A stretch of DNA of 60,195 nucleotides. It comes from an uncultured Clostridia bacterium (GTDB taxonomy: Bacteria; Bacillota; Clostridia; Christensenellales; UBA1242). A model generated the notes under the pieces. The model ran no database searches, had not been told where the DNA came from, and worked only from the letters and a program-made list of their open reading frames with translations. Where the stretch lies: the NCBI GenBank assembly GCA_945928645.1, contig CAMENR010000006.1:1-60195 (forward strand). The letters are read 5' to 3'. This document shows positions 1 to 60,195 of the stretch, piece after piece; within the stretch, counting starts at the first letter, position 1, and each line of letters begins with the position of its first letter. The position numbers were made by a program, and so were the translations under genes.

Positions 1-2100
1 ACGTGTGGTGGCAACAATGGAGAAAGGTATGCTGGTTATGCTGATGTAAGCTATGGTTTTGCTTCTGATCTATGTACTGATATTTATCAAGATGCAACTT
101 TGTATGCTAGTTGGACAGCTAATTCTTATACACTGACTATCAAATACACAGTTCCACGTTGCGGAACATGCAATGCTTCAGGTACAGTTTCTGATTGGGT
201 AGATTGTGGCACTTGTGGTGGCGATGGTAAGGTTGCTGGACAGGTTAACTGCTCCAGTTGTGGTGGTAGTGGTGGATACTATGATGATTGTTCTAGGTGC
301 GGTGGATCAGGAACTACCTCTTCTAGTTGTTCGACATGTAGTGGCTCAGGATCTGTAAGTTGTAGGACATCGTGTAGAGCTTGTAATGGACTTGGAATTT
401 CAGGAGCTTCAGATTGCTCTGCCTGTGGAGGCACTGGAATTTGTCCAATTTGTGATGGGTCAGGCTCACAATCATGTAGTAGTTGTGGTGGCTCTGGATC
501 TAAATCAACAACTTGTTCTAGATGTAGTGGGAATGGACATACATCTTCAGACTGGAATGACTGTTCTACTTGTGGTGGCGATGGTAAGGTTTCTGGTCAG
601 GTTACCTGTTCCAGTTGTGGTGGTTCAGGCGGAAGCAATGTAAGTGGAACATGTCCAACTTGCAGTGGAAGTAAGACAAACTTTAGCCATACGCAATCTC
701 TTACGGCAACGTATAATAGCAATTACCCGTCATTTACACCTAGGTCGTATACTGGTTATACAGTGAGCATACCTAATTATTCTATTAGTGGTAGCACTGC
801 TTCCAGCTCTACAAAATATACCACAGCAGGCAATTCAACAATAAATGCATCACTTTCGGCAGTTAAATATACAATGACTTTGGGTGGCTCTAACGGAAGT
901 TGGAGTGGAACGGCGACAGGAACGACTACTATTGCTTTCGGGGCAAGCGTCAGCTTGACTTGGAGCAACTCTTATTCTGGTTATGACAACTATAGTTGCA
1001 GTATTTCTGGTTATGCGTCAGCGTCTGGTTCTAGAAGTTGCAGTGTTTCATTTGTAATGCCACCATATAATATTAGCCTTACAGGCAAGTCTAGTGCTTC
1101 AAATAATGCTTGTCTAGCCTATGACACACCAATACTCACTTCAAATGGCTGGAAGATGATACAAGACATAACATATAGTGATAGGTTGATTGTTATGAAT
1201 CACGACACTGGCAAAATAGACTCCTCTTATGCCACATGGATAAGCAAGAGTAGACTATCATCAAATGTTATGGAAGTAACATTCTCCGATGGAGAAAAGA
1301 TAAGATTTGTGGGCGACCATGCGGTGTTTAGTTTGGATTATAACAAGTATGTCGCAGTAACAGACCCAGCGAAGTTTGGCATCGGGTCTAGAGTCTTGAA
1401 ACTTGTTTCAGACGACTGCACAGGTGGTGAATGTTCATGTTGCACCACTTGCATCAATCCTCAACATTGTTCGTGGGGCGAGGCAACAGTAACCAACATA
1501 AGATATGTAGATGAAGAAGTTTTGGCGTATTCAGTCATTAGTTCTGGTATGTGGAACTGCTTTGCAGGGAATATCCTGACCACCGTTCCAAATACATTAA
1601 CCTTCCAAAATATGTATGGCTTTAGGAAAAACTTGACCTATGCATCTTCCGTAAGGAAAATGGTGCTGAATGGACAATATGAAGACCACCTCTACACCGA
1701 ACAGCAACTGCGAGATATGGGCTTTGAAGATAGAGATATTGCAGGATTTAGGGGCAGAGAATGGAAGATACTTGTTGACAATGGAATGATAACAGAAGAC
1801 ATTTTGATAAATGACATCTTGTTAGGAGTAGTCAACAACCCAGACGAAAGAGTTCTGCCACCAACAGATGAAAATGGAAATTTTGTATTTGTGGTAACCA
1901 CATCACAAGATGTCCTATCTCCAACATTTGACATACAAGACAACTATTATGAAGAATATTCACAATACATTTTGCCAAACTTGGAGCAAGAGGGTTTTGT
2001 AGGTTGGAGATGTTCTGTGGACGGAAAGATTTACTCTGCAGGCGACATATACATAGTCCGCACAGGCACACATTTTGAGGAGGTATTTGCTGACGGATAG
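1..2100 (+). CDS. Surface protein, 5'-truncated by window edge: InlB/Flg_new-like repeat, ~13 CxxCxGxG-type Cys-rich motifs, Hint (hedgehog/intein-type) domain, C-terminal InlB-like half repeat
   Basis: Frame is open to base 1 (TCGGNNGERYAGYADVSYGFASDLCTDIYQDATLYASWT...), so the listed start at 100 (a TTG) is not the real start. Motifs CGTCGGDG, CSSCGGSG, CSRCGGSG etc.; Hint N-block CLAYDTPILTSNGWKMIQDI, His block FVGDHAVFS, C-block MWNCFAGNILTT; C-term GWRCSVDGKIYSAGDIYIVRTGTHFEEVFA. Confidence 0.8.
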   Translation, partial: TCGGNNGERYAGYADVSYGFASDLCTDIYQDATLYASWTANSYTLTIKYTVPRCGTCNASGTVSDWVDCGTCGGDGKVAGQVNCSSCGGSGGYYDDCSRCGGSGTTSSSCSTCSGSGSVSCRTSCRACNGLGISGASDCSACGGTGICPICDGSGSQSCSSCGGSGSKSTTCSRCSGNGHTSSDWNDCSTCGGDGKVSGQVTCSSCGGSGGSNVSGTCPTCSGSKTNFSHTQSLTATYNSNYPSFTPRSYTGYTVSIPNYSISGSTASSSTKYTTAGNSTINASLSAVKYTMTLGGSNGSWSGTATGTTTIAFGASVSLTWSNSYSGYDNYSCSISGYASASGSRSCSVSFVMPPYNISLTGKSSASNNACLAYDTPILTSNGWKMIQDITYSDRLIVMNHDTGKIDSSYATWISKSRLSSNVMEVTFSDGEKIRFVGDHAVFSLDYNKYVAVTDPAKFGIGSRVLKLVSDDCTGGECSCCTTCINPQHCSWGEATVTNIRYVDEEVLAYSVISSGMWNCFAGNILTTVPNTLTFQNMYGFRKNLTYASSVRKMVLNGQYEDHLYTEQQLRDMGFEDRDIAGFRGREWKILVDNGMITEDILINDILLGVVNNPDERVLPPTDENGNFVFVVTTSQDVLSPTFDIQDNYYEEYSQYILPNLEQEGFVGWRCSVDGKIYSAGDIYIVRTGTHFEEVFADG

Positions 2101-2129
2101 TTGCAAAATATTTTTAGTTAAATGTTTTT

Positions 2130-2192
2130 GTAACATAATAACTATGTTACAATGGACAATAGTGGGGGATATACCCCCACGAAAGCCATTGT
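2130..2192 (+). promoter_or_regulatory. Structured intergenic element (nested hairpins) between the two Hint genes
   Basis: GTAACATA-ataac-TATGTTAC (2130-2150), then ACAATGG(2149-2155)-n-GTGGGGG(2162-2168)-atata-CCCCCAC(2174-2180)-gaaag-CCATTGT(2186-2192). Confidence 0.55.
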
Positions 2193-2237
2193 GATAACCT
2201 TTTGAAAATAAATTTTTATAGGTTTAAGGAGAAAATT

Positions 2238-4295
2238 ATGAAGAAATTTGCTAAATTATTAGCCATATTATGTTGTTTTTTATCTAGTTGTGGACTAATA
2301 TTGGTTGGTTGTGACAAACAGTCAGACAAAGATTACAAACAGCCAGAGGAAGGAACAACTTTCACCCTTACTCTTGATTACACGCAAGGGCTTTTTGCAG
2401 ACATGGAGAGGTGGCAATGTGGGCCAAAATCTGATGCTACTCCGGTTACAATGACTTTTGACGAGCAAAGCAAATCCACAACATTTAGTTTTGGGCAAGA
2501 TGCTACTTATGTAGAGCAAATTTATCTGTCATTGCCAATGGAGAGTGGCTGGAAATATACATGGGAATTTTCTTATCAAAGTTCTATTGACATTGTAGGT
2601 GAAAATAAAATTTGTGCTCAAATCTTTGACCAACCATTAGTTAGTGAAGATACGCTGTTGCCAGTTGCAGAGAAAAATATTCTGCCAACTACATCAAAGC
2701 AATCAAATAAATTGGAGTATCAATGCACCCAAAGCAAAGATTATTATATGGTTGTTCACATTGGCATAGCAGAGCAGGCATCAGACTTTACCCTAAATGT
2801 AAGTGGACTAAAACTTTCTGCTCAAAAATCTTTTGATAAAAATGTAAATAACTACGCTGGGCTTCCAACTCCACAGGTTATATACCTAAGAGAAACAGAT
2901 GCTGAATATAACGAATATTTTGCAGGTTCAGGATATGACAATATGGAGTTTGCTGGCTGGATGTTAGCCCTTTCAGATAGTGAATATTTCCAAAATGGAG
3001 ATATCATCCCTCAAAAAGAAGACCATACTTTACTTGCTATGTGGAATCCAACTATAAAAAAACAAGAAGTAGAGTCTGATAACAAAGGCGGTTGTATTGT
3101 ATTTGGCACACCTGTTATGTTGGCAGATGGAAGTTATAAAAACATTGAAGACATCTCTTTCTTCGATAGAATTTTCCGTTATAACCACGACCTTGGGACT
3201 ATAGACACCGGCTATTGCCATTGGATAAACAAACACAGCCAAACAGACGGAAGTCAAGAGGTTATAAAGGTGTCATTTAGCGATGGTGGAGAACTTACCT
3301 TTGTGCCACCACATGCGATGTTTGCAAGGAATAAAAATGCAGATGATGAGTATGTTTATGAGTATATTTCTGTAACCGACAGCGAAAACTTTCATGCAGG
3401 CACTGAGGTTGTAAAAATGTCTTATAACAATGGCTCACCAACTTGGGCTTGGGTAACTGTTGAAAGTGTTTCCGTGTCGCACGATATTGTGCAATATTGC
3501 CAACCTATTATGGGACAAATGTGGAACTTTTTTGCAAACGATTATCTAACCAACGAGGCTGATGCATTGGGCTTTCACAATATGTATGGATTTGACGAAA
3601 ATTTGGTTTATGCTCATCCTCTAAGACAAATGGTGTTGCAAGAAGAATATCTTCGTGATGAAGAAGGGAATTTTGTTTATGGAGCAGGGCTAGACGCAGA
3701 TGGAAATCCTACAGGACTGGACAAAGACGGCAACCCATTGTCAGACGGAGATGTAACATACACACTGCTAGATAGTTTTACCTTTGCTCCTGATGAACTC
3801 ACTGTGCATCTTTACACTCAAGAAACTATGAAAACATACTTTGATATGACCAAAAGAGATATGCTTGGCTATCGTGGTTCGGAGTGGCAAATATTGGTAG
3901 AATGGTGTGATCTCCTTTGCCAGCGTGGCATAACATCAGAGCCAGAATTTACAAAAGAACTGATAAAATATACAATCATTCGTGACACTGTCAACAGTGA
4001 AAATCACAAAATGGACACAATAAAGAACAGCCAAGGGGAAGAAATTTGGATTGTAACCACAGACAATACTCCTTTTGAGAGAATAAACACCCCAAAAACC
4101 CAACAAGAAATTGATGAATTTGCAAAAAGAGAAGATGTGTTTACCACAGGCTCAATTTATACAGTGCCAGAATACACAGGTAAAAATGCCGAAAACTTCT
4201 CTCATTGGTATTGTTCTGCAGATAGCAAAACTTACAAACCAGGGGATAGTATAGAGGTTCTCTATAGCACACATTTCACAGCAATTTTTAAGTAA
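2238..4295 (+). CDS. Predicted lipoprotein with Hint domain; paralog of the upstream gene
   Basis: ATG at 2238 behind AAGGAGAAA; signal MKKFAKLLAILCCFLSSCGLILVGC with lipobox-like LVGC; Hint CIVFGTPVMLADGSYKNIEDI ... VPPHAMFA ... MWNFFANDYLT; shared C-terminal region (MYGF..NL.YA...R.MVL, GxRGxEWxILV) and InlB-like end. Confidence 0.8.
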   Translation: MKKFAKLLAILCCFLSSCGLILVGCDKQSDKDYKQPEEGTTFTLTLDYTQGLFADMERWQCGPKSDATPVTMTFDEQSKSTTFSFGQDATYVEQIYLSLPMESGWKYTWEFSYQSSIDIVGENKICAQIFDQPLVSEDTLLPVAEKNILPTTSKQSNKLEYQCTQSKDYYMVVHIGIAEQASDFTLNVSGLKLSAQKSFDKNVNNYAGLPTPQVIYLRETDAEYNEYFAGSGYDNMEFAGWMLALSDSEYFQNGDIIPQKEDHTLLAMWNPTIKKQEVESDNKGGCIVFGTPVMLADGSYKNIEDISFFDRIFRYNHDLGTIDTGYCHWINKHSQTDGSQEVIKVSFSDGGELTFVPPHAMFARNKNADDEYVYEYISVTDSENFHAGTEVVKMSYNNGSPTWAWVTVESVSVSHDIVQYCQPIMGQMWNFFANDYLTNEADALGFHNMYGFDENLVYAHPLRQMVLQEEYLRDEEGNFVYGAGLDADGNPTGLDKDGNPLSDGDVTYTLLDSFTFAPDELTVHLYTQETMKTYFDMTKRDMLGYRGSEWQILVEWCDLLCQRGITSEPEFTKELIKYTIIRDTVNSENHKMDTIKNSQGEEIWIVTTDNTPFERINTPKTQQEIDEFAKREDVFTTGSIYTVPEYTGKNAENFSHWYCSADSKTYKPGDSIEVLYSTHFTAIFK

Positions 4296-4378
4296 ATTTA
4301 ACATATTAAAATGTTTTATTATAAATAAAATCTGAAATTTGAATATAGGCAATAAAAATTCAAATAAACATTTAGAAG

Positions 4379-4410
4379 ATGAGTTCAGTTTTACTGGGCT
4401 CATTTTTTTA
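4379..4410 (+). terminator. Rho-independent terminator after the second Hint gene
   Basis: ATGAG-tt-CAGT-ttt-ACTG-gg-CTCAT followed by T7. Confidence 0.75.
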
Positions 4411-4422
4411 ATTTACTTTTGC

Positions 4423-4536
4423 ACTTTTAAGTGGATTTTAACATACCAACTGATTATCTAACTTTTAAGTGGATTTTACTATATCAACTGTTTATCTAAC
4501 ATTTAAGTGGATTTTATCATACAAATTATTTACTTA
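4423..4536 (+). repeat. Three tandem copies of a 38-bp imperfect repeat
   Basis: acttttaagtggattttaacataccaactgattatcta / acttttaagtggattttactatatcaactgtttatcta / acatttaagtggattttatcatacaaattatttactta; exact 38-nt period. Confidence 0.85.
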
Positions 4537-4555
4537 ATATTTAACTTTTAACAAT

Positions 4556-4584
4556 TTGAACTGATTTTGAATAGAAAGTATAAA
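4556..4584 (+). promoter_or_regulatory. asd promoter
   Basis: TTGAAC (4556-4561) - 17 nt - TATAAA (4579-4584). Confidence 0.6.
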
Positions 4585-4617
4585 GGGCAAAGTGTCTTTG
4601 CTCTAAGGAGAAAACTT

Positions 4618-5622
4618 ATGAATATTGCTATTGTTGGTGCTACTGGCAAAGTCGGTGGCAAGTTTATAGAAGTTTTGCATGAAAGAAATATCTGTGCAGA
4701 CCAATTCTTTCTGTATGCCAGTGCAAAAAGTGCTGGTAAAAAGATAAAAATCTTTGGCAAAGAAGTAGAGGTTTTGGAACTAAAGGAAGAAAATATTGTG
4801 GGCAAAAAGATAGACTATGCATTGTTTTCATGTGGTGGAGAGTTATCCAAGAAGTTTGTCCCAAAATTTGTAGAACTAGGCGCTGTGGTCATAGACAATT
4901 CTAGCGCATGGAGAATGAACAAAGATGTCCCTCTTGTTGTGCCGGAGGTAAACAGAGAAGATATTTTTAAGCATAAGGGGATTATTTCCAATCCAAATTG
5001 CTCCACCATTCAGGCAGTGTTGCCACTAAAGGCGCTTGACATAAAATTTGGCATAAAAAGGGTTGTATTTTCCACTTATCAATCTGTATCTGGTGCTGGT
5101 CAAAAGGGTGTTGACGACCTAAAAAATGGAATTAAGGGAGAAAAACCAAAGAAATTTTTGTATCCAATTTTTTCAAATATTATCCCACATATTGATATAT
5201 TTGAGAAAAATGGCTACACAAAAGAAGAAAGTAAAATGATACAAGAAACTCAAAAGATTTTGCACAAAAAGAACCTAAAAATAACTGCAACCGCAGTAAG
5301 AGTGCCTGTGTTTGATTGTCATAGCGAAAGTGTAAATGTCGAACTAAAAAAGTCCTTTAGAATGTCAGAAATAAAAAAATGCCTATCACAGTTTGAGAAT
5401 ATTGTGGTTATGGATGACATAGAGAAAAACCTTTACCCAATGCCACTGTTTTGCAGAGAGTGCGATGAGGTGTTTGTGGGGAGAATTAGGCGAGATTTTT
5501 CTTGCAAAAATGCGATAAATATGTGGATTGTTGCAGATAACATTCGAAAGGGTGCTGCTACAAATGCCATTCAAATATTGCAAGAACTTATAAAAAAAGA
5601 TGATAAAAAATTAGCGAAATAA
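4618..5622 (+). CDS. asd: Aspartate-semialdehyde dehydrogenase
   Basis: MNIAIVGATGKVGGKFIEVL, SNPNCSTIQ active-site Cys motif; start at ATG 4618 with AAGGAG RBS. Confidence 0.92.
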   Translation: MNIAIVGATGKVGGKFIEVLHERNICADQFFLYASAKSAGKKIKIFGKEVEVLELKEENIVGKKIDYALFSCGGELSKKFVPKFVELGAVVIDNSSAWRMNKDVPLVVPEVNREDIFKHKGIISNPNCSTIQAVLPLKALDIKFGIKRVVFSTYQSVSGAGQKGVDDLKNGIKGEKPKKFLYPIFSNIIPHIDIFEKNGYTKEESKMIQETQKILHKKNLKITATAVRVPVFDCHSESVNVELKKSFRMSEIKKCLSQFENIVVMDDIEKNLYPMPLFCRECDEVFVGRIRRDFSCKNAINMWIVADNIRKGAATNAIQILQELIKKDDKKLAK

Positions 5623-5760
5623 CTAATATTAGATTTTTGCAAAATAGTTAGGGATAAAAGTAGAATTATGAAGGGGATAAGAAGTTGCCTCAAAATTTTG
5701 CAGGGAACAATTAGTTTTTAGAAAGGAAATGTTAAAGAGTAAAAAATTTGGAGGGGAAAG

Positions 5761-6636
5761 ATGAAATTAGTTTTTGAAGGGAGCGGGGTTGCAATTGCAA
5801 CACCTTTTAAGGATGGAAAAGTAGATTTTGAATCTTTTGGCAAGATGATAGATTTTCAGATTGCAAATGGAACAGATGCAATTATTGTGCTGGGAACAAC
5901 AGGAGAAGCGGTAACATTAACCAATGAGGAAAGGTGTGAGGTGATATCTTTTGCAAAAAATGCGATAGCAAACAGAGCAAAATTTATCGTTGGGACTGGT
6001 TCAAATAATACAAAGACAGCCATAGAAAACTCACTTTTGGCGCAAAAGTATGGGTCTGATGGGGTGCTGGTTGTTACACCTTTTTACAACAAATGCACTC
6101 AAAAGGGGTTGATAGAACACTACAAAGCGATATCTGATGCTATAGATATCCCAATAATTGCATACAACGTGCCGGGAAGGACAGGGGTTAATATTCTGCC
6201 AGAAACTGCCGAAAAACTTGCAGATATTAAAAATGTTTGTGGTATAAAAGAGGCCAGTGGGAATATGGCTCAAATTACCGAACTGTGTCACAGAGTTAAA
6301 GACAAGATGGCAGTGTATTCTGGTGATGATGGACTAAATTTGCCATTTATGTTGTTGGGGGCAAAGGGAGTTATTAGTGTAACAGCCAATATTTTGCCAA
6401 AAAAGATTAAAGATTTGGTTCATTTTGCTCAAAAAGGTAGATTCGAAAAAGCACTTGCCTTGCACGATGAATTGTGGGATATAAACAAGGCTATGTTTGT
6501 AGAAGTCAATCCAATCCCTGTTAAATTTGCATTAAGTTATATAAATTTGTGCGAAAATGAGGTTAGGTTGCCACTTACACCGCTAGAAAAGAAGAATGAA
6601 CAGGCCATCATAGATGCTATCAAAATACTTTTGTAG
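5761..6636 (+). CDS. dapA: 4-hydroxy-tetrahydrodipicolinate synthase
   Basis: GTTGEAVTLTNEE, YNVPGRTGVNI, GIKEASGN motifs. Confidence 0.95.
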   Translation: MKLVFEGSGVAIATPFKDGKVDFESFGKMIDFQIANGTDAIIVLGTTGEAVTLTNEERCEVISFAKNAIANRAKFIVGTGSNNTKTAIENSLLAQKYGSDGVLVVTPFYNKCTQKGLIEHYKAISDAIDIPIIAYNVPGRTGVNILPETAEKLADIKNVCGIKEASGNMAQITELCHRVKDKMAVYSGDDGLNLPFMLLGAKGVISVTANILPKKIKDLVHFAQKGRFEKALALHDELWDINKAMFVEVNPIPVKFALSYINLCENEVRLPLTPLEKKNEQAIIDAIKILL

Positions 6637-6693
6637 AGATGTTTATTTGATATCCCTAAAAACCTTTTTTGATATATTTTAATACAATGTGAT

Positions 6694-8010
6694 ATGGGTA
6701 GAAAAATAAAAGAAATAGTTTGTAAATTTGGTGGTTCATCTTTGGCAGATGCAACTATGGTAATGCAGGTCGCTAGGATTGTTTGTGGTAGCCCTGCGAG
6801 GTTTGTGGTGGTTTCTGCTCCTGGCAAAAGAGATAAACAAGACATCAAGATAACAGATGTTTTGCTATCTTGCTACAAAAAAGCAGAAGCAAAGGAAAAC
6901 TTTGACAAGGAGTTTAATCTCTTTGCAAACAGAATGAAAGAATTGGATAAAGAATTGGGCACATCTATAGGCATAGATAAGTTGCTAAACAATTTTTATG
7001 AAGAAATTCGTTCTGGAGTGTCAGAAAGTTATGTCGCTAGCCGAGGAGAATACTTTTCGGCACAGATTATCAGCAAATATCTAGGCTACAAATTTTTGGA
7101 TGCAAAAGATTTTATTACCTTTGACAAGCAAGGAAAGGTTGACCTAGAAATATCAAGGATAAAATTTGCTTCTATAACAAATAGTTGGGATAAATATGTT
7201 ATACCTGGCTTTTATGGGGCAGATGTAAATGGAAATATCAAAATTTTTTCTCGTGGTGGTTCAGACATAACTGGGGCAGTGGTGGCAGTGCTTTGCGGGG
7301 CAAAGATTTATCAAAACTGGACTGATGTTGATGGCTTTTTGCAATGCGACCCAAGATTTTCCAAAAATCCAAAACTTATTGCAAAAATTAGTTATGCAGA
7401 ACTTCGAGAGTTAAGTTATGCAGGGGCAAATGTATTGCACCCAGATTGCACTAGGTTTTTGAGAGAAAACAATATAGTGCTTAATCTACGGAACACATTC
7501 AATCCTGCCTGTAAAGGAAGTTTTATTATGCCAAAATGCAAACAAAAAAAATTGACAGGAATTGCCGGACAAAAAGGGTTTTGTATTATCTCTTTTGAAA
7601 AGTTTAACATAAATTCTTCTCTAGATTTTGTTTCAGAGATTTACAATATCTTTGCCCAAAACGGAGTGGGGGTGGAGCATATCCCTACAGGCATTGACAA
7701 TATTTCGGTGGTTGTTAGGCAAAGTGATATAACAGAGGAAAAGTTGAGCAAAATAGGGGAGCAAATCACTCAAAAGTGGACACTGGATAGAATTAGTGTT
7801 GTTAGAGAGGTCGCTTTGGTGTCGGTGGTGGGCGCAATGCTCAACAAAAAGGCAGAAAGAAAGGTAATGGAGCAGATATATTCTCTTGGCACAAAGGTCT
7901 TTATGTTGAACAAAAGCACTCAGGCGATGTCTATAATATTTGCCTTCCCACAAAAAGACTTTGAAAAAGTGTTAGGGACTCTGCACAAAAATCTTTTTTG
8001 TGATAGATAA
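6694..8010 (+). CDS. lysC: Aspartokinase
   Basis: VCKFGGSSLADA, SRGGSDITGA; C-terminal ACT-like region. Confidence 0.93.
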   Translation: MGRKIKEIVCKFGGSSLADATMVMQVARIVCGSPARFVVVSAPGKRDKQDIKITDVLLSCYKKAEAKENFDKEFNLFANRMKELDKELGTSIGIDKLLNNFYEEIRSGVSESYVASRGEYFSAQIISKYLGYKFLDAKDFITFDKQGKVDLEISRIKFASITNSWDKYVIPGFYGADVNGNIKIFSRGGSDITGAVVAVLCGAKIYQNWTDVDGFLQCDPRFSKNPKLIAKISYAELRELSYAGANVLHPDCTRFLRENNIVLNLRNTFNPACKGSFIMPKCKQKKLTGIAGQKGFCIISFEKFNINSSLDFVSEIYNIFAQNGVGVEHIPTGIDNISVVVRQSDITEEKLSKIGEQITQKWTLDRISVVREVALVSVVGAMLNKKAERKVMEQIYSLGTKVFMLNKSTQAMSIIFAFPQKDFEKVLGTLHKNLFCDR

Positions 8011-8031
8011 AAAGTTAAACAACAAAATCTT

Positions 8032-8074
8032 AGGCTGATAACAAACCAAAAGTTGTCAGCCTTTGTTTTTTTTT
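8032..8074 (+). terminator. Rho-independent terminator after lysC
   Basis: AGGCTGATAAC ... GTTGTCAGCCT followed by a T-rich tract. Confidence 0.8.
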
Positions 8075-8112
8075 GCTAATATTTTTTGAATGAAATAAAA
8101 ACAATAAATTTC

Positions 8113-8175
8113 TTGACAAAATGCAAATAATATCTTTATACTAAACCTGACAAAATACAGATAGTAATTTTATAC
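8113..8175 (+). promoter_or_regulatory. Tandemly duplicated promoter
   Basis: TTGACA(8113)-17 nt-TTATAC(8136-8141) and CTGACA(8147)-17 nt-TTATAC(8170-8175), offset 34 nt with surrounding sequence conserved. Confidence 0.7.
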
Positions 8176-8203
8176 TACTATTGAAATAAAGGAGAAAGGC
8201 TTT

Positions 8204-9511
8204 ATGACCAAAAACGAAAGGTTTGTCCTATGGCTCAACAAGTTGGGCAGAGGGTGCAACCGTATAACAATATGTGTGTTATACATAACCATTATGGTAA
8301 TTCTTGCCACCATTATCTATGGTGCCAACCAACAGAAAGCCACCTCCAACGTTACTGTAACCTATTCTAGACCCTCTTACACCGTTACTTTTGACCCAGC
8401 AGGGGGAGGGGCTTCCAGCTCAAAGATCGTCAAATTAGGCGATAATTACGGTGATTTGCCCACTCCTACAAAGACTGGTTATACCTTTAATGGTTGGCAA
8501 ACATCAGACGGAACAACAGTAACTTCCACCACCCAAAACACCACCATAGGCGACCATACTCTTACTGCAAGTTGGACCGCCAAGACCTATTCAGTAACCA
8601 GTGGTGCAAACCTCACAGGAGTGAGTGTGTCGGTAGGTTCCACAGGGACATTTGATGCTTCACTTTCCATTTCTACCAGTGGCAGTGCTACTGGATACAA
8701 TTATACATTTGGCAACATAAAGGTGTATTCTGGCACTAGCACCAGTGGAACATTGCTTGCCACAATCAATGCAACCAGTGGCACTTTTACTATGACAGGA
8801 ACCTATTATGACAATATTTATGTATATGCAACTTGGTCAAGGTCAGGTAAGAGTTATTCAGTAACCAGTGGTTCAAACCTCACAGGCACAAGTGTATCTG
8901 TAAGTTCCACAGGGACATTTGGCAGTGGCTTGTCCATATCTTCCAGTGGTAGTGCAGCAGGATATTCCTATTCTATTAGCAACATAAAGGTGTATTCAGG
9001 TAGTAATGCCAGTGGCACACTACTTGCCACAATCAATGCAACCAGTGGCACCTTCACTATGTCAGGCACTTACTATAGCAGTGTGTATGTATATGCCACA
9101 TGGAGCCGCTCTGCCATAGCAACAACTATTTCAGCAAATAAAACTTCGGTTAGTTATAGTTCGAGTTCTGGTGGTAGTATTACTATTACTGCAGGAGGAG
9201 GTGGTGGAAAATGGAAATATAGTGTGATCAGCGCTACTTGCAATTATAATGGAGCATGTGCATATGCAGACTATCATCATAATAGAAGTGCATATGAATT
9301 TTATACACTTTCCACTACTTCAGAAACTACGGGCTCTGTTACCCTAAAATGCACAGGTATTTGTTGCCAGATAGTTCATATCTTCGGCAATAACGTAAGT
9401 AGGAATAATGTTACCGTTACATATACATATGTGGTTCAAGCAGAAAGCGTGTATAATGGGACAAAAGCGACCATAACAGTTAAGTTTAGTTCGAAATATA
9501 CCAACATGTAA
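8204..9511 (+). CDS. Surface protein: N-terminal TM/signal anchor, InlB_B repeat, two ~89-aa tandem repeats
   Basis: ITICVLYITIMVILATIIYGA hydrophobic segment; YTVTFDPAGGGASSSKIVKLGDNYGDLPTPTKTGYTFNGW...LTASWTAK; repeats beginning YSVTSGANLTG / YSVTSGSNLTG. Confidence 0.75.
   Translation: MTKNERFVLWLNKLGRGCNRITICVLYITIMVILATIIYGANQQKATSNVTVTYSRPSYTVTFDPAGGGASSSKIVKLGDNYGDLPTPTKTGYTFNGWQTSDGTTVTSTTQNTTIGDHTLTASWTAKTYSVTSGANLTGVSVSVGSTGTFDASLSISTSGSATGYNYTFGNIKVYSGTSTSGTLLATINATSGTFTMTGTYYDNIYVYATWSRSGKSYSVTSGSNLTGTSVSVSSTGTFGSGLSISSSGSAAGYSYSISNIKVYSGSNASGTLLATINATSGTFTMSGTYYSSVYVYATWSRSAIATTISANKTSVSYSSSSGGSITITAGGGGGKWKYSVISATCNYNGACAYADYHHNRSAYEFYTLSTTSETTGSVTLKCTGICCQIVHIFGNNVSRNNVTVTYTYVVQAESVYNGTKATITVKFSSKYTNM
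8588..9118 (+). repeat. Two in-frame ~267-bp direct repeats within the surface protein gene
   Basis: tattcagtaaccagtggtgcaaacctcacagg at 8588 and tattcagtaaccagtggttcaaacctcacagg at 8855 (267-nt offset). Confidence 0.8.
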
Positions 9512-9593
9512 TGTAGCTACAGGGGGATAGGGTTTCTTTGGTTCAACTGTAGTCCTGTTTAGGCTTACGGGATAGGCAAAAAGGAAACAAATG

Positions 9594-9630
9594 GCAACAT
9601 AATGGCAAATTATGTTGCTATTTTGTTTGA
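9594..9630 (+). terminator. Terminator-like hairpin upstream of plsX
   Basis: GCAACATAAT-ggcaa-ATTATGTTGC then tattttgttt. Confidence 0.6.
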
Positions 9631-9677
9631 ATTTGAAAAAAAAATTGCTATAATGTTATGTAAAACTGGAGAGGAAT

Positions 9678-10694
9678 ATGAAGATTATCGTAGATTGTTA
9701 TGGAAATGATTTGGGCGCAAGTGTCGCAGTGGAGGGTGCTTGCAATGCCACAAACAAAGATAAAGAGTTGAGCATTGTGCTTGCCGGCAAAAAGGAAGAA
9801 TTGGAAAGTCTGCTTGCTAGGCAAACATATGACAAGGATAGGATAGAAATATTGCCAGCAAGTGATGTCATTACAAATGAGGAGTCGCCAGCAGAGGCGG
9901 TGAAGAAAAAAACAGATTCCAGCCTGGTCAAAGCCTTTGACGAGCTAAAAAGCAATGATGACATTGTGGGCTTGGTGTCTTGTGGTTCCACTGGAGCGGT
10001 GCTGACAGCGTCATTTTTGAAATTGGGCAGGATAAAAGGCATATCAAGGCCAGCGCTTTGCCCAATACTTCCAGCCAAAGACGGAAAGAGTGTTTTGCTT
10101 ATAGACTCTGGTGCAAACGTAGATTGCAAGCCTATAAACATCTGCCATTTTGCTCTGATGGCATCGAGTTATTGCAAGGCATATTTTGGCATAGAAAATC
10201 CTAGGGTAGCATTGCTTAATATTGGGACGGAAGACAAAAAAGGGAATGCCTTTTGCCACGAGTGCTTTGATCTGCTAAAGCAAATGCCAATAAACTTTGT
10301 TGGCAATATGGAAGCAAGAGATTTTATGAGTGGCAAGTATGACATTGTGGTTACAGACGGATTTTATGGCAACATTTTGCTAAAAGCAACAGAAGGCGCT
10401 TGTGGGTTTGTTATGAGCGAAATGAAGAAGAATATAAAGCAGTCTTTTTGGGCTAAGATTGGTGCTTTGTTTATGGGTGGGGTGTTCAAAAAGTTAAAAG
10501 CCAAATTCAACACCAACTCACACGGTGGGGCAATGCTTTTGGGTGTAAAGAAATTGGTGGTAAAAGGTCATGGGGCAAGTGATGCTTTGTCTTTTGAGAA
10601 TGCTATATTTCAAGTGAAAAAACTTGCAGAGCAACAACTTTGCGCAAAGATAAAAGATCAGGTGGAATCGCTGGAGGTGAAAGTTGATGACTGA
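9678..10694 (+). CDS. plsX: Phosphate acyltransferase PlsX
   Basis: MKIIVDCYGNDLGASVAVEGA, VSCGSTGAVLTA, SHGGAMLLGV motifs. Confidence 0.93.
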   Translation: MKIIVDCYGNDLGASVAVEGACNATNKDKELSIVLAGKKEELESLLARQTYDKDRIEILPASDVITNEESPAEAVKKKTDSSLVKAFDELKSNDDIVGLVSCGSTGAVLTASFLKLGRIKGISRPALCPILPAKDGKSVLLIDSGANVDCKPINICHFALMASSYCKAYFGIENPRVALLNIGTEDKKGNAFCHECFDLLKQMPINFVGNMEARDFMSGKYDIVVTDGFYGNILLKATEGACGFVMSEMKKNIKQSFWAKIGALFMGGVFKKLKAKFNTNSHGGAMLLGVKKLVVKGHGASDALSFENAIFQVKKLAEQQLCAKIKDQVESLEVKVDD

Positions 10695-11382
10695 TGCGGA
10701 TATCAAGAAAATTGAAAAGATTATCCACTATTCTTTCAAAAACAAGCAAATCTTGAAGACCGCTTTTACTCATTCCTCCTACGCCAACGAATATCACACA
10801 GAAAGCAACGAAAGATTGGAGTTTTTGGGGGATTCTATATTGGATTTTGTAGTCGCTGACGAGTTGTTTTGCAATTTTAATATAGAAGAAGGCAAAATGA
10901 CCAAACTTAGAGCAAAACTTGTCAATGGCGACGCCTTGGCTAATATAGTGGAGGACCAAAAGTTAGGGCAATACATTCAGGTGGGTAGGAGCCTTTCAGG
11001 GCAGGAGATTGCTCGCTCGATAAAGGAAAACTTGTTTGAAAGTCTTGTTGGTGCAATTTATTCAGACAGTAGTCTGGAGAAGGCAAAAAGGTTTGTGCTT
11101 AGATTTATAGATGTGGCGGGCGCTTGCAAAACCAAAGATTACGACTACAAAACAATGCTCCAAGAAGAAGTGCAAAAGGTAAAAGGTGCCAACCTGGTGT
11201 ATTTTACCTATTCTATGCCCAACAACCCAGGACTTTTTTGCGCAGAGGCATACATAAATGATGTTTTTGTGGCAAGGAGCACAGCAGAAAGTAAAAAGCA
11301 TGCTCAGATGGATTGTGCAAAAAGAGCACTGGAAAATAAGGAAATGCTAAGGCTTTTGCTGGTTGAAGGAAAACACTCTTAA
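10687..11382 (+). CDS. rnc: Ribonuclease III
   Basis: TESNERLEFLGDSILDFVVADELF signature; C-terminal dsRBD; ATG at 10687 overlaps the plsX stop. Confidence 0.95.
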   Translation: MTDADIKKIEKIIHYSFKNKQILKTAFTHSSYANEYHTESNERLEFLGDSILDFVVADELFCNFNIEEGKMTKLRAKLVNGDALANIVEDQKLGQYIQVGRSLSGQEIARSIKENLFESLVGAIYSDSSLEKAKRFVLRFIDVAGACKTKDYDYKTMLQEEVQKVKGANLVYFTYSMPNNPGLFCAEAYINDVFVARSTAESKKHAQMDCAKRALENKEMLRLLLVEGKHS

Positions 11383-11448
11383 TATATTCCTTTGGCAAAG
11401 GATTTACAGGTTAGGTCTTTTGCCAAGAGAATTGAGAAAGGATAGACA

Positions 11449-14400
11449 ATGAATTTTAAGAAGATTGAATTGGTGGGCTTTAAGTCGTTTGCCGACAAAT
11501 TGGAGATAAAATTTGATGAAGGCATAACGGGAATTGTTGGCCCAAATGGATGCGGAAAATCCAATGTATCTGATGCTATAAGGTGGGTGCTGGGAGAACA
11601 AAGCACCAAACTTTTGCGTAGTAGCAATATGCAAGAGGTCATTTTTAATGGCACAGAAAAAAGGAAAAGTATGTCCTATTGCGAGGTGTCTTTGTTTTTT
11701 GACAACACCTCTAGGATGTTTGACCTTAATTTTGACGAGGTGGCATTTACTAGAAAATTGTATCGTTCGGGAGAGAGTGAATATTTAATCAATGGCACCC
11801 CTTGCAGAATGAAGGATATTGTAAATGCTTTGCACGATTCGGGCATAGGCAAGGAAGGATACTCCATCATTGGACAAGGCAAGGTGGAGGAGATTATCAG
11901 TGCAAAACCAGAAAACAGACGTGCTATATTTGAAGAAGCCGCTGGCATTGCAAAATTTAAGCAACGCAAACTGGAAGCCGAAAGAAAGTTGGACAGAACG
12001 CAGGAAAACTTGAACAGAGCCCTTGACGTCTTGCAAGAGCAAGAAAGACAACTAGGCCCATTGAAAAAGCAAGCAGAGAATGCAAAACTTTTTTTGGGCT
12101 TTAAGGAAGAACTGAAGAGTTACGAAGTAAATGTTTATGTTAGCCAATATGAAAGTGCCAGCGATACAAAGCAGGCAATTCAGACCAAGATTGATGGGCT
12201 TGAGGAGGAACTGGCTACCAAACAATCTTCTCTGGACAAAATGAACAGTGATTATGATGCCAAGATGGGAGAAGTGTCTAATATAGACAAAACCCTTCAA
12301 CAACTCAATGATACAATATTGGCTCATACTGTGGAGTTGGAAAAGAAAACAGGTGAGGCGAATGTTGTAAGAGAGAGGCTTAAATTCTTGACAGACGAAA
12401 TGACATCGCTAAAAGAAGACCTTTCGAAAGAAACACTAAACAGAGATAATTCTATAAAACTTATAGAAGCAAATGAGCAGGCTAAAGAAGAAAAAGAAGC
12501 AAAACTGAAGGCTTTGTCTTACAGATTGGAAGATTTGACAGAACAATATCTTAGGATTGTAGATGAACTAACAGGAGCAGAGGACGAAGCCACAGAAAAG
12601 CAAAAGAAAATGATTGACGAGTTGTCCAAAATGACGGACATAAAGTCGAATATTTCGGCACTTAATGCTCAAAAAGAAGCCTATCAAAGCAACATAACAG
12701 ATCTTGATGGCAGGATATACAATCTGCAAAGTAGGATAAAGGAAAAGGAAAGTGCGTTATCTCAAGCAACTCAAATATCTCGCAATGCACAAGATATCCA
12801 CGACAAACTAAACTCGCAAGCGCAGAGAGCAAGGGCTCAACTGCAGACCATTCAGGACAAAATAAAAGAAAACAACGAACGAATTGCTCAAACATCTTCT
12901 AATATCCAAATCCTTCAAAACAGGAAAAAAGTGCTGGAAGATATGCAAAAGGATTATGACGGATTTAACTATTCTGTCAAAAGACTGATGCAAGATGCCA
13001 AGTCTAAGGCAGAGTTAAAGAGCAAAATTGTGGATATTGTAGCATCTGCTATGACTATACCCAAAGGTTTTGAAACTGCAATAGAGGTGGCATTGGGTGG
13101 TGCAGTTCAAGATGTTATCACCAAAAATGAAGAGGACGCAAAATATCTCATAAATTATCTCAAACACAACAATTATGGCAGGGCAACCTTTTTGCCAATA
13201 ACTGCAATGAAGGTAAGGCTGTTGAGTGATAGCGAAAAAAATATTGTTGCAAAAAACAAAACCTATGGAGTTGCATCAAGTGTTGTGAAGTTTGACCCAT
13301 CACTAAGGGCTGTGTTCGAGAGTTTGCTTGGTAGAACTGTTGTGGTAGATACCATTGACACTGCTGTTTCGCTAGCAAGACAATCAGGGTTTACATTTAA
13401 GATTGTTACTCTGGATGGAGATGTGGTCAGCACACAAGGGTCTATGTCTGGTGGTAGCAAAAAGGCAGTTACATCAAACCTTCTTACAAGGGACAACGAG
13501 ATACAAAACCTTGCAAGCCAAATAACAAAACTGTCAAAGAGTTTTGAGGAATTTAGAAACCTTAAAACTACACTAGAAACAGAACTTGCAAAACTAACAA
13601 AGATTGATGAAGATTTGCAATCTAGGTTGGTTGTGGCGCAGGTAGAAAGTGCAAAGCAGGCACAAAACTTGGAGCAACTATCGGTGTTTGTTGACGAACT
13701 TAACAAGGAGCGTATCGCCCTAAGCCAAGAAAAGATTGATTTTACGGCAAAGATAGAGGTTATTTCAAAGGCTATCGCCAGTGTAGAGGGAGATGTGGAC
13801 CTTAACCTTGATGGTTCGGAGCAAATTGAAAACAATCAAAAACTCTTTGTTCAACTTAGAACAAAACGTGATGAATTGCAAAATGAAATAACAGAATTGA
13901 AGATAGAAAAATCAACTCTAGAAAATGAACTGAATAACATCGAGCAAGAGATTGCAAGACTGGATGAATATATAGACAAAGCCAACTTCAACATAACAGA
14001 TATCTCTGGCAATATTGCAAAAATTGAGGAAAGTGTAGAACTAGCACAAGAGATGGTAGATAGCAGTGTGGAGAGCCTAGATGACGATGGCCTAAAGGCA
14101 AAGATTGACGAGGCAAAAGGTAAACTTGCAAGTCTTGACCAAGTTAAGCAAAACCTTCAATATGAGATAAGAAAACTTGACGAAGACAAGGCAAGACTTA
14201 TGGGAGAGATTAGCCTTGTGCAAGAAAAGAAATATCAGCAGACCACTGCACTGGCAAAAGTTGACACAGACATAGAGGCAATGCAGGAGAAAATATTTGA
14301 AGATTATGAACTTACTTACGCTTCGTGTCTGCCACTAAAAGTAGAAAACTTTGACCTAAAACAAGGGCTTATTGAAATATCTAGACTTAAAAAGGAAATC

Positions 14401-15054
14401 TCAAAACTAGGGTATATCAATGTAAATGCTATTGAAGATTGCAAAGAACTTATGGCTCGTTATGAGGAACTTAGCGCACAAGCCAACGACCTAACAACCG
14501 CCAAAGAAGACCTTGAAAAAATTATCAAAGACTTGTCGGAAGAAATGCTAACTAGGTTTAATACAGAGTTTGAGAAAATACAAGCGAACTTCTCAAAATC
14601 TTTTAGAGAGTTGTTTGGTGGCGGAAATGCAAAACTAGAACTAACTGAAAGCGAGGACCCATTGCAAGCGGGGGTAGAAATTGTAGCCGAACCTCCAGGG
14701 AAGAAACTTCAGAGCATCACTCTACTAAGTGGTGGAGAAAAAGCCTTGACTGCTATTGCAATATTGTTTGCAATATTAAGATTAAGACCAATGCCATTCT
14801 GTCTATTGGACGAAATTGAGGCTGCTTTGGACGATAGCAACGTAGCGAGATTTGCGCAATATCTCAAAAATTTTTCAAAGGAAACTCAATTTATTGTTAT
14901 CACTCACAGAAAACCAACAATGATGCTTGCAGACTCTCTTTATGGTGTAACAATGGAAGAAAGAGGTGTTAGTAAGATTGTTTCTGTTAAACTTGCAGAT
15001 GCAATCAAAAATTCTTCAGAAGAACAGAATATAAAAACGGAAAAAACGGCTTAA
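11449..15054 (+). CDS. smc: Chromosome segregation protein SMC
   Basis: GFKSFADK, IVGPNGCGKSNVSDAIRWVLGEQS, coiled coils, LLSGGEKALTAIAILFAI, LLDEIEAALDDSNV. Confidence 0.97.
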   Translation: MNFKKIELVGFKSFADKLEIKFDEGITGIVGPNGCGKSNVSDAIRWVLGEQSTKLLRSSNMQEVIFNGTEKRKSMSYCEVSLFFDNTSRMFDLNFDEVAFTRKLYRSGESEYLINGTPCRMKDIVNALHDSGIGKEGYSIIGQGKVEEIISAKPENRRAIFEEAAGIAKFKQRKLEAERKLDRTQENLNRALDVLQEQERQLGPLKKQAENAKLFLGFKEELKSYEVNVYVSQYESASDTKQAIQTKIDGLEEELATKQSSLDKMNSDYDAKMGEVSNIDKTLQQLNDTILAHTVELEKKTGEANVVRERLKFLTDEMTSLKEDLSKETLNRDNSIKLIEANEQAKEEKEAKLKALSYRLEDLTEQYLRIVDELTGAEDEATEKQKKMIDELSKMTDIKSNISALNAQKEAYQSNITDLDGRIYNLQSRIKEKESALSQATQISRNAQDIHDKLNSQAQRARAQLQTIQDKIKENNERIAQTSSNIQILQNRKKVLEDMQKDYDGFNYSVKRLMQDAKSKAELKSKIVDIVASAMTIPKGFETAIEVALGGAVQDVITKNEEDAKYLINYLKHNNYGRATFLPITAMKVRLLSDSEKNIVAKNKTYGVASSVVKFDPSLRAVFESLLGRTVVVDTIDTAVSLARQSGFTFKIVTLDGDVVSTQGSMSGGSKKAVTSNLLTRDNEIQNLASQITKLSKSFEEFRNLKTTLETELAKLTKIDEDLQSRLVVAQVESAKQAQNLEQLSVFVDELNKERIALSQEKIDFTAKIEVISKAIASVEGDVDLNLDGSEQIENNQKLFVQLRTKRDELQNEITELKIEKSTLENELNNIEQEIARLDEYIDKANFNITDISGNIAKIEESVELAQEMVDSSVESLDDDGLKAKIDEAKGKLASLDQVKQNLQYEIRKLDEDKARLMGEISLVQEKKYQQTTALAKVDTDIEAMQEKIFEDYELTYASCLPLKVENFDLKQGLIEISRLKKEISKLGYINVNAIEDCKELMARYEELSAQANDLTTAKEDLEKIIKDLSEEMLTRFNTEFEKIQANFSKSFRELFGGGNAKLELTESEDPLQAGVEIVAEPPGKKLQSITLLSGGEKALTAIAILFAILRLRPMPFCLLDEIEAALDDSNVARFAQYLKNFSKETQFIVITHRKPTMMLADSLYGVTMEERGVSKIVSVKLADAIKNSSEEQNIKTEKTA

Positions 15055-15059
15055 AAACA

Positions 15060-15098
15060 CTGCAAGTGGCAGATGTATTTGCCCTTGCAGTTGTATTT
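15060..15098 (+). terminator. Terminator-like hairpin after smc
   Basis: CTGCAAG-t-GGCA-gatgtatt-TGCC-CTTGCAG then ttgtatttt. Confidence 0.55.
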
Positions 15099-15206
15099 TG
15101 AACAAAAAGTTGCTAATATTTAGCAAGACATTATAGCGATTGAATAGTTATATATAATTTGAAAATTGACTAGATTTACTTAAATTGAAAAAGGGAAACT
15201 ACAAAA

Positions 15207-16106
15207 ATGGGATTTTTTTCTAAAATAAAGAACGGACTAAAAAAGACAAAAGACGCCCTGATTACCAAGTTAAACAGTGTATTTAGGGGAGGAGATATCG
15301 ACCAAGATTTTTATGACGAGTTGGAGTTTGCCTTGGTAAGTTCGGATATGGGAGTAGAAACTACAGAAAAAATCATATCAAATCTGAAGGATAGACTGAG
15401 AGAAAAACACATTGTAAAACAGGAACAAGCGAAAGAAGAACTAAAGATAATTTTGAAGGAAATTCTGCTTGAAACAAAGTGTCAGCAATTTGAATATCCC
15501 TTGATAATCACTGTGGTTGGTGTTAATGGTGTAGGCAAAACGACAACTATCGGCAAACTTGCCAACTACTTCAAAAAACAGGGCAAAAGTGTATCTCTTG
15601 TGGCAGGGGATACTTTTAGGGCGGCTGCAACTGAACAATTGGTGGAGTGGGCAAATCGTGCTGGAGTAAAAATTATCAAACACAGTGAGGGGGCAGACCC
15701 TTCGGCCGTGGTTTTTGATGGCATTGCCAGTGCCAAGGCAAAAAAGACAGATGTCCTTATTGTAGATACAGCAGGCAGACTGCATACAAAGGTTAATCTT
15801 ATGGAAGAACTAAAGAAAATTGCTCGAATAGAAAACAGAGAATTTCCAGAGGCGATGAAACTTAATTTTATTGTCCTTGATGCAACTATTGGTCAAAATT
15901 CTTTGGTTCAAGTTCAGGCATTTAAGGATGCGGTGGGGATAGACGGTATTGTGCTTACAAAACTTGATGGCACAAGTCGTGGGGGTATTGTATTCCCAAT
16001 TCAAGAAGAAATCAAGGTCCCTGTATATTTTGTGGGGTTGGGGGAAGGTATGGACGACCTTGAGTTTTTTGACCCAACATCTTTTGTGGATGGCATTTTG
16101 GAATAA
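15207..16106 (+). CDS. ftsY: Signal recognition particle receptor FtsY
   Basis: VVGVNGVGKTTTIGKLA, GDTFRAAATEQL, DTAGRLHTKVNLMEEL, TKLDGTSRGG. Confidence 0.96.
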   Translation: MGFFSKIKNGLKKTKDALITKLNSVFRGGDIDQDFYDELEFALVSSDMGVETTEKIISNLKDRLREKHIVKQEQAKEELKIILKEILLETKCQQFEYPLIITVVGVNGVGKTTTIGKLANYFKKQGKSVSLVAGDTFRAAATEQLVEWANRAGVKIIKHSEGADPSAVVFDGIASAKAKKTDVLIVDTAGRLHTKVNLMEELKKIARIENREFPEAMKLNFIVLDATIGQNSLVQVQAFKDAVGIDGIVLTKLDGTSRGGIVFPIQEEIKVPVYFVGLGEGMDDLEFFDPTSFVDGILE

Positions 16107-16280
16107 TGCCTTTCATTTTTTTTGCAAAAATGTAGAAAAATGTAGAATTTTGACAATGTTTATGACAATATCAGTCAAGAATTGTTTTTATTTTGCAAAA
16201 TTTTGGCGGTTATTGGGCAAATCATTTGGTCAAATTGGATAAGTATTATATACTATTTTTTGGATTTTAGGCGGTGAAAT

Positions 16281-17819
16281 ATGTTATCTATTATAAATTC
16301 TTTTGGCCTTGTTGGATTAAATGGCTATCTTGTAAAGGTGGAAACAGACATTTCTCGTGGACTCCCTAGCATTGATGTTGTGGGACTTGCTGACGCTTCG
16401 ATAAGAGAAAGCAAGGAGAGGGTTGTTTCGGCAATCAAAAACCAAGGGTTTAGAAGCCCAATAGAAAAGGTTACAATAAATTTGGCTCCTGCTGACACCA
16501 AAAAAGAGGGTTCTTTGTATGACTTGCCAATCTCGGTGGGCATGCTTAAGGCTACCAACCAAATGAATGTTTCCAAAGATGTTTTGGAGCAATTTTCCTT
16601 TATAGGAGAATTATCTCTTGATGGAAGTCTGCGAAAAATAAAGGGAGTGTTGCCTATTCTGATAACTGCTAGAAATTTGGGCATAAAGAAAATTGTTATT
16701 CCTTATGACAACAAGGCAGAGGCTGGATTTATAAAGGGGGTAGATGTCTATCCTGTTCGCAATCTTAGAGAGGTGGTGGAATTTTTGAATGGCAATACCC
16801 AAATATTGCCAGTAGAAAATGTAAGTTATGAAGCAATAAAACAGCAATCAAAGGCGATAGGTGATTTTGCTTTGATAAAAGGGCAAGCAAGTTCCAAAAG
16901 GGCCCTTGAGATATCTGCTGCAGGTGGACATAATGTAATTCTTATTGGCCCTCCAGGGAGTGGAAAGACAATGCTTGCAAAGGCATTTCCAAGCATTTTG
17001 CCAGATATGTCCTTTGAAGAGGCTCTAGAGGTAACCAAAATCCACAGCATAGCAGGGACTTTGGATAATAAAACTGGTATATTGGCAGAAAGACCTTTTA
17101 GGTCCCCTCACCACACAGCAACCACAGTGGCTCTTATGGGAGGTGGAACAAAAGCAAAGCCTGGAGAAATTAGCCTAGCACACAACGGAGTGTTGTTTTT
17201 GGACGAGTTGCCAGAATATCCAAGGCATACCATAGAAGCATTGAGGCAACCGCTGGAAGATGGGGTTATTACTGTTTCAAGAAATTTGCAATCAGTGGAA
17301 TACCCAGCCAACTTTGTGCTTATTGCCAGTATGAATCCTTGCCCATGTGGCAATTATGGCTCAACCGTCAAGCCTTGCAAATGCTCGCCATCTCAGATAC
17401 ATAAATATTTAAGCAAACTCAGTGGCCCTTTGATGGACAGAATTGATATGTATATAGAGGTTGACGGTGTTACTTATGGCGACATAAGCACAGTGTCCAA
17501 CGAGGAAAGTTCAAAAGACATAAAGAAACGAGTGGACAAAGCACGTAAAATTCAACTGGAAAGATTTGCTGGAACGGGAGTTTTTAGCAATAGTAAAATG
17601 CGACCAGATATGATAAAGAAGTATTGCAAATTGAGTGATGATTGTAATGTTTTGTTGGGGCAGGCATTTGAAAGCCTAAAACTGAGTGCTCGTGCATACA
17701 ATCGTATCCTAAAGGTAGCAAGGACTATTGCCGACCTTGATGGAAGTGAAGATATCCAGATGGACCACCTTGTAGAAGCAATAAATTACAGAAGTTTGGA
17801 CGAAAAATATTGGACATAA
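16281..17819 (+). CDS. comM: YifB/ComM family Mg-chelatase-like AAA ATPase
   Basis: DISRGLPSIDVVGLADASIRESKERV, GPPGSGKTMLAKAFPSILP, MNPCPCGNYG. Confidence 0.94.
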   Translation: MLSIINSFGLVGLNGYLVKVETDISRGLPSIDVVGLADASIRESKERVVSAIKNQGFRSPIEKVTINLAPADTKKEGSLYDLPISVGMLKATNQMNVSKDVLEQFSFIGELSLDGSLRKIKGVLPILITARNLGIKKIVIPYDNKAEAGFIKGVDVYPVRNLREVVEFLNGNTQILPVENVSYEAIKQQSKAIGDFALIKGQASSKRALEISAAGGHNVILIGPPGSGKTMLAKAFPSILPDMSFEEALEVTKIHSIAGTLDNKTGILAERPFRSPHHTATTVALMGGGTKAKPGEISLAHNGVLFLDELPEYPRHTIEALRQPLEDGVITVSRNLQSVEYPANFVLIASMNPCPCGNYGSTVKPCKCSPSQIHKYLSKLSGPLMDRIDMYIEVDGVTYGDISTVSNEESSKDIKKRVDKARKIQLERFAGTGVFSNSKMRPDMIKKYCKLSDDCNVLLGQAFESLKLSARAYNRILKVARTIADLDGSEDIQMDHLVEAINYRSLDEKYWT

Positions 17820-18050
17820 TTATTGAGGAAAGTAGATTGTCTTAATAAAAACATCAAATTTTGGTAAAAACAACTAAAATTTGACAATCATTAAAAATAT
17901 GTTACAAAAACACCAATAAACCAAACCTTTTGTGCTGATTTATCCACTATTTCTTTGGTGGAGAACTAATTGGCATAAAAATTGATTAGAGAATTTTTTT
18001 GAGCTATAGGAGAGTGTTTGTTGTAGAGTATCAAAAATTAAGGAATTACA

Positions 18051-19142
18051 ATGGATAGAAATGAAAAAGCGATATTGTGGCTAGACAATTTTGACTTTGC
18101 CACATATGCCAAAAAGAGCAAATTGTTGAAGGTTGTTTCGCAACCAAGCGACCTTTTGGAATGGGAAATTGTTACAAAAATTAAGGATAAAATAGAAAAA
18201 ATTTTTTCTCCTGAGGAAAGTCAAATTTTGTATAGGGAGGTGGGAGAAATCTTTGCTGATAATGTGGTCGACAAACTGCAAAAAATGGATATATCCACAT
18301 TGACTATAGAAAGTATTGATTACCCAAAGAACCTGAGGGAGATAGACACTCCACCATTCGTGCTTTATTATAAGGGCAATGCCAAACTACTCAAAGAAGA
18401 GTGCTTTGGTGTAGTTGGCACAAGGCATATCACAAGTTATGGCAAAATGGCTACGGAGAAGTTTTGTCAAGGGCTTGTAGATGCGGGATATGTAGTAGTA
18501 AGTGGTCTTGCCAGCGGGGTAGATACATATGCTCATCAAAGCACTCTAAATTTTAAGGGAAAGACAATAGCGGTGCTTGCTGGTGGAATTGACGAAATTT
18601 ATCCGGCAACCAACACTTCGTTGGCTCAAAAAATTGTAGAAAGTGGTGGGCTTATATTATCCGAAACAAGACCTACAAGGCGAACAGAATCATATATGTT
18701 CCCAATAAGAAACAGAATTATTGCAGGACTTAGCAGTGGGATATTGGTGGTGGAGGCTGGCGAAAAATCTGGCGCATTGCACACCAAGAATTATGCATTG
18801 GACTATGGCAAAGATGTTTTTGCTGTGCCAGGCAGTGTGTTTAGCATTGCAAGTGTAGGGACAAATAGAATGATTTCCAACGGTCAAGCAAAGGCTGTGT
18901 GTGATATAAGGGATATCATTGGCGATAGAAAACTACGCCCAATCAGGCAAGATAACTCCAAGGAAAATGTTTCCATTGAAGAAAGTGTAGTGTTGGAACT
19001 TTTGAAGTCTGGCGAAAAGACTTTTCAAGAACTTGTCGATTTGTCGCACATTGAAACAAAAAGGCTTAACAGTTTGTTGACAATGTTGACAATTCGTGGA
19101 ATAATAAAAAAACTTGCTGGAAACATTTACTTTTTGAAATAA
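18051..19142 (+). CDS. dprA: DNA processing protein DprA
   Basis: VVGTRHITSYGKMATEKF, VSGLASGVDTYAHQ, AGGIDEIYPATN, PIRNRIIAGLSSGILVVEA. Confidence 0.94.
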   Translation: MDRNEKAILWLDNFDFATYAKKSKLLKVVSQPSDLLEWEIVTKIKDKIEKIFSPEESQILYREVGEIFADNVVDKLQKMDISTLTIESIDYPKNLREIDTPPFVLYYKGNAKLLKEECFGVVGTRHITSYGKMATEKFCQGLVDAGYVVVSGLASGVDTYAHQSTLNFKGKTIAVLAGGIDEIYPATNTSLAQKIVESGGLILSETRPTRRTESYMFPIRNRIIAGLSSGILVVEAGEKSGALHTKNYALDYGKDVFAVPGSVFSIASVGTNRMISNGQAKAVCDIRDIIGDRKLRPIRQDNSKENVSIEESVVLELLKSGEKTFQELVDLSHIETKRLNSLLTMLTIRGIIKKLAGNIYFLK

Positions 19143-19236
19143 GTCCTTATATAAACATTGTTGCAAGATAGATGTTGTATAAAAATAAAACAAGTTGAAA
19201 GCAGTATAAACAAATTGAAAATTAAAGAAGGTTTAG

Positions 19237-21360
19237 ATGAAGTTAGTTATTATTGAAGGTCCAGGAAAGAGAGATACCCTAAAAAAATATCTTGGTGATG
19301 GCTATGATGTAGTGGCTACAAAAGGTCATGTAAGAGATTTGCCAGCCAAAAGTCTTGGGGTAGATATTTCCAAAAATTTTGAACCACAATATGAGATAAT
19401 GCCTGGCAAAGAGGCAATCATCAAAGAGTTAAAGTCCAAGGCAAGCAAGGCAGAGGCTGTATTGTTAGCAACCGACCCTGATAGAGAGGGAGAAGCTATT
19501 TCGTGGCATATTCAACACATTTTGAATATTTCAGAGAGTGAACCATGCAGAATAGAGTTTAACGAAATTTCTAAATCGGTTGTAAACAAAGCAGTGCAAA
19601 ATCCAAGAAAGATAGATATGAATTTGGTTCATGCACAGCAAGGCAGAAGGGTGTTGGATAGGCTGGTGGGCTATAAGGTTTCGCCAATTATTTGCAAAAA
19701 GATAAAACCTAATCTCAGTGCTGGTCGTGTGCAGAGTGTGGCATTGAAATTGATTGTCGATAGAGAAAAGGAAATTGTAAATTTCAAACCACAGGAGTAT
19801 TGGCCAATTTGTGCTTATTTGGAAAAAAATGGGACAACATTTAAGTCAACCCTTGCTACCAAACTTGGCAAAAAATTTGTGCCAAACAATGCAGAGCAGG
19901 CAGAGGAAGTAGTAAAATATCTCAAAGAACAAACTTTTGTGGTTGAGGAAATAAAGAGGACAGTAACCAAATCAGCCCCACCACCACCATTTATAACAAG
20001 CACAATGCAACAAGATGCTCTAAATAAGATTGGTATGAGTATTTCGCAAACAACCAAAAGTGCTCAGGCTCTGTATGAAGGGGTAGAGTTGGGTGCAGAG
20101 GGCAAAACAGCCCTTATAACATATATAAGGACAGACTCTACTCGTGTTTCGCCAGAGGCACAGACTAAGGCAAAAGAATATATTACATCACATTATGGAG
20201 ATGAGTATGCACCAAAGGCATTTAATGTGTTCAAAACAAAGAAGAATGCACAAGATGCTCACGAAGCGATAAGACCTATTAGCCTAGATAGAACACCAGA
20301 GAGTGTCAAACCTTTTATGTCGGCAGACAACTACAAATTATATAAACTAATTTACGAACGATTTGTTGCAAGCCAGATGACTCCTGCAACATACGATTCG
20401 CAATCAATAAATATCAAGGCAGGGGCTCTTGGCTTTAAGGCGACTGGGCGAACACCTATTTTTGCTGGCTGGACAAGGGCATACAAAGTTTTTGAAGAAC
20501 AAGAAGATGATCCCACCGAAAGCAAACTTCCAAAACTTGCAGAAGGCGATAATCTTAACGTAGAAAAGATAACCAAAGAACAGAAGTTTACCAAACCACC
20601 AGTTAGGTTTACTGAGGCTAGCCTTATCAAAACAATGGAAGAAAAAGGGATAGGTAGGCCAGCAACCTATGCTCCAACAGTTATGACATTGCTAAATAGA
20701 ACATATATGGTAAAAGACGGCAAATATCTAAAACCTTCGGAATTGGGCACAACGGTAACAGAATTTTTGGAGAAATACTTTGCAGATATTATGAATGTTT
20801 CATTCACTGCCGAAATGGAAGATGGACTGGATAGAATAGCAGAGGGAGAGGAGTCTTGGCAAAATGTTATATCCAAGTTTTATGCTGGATTTGAGCAAGA
20901 AGTAATGTATGCTTATAGAGAGTCTAGAAGGATGTCAGTTGCTCCAGAAGAGAGTGATGTGGTATGCAGTAAATGTGGAGCAAAGATGGTGGTAAGAGAG
21001 GGCAAATATGCCAAGTTTTTGGCTTGCCCAAATTATCCAAGGTGCAAAAATATAGTCAGCCTAACTCCACCCAAAAAACCAGTATGCTCTTGCCCAATTT
21101 GTGGCAAAGATGTGGTAGAAAGGAGAACTCATGGGGGAAAGATATTCTATGGCTGTGTAGGGTATCCAGATTGCAAATTTGCTAGTTGGGATATGCCAAC
21201 CAACCTTTCTTGTCCAAAATGCAAGAGTTATCTAACTGTAAAACAGGGCAAAACATATTCTCTGTATAAATGCTCCAACAAGGAATGTGATTATGAAAAA
21301 AAGGATATAAAACAAACGGAAGACAACAGTGAAGTGAAAAATGAAGGTGAAAATGAATAA
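19237..21360 (+). CDS. topA: DNA topoisomerase I with C-terminal zinc fingers
   Basis: TDPDREGEAISWHI, YIRTDSTRVS, IGRPATYAP; C-terminal CSKCGAKM..CPNYPRC type fingers. Confidence 0.96.
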   Translation: MKLVIIEGPGKRDTLKKYLGDGYDVVATKGHVRDLPAKSLGVDISKNFEPQYEIMPGKEAIIKELKSKASKAEAVLLATDPDREGEAISWHIQHILNISESEPCRIEFNEISKSVVNKAVQNPRKIDMNLVHAQQGRRVLDRLVGYKVSPIICKKIKPNLSAGRVQSVALKLIVDREKEIVNFKPQEYWPICAYLEKNGTTFKSTLATKLGKKFVPNNAEQAEEVVKYLKEQTFVVEEIKRTVTKSAPPPPFITSTMQQDALNKIGMSISQTTKSAQALYEGVELGAEGKTALITYIRTDSTRVSPEAQTKAKEYITSHYGDEYAPKAFNVFKTKKNAQDAHEAIRPISLDRTPESVKPFMSADNYKLYKLIYERFVASQMTPATYDSQSINIKAGALGFKATGRTPIFAGWTRAYKVFEEQEDDPTESKLPKLAEGDNLNVEKITKEQKFTKPPVRFTEASLIKTMEEKGIGRPATYAPTVMTLLNRTYMVKDGKYLKPSELGTTVTEFLEKYFADIMNVSFTAEMEDGLDRIAEGEESWQNVISKFYAGFEQEVMYAYRESRRMSVAPEESDVVCSKCGAKMVVREGKYAKFLACPNYPRCKNIVSLTPPKKPVCSCPICGKDVVERRTHGGKIFYGCVGYPDCKFASWDMPTNLSCPKCKSYLTVKQGKTYSLYKCSNKECDYEKKDIKQTEDNSEVKNEGENE

Positions 21361-22666
21361 TTGTGTTACAGTGATTGGTGCTGGTCTTGCCGGATGTGAA
21401 GCCACTTGGCAACTGGCTAAGCGAGGGATAAATGTTGTGCTTTACGACATAAAACCAAACAAATTTACCCCAGCACATTCTAACCCAAACTTTGCAGAAA
21501 TAGTGTGCTCCAATAGTTTGAAGTCTATGGACAACTCTACTGCATCTGGGTTGTTAAAACTAGAAATGGAGAGATTTGATAGCCTTATACTAAGGTGTGC
21601 ATACAGTTGCAGAGTGCCTGCTGGCAATGCTTTGGCAGTGGATAGAGAAAAATTTGCAGAAATGGTTACTAGCGAGATAAAGAGCCTAGACAATGTAAAG
21701 ATATTGTCTGAAGAAGTGCAAGAAATCCCACAAGGTATAACAATACTTGCCACAGGGCCTCTAACAACCAACCAATTGAGCAAAAGTTTGATGAATTTTT
21801 TGGAGCAAGACAACCTGGCTTTTTATGATGCCTCTAGCCCAATAGTAGAAAGGGATAGTATAGATATGACCAAAGCCTTTGTAAAGGATAGATACGACAA
21901 AGGAGAAGGGGATTATATAAATTGCCCTATGAACAAAGCCCAATATCTCCAATTTTATAATCAACTAATAAATGCAGAGAGAGTGGAGTTGAAAAATTTT
22001 GAGAAGAAAGAGATTTTTGAGGGGTGTATGCCCATTGAAGTTATGGCAATGAGGGGAGAAGATAGCCTAAGATTTGGCCCTCTCAAACCCATTGGCTTGG
22101 ATAATCCAAAGACAAAAGAAAAATATTATGCAGTGGTGCAACTAAGACCAGAAGACAAGGACAAAAGGTTATATAATCTTGTTGGGTTTCAAACCAACTT
22201 GCTTTTCCCAGAGCAAAAGAGGGTGTTTTCTCTTATTCCTGGTTTGGAAAATGCAAAATTTATTAAGTATGGAGTTATGCATAGGAACACATACATAAAT
22301 GCCCCACAAGTTTTGAAAAACACTTTCCAAACGAAAAAAAGGGAGGGCTTGTTTATTGCAGGTCAGTTGAGTGGGGTGGAAGGATATATGGAAAGCACTA
22401 TGAGTGGGCTTTTGTGTGGTATAAATGCATATTTACTTTCAAAGGGGAGAAAATTGTTGTCGCTTTCATCAAATACTATGATGGGGGCTATTGCAAATTT
22501 CATAACAACTTGTCCACAAAAAAACTTTCAACCAATGAATGCAAATTTTGGTATTGTTAGTCCACTTGAACAAAAAATTAAAGATAACAAGCTCAAACGA
22601 GAAAAGATAGTTGCTCGTTCGCTTGAAGAAATAGATAATAAAATAAAAATATTAAATGATGATTAA
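21341..22666 (+). CDS. trmFO: tRNA (m5U54) methyltransferase, folate/FAD-dependent
   Basis: VTVIGAGLAGCEATWQLA, VCSNSLKS, GQLSGVEGYMES; start could also be ATG 21353. Overlaps topA. Confidence 0.94.
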   Translation: MKVKMNNCVTVIGAGLAGCEATWQLAKRGINVVLYDIKPNKFTPAHSNPNFAEIVCSNSLKSMDNSTASGLLKLEMERFDSLILRCAYSCRVPAGNALAVDREKFAEMVTSEIKSLDNVKILSEEVQEIPQGITILATGPLTTNQLSKSLMNFLEQDNLAFYDASSPIVERDSIDMTKAFVKDRYDKGEGDYINCPMNKAQYLQFYNQLINAERVELKNFEKKEIFEGCMPIEVMAMRGEDSLRFGPLKPIGLDNPKTKEKYYAVVQLRPEDKDKRLYNLVGFQTNLLFPEQKRVFSLIPGLENAKFIKYGVMHRNTYINAPQVLKNTFQTKKREGLFIAGQLSGVEGYMESTMSGLLCGINAYLLSKGRKLLSLSSNTMMGAIANFITTCPQKNFQPMNANFGIVSPLEQKIKDNKLKREKIVARSLEEIDNKIKILNDD

Positions 22667-22676
22667 AGGAGAAATT

Positions 22677-23213
22677 ATGGAAGGAATGAGAAGCACTACT
22701 ATAGTGGCTGTAAAAAGAAATGGCAAGACTGCTATTGCAGGAGATGGGCAGGTTACTGTGGGCGAAAAGTTTATTGTAAAAAATAATGCAGTAAAAGTTA
22801 GAAGAATTTATGGAGGAAAGGTAGTAATAGGATTTGCTGGCAGTGCATCAGATGCATTCAGTTTGTCGCAAAAGTTTGAAGAGTTGTTGCAAAAGTTTAG
22901 TGGAAACCTTATGCGAAGCGCTGTGGAATTGGCTATTGGCTTTAGGGACGACAAATATGTCCGAAGGCTTGATGCTCTCATGCTGGTGGCGGATAAGGAC
23001 AACCTCTTGTATGTATCAGGCAACGGAGATGTTTTTGAACCAGAATATGGTGTTGCCGCTATTGGCAGTGGAGAATTCTATGCTTTGGCTGCGTCAAGAG
23101 CGCTTATAGAAAACACTGACCTTAGCGCAAAAGAAATTGCCCTTAAGGCACTAAAAATAACCAGCGATATCTGCGTGTTTACCAATGGACACGTAACAGT
23201 GGAGGAGGTCTAA
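22677..23213 (+). CDS. hslV: HslV peptidase subunit
   Basis: TTIVAVKRNGKTAIAGDGQVTVG; ATG at 22677 behind AAAGGAGAA. Confidence 0.95.
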   Translation: MEGMRSTTIVAVKRNGKTAIAGDGQVTVGEKFIVKNNAVKVRRIYGGKVVIGFAGSASDAFSLSQKFEELLQKFSGNLMRSAVELAIGFRDDKYVRRLDALMLVADKDNLLYVSGNGDVFEPEYGVAAIGSGEFYALAASRALIENTDLSAKEIALKALKITSDICVFTNGHVTVEEV

Positions 23214-24524
23214 ATGAATTACACACCAAAAGAAATTGTTGCCGAACTTGACAAATATATAATAGGTCAGGAGAATGCAAAAAAAGCAGTGGCAATCGCA
23301 TTAAGAAACAGATACCGTCGTAGCAAACTTTCAAAGCAAATGCAAGAGGAGATAACTCCAAAAAACATTATTATGAAAGGTCCAACAGGGGTTGGCAAAA
23401 CAGAGATTGCTCGTAGGCTTGCAAAGTTGGTCAAAGCCCCATTTATTAAAGTAGAAGCAACCAAATACACTGAGGTGGGGTATGTTGGCAGAGATGTAGA
23501 AAGTATGGTTAGGGACCTTGTAGAAGCATCTTTTAGGTTGGTAAAAGATGAAAAATATAGCGAGGTGGTTGAGAAAGTTTCCCCAACTGTAAACAAAAGA
23601 TTATTTGATTATCTATACCCTCAAAAGAAAGCAACCCTTGACTCTACAGCCAATGAAGAAGATTTGAAGGCTTATGTTCAAAAGGGAATAGAGGAAGGGA
23701 AATATGATGACGACTTTGTAGAGATGGATGTAAGCGAAGCACCAAAATCCTTCGAAATGATGCCTGGTGCAGGGATGGAAATCAACCTTGGGGAGATTAT
23801 GGGAGGGATATTCCCAACCAAAAAGAAAAAAAGAAAGTTGACTATTCGTGAAGCACGAGAAATCCTAAACCAAGAAGAATGTGATAAGATTATAGACATA
23901 GAAACGGTAAAGGCAGAGGCGGTAAGACGAGCAGAGCAAGAGGGAATTATTTTTATTGACGAAATTGACAAGATTGCGGGTAGTTCGGGCAGAAGCAATG
24001 GGCCGGAGGTAAGCAGAGAAGGTGTGCAGAGAGATATTTTGCCTATTGTTGAGGGTTGCACTGTAAACACAAAGTATGGCATAATAAAAACAGATTATAT
24101 TCTATTTATTGCTGCGGGGGCTTTTCATGTGTCTAAGGTGGAAGACCTTATACCAGAACTTCAAGGTCGTTTTCCAATTAGAGTGGATCTAGAAAACCTT
24201 ACAGCAAAAGAATTTTATAAGATATTGACCGAACCAAAAAATGCCATAACCCTTCAATATCAAGAACTGCTTAGGGTTGATGGTGTAGATTTGGTCTTTA
24301 AGGAAGAAGCCTTAAAGGAAATTGCCAAATACACCGAAGAAGAAAATGAAACCAGCGAAAACCTTGGTGCAAGGCGTCTGCATACTGTGATGGAGTTGCT
24401 GTTGGAGGACGTCAGTTTTAATGCTGGCGACAAACCAAAACAAGTGGTTATCGACAAAGAATATGTAAAAAAGGCATTCGAAAACTTTGACAAAGAGCAC
24501 GATTTGAGAAAATATTTCTTGTAA
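23214..24524 (+). CDS. hslU: HslU ATPase subunit
   Basis: TPKEIVAELDKYIIGQENAKKAVAIALRNRYRR, GPTGVGKTEIARRLA, IFIDEIDKIA. Confidence 0.97.
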   Translation: MNYTPKEIVAELDKYIIGQENAKKAVAIALRNRYRRSKLSKQMQEEITPKNIIMKGPTGVGKTEIARRLAKLVKAPFIKVEATKYTEVGYVGRDVESMVRDLVEASFRLVKDEKYSEVVEKVSPTVNKRLFDYLYPQKKATLDSTANEEDLKAYVQKGIEEGKYDDDFVEMDVSEAPKSFEMMPGAGMEINLGEIMGGIFPTKKKKRKLTIREAREILNQEECDKIIDIETVKAEAVRRAEQEGIIFIDEIDKIAGSSGRSNGPEVSREGVQRDILPIVEGCTVNTKYGIIKTDYILFIAAGAFHVSKVEDLIPELQGRFPIRVDLENLTAKEFYKILTEPKNAITLQYQELLRVDGVDLVFKEEALKEIAKYTEEENETSENLGARRLHTVMELLLEDVSFNAGDKPKQVVIDKEYVKKAFENFDKEHDLRKYFL

Positions 24525-24528
24525 TCAA

Positions 24529-24550
24529 GGTTATTTGAAATAACTTTTTT
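24529..24550 (+). terminator. Rho-independent terminator after hslU
   Basis: GTTATTTGAAATAAC followed by T6. Confidence 0.65.
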
Positions 24551-24653
24551 ACAAACAATATAGTATTTGGCAAATAGTTTTTGAAATAGAGATAAATTTT
24601 GAACATTATTTCTTAGATTTAGTGGGAATAATAAGATTAAAGGAGAAAAAGAA

Positions 24654-24974
24654 ATGAAAATTGAACATCTAGACAATGAAAGCTTTGAGAATGCAATAAA
24701 GGGAGCAAAAACTCCAGTTTTGGTTGATTTTTTTGCCACTTGGTGTGGACCTTGCAAAATGCTTGCTCCTGTGCTAGAAAGTGTGCAAGATGAAATTGGA
24801 GAAAAGGCAAAAATATACAAAATTGATGTTGACGAAGGTATGGAGGTTGCCAAACGCTTTGGAATTATGAGTGTGCCAACTATGATTATTTTCAAAAATG
24901 GGGAAGAGGTGGAAAGACTAGTGGGGCTTAGGTCAAAATCTGAAATTATAGCCACTATCGAAGCAGAAATTTGA
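24654..24974 (+). CDS. trxA: Thioredoxin
   Basis: VDFFATWCGPCKMLAPVLE. Confidence 0.95.
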   Translation: MKIEHLDNESFENAIKGAKTPVLVDFFATWCGPCKMLAPVLESVQDEIGEKAKIYKIDVDEGMEVAKRFGIMSVPTMIIFKNGEEVERLVGLRSKSEIIATIEAEI

Positions 24975-25167
24975 TTGCCAAAAGTTATAACTCAATTAAG
25001 ACTACACAGAATTAAAAATACAAAGGGAAAGTTTGAAAAAAATAAAAAGTTAGCATACCAAGATAAATAAGCAGAAAAATTATCACTTGTTGCCCATAGT
25101 TTCCAATAATATATTTAATAATTTTTTCTTCATTTTTTCCGTTTCTTTATTTTTTTCATTCAAAACC

Positions 25168-25196
25168 TTGACTTTTCCGTTTCCGTTGTATACAAT
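25168..25196 (+). promoter_or_regulatory. Promoter for candidate small RNA
   Basis: TTGACT (25168-25173) - 17 nt - TACAAT (25191-25196). Confidence 0.6.
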
Positions 25197-25202
25197 AACA
25201 AT

Positions 25203-25298
25203 ATCAAGCGTCTGGTAGTAATACGCAGATTGCAATCGTCCGAAAGGTTGCAAAATCTCAAAGGACAGAGATAGGCAAAACCTATCTCTTTTTTTTAT
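25203..25298 (+). ncRNA. Candidate structured small RNA or riboswitch-like element, class not recognised
   Basis: Promoter at 25168-25196; GCGT/ACGC hairpin; AGAT-TGCAA(25227-25235)/TTGCA-aa-ATCT(25248-25258) stem with loop TCGTCCGAAAGG; loop GTCC(25238-25241) complementary to GGAC(25263-25266); terminator AGAGATAGG-caaaa-CCTATCTCT-T8. Confidence 0.5.
25267..25298 (+). terminator. Rho-independent terminator
   Basis: AGAGATAGG-CAAAA-CCTATCTCT followed by T8. Confidence 0.85.
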
Positions 25299-25312
25299 TT
25301 TTGAAAAAATCC

Positions 25313-25340
25313 TTGACAGTGGAGAAAATATAGGTATAAT
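25313..25340 (+). promoter_or_regulatory. ylxM-ffh promoter
   Basis: TTGACA (25313-25318) - 16 nt - TATAAT (25335-25340). Confidence 0.75.
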
Positions 25341-25374
25341 TATGTTGTAAAGTAATTTTGCTTTACGAGGTAAT

Positions 25375-25707
25375 ATGGAAATTAGAGATAATTTGAGGAA
25401 GAGCTTGTTAGCAGAGATGTATGCTCCACTCTTGACTCCCAAGCAACAAAGTATATTGAGAATGTTTTTGGATAGCAACATTTCGCTTAGTGAGATTGCC
25501 GAGGAGTTTGGTATTTCAAGGCAGGCAGTAAATGACCTTGTCAAAAGGACATTTAGAGTGCTTGAAGATTATGAAAGCAAATTAAATTTGCTAGCGAAAT
25601 TTGAACAAATCAAAGCGACTCTTTCCGATTGTTGTCATCTTCTTGATCAAAACGCAGACAAAGAGATTGTCAAAAAAAAGTTAAATTCTATTATGGAGGT
25701 TTTGTAA
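25375..25707 (+). CDS. ylxM: YlxM-family HTH protein
   Basis: LLTPKQQSILRMFLDSNISLSEIAEEFGISRQAVNDLVKRT; adjacent to ffh. Confidence 0.9.
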   Translation: MEIRDNLRKSLLAEMYAPLLTPKQQSILRMFLDSNISLSEIAEEFGISRQAVNDLVKRTFRVLEDYESKLNLLAKFEQIKATLSDCCHLLDQNADKEIVKKKLNSIMEVL

Positions 25708-25708
25708 T

Positions 25709-27022
25709 ATGGGAATGTTTTCCAATCTATCACTTAGGTTAAATCACATTTTTTCTCACCTTACAAAACGAGGCAAACTTACGGAACTTGAAATTAAGGA
25801 AGCAATGAGAGAGATTAGAGTTGCTTTGCTTGAGGCTGATGTAAACTTTTTGGTGGCGAAAAATTTTGTAAGCAGAGTAAGTGAAAAGGCTCTTGGGCAA
25901 AGTGTTCTGACCAGTCTAACACCAGGGCAACAAGTTGTGAAGATTGTCAATGACGAGTTGGTGGAATTGATGGGCAAGTCCAATAGCAAACTGGCTGTGT
26001 CTAGCCAGTTGCCAACAATTATTATGTTGTGTGGGCTTCAGGGTAGTGGCAAGACCACAATGTGTGGCAAGTTGGCAGGATTGCTAAAAGGGCAAGGAAA
26101 GAAACCTATGCTTGTGGCTTGTGATATATACAGACCTGCTGCTATAAATCAATTGCAAGTGGTGGGCAAGGGTGTTAAAGTGGAAGTCTTTGAACATGGC
26201 ACACAAAACCCTTCCAAAACATGCAAAGAAGCCATTGCCTATGCCAACAAAAAAATGTATGACACTTTGATTGTGGATACCGCAGGCAGATTGTCTATTG
26301 ATGAAAAGTTGATGGACGAACTAAGAGAGTTGAAGAAAAATATCAACCCAACAGAAATTTTGCTAGTAGTAGACAGTATGAATGGTCAAGAAAGTGTTAA
26401 TGTGGCACAAAGTTTTGACCAAGCGTTAGATATTACCGGTGTTGTGCTTACAAAGTTGGATGGCGATACAAGGGGTGGTGTGGCGTTATCTATATCCGAG
26501 GTTGTCAAAAAGCCAATCAAATTTTGTGGTGTTGGAGAGAAGTTAGGGGACATAGAACCTTTCTATCCAGACAGAATGGCGTCACGAATTTTGGGTATGG
26601 GAGATGTGCTTACTCTTATTGAAAAGGCACAAAATGCTGTTACAGAAGAAGAAGCAAAGCAAATGGAGAAGAAGTTTAGAGAAAATTCTTTTACATTTGA
26701 AGATTATCTTGTGCAGATGGACAAGATAAAGAGTATGGGCAATATAAACGACCTTTTGGGTATGATACCGGGGCTTAGCAACAAGTTAAAAGGTGCTACT
26801 GTTGACGAAAAGGAAATGGAAAGGAACAAGGCCATTATTCAAAGTATGACAGCAAAGGAAAGACGAAACCCAGACCTCATAAAAGGTAGCCAAAAAAAGC
26901 GAATTGCCGAAGGCAGTGGGACACAGATTCAAGATGTAAACAGACTGCTTAAATCGTTTGAACAATCAAAAAATTTGATGAAACAAATGAAAAATGGTGG
27001 AATGAAAAAATTCAAATTTTAA
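25709..27022 (+). CDS. ffh: Signal recognition particle protein Ffh
   Basis: MLCGLQGSGKTTMCGKLA, DTAGRLSIDEKLMDEL, TKLDGDTRGG, M-domain. Confidence 0.97.
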   Translation: MGMFSNLSLRLNHIFSHLTKRGKLTELEIKEAMREIRVALLEADVNFLVAKNFVSRVSEKALGQSVLTSLTPGQQVVKIVNDELVELMGKSNSKLAVSSQLPTIIMLCGLQGSGKTTMCGKLAGLLKGQGKKPMLVACDIYRPAAINQLQVVGKGVKVEVFEHGTQNPSKTCKEAIAYANKKMYDTLIVDTAGRLSIDEKLMDELRELKKNINPTEILLVVDSMNGQESVNVAQSFDQALDITGVVLTKLDGDTRGGVALSISEVVKKPIKFCGVGEKLGDIEPFYPDRMASRILGMGDVLTLIEKAQNAVTEEEAKQMEKKFRENSFTFEDYLVQMDKIKSMGNINDLLGMIPGLSNKLKGATVDEKEMERNKAIIQSMTAKERRNPDLIKGSQKKRIAEGSGTQIQDVNRLLKSFEQSKNLMKQMKNGGMKKFKF

Positions 27023-27107
27023 TTAGTTTTTTACAATTTTTTTAGAGCATAAGCCAAAATGCTTTCAAAAAAATATTCAATATAGATAAAAAAAGGAGAA
27101 ACAAAAA

Positions 27108-27410
27108 ATGGCAGTAAAAATCAGACTTACAAGACTAGGAGATAAAAAGAGCCCATTTTATAGAGTAGTTGTTGCAGATGCAAGAACATCAAGAGATGGC
27201 AAGGCAATAGATAACCTTGGTTATTTCAACCCACTTGTCGAAGAAAATGGACTAAAACTTGACAAAGAAAAGACTTTGACTTGGCTCAAAAATGGTGCTC
27301 AACCAACAGAAACTGCAAGAACATTGCTCGTGAAGGCTGGCATTGTTGAAAATGCAAAACCATACACTCCAAAGAAGATTGTCCCAAAGAAGAAAGATGC
27401 AAAAAAATAA
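27108..27410 (+). CDS. rpsP: 30S ribosomal protein S16
   Basis: [42 protein letters not shown]. Confidence 0.97.
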
Positions 27411-27437
27411 TTAACCACAATATAAGGAGAGAGAAGA

Positions 27438-27665
27438 ATGGAAGAATTACTTAAATTTATTGTGGAAAGCCTTGTTGACGACAAAGATGCGATACAAATA
27501 GAAAAGCATGAAGACGAAACAGCAGTTGTCTTTGAAGTTAAAGTTGCTCAGCAAGACACGGGCAAACTGATAGGCAAAAATGGTAAGATTGCTCAAGCAA
27601 TCAGGTCAATTTTGCATTCGGCTTCTCACAAACAGTCAAAAAAATATATCTTAAAGATAAAGTAA
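27438..27665 (+). CDS. khpA: KH-domain RNA-binding protein KhpA
   Basis: KLIGKNGKIAQAIRSIL GxxG loop; between rpsP and rimM. Confidence 0.92.
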   Translation: MEELLKFIVESLVDDKDAIQIEKHEDETAVVFEVKVAQQDTGKLIGKNGKIAQAIRSILHSASHKQSKKYILKIK

Positions 27666-27669
27666 AATT

Positions 27670-28158
27670 ATGATAGAGATAGCAAAAATTTTGAAACCAC
27701 AGGGCTTGCGTGGGGAAATGAAGATTTCGATGTATGTGCATGACTTGGGGTTCTGGAGCAATTTGAAAACTGTGTATATTGATGGTTATGAACACGATGT
27801 TGTAAAGTTTAGGTATTACAAAGGGTTTGGTTACATTGTTTTGGAAGATGTAACAACTTGCGAGCAAGCAGAGATGTTTAGAAACATAACTCTTACTGTT
27901 CCAAAGGAGCAAATCCCATTATCTGACGGGGAATATCTTATATCTGACCTAGAAAATTGCACAGTGGTTGACGAACAAGAAAATATAATTGGATATGTAG
28001 AAAGTGTAGAGCAATATGGCTCTGCCTATATCATAAATATCCTAAAAAATGGTGGGCTTAGGAGCTTTCCATTCCTTAATGAAGTAATAAAGAATGTAAA
28101 CATTCAGTCCAAAAAAATTGTCGTTTTCAAAAATAAACTTGACGAGGTGCTGGTGTGA
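27670..28158 (+). CDS. rimM: Ribosome maturation factor RimM
   Basis: IAKILKPQGLRGEMKI; between khpA and trmD. Confidence 0.93.
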   Translation: MIEIAKILKPQGLRGEMKISMYVHDLGFWSNLKTVYIDGYEHDVVKFRYYKGFGYIVLEDVTTCEQAEMFRNITLTVPKEQIPLSDGEYLISDLENCTVVDEQENIIGYVESVEQYGSAYIINILKNGGLRSFPFLNEVIKNVNIQSKKIVVFKNKLDEVLV

Positions 28159-28859
28159 AAATCACTATCCTAACACTATTCCCAGAGATGTTTGAGGCAC
28201 TTAATCACAGCATATTATCTCGTGCACAAAAAAATAAACTGCTGGAAATTGAGGTTGTAAACATAAGAGATTTTTCGCTGGATAACAACAAAAGGTGCGA
28301 TGACTATTCCTATGGTGGTGGGGCAGGAATGATTATGACCCCTCAACCACTTTTTGATGCAATAAAAAGCGTTAAGACAAGCAATGCTCATACAGTTTAT
28401 ATGTCGCCAAAAGGCAAGGTCCTTTCGCAACAAAAGGTGGAAGATTTGGCAAAATTAAATGAGATGATAATTGTTTGTGGGCATTATGAAGGCATTGACC
28501 AAAGGATAATTGACCTCTGCATTGACGAGGAAATTTCAATAGGAGATTATGTTCTTACTGGTGGAGAGTTGCCAGCAATGGTCTTGGTTGATAGTGTAGC
28601 AAGATACATTCCTAATGTGCTAGGCAACGAAGAAACGACCAATGACGAGTCCTTTTCGGCAGGACTTTTGGAATATCCACAATGGACAAGACCAGCAGAA
28701 TTTGAAGGGTTGAGAGTGCCTCAAGTTTTGCTAGATGGCAACCATAAGGAAGTGGATAGGTGGCGACTAGAAAAATCTGTTGAAATAACCAAGAAAAATC
28801 GACCAGATTTGTATAAAAAATATATTCGCAAACAGCAAAAATTGGAAAAGAAAAAATAA
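28155..28859 (+). CDS. trmD: tRNA (guanine-N1)-methyltransferase
   Basis: GTG start; ITILTLFPEMFEALNHSILSRA, YGGGAGMIM, GHYEGIDQRI, SIGDYVLTGGELP. Confidence 0.97.
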   Translation: MKITILTLFPEMFEALNHSILSRAQKNKLLEIEVVNIRDFSLDNNKRCDDYSYGGGAGMIMTPQPLFDAIKSVKTSNAHTVYMSPKGKVLSQQKVEDLAKLNEMIIVCGHYEGIDQRIIDLCIDEEISIGDYVLTGGELPAMVLVDSVARYIPNVLGNEETTNDESFSAGLLEYPQWTRPAEFEGLRVPQVLLDGNHKEVDRWRLEKSVEITKKNRPDLYKKYIRKQQKLEKKK

Positions 28860-28914
28860 GTAATATAGATTTGGAATTTATCTACATTACAAATGAAATC
28901 ATAAGGAGGTAAAT

Positions 28915-29751
28915 ATGGCAATACAATGGTTTCCAGGGCATATGACCAAAGCCTTAAGGCAAATGGAAAAAGAATTGAAAAATGTTGATATTATTTTTTA
29001 CCTCCTTGATGCAAGAGCCCCCTTTTCCTGTCTTAATCCAAAACTTTCACAAATGGCAAAGGATAAGCAGATTATCTATGTTTTGACCAAATGCGATATG
29101 GTGGAAGAAGGGGATATTGATAGATTTAAGGAAAAATTGAAGGGGGAAAATTGTTCCGTTGTTGCTGTGAATGGGATTCAATCTAACTCGTCAAAATCAC
29201 TATTGTTTTTGACCAAAAATCTTGTAGCAGAAAAACTAAAGAGAAAGGCAAAGCTGGGGATTGATTATCTTCCAAAGGCAATGGTTGTAGGTGTTCCAAA
29301 TGTAGGCAAAAGCACCCTTATCAACAACTTGTGTGGAAAGGCAAAAACAGAAACGGGGAACAAGCCAGGTGTTACGAGGGGAAAGCAATGGGTGCAAACT
29401 GCAAGTGGACTTATGTTGCTGGATACACCGGGAACACTTTGGCCATCATTTGAAGAGGATAGGGTAGCACGAAATCTTGCTTATATTGGGAGCATAAAAG
29501 ACGAGGTGCTAGACATTGAGGACTTGGCATATTTCTTTGTGCTAGATACATTGCCAAAATACAAGCACTTGATAGAAAAGAGATACAATATTACAATAGA
29601 CAAAGATGATGAATATCTTGATATTCTTGATAAAATCTGTTCTAGTAGGAATTGTGTTTTGAAAAGGGGCGAACCTGATTATGAAAGATGTGCCAACATA
29701 ATATTGGACGATTTTAGAAAGGGGAGAATGGGCAAGATTGCTTTGGAATAA
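28915..29751 (+). CDS. rbgA: Ribosome biogenesis GTPase RbgA (YlqF)
   Basis: IQWFPGHMTKALRQM, circularly permuted GTPase order (TKCD before GVPNVGKSTLIN). Confidence 0.95.
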   Translation: MAIQWFPGHMTKALRQMEKELKNVDIIFYLLDARAPFSCLNPKLSQMAKDKQIIYVLTKCDMVEEGDIDRFKEKLKGENCSVVAVNGIQSNSSKSLLFLTKNLVAEKLKRKAKLGIDYLPKAMVVGVPNVGKSTLINNLCGKAKTETGNKPGVTRGKQWVQTASGLMLLDTPGTLWPSFEEDRVARNLAYIGSIKDEVLDIEDLAYFFVLDTLPKYKHLIEKRYNITIDKDDEYLDILDKICSSRNCVLKRGEPDYERCANIILDDFRKGRMGKIALE

Positions 29752-29771
29752 GGTTATCTTGGTAAGAATTT

Positions 29772-30374
29772 ATGGAAAAGACTGATTTGTTTGAATATGA
29801 AAACAAATACAATTCTCTTGGTGAAATAGCGGGGATAGATGAAGCAGGTCGAGGCCCATTGGCTGGACCAGTGGTGTGTGCTTGTGTTGTTATGCCACTT
29901 GAGGAAGATAAGATTATCCCGGGTATCAACGACAGCAAAAAACTATCCGCAAAGAAAAGAGAAAAACTATTTGACCAGATTGTTGCCACTGCAAAAACCT
30001 TTTGCATTGTGCAAGTGGACGAAAAGACTATTGATGATATAAACATTTTGCAAGCAACCAAACTTGGCATGAAAAATGCCCTAAATGGACTTAAATTTAG
30101 GCCTAATATGGTACTTATTGATGCAGTAAAAATTGATACGGATATCCCTCAAGAAAACATAGTTAAAGGCGACGCAAAGAGTTATAACATAGCATCAGCA
30201 TCAATCTTGGCAAAGGTTTTTAGGGATAGGCTTATGATGGAATATTCCAAAAAATATCCAGACTATCATTTTGACAAGCACAAAGGTTATGGAACAAAAG
30301 AACATATTGAACTGCTGAAAAAATATGGCAAGTGCGATATTCACAGAGATACATTTATCAAACACTTTGTTTGA
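29772..30374 (+). CDS. rnhB: Ribonuclease HII
   Basis: AGIDEAGRGPLAGPVV, INDSKKLSAKKRE. Confidence 0.95.
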   Translation: MEKTDLFEYENKYNSLGEIAGIDEAGRGPLAGPVVCACVVMPLEEDKIIPGINDSKKLSAKKREKLFDQIVATAKTFCIVQVDEKTIDDINILQATKLGMKNALNGLKFRPNMVLIDAVKIDTDIPQENIVKGDAKSYNIASASILAKVFRDRLMMEYSKKYPDYHFDKHKGYGTKEHIELLKKYGKCDIHRDTFIKHFV

Positions 30375-30382
30375 GGTGAGTT

Positions 30383-30742
30383 ATGAAGTCTTTGAACAAA
30401 CAAACGGGTGGCATTGGCGAAGCAATAGCGGTAAAATTCCTAGTTGAAAAAGGTTACAAAATCCTGCAAACCAATTTTTCTTGCAAAACAGGAGAAATTG
30501 ATATCATTGCAATGGACAAAGATGTGTTGGTTTTTGTGGAAGTGAAGATGAGGTCTAATTTATACTTCGGACTGCCTCAGGAGGCTATTACACATCGCAA
30601 GTTACTGCATATGCAACGGACTGCAATCGCTTATCTAAAACTTAACGATTTGATAGACAAAGTGGATGTCAGATTTGATTGTGTGGCAATTGTTGGCTCA
30701 AAACAAGACCATACAATAGAACACATAGAGGGAATTTGCTAA
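30383..30742 (+). CDS. yraN: YraN family (UPF0102) endonuclease-like protein
   Basis: GEAIAVKFLVEKGYKILQTNFSCKTGEIDIIAMDKDVLVFVEVK. Confidence 0.92.
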   Translation: MKSLNKQTGGIGEAIAVKFLVEKGYKILQTNFSCKTGEIDIIAMDKDVLVFVEVKMRSNLYFGLPQEAITHRKLLHMQRTAIAYLKLNDLIDKVDVRFDCVAIVGSKQDHTIEHIEGIC

Positions 30743-30805
30743 AAAAGAGAGAAAACAAGACATTTTTAGCAAGAAAAATGTTTTTGTTAAAAACTAAAAA
30801 AACGC

Positions 30806-30834
30806 TTGCAATTTTCATTGCAGTGTGTTATCAT
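30806..30834 (+). promoter_or_regulatory. rplS promoter
   Basis: TTGCAA (30806-30811) - 17 nt - TATCAT (30829-30834). Confidence 0.6.
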
Positions 30835-30862
30835 ATCTTGCAATTTAAGTGGAGGTAACAAA

Positions 30863-31204
30863 ATGAACCTTATTGACGTTATTGAAAAAGAAAATATCAA
30901 AGATAATATCCCAGAGTTTAACATTGGAGACACTGTTAAGGTTTATTACAAGATTAAAGAAGGCAACAAGGAAAGAATTCAGGGATACGAAGGTGTTGTT
31001 ATCGCTAGAAGAAATGGAAGCATAAGAGAATCCTTTACTGTTAGACATATGTCATTTGGTGTTGGTGTAGAGAGGACATTCCCACTTCACAGCCCAAAGA
31101 TTGACAAAGTGGAAGTGTTGAAGAAAGGTAAGATTAGACGTGCAAAACTCTTTTATCTCCGTGACCTCACTGGCAAAGCAACTAAGATAAAAGAATCAAG
31201 ATAA
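30863..31204 (+). CDS. rplS: 50S ribosomal protein L19
   Basis: [38 protein letters not shown] at 30863 behind GGAGG. Confidence 0.97.
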
Positions 31205-31212
31205 TTGATTTT

Positions 31213-31241
31213 AAGGAACAGAAACTTTTGTTCCTTTTTTT
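31213..31241 (+). terminator. Rho-independent terminator after rplS
   Basis: AAGGAACA-gaaacttt-TGTTCCTT T-run. Confidence 0.8.
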
Positions 31242-31320
31242 GTATTTTGTGCAAAATGACTATTGACAAAATGTTCAAAAAATGGCAAAATTATTTGAAA
31301 ATAAAAGAAGGGATTTTATT

Positions 31321-32490
31321 ATGCAAAGAATTTATCTTGACAATGCATCTACAACCCGTGTTTCTAACGAAGTTTTAAGTGAAATGTTGCCAGCATTTGG
31401 CGATACATTTGGCAATGCAAACAGTTTGCACAGTTTCGGCAGAGATGCACAGAATATTGTGGATAAGGCAAGGGACAGAGTTGCCAATGCAATCAATGCA
31501 GAAAGGGGAGAAATTTATTTTACATCTGGTGGCACAGAAGCAAACAACTGGGCTCTTTTTGGCTTGGCACTGGCAAATAAATCCAAAGGAAATCATATCA
31601 TCACATCTTCTATCGAACATCACAGCATTTTGGATACTTGCAAAAAACTAGAAGAAATTGGCTTTGAAGTTACCTATTTACCAGTGGATAGCCAGGGGCT
31701 AGTAAACATAGCAGACTTGCTCCATTATATCAATCAAAAAACAATACTTGTAAGCGTAATGGCTTCAAACAATGAGGTTGGGACTATACAAAATCTCAAA
31801 ACAATAGCAACCATTGCTCATGAAAAGAATGTGCTTTTTCATACAGACGCAGTGCAAGCAATTGGCAATTTTAAGATTGATGTAAAAGATATTGGTATAG
31901 ATGCTATGACTATTAGCGCTCACAAACTTCATGGACCAAAGGGTGTTGGGGCATTGTTTTTGCGCAAAGGGGTCAAGATTGACAATATAATATATGGTGG
32001 CGAGCAAGAAAGAGGTAAACGTGGAGGAACACTCAATGTGCCAGCCATAGCAGGTTTTGGCAAGGCAATGGAAGTTACTGCAAACAACTATATCATCGAC
32101 TGCAAAAAACTTAAAAGTTTGAGAGATTATTTTGTAACACGTGTTATGGAGACTATCCCAAATGTGTTGCAGAATGGTCATATTCACCAAAGAGTTGCTG
32201 GGCTTGTGAGTTTGTCCTTTTTGGGGGTTAATGGAGAGGCATTAACCAACCTTCTAGACCTAAAAGGTATCGCAGTGTCCACAGGCTCTGCTTGTTCTAG
32301 TGGGAGCAGAGAGCCAAGCCATGTGCTTATGGCAATGGGTATTAGCCCAGAACAATCGCAAAGCACAGTGAGGTTTTCGTTTGCCACAGACAACACAAGA
32401 GAACAGATAGATTATGTGGTAGATGTTCTCAAAACCAGCGTTGCATTCCTTCGCAGTATGTCACCAGTAAAGGTCCAGAAAAAGAAATAA
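31321..32490 (+). CDS. iscS: Cysteine desulfurase (IscS/NifS family)
   Basis: YLDNASTTRVSNEVL, SAHKLHGPKGVGALFLRKG, STGSACSSGSREPSHVLMAMG; ATG at 31321. Confidence 0.95.
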   Translation: MQRIYLDNASTTRVSNEVLSEMLPAFGDTFGNANSLHSFGRDAQNIVDKARDRVANAINAERGEIYFTSGGTEANNWALFGLALANKSKGNHIITSSIEHHSILDTCKKLEEIGFEVTYLPVDSQGLVNIADLLHYINQKTILVSVMASNNEVGTIQNLKTIATIAHEKNVLFHTDAVQAIGNFKIDVKDIGIDAMTISAHKLHGPKGVGALFLRKGVKIDNIIYGGEQERGKRGGTLNVPAIAGFGKAMEVTANNYIIDCKKLKSLRDYFVTRVMETIPNVLQNGHIHQRVAGLVSLSFLGVNGEALTNLLDLKGIAVSTGSACSSGSREPSHVLMAMGISPEQSQSTVRFSFATDNTREQIDYVVDVLKTSVAFLRSMSPVKVQKKK

Positions 32491-32503
32491 GGGGGAGGGG
32501 AAG

Positions 32504-32935
32504 ATGTATAGTGAAAAGATTCTAAAAATATTTGAAAACCCAACTCATAGTGGTATGCTGAAAGGTGCAAATGGCATAGGTATATGCAAATCTGAAGATG
32601 GCTCCGAAATATTCAAAATATATATTAAGGTGGACAATGATATTGTTGTTGATGCAAAATTTAAGACCTTTGGTTGTGTAGGGGCAATAGTTTCTAGTGA
32701 AGTGGCTTGCATATTGATTAGGGGGCAAAACTTGGATTATGTTTCCAACCTGCCACAAGAGGAGATTTTGAACTATTTGGGACAAATGCCACAAGGCAAG
32801 GAAGAATGTGCTACAATGGCAATAAAAACCATAAAAGAAGCAGTGAAGAATTACAGAAAAAAGCAATTGCAACTTGCAATTAAGATGCAAAGAGATTTGG
32901 AAAAGGCTAGCGTTGTTGATGAGCCAAATGTGTAG
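32504..32935 (+). CDS. iscU: Fe-S scaffold protein (IscU/NifU-like)
   Basis: GMLKGANGIGICKSEDGSEIFKIYIKV, KFKTFGCVGAIVSSEVACIL. Confidence 0.9.
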   Translation: MYSEKILKIFENPTHSGMLKGANGIGICKSEDGSEIFKIYIKVDNDIVVDAKFKTFGCVGAIVSSEVACILIRGQNLDYVSNLPQEEILNYLGQMPQGKEECATMAIKTIKEAVKNYRKKQLQLAIKMQRDLEKASVVDEPNV

Positions 32936-32981
32936 GAAACAGATAAGTTGTCTTTGATAAAATTTGATTAGAAATATACAA

Positions 32982-33017
32982 AAAGTTGTGCAAAAACTAT
33001 TGCATAACTTTTTTTTG
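32982..33017 (+). terminator. Rho-independent terminator after iscU
   Basis: AAAGTTGTGCAA-aaacta-TTGCATAACTTT T-run; 12-bp stem with one G-U. Confidence 0.8.
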
Positions 33018-33028
33018 TATGATATAAT
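33000..33028 (+). promoter_or_regulatory. rpsB promoter, overlapping the iscU terminator
   Basis: TTGCAT (33000-33005) - 17 nt - TATAAT (33023-33028). Confidence 0.65.
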
Positions 33029-33047
33029 TTGTGCGTTAAATTTCACA

Positions 33048-33119
33048 CCCGAATTGAATTTTCTTGTCCCACAAAGGTGGGTAATGCAAAAGAGTTAACC
33101 CGACTTTTGCACATTCGGG
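33048..33119 (+). ncRNA. rpsB 5' leader, predicted three-way junction RNA
   Basis: P1 CCCGAAT(33048-33054)/ATTCGGG(33113-33119); P2 CCCAC-AAAG-GTGGG(33068-33081); P3 TGCAAAAG(33085-33092)/CTTTTGCA(33104-33111). Confidence 0.7.
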
Positions 33120-33149
33120 GAGGATTAACAAGAAAAAGGAGAAAATATT

Positions 33150-33938
33150 ATGCCAGTTATTTCAATGAAACAACTACTAGAAGCAGGCGTTCACTTTGGA
33201 CATCAGTCTAACAAGTGGAACCCAAAAATGAAGAAATATATCTTCACTACAAGAAATGATATTCATATCATCAACCTTGAAGATACTTCTGTGTGCTGTG
33301 ACAATGCATATTTCTTTATAAGAGATATGGTCGCAAGTGGAAAGAATATTCTTTTTGTAGGCACAAAGAAGCAAGCTCAAGAAGCTATCGAGCAAGAAGC
33401 ATCTCGTTGCGGAATGTTTTACATCGTTAACCGTTGGCTCGGTGGAACACTTACCAACTTCAAAACAATCAGAACAAGAGTCGCAAGACTAAACAAACTT
33501 GCTCAAATGGAAGAAATGGGAGAGTTTGACCTTCTACCAAAGAAAGAAGTCGCACAACTCAAAGCAGAAAAGGACAAACTAGAAAAGAACCTTGGCGGTA
33601 TCAAGGATATGGCAGAATTGCCAGGGGCAATATTTGTGGTAGATCCAAAGAAAGAACATATTGCCGTAAAAGAAGCCAAACTTCTTAATATCCCAATCAT
33701 AGGTATTGTGGATACCAACTGCAATCCAGAAGATGTGGATTATCCTATCCCAGCCAATGATGATGCTATCAGATCCGTTAAACTTATTGTAAGTGCAATG
33801 GCTGATGCAGTTATCGAAGCAAAGGAAGGAGTTTCTCCAAGACTTGAAGCAGAAAAAGCAGCTCAAATGGAAGAAGCTGGAGAACAAGTTAATATGGCAG
33901 AAGCAATGGCAGTGCAAGACACTGAAAAATCAGAGTAA
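33150..33938 (+). CDS. rpsB: 30S ribosomal protein S2
   Basis: [46 protein letters not shown]. Confidence 0.97.
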
Positions 33939-33999
33939 TAGTTCAATGGTTTTTATAAACTGATTGACCATAAACCTAAACAAAAAGGGAGAAAGTAAA

Positions 34000-34647
34000 A
34001 TGATCAATGCAAACGATATAAAAGAACTTAGAGCAAAAACAGGTGCTGGTGTGCAAGATTGCAAAAAGGCACTGGACCAAAGCAATGGAGATATGGAAAA
34101 AGCTGTGGCTTACCTTAGAGAAAAGGGCATTGCTTCTGTTGCCAAAAAGGCATCAAGAATTGCAGGCGAAGGGCTTGTAACAAGTTATATCCATATGGGT
34201 GGCAAGATTGGTGTTTTGCTCGAAGTAAACTGTGAAACAGACTTTGTTGCAAAGAGCGAAGCATTCCAACTTCTTTGCAAGGATATTGCAATGCAAATTG
34301 CAGCAGCAAAACCAGAGTATGTAAGGATTGAAGAAGTCCCTGCAGAAAATGTAGAAAAAGAAAAGGAAATCCTTGTTGCCCAAGCACAAAATGAAGGCAA
34401 ACCAAAAGAAATCGCAGAAAAAATGGTTCAAGGACGTATTAAAAAATATTACAAAGATGTATGCTTGATGGAACAAGAATTTGTTAAGGACCCATCAAAA
34501 ACAATCAGCGACCTCATAACAGAAGCAACTCTTAAGATTGGCGAAAAGATTACAATAAGAAGATTTGTTCGTTATGAAATGGGTGAAGGTCTTGAAAAAA
34601 GACAAGATAACTTTGCAGAAGAAGTTATGAGCCAAATGGGCAAGTAA
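34000..34647 (+). CDS. tsf: Elongation factor Ts
   Basis: [45 protein letters not shown] at 34000. Confidence 0.96.
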
Positions 34648-34660
34648 TAAAAAATAATAC

Positions 34661-34696
34661 AAAGAAAGCCAGCGTGGGTTGCTGACTTTCTTTTTT
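34661..34696 (+). terminator. Rho-independent terminator after tsf
   Basis: GAAAG-c-CAGC-gtgggtt-GCTG-a-CTTTC T-run. Confidence 0.8.
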
Positions 34697-34767
34697 GGAT
34701 AAAAAATGCTTTTATTTTTTGTCAAAATGTGGTAAACTAATTTTGTCTTAAATTATTGGGGGAAATT

Positions 34768-35181
34768 TTGAAACGGAAGATGGCACTTGACTATGGCGAG
34801 GCACGCATTGGCATTGCTTTTAGCGATTTGCTGTGTATGATAGCCAATGGTTACGAAACATATTGCAGAAAGGATATTGACAAGGATTTGGATTATCTTT
34901 CAACCCTTGCGTCAAAGCAAGAAGTGGATGAGATTGTTATGGGTTTGCCACTTAATATGGACGGAACGGAGGGAGATAGAGCAGTTGCAACCAAACTTTT
35001 TGGCGAAAAACTTAGCAAATACTCCAATTTGCCAGTAACCTATGTTGACGAAAGATTGTCTAGCGTGGAGGCAGAGGATATCCTAAAACAAGCCCATATA
35101 AAATGGCAAGACAGAAAGAAGTATATAGACAAAATTTCAGCCACAATAATTTTGCAAACTTATTTGGATTCTAGGTCTTAA
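34768..35181 (+). CDS. ruvX: Holliday junction resolvase-like protein RuvX (YqgF)
   Basis: MALDYGEARIGIAFSD, VMGLPLNMDGTEG, YVDERLSSVEAE; probable TTG start at 34768. Confidence 0.9.
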   Translation: MKRKMALDYGEARIGIAFSDLLCMIANGYETYCRKDIDKDLDYLSTLASKQEVDEIVMGLPLNMDGTEGDRAVATKLFGEKLSKYSNLPVTYVDERLSSVEAEDILKQAHIKWQDRKKYIDKISATIILQTYLDSRS

Positions 35182-35195
35182 AAAGGAGATTAAAA

Positions 35196-35564
35196 ATGAA
35201 CGAAAACGAAAAAGAAGTAAAAAGCCCAATCGATTGTCTTTTTGACGAGGAAAACACCGATCCAATCACTCTTTACAACGAAAAGGGAGAAGAGGTTTTG
35301 TTTGAACAAATTGCAATAATTCCATTGGAAGAAAGAATTTTTGCAATCCTCAAACCAATGAAACAACTCGAAGGAGTCGGCGAAGATGAAGCACTGGCAT
35401 TTGAAATAGTAGAAACTGAGGAAGACGCAGAAACAGGCGAGCACAGTGAGTATCTTGAACTGGTTGGCGACATCGATTTGATTGACAAGGTTTTTGATGT
35501 TTATAACAAACTTATGGACGAAGAAGAGGAAAAACAAAAAATCGATAAGAAGAACAAAAAGTAA
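35196..35564 (+). CDS. DUF1292 family protein
   Basis: Small acidic protein, DPITLYNEKGEEVLFEQIAIIPLEERIFAILKP; next to ruvX. Confidence 0.75.
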   Translation: MNENEKEVKSPIDCLFDEENTDPITLYNEKGEEVLFEQIAIIPLEERIFAILKPMKQLEGVGEDEALAFEIVETEEDAETGEHSEYLELVGDIDLIDKVFDVYNKLMDEEEEKQKIDKKNKK

Positions 35565-35591
35565 TAGATTATACAGCAGAAGGAACTATTT

Positions 35592-37064
35592 ATGGACAAC
35601 AATACTCAAAACTTATCAAGCGAAGTTGATATAAGAAAGGAAAAAATAAAAAAACTTAAGCAAGAGGGCAAGATTGTTTATGCTGAGAAGTTTGATAGAA
35701 CACACAAATTGGTAGAAGCAAAGGCACTGCCAGATGGCACAAAGGTTAGAGTTTGTGGAAGGATGACTTTTAGGCGAGTTATGGGCAAACTTAGTTTTTT
35801 TGCACTGGAAGATGTAGAAGCAAGGCTTCAGGTTAGTATAAGCAGAAATGAAGTTGATGAAGACAGTTATGCATTTTTTAAGACTATGGTTGACCTCGGC
35901 GACTTTGTTGGTGTTGAGGGGGAACTTTATACAACCCATACTGGTGAAAAGACAGTTAGAGCATCATCTTTTCAACTGCTATCCAAGGCCATTTTGCCAT
36001 TGCCAGAAAAATACCATGGTTTGACCAATCAAGACCAGCGTTATAGAGAAAGATGTATGGATCTTGTATCCAACGAGCAAAGCAGAGATGTATTCCTAAA
36101 AAGAAGTAAATTTTTGTCTTTTTTAAGGACATTTCTTAACAGTAATGGCTTTTTGGAGGTAGAAACTCCAATATTGCAAAGTGCTGTCTGTGGAGCAAGT
36201 GCAAAGCCATTTTTTACCAAACACAATGCCCTAAACAAGATTTGTAACCTTAGAATTGCTCCAGAGGTCTATCTAAAGCATGTTATTGCAGGAGGATTTG
36301 ATAGGGTTTTTGAAGTGGCAAAATGCTTCCGCAACGAAGGTATGGACCCAAGCCATTTGCAAGAATTTACTATGGTAGAGTGGTATGCTTCCTATTGGAA
36401 TTTTGAGGACAATATTAGGTTTTTTACAGAGTTCATAAGGGAAGCAATTAGGACAATCTGCAACAAAGATCTTATTCTTCAGTTTAAGGGACATACACTA
36501 GATTTTTCTAAGGACTTTGAAAGGATAAACTATACAGAACGCATAAATGATATACTAGGGCTTAACGTCTTAGAATATACAGATGTAAACAAACTCAAAG
36601 AAGATATTGTCAAAACAGGGCTTTTTGCTATGGAGGACTTTGAGGCGTGCAAGACAGTAGGTGGAGTTATTGACTTTGTTTATAAAAGAAAAATTAGGGA
36701 AAATATCATTCAACCAACGGTGTTATACAACTACCCAGCATGCCTTGTGCCATTGGCAAGAAGAAATGACGAGGATAATAGAAGGATAGATATGTTCCAA
36801 GTACTTGTGTGTGGAGATGAGATATGCAAAGCATATTCCGAATTGGTTGACCCAGTTGTCCAAAGACAAACTTTGGAAGAACAAGCAAATGCCAGACGTC
36901 AAGGTGATGACGAGGCTCAGGAATTGGATGAAGATTTCCTTAATGCTATGGAACATGGTATGCCACCAATATCTGGGCTTGGTTTTGGTGTGGATAGGCT
37001 TATGTGCTTGCTCACCAATCAAGAGTCTGTGCGTGATGTGGTTTTGTTCCCACTAATGAAATAA
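35592..37064 (+). CDS. lysS: Lysyl-tRNA synthetase, class II
   Basis: RVCGRMTFRRVMGKLSFFALED, YRERCMDLVSN, FRNEGMDPSHLQEFTMVEWYASY, GLGFGVDRLMCLLTN. Confidence 0.95.
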   Translation: MDNNTQNLSSEVDIRKEKIKKLKQEGKIVYAEKFDRTHKLVEAKALPDGTKVRVCGRMTFRRVMGKLSFFALEDVEARLQVSISRNEVDEDSYAFFKTMVDLGDFVGVEGELYTTHTGEKTVRASSFQLLSKAILPLPEKYHGLTNQDQRYRERCMDLVSNEQSRDVFLKRSKFLSFLRTFLNSNGFLEVETPILQSAVCGASAKPFFTKHNALNKICNLRIAPEVYLKHVIAGGFDRVFEVAKCFRNEGMDPSHLQEFTMVEWYASYWNFEDNIRFFTEFIREAIRTICNKDLILQFKGHTLDFSKDFERINYTERINDILGLNVLEYTDVNKLKEDIVKTGLFAMEDFEACKTVGGVIDFVYKRKIRENIIQPTVLYNYPACLVPLARRNDEDNRRIDMFQVLVCGDEICKAYSELVDPVVQRQTLEEQANARRQGDDEAQELDEDFLNAMEHGMPPISGLGFGVDRLMCLLTNQESVRDVVLFPLMK

Positions 37065-37079
37065 TTATTAAAAGAAAAG

Positions 37080-37111
37080 CCCCAAGGACAATTATTTCCA
37101 TGGGGTTTTTT
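37080..37111 (+). terminator. Rho-independent terminator after lysS
   Basis: CCCC-aa-GGA...TCC-at-GGGG T-run. Confidence 0.75.
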
Positions 37112-37169
37112 GAAAAAAGCACCACAAGTAGTGATACTTTTTATAAAAATCATTCAAAATATTGTGTTG

Positions 37170-37254
37170 TGGTGTGGATAACAGGACTTGAACCTGCATG
37201 AGTTGCCTCACTAGAACCTGAATCTAGCGCGTCTGCCAATTTCGCCATATCCAC
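37170..37254 (-). tRNA. tRNA-Leu (anticodon CAG), CCA encoded
   Basis: Minus strand GTGGATATGGCGAAATTGGCAGACGCGCTAGATTCAGGTTCTAGTGAGGCAACTCATGCAGGTTCAAGTCCTGTTATCCACACCA; loop TTCAGGT, long variable arm, TTCAAGT T-loop. Confidence 0.95.
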
Positions 37255-37263
37255 ATATATAAT

Positions 37264-37292
37264 ATGATACAATATTCCATAAAAAATGTCAA
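37264..37292 (-). promoter_or_regulatory. tRNA-Leu promoter
   Basis: Minus strand TTGACA - 17 nt - TATCAT just upstream of the tRNA 5' end. Confidence 0.7.
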
Positions 37293-37442
37293 ATTTTATT
37301 TGGCAAAGAAGTTGGAGATTATTGCAAAAGTGTCTTTTTAATAAAATTTACCGGAAACTGCAAGAGATAATTGAAGTTTTTTGGAATAATCGGATAAAAT
37401 GTTAACAAAAACATTGACATTTTGAAGAAAAGGAAATATAAT

Positions 37443-37961
37443 ATGTGTGCTATGTTGTTGAACATCTTAAAAGCGAAAAACCAACAAGGACAAAAAGTAG
37501 AATTTGAGCAGTCTTTGGCATTGGATAACGATTTGATTTCTGCCAAGGGAGGAGAGTTTACTTGCGATGCAACCGTCAAGGGTTATTATCTTTATGAAGA
37601 TGAACAGTTGCATCTTGTGGCAAATGTGTCCGTAGGGTTGCTTTGTGTGTGCGACAAGTGCGGTGAGAAGTTTGAAAAGACCCTCGTCTTTCCTGTGGAA
37701 GAAACTTTTGTGGAGCAATATGATTTGCATGACAACGAAAGTTATTCGATAATCAACGGAACATCTATAAAGATTGATGAGGTTGTAACAGACAACTTAC
37801 TTTTGAGCCTTCCAACCAAATTGCTGTGCAAAGAAGATTGCAAGGGCTTGTGCCAAGTTTGTGGTAAAAACAAAAACTACTATACTTGCCATTGCGAACA
37901 AATTCAGCAGGAATTGGAAAGACTTGATAACCCCTTTGACAAATTAAAAAATAGGAGATAG
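37443..37961 (+). CDS. DUF177/YceD family protein
   Basis: C-terminal CVCDKCGEKF...CKEDCKGLCQVCGKN; immediately upstream of rpmF. Start could be 37443 or 37452. Confidence 0.88.
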   Translation: MCAMLLNILKAKNQQGQKVEFEQSLALDNDLISAKGGEFTCDATVKGYYLYEDEQLHLVANVSVGLLCVCDKCGEKFEKTLVFPVEETFVEQYDLHDNESYSIINGTSIKIDEVVTDNLLLSLPTKLLCKEDCKGLCQVCGKNKNYYTCHCEQIQQELERLDNPFDKLKNRR

Positions 37962-37965
37962 AAAA

Positions 37966-38163
37966 ATGGCAGTTCCAAAAGTAAAAGTTAGCAAATCAAG
38001 ACGTGACAAAAGAAAAGCAAACTGGACGGCAACAGCCCCAACACTTGTCGAATGCCCACACTGCAAGGCAGTAATCCGTTCGCACACTGTGTGCTCGGAA
38101 TGTGGCTACTATGACGGCAAAGAAGTTGTTGCAAAAAAGGCTAAAGAAAAAGAAAGCAAATAA
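37966..38163 (+). CDS. rpmF: 50S ribosomal protein L32
   Basis: MAVPKVKVSKSRRDKRKANWTATAPTLVECPHCKAVIRSHTVCSECGYYDGKEV. Confidence 0.95.
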   Translation: MAVPKVKVSKSRRDKRKANWTATAPTLVECPHCKAVIRSHTVCSECGYYDGKEVVAKKAKEKESK

Positions 38164-38184
38164 GTTTACATTTCTTTGTGCGGT

Positions 38185-38210
38185 GGACAAGACTATCTTG
38201 TCCTTTTTTT
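38185..38210 (+). terminator. Rho-independent terminator after rpmF
   Basis: GGACAAGA-cta-TCTTGTCC T-run. Confidence 0.85.
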
Positions 38211-38299
38211 GTTTATAAAGGCATAAAAATATTGCAAAAAAGTTGGCTTTTTTGATAAAATATATCAGAATATATATAACAATCTTTTTGGAGGGTAAA

Positions 38300-39712
38300 A
38301 TGTTTTTGTCCGATTTGCAACAGATGATAAATATAGGCAACTTGTCCAATGATGCTATAGTAGATTTTATATGTAAAAGAGCAAAATCTTTGGGGCTTGA
38401 TGTTTATCAAGACCAGTTTGATAATTGTGTTGTAACCTGCCTTCCAAAAGGGGATAATATACAATCAAATCAATCTGATATATTGGGCGAGGTTGGCATA
38501 GTTATTCCTTTGACTAATCTAGAAAAAAACTACACTTGCAAGGTAATGGAAAATGTGAATAGGAAGAATGTTAAACCTCAGACTGTGCTTAACTTGGGAG
38601 AAAAAGGGACTAGAAACGGAGGTTTGTCTAATAACGAAAAATATTTAATTTTGGAAGACGAATCTCCTCAAATATCCACATTGTGCAAGGTTGCTTTGGC
38701 ATTGAATCTTATGAGTGATAGGGTTAAAGTTCCAGTTAAGTTTATCTTCACTCCACGAGAGGAGGGTAAAATGCTGGGAGCAACTATGATAGACTGTTCC
38801 AAAATAAAGTGTAATACTTTTATCTCATTGGACGGACAAATATACAACAAGCTATTCTCGTCAAATATGGATAGTTCGATGTTTTTTTGTAAACTAGATA
38901 TGAATAAAAGGTTTGTTGCAAAAGAAAAAGGATACAAAACTTTTAGGCTGGATATATCTTGTCAACCAAAAATTGAGAGAAGTTTATTTGGGCGAAGGAG
39001 AATTTCTGGTAGTAGAAATAATGAATTTTCATCACTCAATTCACTTGCAAGATTTTTGAATGATAAGGAGGTTTTTATCAATTCTTTTGCTTATACAGAC
39101 AAAAGCCGAATTGAGTGTATTTTCTCAACTAAATATGATGAATTGCAACTAAAGGCAAATCTATTGAAAGAATATCTATCACAGAAAAATTTTTTTGGCG
39201 GCTTAAAAGTAGATTGCTCAAGGCAAACAGATAATTATTTGGTTCTGGAAAATAGTGAAAGTTTTATAAACTTCGCACTAGAATTGGAGAAAATTGAAAA
39301 AGACAATAATATAAGTTTGTTGAGTTTTGAGGGGAATAAGGGGGAAGTTATATTACAACTTTTAACTTGTGGCAAACAAGAATTAGAAGAAAAGACGAAA
39401 GTTGTTAAGAATTTTGCCGAGAAATTTGGGGCAACAGCAACACTAATATCTACAACAAATCAATTTGACTCTGCAGACAATACTTCATTGATTGAGTTGG
39501 TAAGGAATAGTTATGTTGGCTTTGAAAAGGTTGAAGATGAGAGGGGAAATTTTGCAAGTGAGTTGGGAATCTTCCAAAAGAAATTCAAAAATTCTTCTTG
39601 CATTTGTCTTTCACCTACCGTTTTGGACGTGGGAAGATATGGCGAGAGGGTGGAATATTCGACTGTTGTAAATAGTTATCTTTGGCTCAAAAAACTGCTT
39701 TGTGTAGAGTAA
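38300..39712 (+). CDS. PepD (M20C)-like protein with apparently degenerate metal site
   Basis: FTPREEGKMLGATMIDC resembles the PepD EE/G..GA region; C-term ICLSPTVLDVGRYGERVEYSTV resembles GPTI.xxHxPxERV but without His. ATG at 38300 behind GGAGG. Confidence 0.55.
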   Translation: MFLSDLQQMINIGNLSNDAIVDFICKRAKSLGLDVYQDQFDNCVVTCLPKGDNIQSNQSDILGEVGIVIPLTNLEKNYTCKVMENVNRKNVKPQTVLNLGEKGTRNGGLSNNEKYLILEDESPQISTLCKVALALNLMSDRVKVPVKFIFTPREEGKMLGATMIDCSKIKCNTFISLDGQIYNKLFSSNMDSSMFFCKLDMNKRFVAKEKGYKTFRLDISCQPKIERSLFGRRRISGSRNNEFSSLNSLARFLNDKEVFINSFAYTDKSRIECIFSTKYDELQLKANLLKEYLSQKNFFGGLKVDCSRQTDNYLVLENSESFINFALELEKIEKDNNISLLSFEGNKGEVILQLLTCGKQELEEKTKVVKNFAEKFGATATLISTTNQFDSADNTSLIELVRNSYVGFEKVEDERGNFASELGIFQKKFKNSSCICLSPTVLDVGRYGERVEYSTVVNSYLWLKKLLCVE

Positions 39713-39816
39713 CAATGGCTCATTTTATTCGACAACTTATTTTATATGCTGACATAGAGAGGCTATTTTTGACATTTTATGTGTTTTTTTTACAGAGGAA
39801 AGAATAAATTTTAATT

Positions 39817-41460
39817 ATGGAACAAGAAAAAAAAGTTTTATCTATAAAAGAAAGCCCTATGTTTTATATAAACCATGCAAGACAAATACTGAATGAGGGG
39901 GGAGATTTTAGGAGGTGTCTTGCTTATATTCATATGGCAGAAAAATTTGAATTAAATAACGACCAGCAACAATTATTATACTCGATATATATTGAGGCTT
40001 ATTTTAGTGCTGGAATGTTGCAAATGTCCATTTATTATTGTTATAAAGCATTAAAGACACTAAACCTTTCGTTGCATAATATAATTTTTGTTATGTTGAG
40101 TAGATATTTTTTCTTAATGGGGGAGTATGATGTCGCAAGATTTTATAGCAATGTTTATCTAAACCTTGATGAAAACAGTGAACAAGCAAAATATTGCAAC
40201 CACCTGCGCAAAGAGATAGATAAAAAAACAAATATTAAACCTATGCCAAGAATTGTTAATGAAGACTATCTTTACAAGCAAAATATTGCATTGGCACATG
40301 AATTGATGTCTAAAGGAGATGTTTCAAATGCAATAAAGTGCTATGAGGAGATTGGTAACTTTGAAAATGAAGATGTGCGTAATGAACTTGTTATGGCATA
40401 TGTCTTTGACGAAGAATTGCAAAAGGCAAGTGATTTAATAAATGAGTATGGCAAGGATTCCATTCAGGATTTGATAAGTAAAATGATAGTGGAATATTCT
40501 CTTGGCAACAAGGAATCTTTTGAAAAGGCGAAAAAGGAACTGCTGGCAAGGGATATAAGAGATTATGAGCAAAAATATAGAATTGGGGCTTTATTTTCGC
40601 AGGTTAACGAACCAAAATTGGCAATGGAATATATGCAAGATTATGTAGAGAGTGGTATGGCCGAGGCGGAGTTGGACTTTTTGTATTGCATTGTTTGCAT
40701 AAATTGTGGCTTTGGCGAAAAGGCAAAGAGTCGACTCATTGACCTAAAAACAGTGGATTTTTTTGATAGATATATTATTGATTATTATATAAAGGCTTGC
40801 TCGACTGACGGAAAGCACAACTACAAATACATTTTTAATCTTCCAAAGAGGGAAGAAAACATTGTTAATACAAAAATCAAGGAAATGTTGGTGCAAACTC
40901 CAGAAAAATTGCTAGAGGAATACAAAAACAATGAGGATATGTTCTATTATATTGCAAAACAGAATTCAAACATATCTAACTTGCTACTTCTAAAATTGGC
41001 TTCTATTGATGATAATTGCCTAGATGACTTCTTTGATTTTGTATTGTTTGGCAAGCAAGTTAAAGACAACTTGAAGAATAGAATTGCACTAAAAAGGGCT
41101 GGGCTTAACTGCGCAAAGCAAGTTTGTGTGGTGAGAGATGATATTTTTTCTAGGATAATTTTGCCAAACAACTTGGCAACAAAAACCAACAATATACACC
41201 TTTTTAATGCGATTATGCTATTTGTGGAATATGTGTTAAACGATATATCAAACTTCCAACTGACTATTGCAAAAATTGTTGTGAAGGTGGAAAGAAAAAT
41301 TAAAAATGACGATGTAGATGAAAAGGTTTTGGCGTCTTATATCGCATGGGAAACATTTAGAGAGTCCAAAAGATTTAGTCTAAACAAAATATGTAATAAA
41401 TTCAAGATAAGCCAAGAGGATTTTTATGATTTTGCAAAAAAATATGATTTTGAGGTGTAA
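39817..41460 (+). CDS. TPR-like helical repeat protein, function unknown
   Basis: Repeating helical segments (RCLAYIHMAEKFELNNDQQQLLYSIYIEAYFSAG; MGEYDVARFYSNVYLNLDENSEQ; GDVSNAIKCYEEIGNFENED). Confidence 0.6.
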   Translation: MEQEKKVLSIKESPMFYINHARQILNEGGDFRRCLAYIHMAEKFELNNDQQQLLYSIYIEAYFSAGMLQMSIYYCYKALKTLNLSLHNIIFVMLSRYFFLMGEYDVARFYSNVYLNLDENSEQAKYCNHLRKEIDKKTNIKPMPRIVNEDYLYKQNIALAHELMSKGDVSNAIKCYEEIGNFENEDVRNELVMAYVFDEELQKASDLINEYGKDSIQDLISKMIVEYSLGNKESFEKAKKELLARDIRDYEQKYRIGALFSQVNEPKLAMEYMQDYVESGMAEAELDFLYCIVCINCGFGEKAKSRLIDLKTVDFFDRYIIDYYIKACSTDGKHNYKYIFNLPKREENIVNTKIKEMLVQTPEKLLEEYKNNEDMFYYIAKQNSNISNLLLLKLASIDDNCLDDFFDFVLFGKQVKDNLKNRIALKRAGLNCAKQVCVVRDDIFSRIILPNNLATKTNNIHLFNAIMLFVEYVLNDISNFQLTIAKIVVKVERKIKNDDVDEKVLASYIAWETFRESKRFSLNKICNKFKISQEDFYDFAKKYDFEV

Positions 41461-41596
41461 ACAGATTGTTAGCCAAAAAGGTTTAGCTTAGCACAAAACA
41501 TATCAAGTTGATTTATAAAATTATTCGATACAAAGTATAATCAAAAAATGTTGTCAATAGGTGTGTTTTGAAACAATAATTTGTGCAAAATTACTA

Positions 41597-41625
41597 TTGA
41601 AATTTGATTTTGAATTTGATATAAT
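41597..41625 (+). promoter_or_regulatory. Promoter of the small membrane protein gene
   Basis: TTGAAA - 17 nt - TATAAT. Confidence 0.65.
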
Positions 41626-41653
41626 ATGAAAAATTAGATTTGGAGGGCAAAAA

Positions 41654-41911
41654 ATGTTGAATTATATGCTTGGGAGAACTCTTGAACAATTTTTGAGTGA
41701 ACCACTGGTTATTATTGGACTTGTGCTGATTGTGATGGGTATATCAATGGTTGCACTTTCTACAAGGATAACTAGGGCAATTAAACATCAAAATGATATA
41801 CCTGCAGATGACAAAATAAATATGGCTCTAAAACTTATTGGGTTGATTCTTATTTTGGCAGGGCTTGTCCTTATTGCTGTCTATGTGGTTATTTACATTC
41901 AGACAAGATAA
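41654..41911 (+). CDS. Small two-TM membrane protein, unknown function
   Basis: PLVIIGLVLIVMGISMVALS and LKLIGLILILAGLVLIAVYVVIYI; GGAGG RBS. Confidence 0.65.
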   Translation: MLNYMLGRTLEQFLSEPLVIIGLVLIVMGISMVALSTRITRAIKHQNDIPADDKINMALKLIGLILILAGLVLIAVYVVIYIQTR

Positions 41912-41958
41912 TCTTTTAGGATTTTGAAAATAATATTATTTGGCAAAAATAATAATAG

Positions 41959-41984
41959 CCTGACGACATCCGTCAGGTTTTTTT
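41959..41984 (+). terminator. Rho-independent terminator
   Basis: CCTGACG-acatc-CGTCAGG T7. Confidence 0.85.
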
Positions 41985-42152
41985 ATGCAAAAAAAAGTAA
42001 TTTTATTGCAAAAAAGATGGCACTTTTGCTTGATAAATAAGGGGGTTTTATAGTATTATTTATATAGCACATAATAGTATTTGACAAGGGTTGTTCGGCA
42101 TCGAAAGTTGAGACTCCTTTTTTATAAAATTGGTTGAAGATAGGGGGCAAAG

Positions 42153-42473
42153 ATGAAATCTGCGTATATTGACAAAATATTATCTGCCGAGGAGCAGGCA
42201 GAACAAATTGTTGAGTTATCAAAAAAGCAGGCGCAAGATTTTGTTGAAAAAAAATCGGAACAACTGCAAAGAGAAAGAGAAGAATTTGTGTTGCAAGACA
42301 AAAAGAGATATTTAACTCAGTTGAGCGAACTAGAAAGTAAATATAACGAACTATACAATAAGAAATTGCAAAAGAAAAGGGAAGAATTAACTCTGTTGGC
42401 ACAGGATAAGGAGGAAACAATAGCAAACATAGTGCAAAAGGTTGTTCGGGGGGTGCAAGATGGCTATTGTTGA
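42153..42473 (+). CDS. ntpF: V-type ATPase peripheral-stalk subunit G/H-like
   Basis: Short coiled coil at first position of the V-ATPase operon. Confidence 0.65.
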   Translation: MKSAYIDKILSAEEQAEQIVELSKKQAQDFVEKKSEQLQREREEFVLQDKKRYLTQLSELESKYNELYNKKLQKKREELTLLAQDKEETIANIVQKVVRGVQDGYC

Positions 42474-44376
42474 AATGTCCAAGTTGAAGATAGTGGCGCT
42501 TTCTTGTGATAAGGACAAAATTTTGAATGAATTATTTAAGACTAGATGTGTTGAACTAAAAAAGACGGCAAATATTGATGGCACTGCGTGCAATTTTTGT
42601 GAAGAAGAGTATGAGAAATTGCAACTTTTGCACAACAAAATTGTAAATACGATAGACTTTTTGGACTCGATTAACGGGACGAAATATGAGATTGTAGACT
42701 TGACGGCAGAACAATTTGCAAAAGATGGAAAATTTAATTGTAAAAAAATTCTTAATCAGATTGATAGGTTGCAACAACAAATAACAACATTAAGACGAGA
42801 AAACGAAAAATTGCTAACTAGGAGTGCTACATACGAGCCTTATCTATGCCTTTCGGAGAGGTTTGCAGAGTTTAGGGATACAAAGCATGTTGAGTTTTAT
42901 GTAGGTATTTTGCCAGAGGGAAATATAGAAAAGTTGGACGAGAGTCTTAAAGACTGCCCTTTGACTGTTGTTGAAATATGTGACAAAGAGGGGCGAGTGA
43001 TTAAGGTGTGTTGCCACAAGTCAGAGAGTATTGTAGTGGCAAAACATCTTGCAGAATTAGGGTTTTCAAGATGTCCATTTACTTATGACAAAACCAGCAA
43101 AATGCTTATTTCTGAATGTAAAAATGAAATAATAAGGAATAACAATCTTATATCTACTTGCGAAAGGAAATTGAAAGAATTCTGCAAAGAACTCCCAAGA
43201 TTAAGATTATCAGCAGACCATATAAAGTTTTGCTTGGAGAAGTTAGGTGCAGAAAACCTTGTCCGCTCTACAAAGAAAACTTTTGTGTTGGAGGCATATT
43301 TGCCAAAAGATAAAATAGATTTTGTGGACAAGTGCCTAGCAAAGTCAAAAATATGTATGGAGAGAGAATTTGCAGATATTCCAAAGAATGAAATGCCATC
43401 AACACTGCTCAAAAACAACAGATTGGTAAAAAATTTTGAATTTGTTACAAATATGTATTCTTCTCCAAACTATAGAGAGTTGGATCCCAACGGAATATTG
43501 ATGTTTTTCTTCTCGTTATTTTTTGGCTTTGTGGTGGCGGATATTGGATACGGGCTGGTGCTAGTAATTTTGGGAACTTTTGTGGGAGCAATGCAAAAAA
43601 GGGAAAGTTCCTTCAAGCAACTTTGTGGTGTTCTTGCCACTGGAGGTGTGTTTGCCATAGTATTTGGGGTGCTGTTTGGCACGATGTTTGGTGTGGGCAA
43701 TGATAGTTGGGATATTGTTCCTCCTAGCATTTTGCCCAACCCAACAAAAGATGTTATTGCTATGCTGGGGATATGTCTTGGTGCTGGTGCAGTGCAGATT
43801 ATGGTGTCGCTTGCTCTTAAAGCAGTGCTTCTGATAAGAAGAAAACAGTATGCTGATGCAATATTCTCCGCTCTGGTTTGGGAGGGATTCTTTGTAGGGG
43901 TTGGCTTGGTTGTGCTGGATATGGCTGGGATTGTGATTGGAACAAAAATTGTTGGAATGTATCTTGCTATTATTTCTGTTGCTATCAGCGTAGTTGGACT
44001 TGTAATAACTCAAAAGGGAATAAATAAACTGACCAAAAGTTTTGGTGCAGTGTATGGCATTATAAATATTTTTTCGGACATTTTGAGTTATGCTAGGCTG
44101 TTTGGACTGATGTTGAGTGGGGCTATCATTTCGGGGATAGTAAATCAGTTGGCTACACCTTTCTTTGAAAATATTGCAACATATCTTGTTGGAGTAATTA
44201 TACTTGCCATTGGTCATGGGTTTAATTTGGTTATGGGGTGTTTGAGTGCCTACATTCATGTGGCAAGGTTGCAGTATGTAGAATTTTTTTCAAGATTTTA
44301 TGAGGGCGAGGGAGAATTGTTTGTGCCTTTCGGTTCGGGCTTCTCCTATGTAAATATTACAGGAAATAACATATAA
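42460..44376 (+). CDS. ntpI: V-type ATPase subunit I (a)
   Basis: N-terminal soluble domain, multi-TM C-terminus; FFSLFFGFVVADIGYGLV, DILSYARLFGLMLSGAIIS, GHGFNLVMGCLSAYIHVARLQYVEFFSRFYEGEG. Confidence 0.95.
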   Translation: MAIVEMSKLKIVALSCDKDKILNELFKTRCVELKKTANIDGTACNFCEEEYEKLQLLHNKIVNTIDFLDSINGTKYEIVDLTAEQFAKDGKFNCKKILNQIDRLQQQITTLRRENEKLLTRSATYEPYLCLSERFAEFRDTKHVEFYVGILPEGNIEKLDESLKDCPLTVVEICDKEGRVIKVCCHKSESIVVAKHLAELGFSRCPFTYDKTSKMLISECKNEIIRNNNLISTCERKLKEFCKELPRLRLSADHIKFCLEKLGAENLVRSTKKTFVLEAYLPKDKIDFVDKCLAKSKICMEREFADIPKNEMPSTLLKNNRLVKNFEFVTNMYSSPNYRELDPNGILMFFFSLFFGFVVADIGYGLVLVILGTFVGAMQKRESSFKQLCGVLATGGVFAIVFGVLFGTMFGVGNDSWDIVPPSILPNPTKDVIAMLGICLGAGAVQIMVSLALKAVLLIRRKQYADAIFSALVWEGFFVGVGLVVLDMAGIVIGTKIVGMYLAIISVAISVVGLVITQKGINKLTKSFGAVYGIINIFSDILSYARLFGLMLSGAIISGIVNQLATPFFENIATYLVGVIILAIGHGFNLVMGCLSAYIHVARLQYVEFFSRFYEGEGELFVPFGSGFSYVNITGNNI

Positions 44377-44392
44377 AGGAGGATAAATTGTT

Positions 44393-44836
44393 ATGGAATG
44401 GGGATTTGTAATTGGATTGGCTGGATTAGTTTTGTGTGTATTTTTATGTGGAATGGGTTCTGCTTTGGGGCTTACAAAGACAGGGCAAACAGCATCTGGT
44501 GTGTTAAGCGAGGATCCACGCAAATTTAGCAAACTGCTTGTCTTGGTGGTGCTTCCTGCTACGCAGGGTATTTATGGCTTTGTGTTTGCTATTGTTGCTT
44601 CTAGCAGTTGCACTGCGGGTATAAGCCTTGCAACAGGGCTTAATATCTTGCTTGCATCGTTGCCACTTACGGTTACTGGTCTATTGACTCCTGTGCTACA
44701 GGGCAAGACGGCATCTAGTTGTATTCAGGCAGTGGCTAAAAAGGACTCTCTTTCTGGAAGGCTTATATTGTTCCCAGCAATGATAGAAACATATGCCATT
44801 TTGTCGCTGGTAGTTTCGCTTCTGTTGTTGCCTTAG
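44393..44836 (+). CDS. ntpK: V-type ATPase membrane rotor subunit K, Na+-type ion site
   Basis: Four TM; VLPATQGIYGFVFA, VLQGKTASSCIQ, FPAMIETYAILSLV. Confidence 0.95.
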   Translation: MEWGFVIGLAGLVLCVFLCGMGSALGLTKTGQTASGVLSEDPRKFSKLLVLVVLPATQGIYGFVFAIVASSSCTAGISLATGLNILLASLPLTVTGLLTPVLQGKTASSCIQAVAKKDSLSGRLILFPAMIETYAILSLVVSLLLLP

Positions 44837-44844
44837 GAGGAAAG

Positions 44845-45402
44845 ATGCAAGGAGATTTGATTGTAGAAAGAATCTTAACTGATGCAAAAATCCAGGCAGA
44901 AGAATTGAACCAAAAGGCTCAAGAACAAGTTGCAAAAATGCAAGAAGAAGAAAATGCTTGGCAAAAATCAAGGTCGCAAGAAACAGAAAAAAAATTGAAA
45001 CAAAAAGACAAGGAAATGTCCTTGGCAAATAATATAAGGGTAAATATAGAGTGCAAGAAGTTGGAACTTGAAAGCAAGAAAAATATGATAGACAACATAA
45101 AATTGAAAGCATACAACGAGTTGTGTTCTATGAAAAAATCTCAAGCAAAGGTATTGTTTGAAAGGCTTTTGAAGGCTAACGCAGAGGAAGGAGATATCCT
45201 TTTGTGGAGGTGCAATGGTTTGACAGAAAAAGACATACTCTCCTTGCCAACTGTCAAAAAATTTTCGCTGGATACAAAAGATGGAGAAGAATACGGAATT
45301 TTTCTTTGTGGTAAAAAGTGTGACAAAAATTTGCTATTTAAGACTTTGATTGAAGATTATGTTGAGGGCAATTTGAAAGAAATTTGCGAGATGTTGTCAT
45401 AA
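44845..45402 (+). CDS. ntpE: V-type ATPase subunit E
   Basis: Coiled-coil stalk protein in operon position E. Confidence 0.8.
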   Translation: MQGDLIVERILTDAKIQAEELNQKAQEQVAKMQEEENAWQKSRSQETEKKLKQKDKEMSLANNIRVNIECKKLELESKKNMIDNIKLKAYNELCSMKKSQAKVLFERLLKANAEEGDILLWRCNGLTEKDILSLPTVKKFSLDTKDGEEYGIFLCGKKCDKNLLFKTLIEDYVEGNLKEICEMLS

Positions 45403-45422
45403 AAATATTTTTTTTGCGACAG

Positions 45423-45466
45423 GTTGCAATAGATTGCAATAAAATGCGATAAATTGCAATAGATAT
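45423..45466 (+). repeat. ~10-bp tandem repeat (TTGCAATAGA-like)
   Basis: ttgcaatagattgcaataaaatgcgataaattgcaataga between ntpE and ntpC. Confidence 0.7.
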
Positions 45467-45487
45467 TGAAATTATGTGGGAGGGAGA

Positions 45488-46426
45488 ATGAGTTATCTTT
45501 ATTCGTCTGGTGTTGTTAGTGTAAAAGAATCACAACTACTAAAAAAAGACTTTTTTTTGAGTTTGCTATCCTGCAACAACTCGCTGGAAGCGGAAAACTT
45601 GATAAAAAATGCCTTCCACTCTCCAGAAGATATATCTGCAGATGAAATTCTGGACAATCAAGAAAATGAACTTTGGACTTTTGCCACAAAAGAAGCGCCT
45701 AATGATATGGTAAAAAGTTTTTTTACTTTCCCAATCGTGTATGACAACATTGCAACCATTTGTAAAGCACAAATGGTGGGTGTTGATTGGGAAAATTATG
45801 TGGACAACTATTCATGGTTCGACAACAAAAAAATTGCAAGTTTTGTGGCAAAAAGAGATTTTTCATTGTTTTCAAAAGAAATTGCTGAGGTTGTAAAGAC
45901 ATTTTTTGAAAAATTTACACCACAGTCTAGCCCTGAGGAATTGGATAGATATTTTAAGCAAAACAAATACAAAATTATGCGTTTAATGTTCAAAAAAGGA
46001 TTGTTATGCAATTTGACAAAGTTGTTGTGCGACAAGCAGAATTTGTCTTTGTGTTTTAGGGCAAAGAGTAAGGAAGACTTGCTAGACAATGCTGTTGACT
46101 GTGGTTTTTTGAGCAAAAATGTATTGCAAGGGATATGGGATAAAGACAACTATATCATCGGTCAAATAGCCATAGAACCACTACGCAAAATTGCAGATTT
46201 GGTATTTGAAAACAAAGATAAAGCCCTGATAAAATTTGAAAAAGAAAAAAATATGCTAACTCAAAAATTTTGTGAGCCATTGAGATATGATATGGGTAGT
46301 CCGGCACAATTTGTTTATTATGTATTGAGCAAAAGTGCAGAAATAAAAAATTGCAGGATGTGTTTGCTGTTTGTTAGGAACAACATTGCAGAAAAGGCAA
46401 GGCAAATGCTCCTTTTTGGAGATTAA
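45488..46426 (+). CDS. ntpC: V-type ATPase subunit C (d)
   Basis: Position between E and F subunits; helical protein with LYSSGVVSVKESQLLKKDFFLSLL. ATG at 45488. Confidence 0.8.
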   Translation: MSYLYSSGVVSVKESQLLKKDFFLSLLSCNNSLEAENLIKNAFHSPEDISADEILDNQENELWTFATKEAPNDMVKSFFTFPIVYDNIATICKAQMVGVDWENYVDNYSWFDNKKIASFVAKRDFSLFSKEIAEVVKTFFEKFTPQSSPEELDRYFKQNKYKIMRLMFKKGLLCNLTKLLCDKQNLSLCFRAKSKEDLLDNAVDCGFLSKNVLQGIWDKDNYIIGQIAIEPLRKIADLVFENKDKALIKFEKEKNMLTQKFCEPLRYDMGSPAQFVYYVLSKSAEIKNCRMCLLFVRNNIAEKARQMLLFGD

Positions 46427-46427
46427 A

Positions 46428-46760
46428 ATGGAAGATAAGATTGCAGTATTGGGCAATAAGGATATAGTGGTGCTGTTTAAGGCGGTTGGCTGTGATATTT
46501 TTTCTCCTGCAGGGAGGGATAAAATCAGAGCCACCCTTAACAAACTTATTCAAAACTATAAAATAATTTTGATACAGACAAATTATGCAAAATTGTGTGA
46601 AGATTTGATAGAGCAAACAAGAATTTCTGCCTATCCTGTGATTGTGGTTATCCCTAATAAAGACGAGCAAAACAATTATGCTTTGGACAAGATTATGACA
46701 GATATGGAGAGGGCTATAGGTGCAAAAATTGTAGTGGAGGAGGACAAAAATGATAGGTAA
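46428..46760 (+). CDS. ntpG: V-type ATPase subunit F
   Basis: KIAVLGNKDIVVLFKAVGCDIF; ATG at 46428. Confidence 0.88.
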   Translation: MEDKIAVLGNKDIVVLFKAVGCDIFSPAGRDKIRATLNKLIQNYKIILIQTNYAKLCEDLIEQTRISAYPVIVVIPNKDEQNNYALDKIMTDMERAIGAKIVVEEDKNDR

Positions 46761-48516
46761 AATTGTCAAAGTTGCGGGGCCATTGGTTCAAGCAGATAAT
46801 ATGCAAGATTGTCGTCTGTTTGATATGGTAAAGATAGGCAAATTGATGCTTACTGGCGAAATAATAGAGATGAGAAATGGCATAGCCTCCATTCAGGTTT
46901 ATGAAGACACATCAATGCTGTCTGTGGGAGAAGATGTTGTTTCTACTGGCAAACCTTTGTCTGTGGAACTTGCTCCTGGTATTATAGGCAGAATTTTTGA
47001 TGGGATACAAAGACCTTTGGACGAGTTGAGAGAAAAGTTTGGCAACAGAATTGTTCGTGGTATGCAAACTAACATTCTAGATAGAGAGAAGTATTGGCAT
47101 TTTTATCCAACTTGCAAGGTAGGGGATAGAGTGCAAACTGGTGATGAATTGGGTTATGTGGACGAAACCATTGCCATAAAACATAAAATATTAGTCCCTC
47201 AAGGTGTTGCAGGGGTGATAGAAAAAATCGATGAGGGAGATTTTAGGATAGAAGACACAATAGCAACTATTGTTGACGGAAGTAAAGTTTACAACGCAAA
47301 AATGCTTCAAACATGTCCCATTAGGAAAAGCAGACCTTATACCAAAAAACTTCCACTTAACGAACCAATGACCACAGGTCAGAGGGTTATTGACTTTCTG
47401 TTCCCAATAGCACGAGGGGGTGTTGCTGGTGTTCCAGGCCCATTTGGCAGTGGTAAGACTATTGTTCAGCACCAACTGGCAAAATGGGCTGATGCTGACA
47501 TAATTGTTTATATTGGTTGTGGTGAGCGTGGGAATGAGATGACTGATGTTATGAATGAGTTTCCAACACTCCTTGACCCAAAGACCAAACAACCACTTAT
47601 CAAAAGAACAATCCTTATAGCTAACACTTCGGATATGCCGGTATCAGCAAGAGAGGCATCTATATATACGGGGATTACTATTGCAGAATATTTTAGAGAT
47701 ATGGGATACAATGTTGCTTTGATGGCAGATTCCACATCTCGTTGGGCAGAGGCGTTGAGGGAGATGAGTGGCAGGCTGGAAGAAATGCCCGGAGATGAAG
47801 GTTACCCTGCCTATTTGTCTAGTCGCCTTGCAGAGTTTTATGAAAGGGCAGGACTGGTGGAAACATTGGGGAGCAAGCCAAGAAAAGGTTCGGTTACTGT
47901 TATTGGTGCAGTATCTCCTCCTGGTGGGGATTTGAGCGAGCCGGTATCTCAAGCCACATTGCGTGTGGTAAAGACTTTTTGGTGCCTAAGTTCCAATTTG
48001 GCATACAAGAGGCATTTTCCAGCGATAGACTGGTTGCAGAGTTATTCTTTATATTCTGAGCAACTTGCCCCTTGGTATGAAAACAATATTTCTTCCAATT
48101 TCGCTGTGCTAAAAAGTTTTGTTATGAGTTTACTTCAAGAAGAAGATTCTCTGCAAGAAATCATAAGGCTTGTGGGGGCAGACTCTCTGTCGAGCAGAGA
48201 TAGGTTAATTCTGGATACTGCAAAGATGATAAGAGAAGATTTTTTACATCAAAACGCATTTGATTTTGAAGATACATACACATCACTCAAAAAGCAATAT
48301 AAAATGTTGGAAGTTATCAAAATGTATTACGACCAATGTTCCCAAGCCCTTTTGGATGGGATTGGGATAAGTGAACTGTTAACTCTAAAAGTTAAACAAA
48401 AGATTGCTAGGGCAAAGTTTGTTGAAGAGGGGAGTTTGGGAGAGTTTGAAATTATAAAACGAGAACTTGTTAGCCAATTAAAAGCACTGTATAGCATGGG
48501 AGATGAGGTAATATGA
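46750..48516 (+). CDS. ntpA: V-type ATPase catalytic subunit A
   Basis: [41 protein letters not shown]. Confidence 0.97.
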
Positions 48517-49880
48517 AAGAATACAAAACAATAAAAGAAATCGTAGGACCTCTTATGCTGGTTGATGGGGTGGAAGGTGCAAAATATGATGAACTGGTAG
48601 AAATTGTCGGCAGTGATGGCACAAGGCTGGGCAAGGTGCTACAAGTGGAAAAGGACAAGGCTGTGGTGCAGTTGTTTGAAAGTTCACAAGGATTGTCTAT
48701 TGCAAAGAGCAAAGTGCGGTTTTTGGGACATGGGCTAAGGCTTAATGTGTCTGAAGATATGCTGGGGAGAGTTTTTGACGGCTTAGGTCGTCCTCGTGAT
48801 GGTGGGGTGGAGATTATACCTCAAAAGCAAATAGATATAAATGGCGAGCCAATAAATCCAACTGCAAGAGATTATCCCAATGAGTTTATACAAACGGGGA
48901 TTTCGGCTATTGATGGGCTGAATACCCTTGTTCGTGGTCAAAAGTTACCAATATTCTCGATGAGTGGATTAAATCACGCTAGGTTGACTGCGCAAATAGC
49001 CAGCCAAGCAACTGTGCTAGGCAAGCAGGAAAAATTTGCTGTGGTGTTTTGCGCTATGGGGATAACCTATGAGGAGTCAGAATTTTTTAGAAAGAGTTTT
49101 TGCGATAGTGGGGCAATAGAAAGGACAGTGATGTTTGTAAACTATGCCAATGAACCAGCGATAGAGCGAATTGCCACTCCGCGTATGGCTCTTAGTTGTG
49201 CAGAATATCTTGCTTTTGACCTAGGAATGCATGTATTGTGTATTATGACAGATATGACAAATTATGCCGAAGCACTAAGAGAACTTGCCTCTGCAAAGAA
49301 GGAAGTGCCAGGGAGAAGGGGATACCCTGGATATATGTATTCTGATTTTGCTTCGCTGTTTGAGAGGGCTGGCAGGATAAAAGACAAAAAAGGCTCGATA
49401 ACTCAGATACCTATTTTGACTATGCCAGAAGATGATAAGACACACCCAATCCCAGACCTAACTGGTTATATAACTGAGGGACAGATAATATTGTCTAGAG
49501 AGTTGCAAAACAAGGGGATTGCTCCCCCTATTGATGTGCTACCTAGTCTGTCTAGACTAAAGGACAAAGGTATTGGCGATGGCAAAACAAGGGAAGACCA
49601 CAGCAATCTTGCCAACCAGTTGTTTTCTAGTTATGCAAAGGGGAAGGAGGCAAAAGAACTGGCAACAGTGCTAGGAGAGGGTGCTTTGAATGAAATTGAC
49701 AAAATTTATGCACATTTTGCGGTTGAATTTGAAAGAAAATTTGTTTCGCAAAGAAGTGATGAAAATAGGACAATAGAGCAAACATTAAACTTGGGTTGGG
49801 AGTTGCTTACTATTTTGCCTGTAGAAGAGTTAAAGAGGATAAAACCAGAATTTATAAAGAAGTATTTACCAAAAAAATAA
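48513..49880 (+). CDS. ntpB: V-type ATPase subunit B
   Basis: [42 protein letters not shown]. Confidence 0.97.
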
Positions 49881-49901
49881 ATTAAAAGGAGGGAATTTTG
49901 T

Positions 49902-50522
49902 ATGGCAAGACTGAATGTTAATCCAACAAGAATTCAGTTGAAAACACTAAGATCTAGGCTTGTAGTGGCAAAACGTGGACATAAAATGCTGAAGGATAAA
50001 TGTGATGAACTTATCAAAAAATATACTTCCCTTGTCAAACAAAATTACTCTTTGCGGAAAGAAGTGGAAGAAAAGTTAAAGGTTATATTTTCTTCTTTCT
50101 GCTTTGCAAAGTCCTACTTATCCACCAATGAGGTAATGAAGCACTTTATGTTGCCTACAAAAAATCTTTCCTTTGACCTGACCACAAGATTGTTGGTAAA
50201 TGTATCTGTTCCAACTATTTCTACAACAATTAGGGAGGGGGTAGATAGCCCTTATGCAATGTTGGATAGCAACTCTCTTTTTGACAGGCCAACCAAAGAG
50301 TTGTGTGAGGTTATGCCTCAGGTGTTGCATCTTGCAGAGATTGAAAAAACTTGCCAAATTTTGAGTTTTGAAATTGAACACGCAAAGAGGCGAGTTAATG
50401 CCTTGGAGTTTGTGATGATTCCTCAACTGGAGGAAACAATAAAATATATAACTATGAAGATTGACGAGCAGGAAAGGACTAGCAAAATTAGACTATTAAA
50501 AGTAAAATCTATGATAGAGTAA
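49902..50522 (+). CDS. ntpD: V-type ATPase subunit D
   Basis: LNVNPTRIQLKTLRSRLVVAKRGHKMLKDKCDEL. Confidence 0.94.
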   Translation: MARLNVNPTRIQLKTLRSRLVVAKRGHKMLKDKCDELIKKYTSLVKQNYSLRKEVEEKLKVIFSSFCFAKSYLSTNEVMKHFMLPTKNLSFDLTTRLLVNVSVPTISTTIREGVDSPYAMLDSNSLFDRPTKELCEVMPQVLHLAEIEKTCQILSFEIEHAKRRVNALEFVMIPQLEETIKYITMKIDEQERTSKIRLLKVKSMIE

Positions 50523-50548
50523 AATAATTATTTTTTGAGGAAGATTAT

Positions 50549-53500
50549 ATGCATAAGAACAAATTTAAGTTGTCATACATATTTTTGGGCGTAGTGATGT
50601 CGCTTGCCTTTTTGCTGTGTGGGGTGTCTATTGGCAAAACGATCACAGTTGAAGCGCAGGGGGTATCTTATCCTTTGGCTCAGGCTACAACATTGCCAGA
50701 GTCTTACTCTCTGTATAACATTTCTGGCATAACTGTTGAGCAAAATGAGGGCTTGTCATATAGAGTGGGTAACCAGAAAGGGAGTAATATATGTTGGACT
50801 TTTGCCAGCCTAACAGCATTTGAAACTACACTAAAAATGACCAATGTAATTGATAAAAATATGGACATAAATTTTTCTGAAGCAGATATGGCTTATTATG
50901 TTCACAAGGAGGCTCGTGATAGGTCAAGTGTGGGTGGCGGTGCAACGGAATTTGCATATGAATATCTCTCTCGTGGTGTAGGTGTAGTGCAGGAGCAATC
51001 TTGGGAAACATATAATCAAGAGAAAAATTGGGCAAACGATGCCACATTAACTACATATTATGAAAATAAAATTGCATTGTATGGTAGGAATTATCTTCCA
51101 TATGAAGCAAAGGAATACAAATTATTTCCATCTAGAAGTGTTATAAAATTTAATGATAGTGTTGATGGAGTGGATAGTGAAACAACTGAGCAAAAGATTT
51201 TGGAGTTGAGAAACTCTATCAAACAACACATAACAACTTATGGGGCTGTTATGGCATCAATATATATGAACAACTCCTATTATAACAATAGTCTTTATAC
51301 TTATTGCAACAATGACTACTCTACCACAAATCATATGATTGCCATAGTGGGTTGGGATGACAACAAAGAAGACAATCTTGGCAACAAGGGGGCATATATT
51401 TGTCAAAATTCTTATGGCTCAACTTATGGCAATGAGGGGTTCTTTTATGTTATGTATGCAGACAACACCATAGAAGACGATGTTGGGGGATTTATCCGTG
51501 TGGGAGAAATAGATGATTCCGAAGATATTTTGCTATATGACAAAATGGATGTTGAGGGCTCTGTGAACAAAAATCAATTTGTAGTGCTGAACGGGACATC
51601 TTATTCAACAGAATTTTATAACACTCCAAATACATATGTATTTGCAAACGTTTTTGAAAGACAAAACTACTCTGACCAATATATATCCAAAATAAAATTG
51701 CCAACTATCAGTGTGCTTGCTGGCACAGTGTCAAATAATGCGATAACTTATTATACCTCTAACAATAGCCCAACCAATTTCAAGGTCTTTGTTGCTGATG
51801 GGATATCAAAGAGTGAATTAACTTCACTTTCTACTGTGTTCAAGAATAAATTTCCAACAAGCACTGCGATAAAAAACCCATACACTACCGGTGGAGATGA
51901 ATATTTATTTACATCGCAACAAACAGGGTTTTATTGTGTAGATTTGCAAGAGGAAATAGCCCTTAGTGGAGATTATTTTGTTGTGTTTATGCAGGTGCAG
52001 GCAGGGGGATATGTATTTGCAGGGAATAATGCTAGCAATATATCTTATCCAACATATATAACCAGCAATTCTTATGGCACATCAGGATGGGGAGAATATA
52101 AAGTAGGTAGTGGCTCTAGTGCCTATAATTGTGTTTTCCCTATGATTGTAGAAAGCAAGGTTAAGGGCGAAATTCAGGCCTCTGTGCAGGAGGGTAGTGT
52201 CATTGCAGAATATGATGGCAAATCTCACAATCCAAGGGTAACTGTTTCATCTCCACAAAACACAGAGATAGCTTATAGCATTGACGGAGGGGATTATACC
52301 TCTAGCATAAACTTAATTGATGTAAAATGGGGAGAAGATACAAATGGCAACAAAGTTGCAATGCCATATACTATTGCCATAAAGATTTCTGCCAAATTTT
52401 ATCAACCAAAAATTTTGATCTGCCATGTGCAGATAAATCCAAGGACATTAAATGTAATACCAGTTGAGCAAACAATAACTTATGGGGATTTGGATAATCA
52501 AACATTGGCATTTTTGGTAGATGGGCTGGTTGAAGGGGAGGAGGAATACCACACTGGCAGGCTTCAGCGACAGTCTGGGAGCAATGCTGGAGAATATCCG
52601 ATAAATATTGGCGATTTGAAGTTTGTAGAAAGAGGGAATTTTAATCCATCAAATTATTCAATTAACTTTGATGAAACAAAGATTTTTACAATCTTGCCAA
52701 AGGTGTTGACTGTGTTACCAAATGATGTTAGCAAAAAATATGGCGATGATGACCCTGTGTTTGATTATACATTTGAAGGTGCTGTGGGTGATGAAATCCC
52801 TGTTGGAAATATTAGTTTGGAGAGAGAAAGTGGGGAAAATGCTGGAAATTATGCTCTAAACCTTTCTTCAACCTCTAGTCTTTCCAACCATACACAAAGT
52901 GGTTTTTATGCAAGAAATTACACTTTGCAAATAGCACAAGATAGTTTTTTTGAAATTGAGAAAAGAGAACTTGTATTGACTTTTACAAAACAACTTTCCA
53001 AAAAAGTGGGCGAAAGTGACCCTGTATTAGAGTTTGAATTTGACAATAAAGTGGCTGGGGAAGAGCCAAATTATTCTGGAAGTTTGGCTAGAGAAAGTGG
53101 CGAGAGTGTGGGGCATTATCTAATTACTGCAGGAAATTTTTGCTTGATAGATAATTTAAGTGGCAACTTCTTGGCAAGCAATTATTGTTTTAGGTTGGAG
53201 GAGGGATATTTGTATATAACAAACGGGACTCTTGATGCTTCATCATTTGTTTCCAGCAAATCTTCCACCTACAACGGACAAATGCAATATATTGATGTGT
53301 TTGCTGGCGATAGTATGACTGTTTTGTATTGCGAAGGGGAAACTTTTGTGGAAGAAAATAGTCAAACTGAACCAATCGGTAGACTTCATGTTGGCAAGAA
53401 TATGATAACAATCAAATTTTCTATGAAAGATTATGATGACTCTTATGCAACAGTTTTTATAGAAATTTTGCCTGCAACCATTATTGTTACTCCAAAGAGT

Positions 53501-55492
53501 GGTCAATGTGCTATTTATGGGGATACAAACTATACTATACAATACACATATTCTGGTAATATTGCTGGAGAAATGCCAAATTTTAGTGGCTCTTTAACAA
53601 GGGAATCTGGTAGCGATGTAGGGTTGTATAATATTACACAGGGGACTTTGAAGTTGGTCGATTCTGAAACCTTTTGCAAAGAGGATTATGAATTGGAGAT
53701 AGCAAGTGATGTAAAATTTGAAATAGTAAAAAAACAACTAATAGTTGTCCCAACGGGCTCCTTGCAAAAAATGTATGGCAAAACTGACCCAGAGTTGACA
53801 TTTACATTAACAGGTGCTGTTGGAAGAGATGTTGTAACATTCAATGGACAAATTATTCGTAAGACAGGCGAAAGTGTAGGAAGTTATGGTTATGAAATAG
53901 GGTCTGTAACATTGGATAGCGAATGGTCAACAAATTACACTGTTTGCTCAACAATTGAAGGGAGTTTTGAAATTGTTTGCGCAGTTATTAAGATAAAAAT
54001 TAAAGATCAAACAAGCCCTTATGGCAATATCAAAACCAATTATCAATATGAATTTTTGGACGGAACGGAGGGAAATATTTCTTCTAGCGATAGCGCTCAA
54101 GGCATAATAGAATTTGTGTGTAAAGATGATACGGGTTTGCCAATTTCTAATACAACAAGAAGAAATGATGCTGGTTATGATATAACTGCAAAATCAAAAA
54201 ATAGCAATTATGAAGTGCAAGCAACCTCGGCAAAACACTACATTCAATATAAGATGTGTGTTGTAACATTTGAATACATTGATCAAACGGCAACTATTGA
54301 GGTGGAACAATTCTCCAAACTTACATCTGCGCCTAGCGAAATAAACATCTCTGTGCCTGGATATAGGTTTGGGGATTGGCAAATTGGTAGTGTGGTATAT
54401 GATATAGCAAACTATGAAGTTGAAGATGATGTAACATTTGTAGGTAGTTATACTTTGATAACTTATACAATAATATACAACTTAAATGGTGGGGAATTTG
54501 CTGGCGATTATGTCAAAAATTATACAGTTGTTACAGAAACTTTTTATCTTCCAAATCCCACAAGGGAAAGATATATATTTGAGGGGTGGTTTGACAATGC
54601 AAATTTTAGTGGTCAACGCATAGAAAAGGTGGAACAAGGCTCGACTAAAAATCTAGTTTTTATTGCCAAATGGAAAGGGGAAGATTGCTCTATTACAACA
54701 CCAGAAGGGAATGAAAAATTTGCAGTTAGCAGTAGCAAATCTGTTGTGGAGTATGGCTCTATGTATTCATTCTCTGTGGAATTGCAAAGTGGTTATAGCA
54801 AATCGCAAAAGACTATAAAAACATATATAAAATGGTTAGGTAGTGGCGAAAGGGTATTGATTGAAAATGCTGATATTCAACAAGAAGATGTAGGTGATAT
54901 GCCTCTAGACCCAAAACTAACAATCGAATATGAAATACGAGTTAAGGGGAGTTTTGAGATAGAGGTTGAAGGGGTGTCCATAAATGAGTATCAAGTTGCA
55001 TTTGTAGTTGACGGAGAAGTATATAGACAAGAAAAATTAACACACGGAGACAGTTTGCCAGATGACCGTATCCCAACCATTCCGGAAAAACTTCATTACA
55101 CCCAAGTAGAGCCAGTTTGGAGTCAAACAGAGGTAAACAATGTATATTGCGACTTAATCATCAATGCGATATATACCCCAGATGTTTATAAGGTTACATT
55201 TGTATTTGAAGACGGACAAACAGTGGAACAAGATGTTACTTATGGCACAATATGTTCTACTGAAAAATTAAGCGAAGTATATGAGTTAAAATTCTTGGAA
55301 TACTATGAATTTGATGGTCAACTTGATAATATACAAGATGATACAACTATCAATGTTAAGGTTGTTAGCAATAGGCATTTGTTGTATATTGCTCTAGGAA
55401 TAATAGGAGGGATTGCAATAGTTGGAACTATAGTGGGAGTAATAGTTAGAAAGAGAAGACATAAGTTTAATTGGTGGAGTTATAACAAATAG
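50549..55492 (+). CDS. Large surface protein: signal peptide, papain-like cysteine protease, multiple MBG-type repeats, InlB_B repeats, C-terminal TM anchor
   Basis: NQKGSNICWTFAS (Gln/Cys), NHMIAIVGWDD (His), CQNSYGSTYGNEGFFYVMY (Asn); repeats ...YGD.(D)P.F.F...G..GE...(G)L.RESG..(A/V)G.Y; YTIIYNLNGGEFAGDYVKNYTV...FEGWFDNANFSGQRIE; C-term LLYIALGIIGGIAIVGTIVGVIVRKRRHK. Confidence 0.85.
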   Translation: MHKNKFKLSYIFLGVVMSLAFLLCGVSIGKTITVEAQGVSYPLAQATTLPESYSLYNISGITVEQNEGLSYRVGNQKGSNICWTFASLTAFETTLKMTNVIDKNMDINFSEADMAYYVHKEARDRSSVGGGATEFAYEYLSRGVGVVQEQSWETYNQEKNWANDATLTTYYENKIALYGRNYLPYEAKEYKLFPSRSVIKFNDSVDGVDSETTEQKILELRNSIKQHITTYGAVMASIYMNNSYYNNSLYTYCNNDYSTTNHMIAIVGWDDNKEDNLGNKGAYICQNSYGSTYGNEGFFYVMYADNTIEDDVGGFIRVGEIDDSEDILLYDKMDVEGSVNKNQFVVLNGTSYSTEFYNTPNTYVFANVFERQNYSDQYISKIKLPTISVLAGTVSNNAITYYTSNNSPTNFKVFVADGISKSELTSLSTVFKNKFPTSTAIKNPYTTGGDEYLFTSQQTGFYCVDLQEEIALSGDYFVVFMQVQAGGYVFAGNNASNISYPTYITSNSYGTSGWGEYKVGSGSSAYNCVFPMIVESKVKGEIQASVQEGSVIAEYDGKSHNPRVTVSSPQNTEIAYSIDGGDYTSSINLIDVKWGEDTNGNKVAMPYTIAIKISAKFYQPKILICHVQINPRTLNVIPVEQTITYGDLDNQTLAFLVDGLVEGEEEYHTGRLQRQSGSNAGEYPINIGDLKFVERGNFNPSNYSINFDETKIFTILPKVLTVLPNDVSKKYGDDDPVFDYTFEGAVGDEIPVGNISLERESGENAGNYALNLSSTSSLSNHTQSGFYARNYTLQIAQDSFFEIEKRELVLTFTKQLSKKVGESDPVLEFEFDNKVAGEEPNYSGSLARESGESVGHYLITAGNFCLIDNLSGNFLASNYCFRLEEGYLYITNGTLDASSFVSSKSSTYNGQMQYIDVFAGDSMTVLYCEGETFVEENSQTEPIGRLHVGKNMITIKFSMKDYDDSYATVFIEILPATIIVTPKSGQCAIYGDTNYTIQYTYSGNIAGEMPNFSGSLTRESGSDVGLYNITQGTLKLVDSETFCKEDYELEIASDVKFEIVKKQLIVVPTGSLQKMYGKTDPELTFTLTGAVGRDVVTFNGQIIRKTGESVGSYGYEIGSVTLDSEWSTNYTVCSTIEGSFEIVCAVIKIKIKDQTSPYGNIKTNYQYEFLDGTEGNISSSDSAQGIIEFVCKDDTGLPISNTTRRNDAGYDITAKSKNSNYEVQATSAKHYIQYKMCVVTFEYIDQTATIEVEQFSKLTSAPSEINISVPGYRFGDWQIGSVVYDIANYEVEDDVTFVGSYTLITYTIIYNLNGGEFAGDYVKNYTVVTETFYLPNPTRERYIFEGWFDNANFSGQRIEKVEQGSTKNLVFIAKWKGEDCSITTPEGNEKFAVSSSKSVVEYGSMYSFSVELQSGYSKSQKTIKTYIKWLGSGERVLIENADIQQEDVGDMPLDPKLTIEYEIRVKGSFEIEVEGVSINEYQVAFVVDGEVYRQEKLTHGDSLPDDRIPTIPEKLHYTQVEPVWSQTEVNNVYCDLIINAIYTPDVYKVTFVFEDGQTVEQDVTYGTICSTEKLSEVYELKFLEYYEFDGQLDNIQDDTTINVKVVSNRHLLYIALGIIGGIAIVGTIVGVIVRKRRHKFNWWSYNK

Positions 55493-55514
55493 TTATTATA
55501 TTGAAAACAAAAAA

Positions 55515-55585
55515 AAAGAGATACCTTAATAATATCACTCCAGATATTTAATATTGGAGCATAGATAAGGGGTATCTCTTTTATT
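55515..55585. terminator. Bidirectional terminator / long hairpin between convergent genes
   Basis: AAAGAGATACC...CTCCA...TGGAG...GGTATCTCTTT with T-runs on both strands. Confidence 0.7.
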
Positions 55586-55605
55586 TTGATGAAATGTAAC
55601 TGTGT

Positions 55606-55835
55606 AGCAGGTTAAAATAATTATTACAACTAACCATATAACACATTAAAATTGATTTTATAACAAGTTAAAATTATAACTACATAATAAATCAAAAATA
55701 ATTATATAACTGATTAAAAGTAGCGGGATAACAAATCAAAAATAATTATATATCTGATTAAAATTAGCGGTATAACAAATCAAAAATAGGTATAAACAAA
55801 TTAAAAGCAATTTTATAATAAATTAAAAGTAGTTA
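55606..55835. repeat. ~22-bp tandem repeat array (about 10 units)
   Basis: TTAAAA/TCAAAA cores at 55613, 55646, 55668, 55692, 55714, 55736, 55758, 55780, 55801, 55823; spacing 33 then 21-24, mostly exactly 22. Confidence 0.85.
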
Positions 55836-58800
55836 TTCTTGTTTGGTTGCTAGGTCCTTATACATTTGGTATCTTTCTAATGCACAGCGTTTGCTTTCTT
55901 CAAATAATTTTTTTGCGAGTTGAGGAGAAAGTCTTTCAAGTGCAGTATATCTCGCCTCTCCTTTCAAAAATTCCTCATAATCCATACTTGGAGCAGGGGA
56001 GTCTAGTCTAAATGGATTTTTGCCTTGTGTGATAAGCCTTGGATCATATCTATACAGATTCCAATATCCACAGTCTACAGCACGTTTAATTTCGTCTTGA
56101 GCCCCAGACATAGTTATCCCATGGTTGATGCAAGGTGAGTATGCAATAATAAGGCTTGGACCATTAAAACTTTCTGCTTCGCTTATTGCTTGCACTGCTT
56201 GATTGATATTTGCCCCAAGTCCAATTTGTGCTACATAAACATTTTTGTAGGTCATAGCTATCAATCCAAGGTCCTTCTTTGGTGTTCGCTTTCCACTAGA
56301 AGCAAATTTTGCTGTGGCAGAAAGAGGAGTTGCTTTGGACATTTGTCCACCTGTGTTGGAATACACTTCGGTATCCAATACCAAAATATTTACATTTTCT
56401 CCACTTGCTAATACTTGATCCAGACCGCCAAAACCTATATCATATGCCCAGCCATCTCCACCAATTATCCAGATACTTTCCTTTACAAAAGAATTTTTAT
56501 ATCTTTCAAGCACTGTGCCAGAAAGGAGATTGGTTGATAGCAATTCGTTGGATATTTCATAAGATTTTTCGCCATCATCAAAATTTTCAAGCCATGATGC
56601 AAGAAGGGTGGATAGTTGTTCATTTTTGCTGGTTGGAAGGAATTTTTCAACTTCCTTTTTTAGTGCATTTCTAGCGTTTTTCTTTGCCAATGCCATACCA
56701 AAGCCAAATTCTGCATTGTCTTCAAACAAACTACTTGCCCAAGCTGGCCCATGTCCAGCGCTATTTTTTGCAAATGGGGAAGTTGGAGCACTGCCAGAGT
56801 AAATACTGCTACAACCAGTAGCATTGGCAACAATCATTCTCTTGCCAAAGAGTTGGCTGGCAAGTTTGATGTATGGAGTTTCGCCACAGCCTGCACACGC
56901 ACCGCTAAATTCAAAATATGGCTTTTCAAATTGGCTTCCTTTTAGAGTGTTTGGCTTGAAGATTGTTTTTGGGTTTTCTATTCTTTTTGCAAACTCAATA
57001 TTTTCTCTTTCTGCTTCTTCCAGGTCAACACTGTCAACCATTTCTAGAGCCTTATTCTTGGCTGGGCAAACTTTTACGCAATTTGCACATCCTGTGCAGT
57101 CTGCCACATCTATTTGAACCCTAAAATTGTAGCCATTGACACCAAGTGCTTTTATCGTTTCAAAATCACTTGGGACAGATTGTTCATTTTCCTTTACAAG
57201 CACTGGCCTTATAGCACTGTGAGGGCAAACAGCAGAACACATATTGCATTGGATACAATTTTGCTTTATCCATCTTGGGCTGGTTATTGATATGCCTCTC
57301 TTTTCAAAGCGGGAAGTGTTGGTTGGAACATATCCTCGAGGAGAAAATTTGGAAACAGGAAGCTCATCTCCATGTTTGTGTTCAATTATTTTTATAAAAT
57401 CTCTGTCGTAGGCATCAACATTTTTACTGCTTACTTTTTTGTCGTTTTGTTGAGGAGTCCATTTGGATAGGTCATATTCTACTAAGTTTGCAGTTGCATT
57501 TTTTATTGCTCGAATATTTGCGTCAACCACCGCTTGACCTTTTTTGGCATAGGTTTTTGTGGAGGCATCTATAAGCAAATTTTCCACTTTTTCATAAGAA
57601 ATTATATTTGTAAGCTTAAAAAAGCATGCTTGCATTACCACATTTATTCTGTGCCCAAGTCCTGCTTCTTCGGCAACTTTGTTTGCATTGATTACATATA
57701 ATTTTGCCTTCTTATCCTTAAGAGTTTGAACAAAACTTTGAGGTAAGAATTTGTCTAGATTTTCTGCCCCATAAGGAGAGTTGAGTAGGAAAATGCCATT
57801 TTCTTTTAGATCATTTGCCATGTCATATTTATTTACAAAGTTTATGTTGTGGCAAGCAATAAAGTTTGCATTGGTTATCAAATATGGTTGATTGGTGTGA
57901 TTTTTGCCAAATCGCAAATGAGAAATGGTTGCACTGCCAGATTTTTTGGAGTCATATTCAAAATATCCTTGGGCAAAAAGGTCTGTGTTGGAACCAATTA
58001 TTTTGATAGAATTCTTGTTAGCACTGACGGTGCCATCACTTCCAAGCCCAAAAAACTTGCAAGAATAATTTTCATCATTTATATGGAATGATTTGTCATA
58101 AGGCAGGGAAGAATGAAGGACATCATCAATTATCCCCACTGTGAAATCATTTTTCATTTCGCCTTGCAGGTTGTCAAAAACACTCTTTGCCATAGCAGGA
58201 GTAAATTCCTTGCCTCCAAGCCCATATCTTCCATGCACAACTTTTGCATCAAATCCAAACTCATACAATGCAGATGCTACATCTTTATACAATGGCTCTC
58301 CGTCAGAGCCGTTTTCCTTGGTTCTATCCAGCACCGCAATGCGTTTTGTAGTTTTTGGCAATGCTTGCACAAATTTTTCGGATACAAAAGGTCTGTAGAG
58401 CCTTACACACAACACTCCCAGCCCAGTTCTTCCATTTTTGGCAAGGTATTTTTGGGTTTCTTTTGCAGTTTCCACTCCACTTCCCATAAGGACAACTACA
58501 TCAGTTGCATTTTTGTCGCCAAAATATTCAAACAGGGAATAGTGCCTACCTGTTATACTCTCTAGGTCTTTCATCGCACTCAAAACTGCTCTTGGTGTTT
58601 GTCTATAAAAAATTTCGCAAGCCTCTCTGTTTTGAAAATATATGTCTGGATTTTGAGCGGTGCCTTGCTGGTGAGGGGAAACGCTAGACAAAGCACTCAA
58701 CTTAAAAGAGTCAATTTCCTTTTGTGGTAAGATTTTTCGGAGGTCGTCGTATGATATGTCTTCTATTTTTTGGATTTCGTGCGACGTCCTAAATCCGTCA

Positions 58801-59303
58801 AAGAAATGCAAGAAAGGCACTCTTGATTTTAGAGTAGCGATGTGGGATACAACAGCCATATCTTGTGCTTCTTGAACAGTGTTGGAACACAACATTGCAA
58901 ACCCCGTTTGTCTGCAAGCCATAACATCTGCATGGTCGCCAAATATAGACAGTGCGTGGGTAGAAAGAGCCCTTGCCGAAACATGAAAGACAGTTGGCAA
59001 AAGTTCGCCTGCTATTTTATACATATTAGGTATCATAAGTAGCAATCCTTGGCTGGCTGTAAAAGTTGTGGTAAGGCAACCACAAGCCAGTGCCCCATGC
59101 ACAGCCCCAGCAACTCCTGCTTCCGATTGCATTTGGGATACTTTGACTGTATCACCAAATAGATTTTTTTCTCCTTTTGTTTGCCATTCATCACAAGATT
59201 CTGCCATTGGCGATGATGGGGTTATTGGGTATATAACCGCCATTTCCGAAAAGGCATAAGCCATCTTTGCACAGGCAGTATTTCCATCAACAGTTATTTT
59301 CAT
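55833..59303 (-). CDS. nifJ: Pyruvate:ferredoxin (flavodoxin) oxidoreductase
   Basis: YPITPSSPMAE, CIQCNMCSAVCPHSAIRP and CTGCANCVKVCPAKN ferredoxin motifs, ACAGCGETPYIKL, TGCSSIYSGSAP; ATG at 59303 behind GGAGG. Confidence 0.97.
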   Translation of the reverse strand: MKITVDGNTACAKMAYAFSEMAVIYPITPSSPMAESCDEWQTKGEKNLFGDTVKVSQMQSEAGVAGAVHGALACGCLTTTFTASQGLLLMIPNMYKIAGELLPTVFHVSARALSTHALSIFGDHADVMACRQTGFAMLCSNTVQEAQDMAVVSHIATLKSRVPFLHFFDGFRTSHEIQKIEDISYDDLRKILPQKEIDSFKLSALSSVSPHQQGTAQNPDIYFQNREACEIFYRQTPRAVLSAMKDLESITGRHYSLFEYFGDKNATDVVVLMGSGVETAKETQKYLAKNGRTGLGVLCVRLYRPFVSEKFVQALPKTTKRIAVLDRTKENGSDGEPLYKDVASALYEFGFDAKVVHGRYGLGGKEFTPAMAKSVFDNLQGEMKNDFTVGIIDDVLHSSLPYDKSFHINDENYSCKFFGLGSDGTVSANKNSIKIIGSNTDLFAQGYFEYDSKKSGSATISHLRFGKNHTNQPYLITNANFIACHNINFVNKYDMANDLKENGIFLLNSPYGAENLDKFLPQSFVQTLKDKKAKLYVINANKVAEEAGLGHRINVVMQACFFKLTNIISYEKVENLLIDASTKTYAKKGQAVVDANIRAIKNATANLVEYDLSKWTPQQNDKKVSSKNVDAYDRDFIKIIEHKHGDELPVSKFSPRGYVPTNTSRFEKRGISITSPRWIKQNCIQCNMCSAVCPHSAIRPVLVKENEQSVPSDFETIKALGVNGYNFRVQIDVADCTGCANCVKVCPAKNKALEMVDSVDLEEAERENIEFAKRIENPKTIFKPNTLKGSQFEKPYFEFSGACAGCGETPYIKLASQLFGKRMIVANATGCSSIYSGSAPTSPFAKNSAGHGPAWASSLFEDNAEFGFGMALAKKNARNALKKEVEKFLPTSKNEQLSTLLASWLENFDDGEKSYEISNELLSTNLLSGTVLERYKNSFVKESIWIIGGDGWAYDIGFGGLDQVLASGENVNILVLDTEVYSNTGGQMSKATPLSATAKFASSGKRTPKKDLGLIAMTYKNVYVAQIGLGANINQAVQAISEAESFNGPSLIIAYSPCINHGITMSGAQDEIKRAVDCGYWNLYRYDPRLITQGKNPFRLDSPAPSMDYEEFLKGEARYTALERLSPQLAKKLFEESKRCALERYQMYKDLATKQE

Positions 59304-59329
59304 TTTTTCCTCCAAATTATTACAAGAAT

Positions 59330-59358
59330 ATTATCATTGTTTTAATCTTTTTTGTCAA
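59330..59358 (-). promoter_or_regulatory. PFOR promoter
   Basis: Minus strand TTGACA - 17 nt - GATAAT. Confidence 0.65.
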
Positions 59359-59453
59359 ACATATTATGTATAAATTGTTGTCAAAAAAGATGTTTTATAA
59401 CTTAAAAGCATATTAAAGTTGCCAATTAACCAAAAAAGTGATAAAATAAAATT

Positions 59454-60194
59454 ATGAAAAATATTTGCATAAAAATTGAGTATATTGGCACAAATTATTG
59501 TGGATTTCAGAGGCAAAAGAATGGGTTGTCTATTCAGCAAGTTGTAGAAGAAGCCATTTTGTCTGCAACTGGTGAAGCGGTTAACATTATTCCAAGTGGA
59601 AGAACTGATGCTGGGGTGCATGCCCTAGGGCAAGTCGCAAATTTTTTATACAATGGAAATATCCCAACAGCCAAATTGAAGATTGTGATAAATCATCATC
59701 TGCCAAAAGATATAAGAGTTGTTGAAGTGGTTGAAAAAACAAAAGAGTTTAATGCTCGCAAATCTGCCAAGAAAAAGACATATTTATATAAAATTTTTAC
59801 AGGTCAAGACATGAGTGTTTTTGATGAGGATAGAGTTTTGCATTACCCATATCAGTTGGATTTTGACTTGTTAAACAAATGTGCAAAGGCACTTGTTGGC
59901 GAGCATGACTTTGCTTGTTATGTGGCAAGTGGTGCTAGCAATACAACTACCAAAAGGACAATTTATTCTGCTTCATTTGAAAGAGTTGGCGAGTATGTGT
60001 TTTTTCGTATAACTGGCAATGGCTTTTTGTATAATATGGTTAGAATACTTGTTGGGACTATGTTGGAGGTTGCCACACACAAGCGTCCTTTGCAAAACTT
60101 TGAGCAAAGCCTCACTAGTGGCAAGAGGGCAGATGTGGGTAGGACTGCCAAGGCTTGCGGGTTGTATCTGGAAAGTGTGTGTTATGACACATAA
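59454..60194 (+). CDS. truA: tRNA pseudouridine synthase A
   Basis: YIGTNYCGFQRQKNGLSIQQVVEEA, GRTDAGVHALGQV. Confidence 0.95.
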   Translation: MKNICIKIEYIGTNYCGFQRQKNGLSIQQVVEEAILSATGEAVNIIPSGRTDAGVHALGQVANFLYNGNIPTAKLKIVINHHLPKDIRVVEVVEKTKEFNARKSAKKKTYLYKIFTGQDMSVFDEDRVLHYPYQLDFDLLNKCAKALVGEHDFACYVASGASNTTTKRTIYSASFERVGEYVFFRITGNGFLYNMVRILVGTMLEVATHKRPLQNFEQSLTSGKRADVGRTAKACGLYLESVCYDT

Positions 60195-60195
60195 A

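Follow-up and report, generated by a model that had tools for sequence, protein, structure and literature searches.

A tandem pair of exported Hint-tail proteins at the edge of an unannotated bacterial family that may anchor proteins in a Hedgehog-like manner

Hint domains that retain the N-terminal cysteine (Cys1) and the internal histidine, and have lost the splicing end, carry out an N-S acyl shift and cleave without splicing. To our knowledge, Hint domains are known to modify a C-terminus covalently only in Hedgehog proteins and only in eukaryotes. Asp46 of the Hedgehog Hog domain acts as the general base for attack of cholesterol on the thioester (PMC13060885; PMC9163320), and a D46A mutant still forms the thioester, with faster thiolysis (PMC13060885). 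Among bacterial Hint domains, type-B BILs have no C-terminal motif and cleave at their N-terminal side, and the descriptions of BILs mention no post-Hint domain of the sort reported here (PMC7765530). In polymorphic toxins, HINT domains are often placed directly ahead of the C-terminal toxin domains (PMC3482391).

Here we describe two adjacent genes from an uncultured member of the Clostridia, whose products we call p1 and p2. A sequence-only reading of this DNA had taken them for a self-processing or self-attaching pair. Our analysis bears out the Hint fold, the retained Cys1 and histidine, the loss of the splicing end and the paralogy of the two proteins; cleavage, and above all attachment to a nucleophile, are predicted steps. 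Self-attachment appears better supported for the wider family than for p1 and p2, because the main clade of the family has Asp46 and p1 and p2 do not.

The gene pair and its Hint domains

The window, that is, the whole 60,195-nt stretch analysed (G000:C6:1-60195), opens with the two genes, both on the forward strand. Their reading frames (1-2100 for p1, 2238-4295 for p2) are open, with the ends given previously, and p1 is truncated at its 5ʹ end by the start of the contig. The N-terminal cargo of p1 (1-1110, its 5ʹ end beyond the contig) consists in translation of Cys-rich, DnaJ-type CxxCxGxG-like repeats followed by repeat-like sequence; its match to the DnaJ_CXXCXGXG profile (E 0.11) is below cut-off. 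Profiles and residue alignment place the p1 Hint domain at 1111-1593, with the Cys1 codon at 1111-1113, the block-B His codon at 1318-1320, and block G, NCFAGNILTTVPN, at 1555-1593 without His-Asn. The sequence TTVPNT of p1 supplies a VPN-T two residues further on. The post-Hint region of p1 occupies 1594-2100.

The gap between the genes (2101-2237) holds a strong composite hairpin at ~2145-2196 that matches no Rfam family and is present in a single copy in the genome. Translation of p2 would begin at the ATG at 2238, behind a good ribosome-binding site, AAGGAG at 2226-2231, and the p2 cargo (2238-3092) starts with a lipoprotein-type signal ending in LVGC (Cys codon 2310-2312). The p2 Hint domain, delimited by structure model and alignment, spans 3093-3563, with its Cys1 codon at 3093-3095, its His codon at 3312-3314, Asn at the position of Hedgehog Asp46, and block G, NFFANDYLTNEAD, aligned at 3525-3563. 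The post-Hint region and stop codon (3564-4295) were delimited by comparison with p1 and by a low-confidence model. An intrinsic-terminator-like site at 4374-4408 on the same strand, taken from a consensus scan only, would close the pair.

From the cysteine onward, p1 and p2 are 36% identical. No further copy was found in their genome, and in the tree the two are sisters, each the nearest kin of the other (support 97/90). The comparison also recovers the common region after the Hint domain that had been read from the sequence: NMYGF, a GFRGREWKILV-type stretch and a repeat-like C-terminal end. The description of that end as an InlB-like half repeat holds as far as the similarity visible in the alignment, and neither protein matches Pfam List_Bact at E<=1; the term denotes a resemblance in sequence only.

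The motifs on which the Hint assignment was first based are present as written: CLAYDTPIL at 1111, CIVFGTPVML at 3093, GDHAVF, PPHAMF and the block G strings. In profile searches with each protein alone, p1 matches Pfam Intein_splicing at 4e-4 and p2 matches Hint at 5e-3, and neither scores above the cut-off of any curated Hint or intein profile in Pfam or NCBIfam. Searching PDB with p2 as a single protein gave no match, and the family profile A6 gave only marginal matches to PDB sequences. The fold itself is recovered by structure prediction. The p2 model has pLDDT mostly >90 in the Hint part, and Foldseek against PDB returns 1AT0, the Hedgehog Hint domain, as top match (E 9e-8, TM 0.81 by target); the post-Hint part is poorly modelled. 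On the predicted structure, the p1/p2 domain belongs to the Hint superfamily.

An order-wide family of exported proteins

p1 and p2 are divergent members of an unnamed bacterial family of Hint tails that Pfam and NCBIfam score below cut-off. We gathered ~110 relatives, all from one bacterial order, which we take, judging by record titles, to be GTDB Christensenellales; of 196 relatives confirmed when named genomes were scanned, 80 were kept. Hint tails occur in 12 of 149 near genomes (the window's own included), in 38 of 310 genomes of the same taxonomic family and in 82/396 genomes of the order; in a sample of 399 genomes from the phylum, the only one with such tails was the window's own. Each genome with the tail carries one to four copies, which is few for a general sorting system and counts against the reading we favour below. 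The record titles of the relatives are mostly uncultured Clostridia, Clostridiales, Christensenellaceae/Christensenella and Candidatus Gallimonas. Some titles are out of place (Corallococcus, Ruminococcus, Oscillospiraceae MAGs) and may belong to mislabelled bins. The open-access literature searched holds no earlier description of the family.

Phage records contained no match to p2 or to L032-type Hint domains and only weak Hint matches to the main-clade member L085; PHROGs returned weak intein-in-helicase matches only, and PADLOC nothing. HINT proteins encoded on Streptomyces plasmids gave weak tblastn matches (E 0.004-0.1). Among viral models, the top Foldseek match was a Gaeavirus Hint protein (A0A3G5A239); it spans 225 columns, which may take in the post-Hint domain, and deserves a look.

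In the family as a whole, the Hint domain is close to the C-terminal end, a conserved helical domain usually comes after it, and the exported parts ahead of it vary. Among 55 complete main-clade proteins, the cargo includes List_Bact (23), LRR_5 of the BspA kind (22), subtilase (12), alpha/beta hydrolase (4) and M64 peptidase (1) domains. By simple rules, not SignalP, 52/62 complete proteins have signal-peptide-like starts; the same kind of rules found, among these 52, one lipobox, no LPXTG and one internal hydrophobic segment. Most main-clade proteins have no other obvious surface anchor. A same-strand ORF lies <=150 nt upstream of the tail gene at 49 of 57 loci; these ORFs form several small families, and in 31 of these loci they have a lipobox-like start (a loose pattern). 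No recurring gene was found directly downstream of the tail genes among the loci examined.

Sortase-mediated anchoring offers a comparison. Both the family tail and the LPXTG signal are C-terminal modules on varied exported proteins, and the outcome we propose for the tail, covalent surface attachment, is the same. The differences are that no LPXTG was found, that the tail would be self-catalysed in cis, and that the genomes that encode it mostly lack sortase. Sortase (PF04203) was found in 2/79 genomes with a main-clade tail, as compared with 50/121 genomes of the order sample (Fisher 4e-11 by genome, 0.0013 by family, from samples that overlap and from genomes and families that are not independent). 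This inverse relation is confounded by phylogeny, and is a lead, not a test.

Conserved residues, sub-types and the proposed chemistry

Cys1 and the block-B histidine (His72) are invariant in 112/112 family rows, as in Hedgehog. In an alignment of 15 diverse sequences with ~22% identity to p2, they account for two of the three invariant columns. Within the main clade, Asp46 is found in 78 of 80 members and Glu71-His72 in all 80; in an alignment with the NpuDnaB intein, the column of position 46 is not acidic. In contrast to the main clade, p1 has Ser and p2 Asn at position 46, which in their closest kin is occupied by Thr, Gln, Ala or Lys. In the main clade, the residue before Cys1 (position -1) is the most constrained upstream position (KL 1.45 bits, null maximum 0.45), with Ser in 46/~79 rows, a count uncorrected for kinship; such a bias would be expected of a cleavage site. 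Loss of the splicing end, previously claimed for p1 and p2, extends across the family: His-Asn, His-Gln or His-Asp follows block G in 0/112 rows, and only one of the 112 has the canonical Asn position filled.

The family divides into sub-types, in a tree whose deep joins are weak and whose bootstrap had not settled. The main clade mostly has Asp/Glu46 and a helical post-Hint domain of ~75 residues. The AF2 model of one of its members (pLDDT 93.7, pTM 0.88) comprises the Hint domain and the helical post-Hint domain, and its PDB matches are Hint folds of inteins, a BIL and Hedgehog. The WI[TNSQ]K branch includes p1 and p2; several members have long post-Hint regions with a repeat-like end, and one genome (G338) encodes another pair, ~5 kb apart. 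Short types stop at or soon after the Hint domain (e.g. L010, with TNDHPLF and terminal NYFANDVLSSAL).

How close is the family to Hedgehog? Both place a C-terminal Hint domain behind exported cargo, with an extra domain after it (the SRR/ARR in Hedgehog), and neither has His-Asn. An ungapped alignment with 1AT0 (E 6e-4) gives Cys1, His72 and, for the main clade, Asp46 the same numbering in both. On the other hand, the family is bacterial, p1 and p2 lack Asp46, and almost every member has Ile or Val in place of the Thr of the TxxH motif (position 69), the exceptions being the short sub-type and a few others; Thr occurs in only three rows, of the short sub-type. This substitution weighs against the reading we favour, as does the hhalign probability of family against Hedgehog, only 28%, over the first 86 columns. 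The post-Hint domain is likened to the Hedgehog SRR by position, not by homology, and the Hedgehog Pfam profile PF01079 weakly matches 12/79 members (best E 3e-4), with p2 below cut-off. Because TxxH is lacking, the post-Hint domain resembles the SRR in position and PF01079 matches weakly, we do not file the family as Hedgehog, and regard it as working in the way of Hog domains or type-B BILs.

We propose that p1 and p2 are exported, p2 by its own signal and p1 by kinship, and that Hint domain and post-Hint region together would form a C-terminal self-processing tail. The peptide bond before Cys1 would be converted to a thioester, aided by the block-B histidine. With the Asn end gone, splicing would not follow; a nucleophile would resolve the thioester and free the N-terminal part from the tail. 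Cleavage without splicing is expected because Cys1 and His are kept and His-Asn is lost, and conservation makes us fairly confident that the family tail cleaves before Cys1. In the main clade, the acid at position 46 and the post-Hint helical domain are placed like the general base and sterol-recognition region of Hedgehog; since they are so placed, the nucleophile there would most likely be a specific cell-surface acceptor, such as the hydroxyl of a lipid or cell-wall polymer, giving a covalent C-terminal anchor. In the sub-branch of the window, the acid is replaced (Asn, Ser), and the thioester may be resolved there by water, which leads to release, or by a stronger nucleophile (amine, thiol). 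The proposal builds on fold, residue conservation, architecture and distribution; from these we infer cleavage, transfer and an acceptor. A sterol or hopanoid acceptor is unlikely: in the order sample, squalene-hopene cyclase turned up in only 2/121 genomes, as weak matches.

Weighing the alternatives and the meaning of the family

On balance, we favour a self-processing tail of the hedgehog kind, with cleavage before Cys1 and probable transfer of the protein to an acceptor. The most serious alternative, which we judge improbable without dismissing it, is plain hydrolytic self-cleavage as in B-type BILs: the tail would cut itself off after export, with no acceptor, so that the N-terminal protein is released or matured, and the post-Hint domain would aid folding or export. 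BILs of this type are the precedent, being bacterial Hint domains with the intein motifs except the C-terminal one, for which N-terminal cleavage is expected (PMC7765530). The missing Asp46 of p1 and p2, the lipid anchor signal already present in p2, and the thioester formation and faster thiolysis of Hedgehog D46A (PMC13060885) all point the same way. Unlike type-B BILs, the family has its Hint domain close to the C-terminal end of exported proteins, together with a strongly conserved post-Hint domain and, in the main clade, Asp46; the last two suggest a specific second step. Transfer to an acceptor, by analogy with Hedgehog, would be favoured for the main clade by Asp46, by the post-Hint domain and by the absence of any other anchor. 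For p1 and p2 themselves, simple hydrolytic release seems about as likely as attachment, because Asp46 is missing and p2 has its own lipid signal. That N-terminal signal, which would make a C-terminal anchor unnecessary for p2, is a further point against the favoured reading.

Loss of Thr69 and of the His-Asn end could mean that the Hint domain is catalytically dead and retained as a structural module, which is distinctly unlikely given that all 112 rows keep Cys1 and His72 although almost everything else drifts, and given the bias at residue -1. Very unlikely, too, is a polymorphic-toxin arrangement in which the Hint domain frees the post-Hint domain as an effector. As in PT-HINT proteins, the Hint domain lies near the C-terminus of an exported protein, HINT domains commonly precede toxin domains (PMC3482391), and the Streptomyces plasmid matches fall in line. 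Yet a single conserved post-Hint domain, not a variable toxin domain, is found throughout the order, no immunity-like gene recurs directly downstream (neighbours that do recur next to the tail genes lie upstream), and PF07591 (PT-HINT) has no match in the genome. True splicing through a shifted Asn, for which the VPN-T of p1 is the candidate, is scarcely credible: the family shares the Hint fold, Cys1 and block-B His of class 1 inteins but not their terminal His-Asn, the Asn counts given above are against it, and the short sub-type stops at the Hint domain, leaving no C-extein. We set aside the toxin reading for the conserved post-Hint domain and the lack of an immunity gene pattern, and splicing for the lack of His-Asn.

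What would a hedgehog-like tail mean for these bacteria? A possible but rather doubtful extension is a bacterial hedgehog-type sorting system, in which a C-terminal Hint domain with an acceptor-recognition domain cuts itself off, anchors exported proteins covalently to a lipid or wall polymer of the surface, and takes the role of sortase in sortase-less clostridial lineages; p1 and p2 would be a sub-branch with a changed second step. If transfer is true, bacteria too would use Hint-driven covalent C-terminal modification, here to sort proteins, and the tail would provide a small tag that modifies itself, for conjugating proteins to lipids or polymers. If the tail cleaves only, a sizeable unannotated family (196 candidate relatives) would decide the mature form of many exported proteins in uncultured Clostridia. 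The family is a bacterial counterpart for studying the origin of the Hog domain. The p1/p2 pair marks the edge of an unannotated, order-wide family in which hedgehog-like anchoring may have a bacterial form.

Hint architecture and structural relatives

When the predicted Hint structure of L085, a member of the main clade of the family, was compared with BFVD, the top viral structural match was a Hint protein of a giant virus, Gaeavirus (E 5.6e-12). The alignment spans 225 columns, and the viral protein outscores every intein as a match to the model. Several family members (L010, L019, L043 and L046-L048) represent short Hint sub-types, in which the protein terminates at or soon after block G, the C-terminal Hint motif. 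The canonical TxxH motif of block B, with its catalytic His, is present in one of these sub-types.

Repeats in p1 and other surface-type proteins

The first of the two neighbouring Hint-tail proteins, p1, has a run of DnaJ-type CxxCxGxG zinc-finger-like repeats (window 1-690; profile match below the cut-off), and its relatives are exported proteins. Such repeats are unusual outside the cytoplasm. Domain profiles identified two other surface-type repeat proteins in the window: a List_Bact protein (8204-9511), and a peptidase of the papain family that carries both MBG and List_Bact repeats (50549-55492).

Elements upstream of Hint genes

Folding prediction for the gap between p1 and its neighbour p2 (window 2101-2237) gives a composite hairpin that is strong (-38.7 kcal/mol, z -5.2) and has a perfect core, GTGGGGG-ATATA-CCCCCAC. 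An Rfam search of this hairpin returned no match, and a search of the window's genome found just this one copy. Possibly, the hairpin is a cis-regulatory element of p2.

Just 5ʹ of the Hint genes at L053-L129 are small secreted or lipoprotein-like ORFs that nearly abut the Hint gene at most loci; recurring families include "FYxLxEAYENGWLTxxD" and "YTEEQHLxRIxKRAxxR". A possible function of their products is as a partner in processing or anchoring.
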